From: Hyphomicrobiales bacterium
GTDB taxonomy: Bacteria > Pseudomonadota > Alphaproteobacteria > Rhizobiales > Beijerinckiaceae
Length of the DNA stretch: 7,050 nt
NCBI GenBank assembly: GCA_028290085.1
Contig: JAQGKN010000520.1
Span: 1 to 7,050, forward strand
Direction: 5' to 3'
In this document: piece after piece, positions 1-7,050 of the stretch
Layout of the letters: every line of letters begins with the position of its first letter
Position numbering within the stretch: position 1 is the first letter of the stretch
Notes under the pieces: generated by a model
What the model was told of the DNA's origin: nothing
Databases searched by the model: none
What the model saw: the letters and a program-made list of their open reading frames with translations, nothing else
Program-made: the position numbers and the translations under genes

Positions 1-1450
<1,450 letters not shown>

Positions 1451-1452
1451 CC

Positions 1453-1470
1453 CCAGCACATCTCTGCTGG
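1453..1470 (+). other. Small hairpin just after the ilvC stop
   Basis: CCAGCA (1453-1458) and TGCTGG (1465-1470) form a perfect 6-bp stem with a 6-base loop, starting three bases after the ilvC stop codon. No T-run follows, so it is probably not a terminator by itself. It could protect the mRNA 3' end or support the true terminator 15 bases downstream. Confidence 0.4.
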
Positions 1471-1484
1471 TGGATGACATCAAG

Positions 1485-1511
1485 CCGGGGCTCAAAAGCC
1501 CCGGTTTTTTT
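1485..1511 (+). terminator. Rho-independent terminator of ilvC
   Basis: A perfect 8-bp GC-rich stem, CCGGGGCT (1485-1492) with AGCCCCGG (1497-1504), has a CAAA tetraloop and is followed by seven T residues (1505-1511). The A residues before the stem could extend it against the T-run. This closes the ilv transcription unit and separates it from the downstream genes. Confidence 0.93.
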
Positions 1512-1757
1512 GCGCCGTTTTTAGCTGTGCGAAAATTGTTACAAATCCGTCTCATGCCTTGGAAAACGATAGCTGTAGCTTTACCATTTAACTCTGATTT
1601 GCTTAATTCATGGAGTATTCGCGTCAGTATGTTAGGTTTTTGGTAAGTATTTATCTCTCGCTGGTTCTTAACATCTCCTTTTTGGGAGGCTGGGGCTTGA
1701 GGCTCCACGTTGCGCGTCAGCAAAAAATGATTTCCCGACGTTTTGGATTTTGGATCA
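1512..1757. other. AT-richer intergenic gap, no gene seen
   Basis: About 245 bases between the ilvC terminator and the first SnoaL-like gene are visibly richer in A and T than the genes on either side. Open frames here are short and resemble no known protein. A small odd-length palindrome, TTGTTACAA, is at 1537-1545, and CGCGTCAG occurs twice (1620-1627 and 1713-1720). A poor -35/-10 pair, CTTGGA at 1558 and TTACCA at 1581, is the best promoter candidate I can see. The gap must contain the promoter of the downstream cluster, since the terminator blocks read-through, but I cannot place it with confidence. Confidence 0.5.
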
Positions 1758-2171
1758 ATGGCCCGCCGCGCCCGTATGATTTCCCTTTTGGATGAACTCG
1801 TCGCTGCGCGCTCGCGAAGGGACTTCGCGGAACTCGACCGTCTCATGTGCGATGACGTGACATACCAGCTGTCCGGCCAGCGCAGGCTCCTGCCTTACGC
1901 CGGCATTTTCGAGGGCAAGGCCGCTGTTCGCCAGGCGCTCGATGCACTCCATGTCGAATTCGTCTTCTCCGACCTTTGCGTCGAGGATGTCATCGTGGAC
2001 AGGGACGCGATGGCTGTTCGCTGGTCGGCCCGCTGGACCGACAGGGGCACCGGCGAATCGGCCCTGCTGCCAGCCTTTGCTCACCTGACCTTTGCTGGCG
2101 AGAGGCTGCAGGGTTGCGCTGATTTCGTCGACACCGCTGCCGCCGCCAAACTCGCGGGATGGCCGTCATGA
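1758..2171 (+). CDS. SnoaL-like / NTF2-fold protein, first of a tandem pair
   Basis: A 137-residue protein of the NTF2-like superfamily (SnoaL-like domain), a cone-shaped fold used by small hydrolases, isomerases and binding proteins of varied function. Visible hallmarks are the N-terminal helices (LLDELVAARSRRDFAELDRLMCDDVTY), the family-typical turn FEGKAAVRQALDALHVEF in the middle, and a C-terminal strand set with the WSARWTDRGTG and FAHLTFAGERL segments. No signal peptide or membrane segment is seen, so it should be cytoplasmic. The start is uncertain: ATG 1758 has only weak GGA triplets upstream, a TTG at 1743 and an ATG at 1776 are alternatives, and the recognisable domain begins after 1776. 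It is the first gene of the five-gene run and overlaps the next gene. The substrate is unknown. Confidence 0.78.
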   Translation: MARRARMISLLDELVAARSRRDFAELDRLMCDDVTYQLSGQRRLLPYAGIFEGKAAVRQALDALHVEFVFSDLCVEDVIVDRDAMAVRWSARWTDRGTGESALLPAFAHLTFAGERLQGCADFVDTAAAAKLAGWPS

Positions 2172-2629
2172 TTACGGGGCACTCCTCAGAACCGGGCGGT
2201 CTGAGCAGGGCAGAAATCGATGCCCTCTTTCTCTCCAACTTCGAGGCATGGCATGCTGGGCGCTACCGCGAGGTCGTGCGCGAGCATTTTCACCCGGAAG
2301 CGCGGCTCATCTATTCGGGAGCGGGGACGTTCCCCCTGTTTTCAGGCACGCATGTCGGGCATGACAGAATCATCGAGGCAACCCGCCGGCTGTTGGAAAC
2401 CTTCGAGGCCATGCGTGCGCATATCCACGATGTCGTCGTAGAGAAAAATCGCGTCAGCGTGCATTCGTCCGTGTGCCTCCGCCATTACGTCTCGCGGCGT
2501 GTTGCCGAAACCGAGATCTGCGATCGCTATGTGCTCGATCGGAGCGGACGGATCGTCGAGTGGGTCGCATATTCGGACACGGGCCTCATGTCACATCTGT
2601 GCGACGGCCTGGATCCCTCCTGGGATTGA
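2168..2629 (+). CDS. SnoaL-like / NTF2-fold protein, second of a tandem pair
   Basis: A 153-residue NTF2-like (SnoaL-type) protein. The domain begins around RAEIDALFLSNFEAWHAGRY, continues through the acidic/aromatic HFHPEARLIYSG segment and the GHDRIIEATRRLLETF helix, and ends with the strands VSVHSSVCLRHYVSRR and ETEICDRYVLDRSGRIVEW. The last of these (D-R-Y-x-L-D-x-x-G-R-I-x-E-W) is typical of the final sheet of SnoaL-like proteins. ATG 2168 overlaps the preceding stop as ATGA and has GGA eight bases upstream; ATG 2159 in the same frame would add three residues. The overlap points to translational coupling and perhaps a heteromeric or functionally paired product with the upstream protein, to which it is only distantly similar by eye. 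It is probably cytoplasmic, and its substrate cannot be predicted. Confidence 0.82.
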   Translation: MITGHSSEPGGLSRAEIDALFLSNFEAWHAGRYREVVREHFHPEARLIYSGAGTFPLFSGTHVGHDRIIEATRRLLETFEAMRAHIHDVVVEKNRVSVHSSVCLRHYVSRRVAETEICDRYVLDRSGRIVEWVAYSDTGLMSHLCDGLDPSWD

Positions 2630-2686
2630 GGAAACCACGTGGCGCACCGCCTGTGATAAGCTGCCCTCGGAGCCCGTATCTGCGCC

Positions 2687-2690
2687 AGGA
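2687..2690 (+). promoter_or_regulatory. Ribosome-binding site of the EEP-family gene
   Basis: AGGA five bases before the ATG at 2696, in an otherwise non-coding 66-base spacer. It supports 2696 as the start, as does the catalytic motif beginning only a few residues in. Confidence 0.65.
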
Positions 2691-2695
2691 CAGAC

Positions 2696-3793
2696 ATGCC
2701 GATCCGCATCGCAACGTTCAACCTCGAGAATCTCTACGCCCGATTCGATTTTGCCGGAAAGGTGAACCGCGAGGACAGGGTGGTTGGCAGCTATGCCATC
2801 ACCGAGAAGCCTGCCTACGAGTCGATCCGGATGAGTTTCGAGGCCGTGGCCTCGGACGATGTGCGCCAATCCACTGCGCTCGCCATTGCAGACACAGGCG
2901 CCGACGTCATCTGCCTGCAGGAGGTCGACAGCCAGCAGGCGCTCGATCTCTTCTACGACCATTATCTCTACCCGGTGCTCCGGCAGAAGTTTGGCCAGGC
3001 CTCCAAGACGTGGAGCGATGCCGAGCGCCGAGCCCGCGATGCCGCTTATTTCTATGATCAGCGCCATGTCATCAGCGGAAACGACACACGCGGTATCGAT
3101 GTCGGGGTGATGGCGAACCGCGCCGTCACGCTGCGGTCGAATGCCGAACTCACCTATGCTTTTCTCGTGAATGCGCCGCTGGATTGGGCCGCTCTCGACG
3201 CGCGCGGCATCAAGCGGACGGACCGGGTACTGCGGCGCGATTGCGTGGCCGCGGAGGCCGATGTCGATGGCGTGCCGCTGACCATCTTCAATTGCCATTT
3301 CAAGTCCATGTCATCGGTCACGCGTGGCGGCGACGGGCGGGCCGAGACGCAACCGCTGCGCCTTGCCGAGGTCTGGGCAGTGCGCAAGCTGATCGAGCAG
3401 AGGTTTGCCGGTCAGGCGCGTGACGCGAACTGGGTGCTCTGCGGGGACTTCAACGATTTCCCCGAAGTGGATGGCGTGAAGACGCGCCACAGCGCACTGG
3501 GGCCGCTGCTCGACGACGGTTTTGCGATCAACGTCATGGAGCGTCGGCTGCCGCTCGACCGCTGGACACATTATTACCCCGAGGGCGATGCCCATGTGCA
3601 GCTGGATTACATCCTGCTGTCGCCCCGGCTTGCTGCCGCCAATCCCGATGTCGTGCCCGATGTGCTGCGCAAGGGAATGCCATACCGGGTGCCGCGTCTC
3701 GAAGGCGCGCCGCGTTATCCGCGCATCGGCTGGGCACGGCCCAAGGCCAGCGACCATTGTCCCGTGGTGATTGCCCTGGAGGTTCCGCGATGA
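2696..3793 (+). CDS. Endonuclease/exonuclease/phosphatase (EEP) family hydrolase
   Basis: A 365-residue metal-dependent phosphodiesterase-fold protein, the superfamily of exonuclease III, DNase I and inositol-polyphosphate or sphingomyelin phosphodiesterases. The catalytic set is complete: N9 in TFNLEN, E76 in CLQEVD, H201 in NCHFKS, D251 and N253 in GDFND, D304 in QLDYIL, and the closing pair D353-H354 in SDHCPV. Substrates are a phosphoester or phosphodiester in nucleic acid, lipid or a small molecule; the sequence does not decide which. The ATG has an AGGA site and places the first motif at its normal distance from the N-terminus. No signal peptide is evident, so it should act in the cytoplasm, unlike secreted DNases of the same fold. 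A 66-base gap separates it from the SnoaL-like pair and 45 bases separate it from phzF, consistent with one operon. An insertion-like stretch around residues 15-50 and a Pro/Arg-rich stretch at 328-350 lie between the motifs. Confidence 0.9.
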   Translation: MPIRIATFNLENLYARFDFAGKVNREDRVVGSYAITEKPAYESIRMSFEAVASDDVRQSTALAIADTGADVICLQEVDSQQALDLFYDHYLYPVLRQKFGQASKTWSDAERRARDAAYFYDQRHVISGNDTRGIDVGVMANRAVTLRSNAELTYAFLVNAPLDWAALDARGIKRTDRVLRRDCVAAEADVDGVPLTIFNCHFKSMSSVTRGGDGRAETQPLRLAEVWAVRKLIEQRFAGQARDANWVLCGDFNDFPEVDGVKTRHSALGPLLDDGFAINVMERRLPLDRWTHYYPEGDAHVQLDYILLSPRLAAANPDVVPDVLRKGMPYRVPRLEGAPRYPRIGWARPKASDHCPVVIALEVPR

Positions 3794-3808
3794 GCACGCC
3801 TTCGTGCT
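3793..3808 (+). other. Hairpin at the end of the EEP gene
   Basis: AGCACG (3793-3798) and CGTGCT (3803-3808) form a perfect 6-bp stem with a CCTT loop, beginning at the last base of the EEP stop codon. No T-run follows. It could stabilise the upstream mRNA segment or cause partial attenuation between the EEP gene and phzF. Confidence 0.4.
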
Positions 3809-3827
3809 ACAGCAGGGCCGGTTGAAC

Positions 3828-3832
3828 AGGGA
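3828..3832 (+). promoter_or_regulatory. Ribosome-binding site of the PhzF-family gene
   Basis: AGGGA six bases before the ATG at 3839, fixing the start of the PhzF-family protein. Confidence 0.7.
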
Positions 3833-3838
3833 CGTTTC

Positions 3839-4750
3839 ATGCGCCGCAAGTTCTATACGCTCAATGTTTTCACCGACCAGGCGCTGGCGGGCAATCCGCT
3901 CGCGGTCGTGCGCGACTGCGAGGGGCTGGATGCCGCGCGCATGCAGCAGATCGCGCGCGAGTTCAATCTGTCGGAGACAGTGTTCGTTCTGCCGCCACGC
4001 GATCCCGTGAACACGGCGCGGTTGCGCATTTTTACGCCGACGCGTGAATTGCCGTTCGCGGGACATCCGACGGTTGGGACCGCCATCCTCATCGGCGAGC
4101 TCGACGCTCCGCATATGCTGGCGCGTGAGGACCTGCTGATCGTGCTGGAGGAGGAGATCGGCGTGGTTACTTGCACCGTGCGCCACATGAAGGGCAGGGC
4201 GGCGCGGGCGAGTTTTACCTTGCCGCGCTTGCCCTACAGCGATGGCGTGCCGGGCGAGCTTGGCGATATCGCGGCCGCGCTGGGGCTCGACGTCGCAGAC
4301 ATTGGTTTTTCCAACCATGTGCCCAGCGTCTTTTCCGCTGGCAATGCTTTCACCTTCGTCCCCGTGGCGTCGATGGAAGCAATGGCGCGGGCGAAGCCCG
4401 ATGCGGGCGCATGGGCCGCAGCTTTCGGCGCGATGGAGCGTCCCGCCGTCTTTCTCTACACCAACGAAGTCGCCCGGACCGGCAGCGACGTTCATGCGCG
4501 TATGTTCGCACCGGGGCAGGGCGTCTATGAAGATCCGGCTACCGGCTCCGCCGTCGCGGCGTTCGCGGGCGTCGTCATGCAATTCGAGGGATTGGGCGAT
4601 GGCTCGCATCTGCTGACAATCGAACAGGGGTTCGAGATGGACCGCCCCAGCCTCATCACGCTCGGGCTGGAGGTCGATAGCGGGCATCTCGTGGAAGGCT
4701 CGGTCGGCGGCTGCGCCGTGATTGTCCAGCGCGGCGAGATCGACCTATGA
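3839..4750 (+). CDS. PhzF family isomerase / phenazine biosynthesis-like protein
   Basis: A 303-residue member of the PhzF family, a two-domain fold related to diaminopimelate epimerase that catalyses acid-base proton shifts or isomerisations; many bacterial members have no known substrate. The N-terminal half has the family opening FYTLNVFTDQALAGNPLAVV (residues 5-24), the likely catalytic glutamate E46 in NLSETVFV, and the FTPTRELPFAGHPTVGTA block (65-82). The C-terminal half has the matching YEDPATGSAVAAFAG block (230-244), which carries the anion-binding turn, and ends with EQGFEMDRPS (262-271). Length and motif order are normal. No phenazine genes are nearby, so a role in phenazine synthesis is unlikely; amino-acid or metabolite isomerisation is more plausible. 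Its stop overlaps the start of the Nudix gene as ATGA, indicating translational coupling of the two products. Confidence 0.93.
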   Translation: MRRKFYTLNVFTDQALAGNPLAVVRDCEGLDAARMQQIAREFNLSETVFVLPPRDPVNTARLRIFTPTRELPFAGHPTVGTAILIGELDAPHMLAREDLLIVLEEEIGVVTCTVRHMKGRAARASFTLPRLPYSDGVPGELGDIAAALGLDVADIGFSNHVPSVFSAGNAFTFVPVASMEAMARAKPDAGAWAAAFGAMERPAVFLYTNEVARTGSDVHARMFAPGQGVYEDPATGSAVAAFAGVVMQFEGLGDGSHLLTIEQGFEMDRPSLITLGLEVDSGHLVEGSVGGCAVIVQRGEIDL

Positions 4751-5454
4751 GTGGCTTCGATATCTGCCGCGTTGCCTCGATCCGCTGCGCCGTGGAGCCC
4801 TATCGCTGGGACTATGCGGAGGCGAAGGACGGCGAAATTCGCGCCCATTGGGCCGAGCTTTCGGTGCGCAAGACGTCCGTCTTCGACGGTCGAGTCATGC
4901 TGATGCATCGTCATTCCATCATGGACGGCGTGCTGCGTGGCGCCTGTTTCGAGACGGCGTTCAGCCGCTTCATGGCGTGGCGCGATTTCGGCTTCGAGGA
5001 TGACAGCGTTCGCAACCTGTTCGGCATGGCGGCTTTGCGTGCGGCCGACGGGGCGTTTCTCGTGGGCGAGATGGGCGGACACACGGCCAGCGCGGGCAAG
5101 GTGTACTTCCCGGCTGGAACGCCCGACCCGAACGATGTCAGTGATGGGCAGCTCGATCTCGCGGGTAGCGTGCTGCGCGAACTGGAGGAGGAAACGGGGC
5201 TGCCGCCGACTGCCGTGACGGTGGTCCCGGGCTGGACGCTGGTGATGGGCGGGCCGCGCATCGCCTGCATGCGCGAGGTCCTGCTCGATGGGGGCGCGGA
5301 CGAGGCTGCCTTCGCGATCAACGAAGCGATTGCGGCGCAGGCGGATCCCGAATTGTCAGCCGTGCATGTCGTGCGCAGCCTCAAAGAGGCGCGGCGCTAC
5401 GACATGCCGGAATTCATGCTGGCCTATCTCGGCCATGCTTTCGAGGGCGGCTGA
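4747..5454 (+). CDS. Nudix hydrolase with modified Nudix box
   Basis: A 235-residue Nudix-superfamily pyrophosphohydrolase; family members cleave nucleoside diphosphates linked to another moiety. The core of the Nudix box is intact: RELEEETGL at residues 144-152 supplies the metal-binding glutamates of RE-U-x-EE-x-GU. The usual upstream G and E of the box are not at standard spacing; instead a loop (AGTPDPNDVSDGQLDL, 123-138) seems to hold about six extra residues after the expected GG/AG turn. The N-terminal 90 residues (with motifs FDGRVMLMHRHSI and FSRFMAWRDFGF) form an extra segment ahead of the catalytic fold, which starts near VRNLFGMAALRAADG. The ATG overlaps the phzF stop as ATGA. The gene ends exactly where a convergent lipoprotein gene ends. 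The substrate is unknown; the coupling suggests it acts with the PhzF-like protein. Confidence 0.9.
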   Translation: MSGFDICRVASIRCAVEPYRWDYAEAKDGEIRAHWAELSVRKTSVFDGRVMLMHRHSIMDGVLRGACFETAFSRFMAWRDFGFEDDSVRNLFGMAALRAADGAFLVGEMGGHTASAGKVYFPAGTPDPNDVSDGQLDLAGSVLRELEEETGLPPTAVTVVPGWTLVMGGPRIACMREVLLDGGADEAAFAINEAIAAQADPELSAVHVVRSLKEARRYDMPEFMLAYLGHAFEGG

Positions 5455-5461
5455 TCAGCCG
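5448..5461. repeat. 14-bp perfect palindrome holding both convergent stop codons
   Basis: CGGCTGATCAGCCG is centred between 5454 and 5455. The TGA of the Nudix gene (plus strand) and the TGA of the lipoprotein gene (minus strand, read as TCA) are adjacent with no spacer. There is no loop or T-run, so it is a poor terminator; it may simply follow from two abutting genes with a shared GG(C)-stop ending. Confidence 0.55.
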
Positions 5462-5796
5462 GGATAGCCGTGGCGGCTCTTGGAGGCGGACACAAGGCTG
5501 CGCGCCTCGCCGTCGCGACCGGCGGCGCAGGCCGAGCGGGCGCTGGAGAGTTCGCCCTGGATGTTCTCGTACACGGACTTGTTGACGTTGCCGGTCTCGG
5601 CATCAGCCTTCAGCACGGCGTCGTAGCGCCCGATGACCGCCGAGCAGCCGCTGCCTTCGGGCATCACGACATGGGGGTAGAGGGAGCGGGTCGCCGCCGG
5701 TTCTGTAACCAGAGCGGTGGGCTGCGAGCCCGCGTTGCAACCGGCGAGCAGCGGAGCGGTCGCGGCGAGGAGGGCGAGTGTGCGGAGAGCGATCAT
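5455..5796 (-). CDS. Small predicted lipoprotein, conserved hypothetical type
   Basis: A 113-residue exported protein. From the ATG at 5796 it begins with a hydrophobic signal sequence and a lipobox LLAGC whose cysteine is residue 20, the site for lipid attachment and signal-peptidase II cleavage; the mature protein should be anchored to a membrane facing the periplasm. The mature part has a low-complexity linker (Thr, Ala, Pro), then a compact domain with C51 and C90, which could form a disulfide. The segments IGRYDAVLKADAETGNVN, ARSACAAGRDGEA and SKSRHGYP resemble, from memory, small Hyphomicrobiales lipoproteins of unknown function. An AAAGGA site lies 11 bases upstream of 5796; the longer frame from 5850 would put a charged stretch in front of the signal and has no ribosome-binding site. 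It is divergent from leuA and convergent with the Nudix gene. No function can be assigned. Confidence 0.75.
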   Translation of the reverse strand: MIALRTLALLAATAPLLAGCNAGSQPTALVTEPAATRSLYPHVVMPEGSGCSAVIGRYDAVLKADAETGNVNKSVYENIQGELSSARSACAAGRDGEARSLVSASKSRHGYPG

Positions 5797-5807
5797 GCGG
5801 TTTCGAA

Positions 5808-5813
5808 TCCTTT
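5808..5813 (-). promoter_or_regulatory. Ribosome-binding site of the lipoprotein gene
   Basis: On the minus strand, AAAGGA sits 11 bases before the ATG at 5796. The spacing is slightly long but it is the only purine-rich site near any candidate start, and it favours 5796 over 5820 and 5850. Confidence 0.5.
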
Positions 5814-5829
5814 GCGGCATTCGCGGCAA

Positions 5830-5859
5830 AGAATCGATGCGCGCCGCCAAGAGGTCAAG
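5830..5859 (-). promoter_or_regulatory. Possible promoter of the lipoprotein gene
   Basis: On the minus strand, CTTGACC (5853-5859) gives a -35 of TTGACC, 5 of 6 to consensus and matching the alphaproteobacterial CTTGAC form. After 17 bases comes GATTCT at 5830-5835, a weak -10. A transcript start near 5823 would fit the ATG at 5796 and would exclude the upstream in-frame start at 5850. Confidence 0.35.
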
Positions 5860-5878
5860 CTAGGCAAGCTACCTTGCC
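5856..5878. repeat. Direct and inverted repeats between divergent promoters
   Basis: CAAGCTA occurs at 5856-5862 and again at 5865-5871, nine bases apart. Overlapping it, GGCAAG (5863-5868) and CTTGCC (5873-5878) form an inverted repeat with a 4-base centre. The block sits between the two candidate -35 boxes facing opposite ways and overlaps both edges, a natural place for a regulator to bind. No named regulator is recognised. Confidence 0.4.
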
Positions 5879-5903
5879 AGCGGCGCCCATCGTCGGTTAT
5901 GAA
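5874..5903 (+). promoter_or_regulatory. Probable promoter of the leuA leader transcript
   Basis: TTGCCA (5874-5879), 5 of 6 to TTGACA, is followed after 18 bases by TATGAA (5898-5903), 4 of 6 to TATAAT. Transcription would start near A5910, giving a leader of about 278 bases before leuA. That is long enough for the leader peptide and hairpins seen downstream. The match is by eye. Confidence 0.45.
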
Positions 5904-5988
5904 AGGTACAGGCCGCAGGGGCCGATATTCAGCCGAGGACGCCGTGGCACAAGACGCCACCCTGAAGACGACCATCGCGGCGGGCCAC

Positions 5989-6072
5989 ATGGCTCCGCTG
6001 ACGCATGCGCTTCTGCCGACCTCGCAGCTTTCCCTGTCGTTCTCCGGGCTGCTTCTCCTTATCCGCCCCTGA
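5989..6072 (+). CDS. Leucine-rich leader peptide of leuA
   Basis: A 27-codon frame from ATG 5989 to TGA 6070-6072 contains nine Leu codons. Four are consecutive near the end (CTG CTT CTC CTT, 6049-6060), followed by Ile-Arg-Pro and stop. A Leu-codon run just before the stop, 115 bases upstream of the leucine biosynthetic gene leuA and followed by strong RNA hairpins, is the classic plan of an amino-acid attenuator peptide. Its job would be to sense charged tRNA-Leu by ribosome stalling, not to act as a protein. The 3' end of the frame is firm; the start is not. A GTG at 5944 in the same frame has GAGGA four bases upstream (5935-5939) and would give 42 codons. The ATG at 5899 would lie in the proposed -10 box. 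Confidence 0.7.
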   Translation: MAPLTHALLPTSQLSLSFSGLLLLIRP

Positions 6073-6187
6073 GCGCCGGCCGGGCTTATAGCCTGGGCAC
6101 TCAGGGGTCGCGACATCGAACCAGCCCATTCACGCCCCGAGCCCAGCACGATCAGCGGTTCCGGGCTGACAGACCAGGATCAAGCCC
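6043..6187 (+). promoter_or_regulatory. Leucine-responsive attenuator region of leuA
   Basis: The RNA of this region can form competing structures. CCCCTGAG (6066-6073), which includes the leader-peptide stop, pairs perfectly with CTCAGGGG (6100-6107). Inside it, 6075-6077 pair with 6096-6098 and 6081-6086 with 6090-6095 around a TAT loop, about 17 pairs in all. CCGGGCT occurs at 6044-6050 (within the first Leu codon of the run), 6080-6086 and 6161-6167. Its complement AGCCC occurs at 6123-6127, 6140-6144 and 6183-6187, the last touching the leuA ATG, so a 6163-6167/6183-6187 hairpin would enclose the ribosome-binding site. No T-run follows any stem, so I infer control by translation or Rho rather than a classical intrinsic terminator. 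Confidence 0.6.
6174..6179 (+). promoter_or_regulatory. Ribosome-binding site of leuA
   Basis: CCAGGA ends eight bases before the ATG at 6188 and supports that start over the internal ATG at 6224. It lies in the loop of a possible GGGCT/AGCCC hairpin (6163-6167 with 6183-6187), and CCTGG at 6092-6096 could also pair with it, so its exposure may be controlled. Confidence 0.65.
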
Positions 6188-7050
6188 ATGCCCATTCCGA
6201 CACAGCCGCAGACCGCCGAAGACATGCCCGCGCCCGCAAACGAGCGCGACCGCGTCGTCATCTTCGACACGACCTTGCGCGACGGCGAGCAATCGCCGGG
6301 CGCCTCCATGACGCTCGACGAAAAGCTGGAGGTCGCCGACCTGCTGGACGAGATGGGCGTCGATATCATCGAGGCTGGTTTCCCCATTGCCTCGGAAGGT
6401 GATTTCGAGGCCGTCTCGGCCATCGCCAAGCGCATCAAGAACGCGACCGTCACGGGCCTGGCGCGCGCGTCCTTCAAGGACATCGACCGCGCGGCCGAGG
6501 CGCTGCGTTTTGCGCGCCGCCCGCGCATCCACACCTTCGTCTCCACCTCGCCGCTGCACATGAAGTACAAGCTGCAGAAGGAGCCGGAAGAGGTTCTGGC
6601 CATGGTGACCGCGCAGGTCGAGCGCGCGCGCAAATTCGTCGAGGACGTCGAATGGTCCGCCGAAGACGGCACGCGCACGGAGATGGACTTCCTGTGCCGT
6701 TGCGTGGAGGCTGCGATCAAGGCCGGCGCCACGACGATCAATATTCCCGACACGGTGGGCTACACCGTGCCTGAGGAATATGAGGCGATCTTCCGCAATG
6801 TTCGCGAGCGCGTACCCAATGCGGACAAGGCGATCTTCTCGGTGCATTGCCACAACGACCTGGGGTTGGCAGTTGCCAACACCATCGCGGGCGTTCGCGG
6901 CGGCGCGCGGCAGATCGAATGTACGATCAACGGCATCGGCGAACGCGCTGGTAACGCCGCGCTCGAAGAGGTGGTGATGGCCTTGCGCACGCGCGCCGAC
7001 ATCCTGCCCTATCGCAACCAGATCGAGACGACGATGCTGATGCGCTCATC
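6188..7050 (+). CDS. leuA: 2-isopropylmalate synthase, N-terminal part
   Basis: This enzyme condenses acetyl-CoA with 2-ketoisovalerate to 2-isopropylmalate, the first committed step of leucine synthesis, and is normally feedback-inhibited by leucine. The window holds the first 287 residues; the frame runs off the 3' edge, so roughly half of a typical 520-560-residue protein, including the C-terminal regulatory domain, is not seen. The HMGL-like TIM-barrel motifs are clear: [13 protein letters not shown] at residues 26-38 (with R31 and metal-binding D32/D27), EAGFPIAS at 62-69, the metal-binding [12 protein letters not shown] with H220 and H222, and [14 protein letters not shown] at 248-261. 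About 20 residues rich in Pro, Gln and Glu precede the barrel. The family match to LeuA rather than homocitrate or citramalate synthase rests on overall sequence and on the leucine-rich leader upstream. Confidence 0.96.

Follow-up and report, generated by a model that had tools for sequence, protein, structure and literature searches.

A widespread, apparently undescribed leader RNA upstream of alphaproteobacterial leuA, with a leucine-codon reading frame that ends in a covarying hairpin

We analysed a 7,050-nucleotide stretch of DNA from a Hyphomicrobiales bacterium (the window) and found that its leuA gene is preceded by a real, widespread leader RNA that is apparently undescribed. This is a conserved leader RNA whose open reading frame (ORF) ends in a covarying hairpin, and in our judgement it is fairly probable that ribosome stalling on its leucine codons raises leuA translation, as predicted. 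We give about even weight to a class-wide leu element in which the Leu codons would sense leucyl-tRNA, the same bases would act as an anti-Shine-Dalgarno (anti-SD) strand and the stop codon would be built into the hairpin, designated P1. The codons and the gene point to leucine as the likely signal. The first-pass annotation of this DNA had proposed a leader peptide and an attenuator-like RNA before leuA; the comparisons bore out, for much of the Alphaproteobacteria, the leucine-rich peptide together with an RNA that is conserved, covaries and goes with leuA, whereas the window contains no intrinsic terminator.

The leader peptide ORF lies at 5944..6072 on the forward strand and comprises a GTG start and 42 codons, ten of them for Leu, ending in LLLLIRP and the stop. 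Its Shine-Dalgarno (SD) sequence, GAGGA (5935..5939, forward strand), was assigned from the GAGG-preceded in-frame start seen in relatives. The Leu run (6049..6060, forward strand), consisting of the codons CTG, CTT, CTC and CTT (CTGCTTCTCCTT), encodes LLLL and is the predicted stall site. As first noted for the frame ending at 6072, nine of its last 27 codons are Leu codons, four of them consecutive at 6049-6060, and these coordinates hold. When 5910-6187 was shuffled 20,000 times with a first-order Markov model, a 27-codon frame with at least nine Leu codons, including four consecutive ones, arose in a single shuffle. The end and the Leu content of the original frame were retained, but its start was not: the mechanical open frame extends 5' to 5470 without a stop, whereas the conserved start is likely to be GTG 5944, which is the best reading of the sequence. 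Among 33 same-genus leaders, 32 have a GAGG-preceded start in this frame that is open to the TGA, and none has one in either of the other two frames. As in leader-peptide regulators, a short ORF with a conserved start, predicted to be translated, carries codons for the end product close to its stop.

Downstream, leuA (2-isopropylmalate synthase; 6188..7050, forward strand) is cut off by the end of the window. It was recognised by matches to PF00682, NF002087 and TIGR00973, the scores of the last two falling under the whole-protein cut-offs, as expected, because the gene is cut off. Its SD sequence, read directly from the DNA, is AGGA (6176..6179, forward strand). A lenient pattern picked out a promoter-like site at 5874..5903 on the forward strand (TTGCCA at 5874-5879, an 18-base spacer and TATGAA at 5898-5903) that would start the RNA near 5910; the lenient TTG/TA pattern recurred at a similar position in 25 of 33 same-genus leaders, a count that carries no chance control. 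A stricter sigma-70 scan found no promoter upstream of the leader in the window. Further upstream, the window contains the end of an acetolactate synthase small subunit gene (3-311, PF10369), ilvC (413-1447), two adjacent SnoaL-like ORFs (1743-2171 and 2159-2629) between ilvC and an ORF of the endonuclease/phosphatase family, a PhzF-family ORF and a NUDIX ORF. An ORF without a family match (5455-5796, reverse strand) lies just before the leader. The source genome assembly is 70% complete and in 682 contigs.

Hairpin P1 (6066..6107, forward strand), identified by covariation, is formed by 6066-6073/6100-6107, 6075-6077/6096-6098 and 6081-6085/6091-6095. The outer arms, CCCCTGAG (6066-6073) and CTCAGGGG (6100-6107), pair perfectly over eight bases, and the leader stop TGA (6070-6072) is located within the 5' arm, 115 bases ahead of the leuA ATG at 6188; this arrangement, described in the first-pass annotation, was confirmed. 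Given that 1058 of 5000 shuffles contained a perfect 8-base stem closing a loop of 3-40 bases, so that such a stem is not rare alone, and that the fold energy of the leader region is only modestly low (z −1.82), the case for P1 rests on conservation. In an alignment of 36 leaders from relatives (A1), from which 16 of 52 rows, all of the same genus, were left out, 95.6% of cells were paired and 9 of 15 P1 pairs had changed on both sides. Eight of 500 shuffles reached this number of doubly changed pairs, and none reached the values of the four other measures. A larger alignment (A3, 101 rows), fitted to a covariance model and hence leaning towards it, had 94.4% of cells paired, 12 of 15 pairs changed on both sides and 186 doubly changed cells as compared with 53.5 in shuffles, with none of 500 shuffles as high on any measure; slid controls scored far below P1. 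For A3, 100 sources were hand-picked, with similar loci and loci lacking leuA left out, and one antisense row (L265) was included in the pair counts and excluded from codon counts.

The stop codon itself covaries. It is TGA in 77, TAG in 12 and TAA in six of the 100 sense rows, in each case matched by the 3' arm, and in some genomes of family f44 the P1 core CCCC:GGGG has become CCUC:GAGG (L268, L272). These observations bear out the check proposed at the outset, namely an alignment of leuA upstream regions from relatives: P1 covaries strongly, stop included, and the Leu codons are kept. A conserved RNA structure that overlaps the end of the ORF, a second property of leader-peptide regulators, is thereby found through covariation. 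For own-genus sequences aligned over the stretch that begins at the Leu run and reaches leuA, the consensus fold consisted of P1 plus weak pieces only. Five of the 100 class rows (L281, L284, L270, L299 and L208) have no stop codon at the conserved place, though the model recognises the hairpin. Immediately 3' of the hairpin, L070, L091, L129 and L145 carry a second copy of CCCCTGA, which could pair with the P1 3' arm in place of the 5' arm.

Conservation of the Leu codons was assessed in two sets of leaders. In the 52 leaders of leuA relatives (own included), chosen independently of the covariance model, as were their 20 family representatives, the run ends in CTTA without exception, also in the representatives, and at least three of the last ten codons are Leu codons (median five). 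The model used to find the 100 sense class rows itself includes the end of the Leu run. All 100 of these rows close the run with a Leu codon (CTT 94, CTA 6), and 97 have Leu two codons earlier, where all four third bases occur. The middle codon is Leu in 53 rows and the Arg codon CGA in 44 (L-R-L); not every sensor, then, consists of Leu codons alone. The invariant CTTA, alongside free third bases elsewhere, is a mixture of codon-level and RNA-level constraint at the sequence level. Retention of Leu with free third bases, together with the in-frame start, suggests that the peptide is translated and that the Leu codons matter. L-R-L runs with Arg CGA were also present in 28 of 114 usable loci from a pattern scan, among the matches listed; examples from the two sets are L059, L065, L092 and L209, and in several L-R-L leaders the middle CGA pairs with a downstream UCGAAG.

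To survey the distribution of the element, leuA was sought in 61 genomes and detected at E up to 1e-80 in 55, the own genome among them; as the contig of L056 ends inside leuA, 54 upstream regions were readable. The Leu-codon end, the stop and the hairpin were present in 52 of these 54 (own included). The first-pass annotation had named relatives with leuA that lack both the Leu run and the paired arms as evidence against the leader; in two, L044 and L054, leuA is present and the element is missing, set against the 52 that have it. A covariance model (R1) built from 36 of the 52 leaders gave one strong sense match in the own genome, the next being the other strand of the palindrome (E 0.06). 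Of the genomes drawn from the order, 170 of 199 matched R1; the class draw gave 104 of 387 and a phylum-wide draw 82 of 397, with the own genome counted in all three. All of the phylum-draw matches listed were from the same class, the share of the draw outside the class being unspecified. The filters in these large searches were strict, and misses are therefore not proof of absence. With these filters, no genome of family f24, which belongs to the same order, was among the R1 matches in the order, class and phylum draws, and f24 accounted for 19 of the 20 misses listed in the phylum-wide draw. G059, the one f24 member among the 61 genomes, was one of those in which leuA was not detected at E up to 1e-80.

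The RNA is closely tied to leuA. Of 121 loci retrieved in the class and phylum scans (L182-L302), 117 held a leuA homologue, a few of the homologues being 25-28% identical to the LeuA of the window. The four loci without leuA (L287, L295, L296 and L297) were weak matches (E 0.001 to 0.006), and two of them were second matches in genomes with another match. An exact pattern scan of a public genome collection yielded at least 120 stretches; among the matches listed, the leuA match begins 9-144 bases after the hairpin in 119 of 120 loci, and the remaining one, L164, ends 133 bases after the hairpin. At L285, L290, L299 and L300 the leader stands before a LeuA homologue just 26-28% identical to that of the window; the RNA thus appears to follow the function even where the enzyme is a different one. 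In two loci of family f44, L240 (G272) and L251 (G078), the leader is followed by a small ORF and then by leuA. The small ORF is presumably cupin-like, judging from its translation, and given its position the leader may serve a two-gene unit.

We next compared the predicted pairing of each Leu run with the leuA SD region of its own genome and with those of other genomes. Of 101 rows, 96 were usable after exclusion of the antisense row and of four sequences whose leuA start could not be used, and a redundancy filter reduced these to 75; leuA starts were picked by a script that ranked in-frame codons by SD match. Across the 75 sequences, pairing with the own SD region averaged −11.87 kcal/mol as compared with −9.59 kcal/mol for swapped regions (z −7.7), with a permutation p of 0.0002, the floor of 5000 permutations. 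The preference persisted when L-L-L and L-R-L leaders were taken separately. Control segments gave differences of −0.03 to −0.46 (five within the leuA coding region) and −0.41 to −0.55 (three upstream), a small residue perhaps due to base composition. Codon shuffling agreed with the pairing outside the own genus, in related sequences whose p values are not independent, and the SD is matched by perfect 8-10-base complements of varying form in L042, L184, L206 and L209. The segment just upstream of the SD also prefers its own Leu run (−1.58, z −5.2), as do the 35 bases after P1 (own −11.86, swapped −10.6, p 0.0002), the difference for the first 19 of them being just −0.60; the SD is therefore not the sole partner of the run across the class. 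From these sequence comparisons, in many relatives within the class the sensor codons probably double as an anti-SD strand, and such pairing with the leuA ribosome-binding site points to translation control.

The genus of the window behaved differently in these analyses. Pairing between the Leu run and the SD was tried there in three tests and not found: complementarity in 18 non-redundant sequences gave a difference of −0.09 (p 0.41), the window ranked at 0.66, the codon-shuffle p for the genus was 0.93, and the longest complement was 5.82 for own and 5.56 for swapped regions. Instead, the own-genus run may pair with the segment just after P1. In two of seven 19-base windows the run favoured its own sequence over swapped partners (uncorrected p 0.002), the preferred segment lying 5-28 bases after P1, and post-P1 pairing beat codon and linker shuffles in 33 related own-genus sequences; for the whole 35-base post-P1 segment the value was −1.51 as compared with −1.35 and −1.19 for upstream controls. 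In the window, a minimum-energy fold predicts an outer helix (6046..6127, forward strand) between GGGCTGCTTC (6046-6055, Leu codons) and GAACCAGCCC (6118-6127), which is modestly supported across the genus.

These features fit a mechanism in which, in the resting RNA, the Leu run would cover the leuA ribosome-binding site, as in many relatives, or pair with the segment after P1, as is possible in the own genus. When leucyl-tRNA is short, a ribosome stalled on the Leu run would occupy it and free its partner; when leucine is present, the ribosome would reach the stop in P1 and depart, and the closed fold would return. In the own genus, translation initiation is our first guess for the gated step. 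For 166 sequences, without a shuffle control, the predicted mean cost of opening the leuA start fell from 7.1 to 4.7 kcal/mol on removing the RNA upstream of P1, which mimics a stalled ribosome, with a smaller drop, from 5.5 to 4.7 kcal/mol, in the own genus. With a ribosome at the stop, the mean predicted cost was 5.4, on average just 0.7 kcal/mol above the stalled state. The usual lack of a terminator, taken together with these opening-cost predictions, leads us to favour, for the class, a ribosome-controlled switch acting on leuA translation.

A search for intrinsic U-tract terminators returned no terminator-like site in window positions 5700-6300, and textbook transcription attenuation is therefore not what this DNA displays. 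A T-rich stretch within two bases of P1 was absent from 236 of 249 leaders and present in 13, so that a terminator is possible in a minority. The same lack of an intrinsic terminator in the window is consistent with Rho-dependent attenuation, which we regard as unlikely. Translation of the leader to its stop would leave about 115 bases naked, on which Rho would end transcription, whereas stalling at Leu codons would change folding or coupling and let RNA polymerase pass through. The length of the linker (in 166 sequences, 82 bases at the 5th percentile and 139 at the 95th) would suit Rho, and this option was raised earlier for terminator-less leaders of mycobacterial cys operons in the accessible text of PMC1262725. 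It leaves unexplained, however, the coevolution of the Leu run with the leuA ribosome-binding site across the class.

It is distinctly improbable that the RNA is instead a binding site for a protein or other ligand, with the peptide of little weight. Conservation of CTTA and CCCCTGA...TCAGGGGA beyond coding needs would agree with such a site, a 2005 proposal invoked a protein for the LEU element of Actinobacteria, and the effects of changes in a Streptomyces leuA leader departed from the predictions of classical attenuation, according to the accessible text of PMC1262725; however, the Leu codon retained with free third bases (97/100) and the in-frame start suggest a translated peptide. Classical transcription attenuation, in which an antiterminator hairpin and an intrinsic terminator hairpin would alternate as in enterobacterial leuL, we consider very improbable. 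A Leu-codon leader ORF with its stop in a hairpin arm is what such a system would have, and a second partner for the P1 3' arm is visible by eye in the four loci with a repeated CCCCTGA (L070, L091, L129 and L145). The 13 leaders with a T-rich stretch 0-2 bases after P1 also agree with it, as do 51 of 249 leaders with five T in eight bases somewhere between P1 and leuA, a count without a chance control; against these stand the terminator-free window and the 236 leaders without a T-rich stretch directly after P1. There is only a remote chance that a terminating ribosome would open P1 and the freed inner P1 strand cover the leuA start (in the window, GGGCUU and CCUGG with CCAGG and AAGCCC), completion thereby repressing and stalling relieving: the predicted leuA-start opening cost is about 4 kcal/mol higher at the stop than in the stalled state for the window and its nearest relative L005, but this pairing is not significant in the own genus (p 0.14) and not general in the 75 class sequences, in which the P1 3' half was rejected as a general anti-SD strand (difference +0.28, p 0.89) and the P1 interior gave −0.56 against the SD region (p 0.03, like the controls).

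If the class-wide reading is true, the element is a terminator-free translational leucine switch, either independent of the actinobacterial LEU element or shared with it, and leuA in most of the order (170 of the 199 genomes drawn), as well as in many other alphaproteobacteria, is under the control of a leucine-sensing RNA. As f24 gave no match, work on members of that family may have missed the leader.

No leader-family match was obtained from Rfam in the window at E up to 1, nor at gathering score in the leaders of 20 relatives. A sub-threshold Rfam lncRNA match elsewhere in the window was taken as chance. No alphaproteobacterial leuA leader turned up in the open papers searched; a 2004 survey of attenuators in proteobacteria may include one for leuA. 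The enterobacterial leuL-type attenuator is a Leu-codon leader peptide in front of the leu genes. The leader described here shares the Leu-codon leader peptide with leuL and differs in having no U-tract terminator in the window and no Rfam match. Within the same class, the Caulobacter ilvIH leader has been described as transcription attenuation (PMC4117421) and an alphaproteobacterial ilvB leader peptide is mentioned in PMC1273637; as far as the accessible texts go, both are cases of branched-chain amino acid genes, other than leuA, under leader-peptide control. The words leucine and isopropylmalate do not occur in the accessible text of PMC4117421, nor does the word leuA in those of two Sinorhizobium papers (PMC10117765, PMC7298713). 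The leuA leader peptide of the actinobacterium Corynebacterium glutamicum contains four consecutive Leu codons, according to the available part of PMC4046766, and, compared by description, resembles the present leader in placing four Leu codons before leuA.

The closest parallel in these sources is the LEU element of actinobacterial leuA, in which pairing between the Leu run and the leuA SD box has been proposed (Seliverstov et al., 2005; PMC1262725); in the available part of that paper, other attenuator parts are said to be missing and a pseudoknot lies inside the base stem. Compared by description, both systems have a leader ORF with a Leu run directly upstream of leuA. The LEU-type base stem between the Leu run and the SD is supported across the alphaproteobacterial class and was not found in the window's own genus. 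In Actinobacteria, as that available part describes it, a pseudoknot sits within the base stem, whereas here a simple covarying hairpin holds the stop codon.
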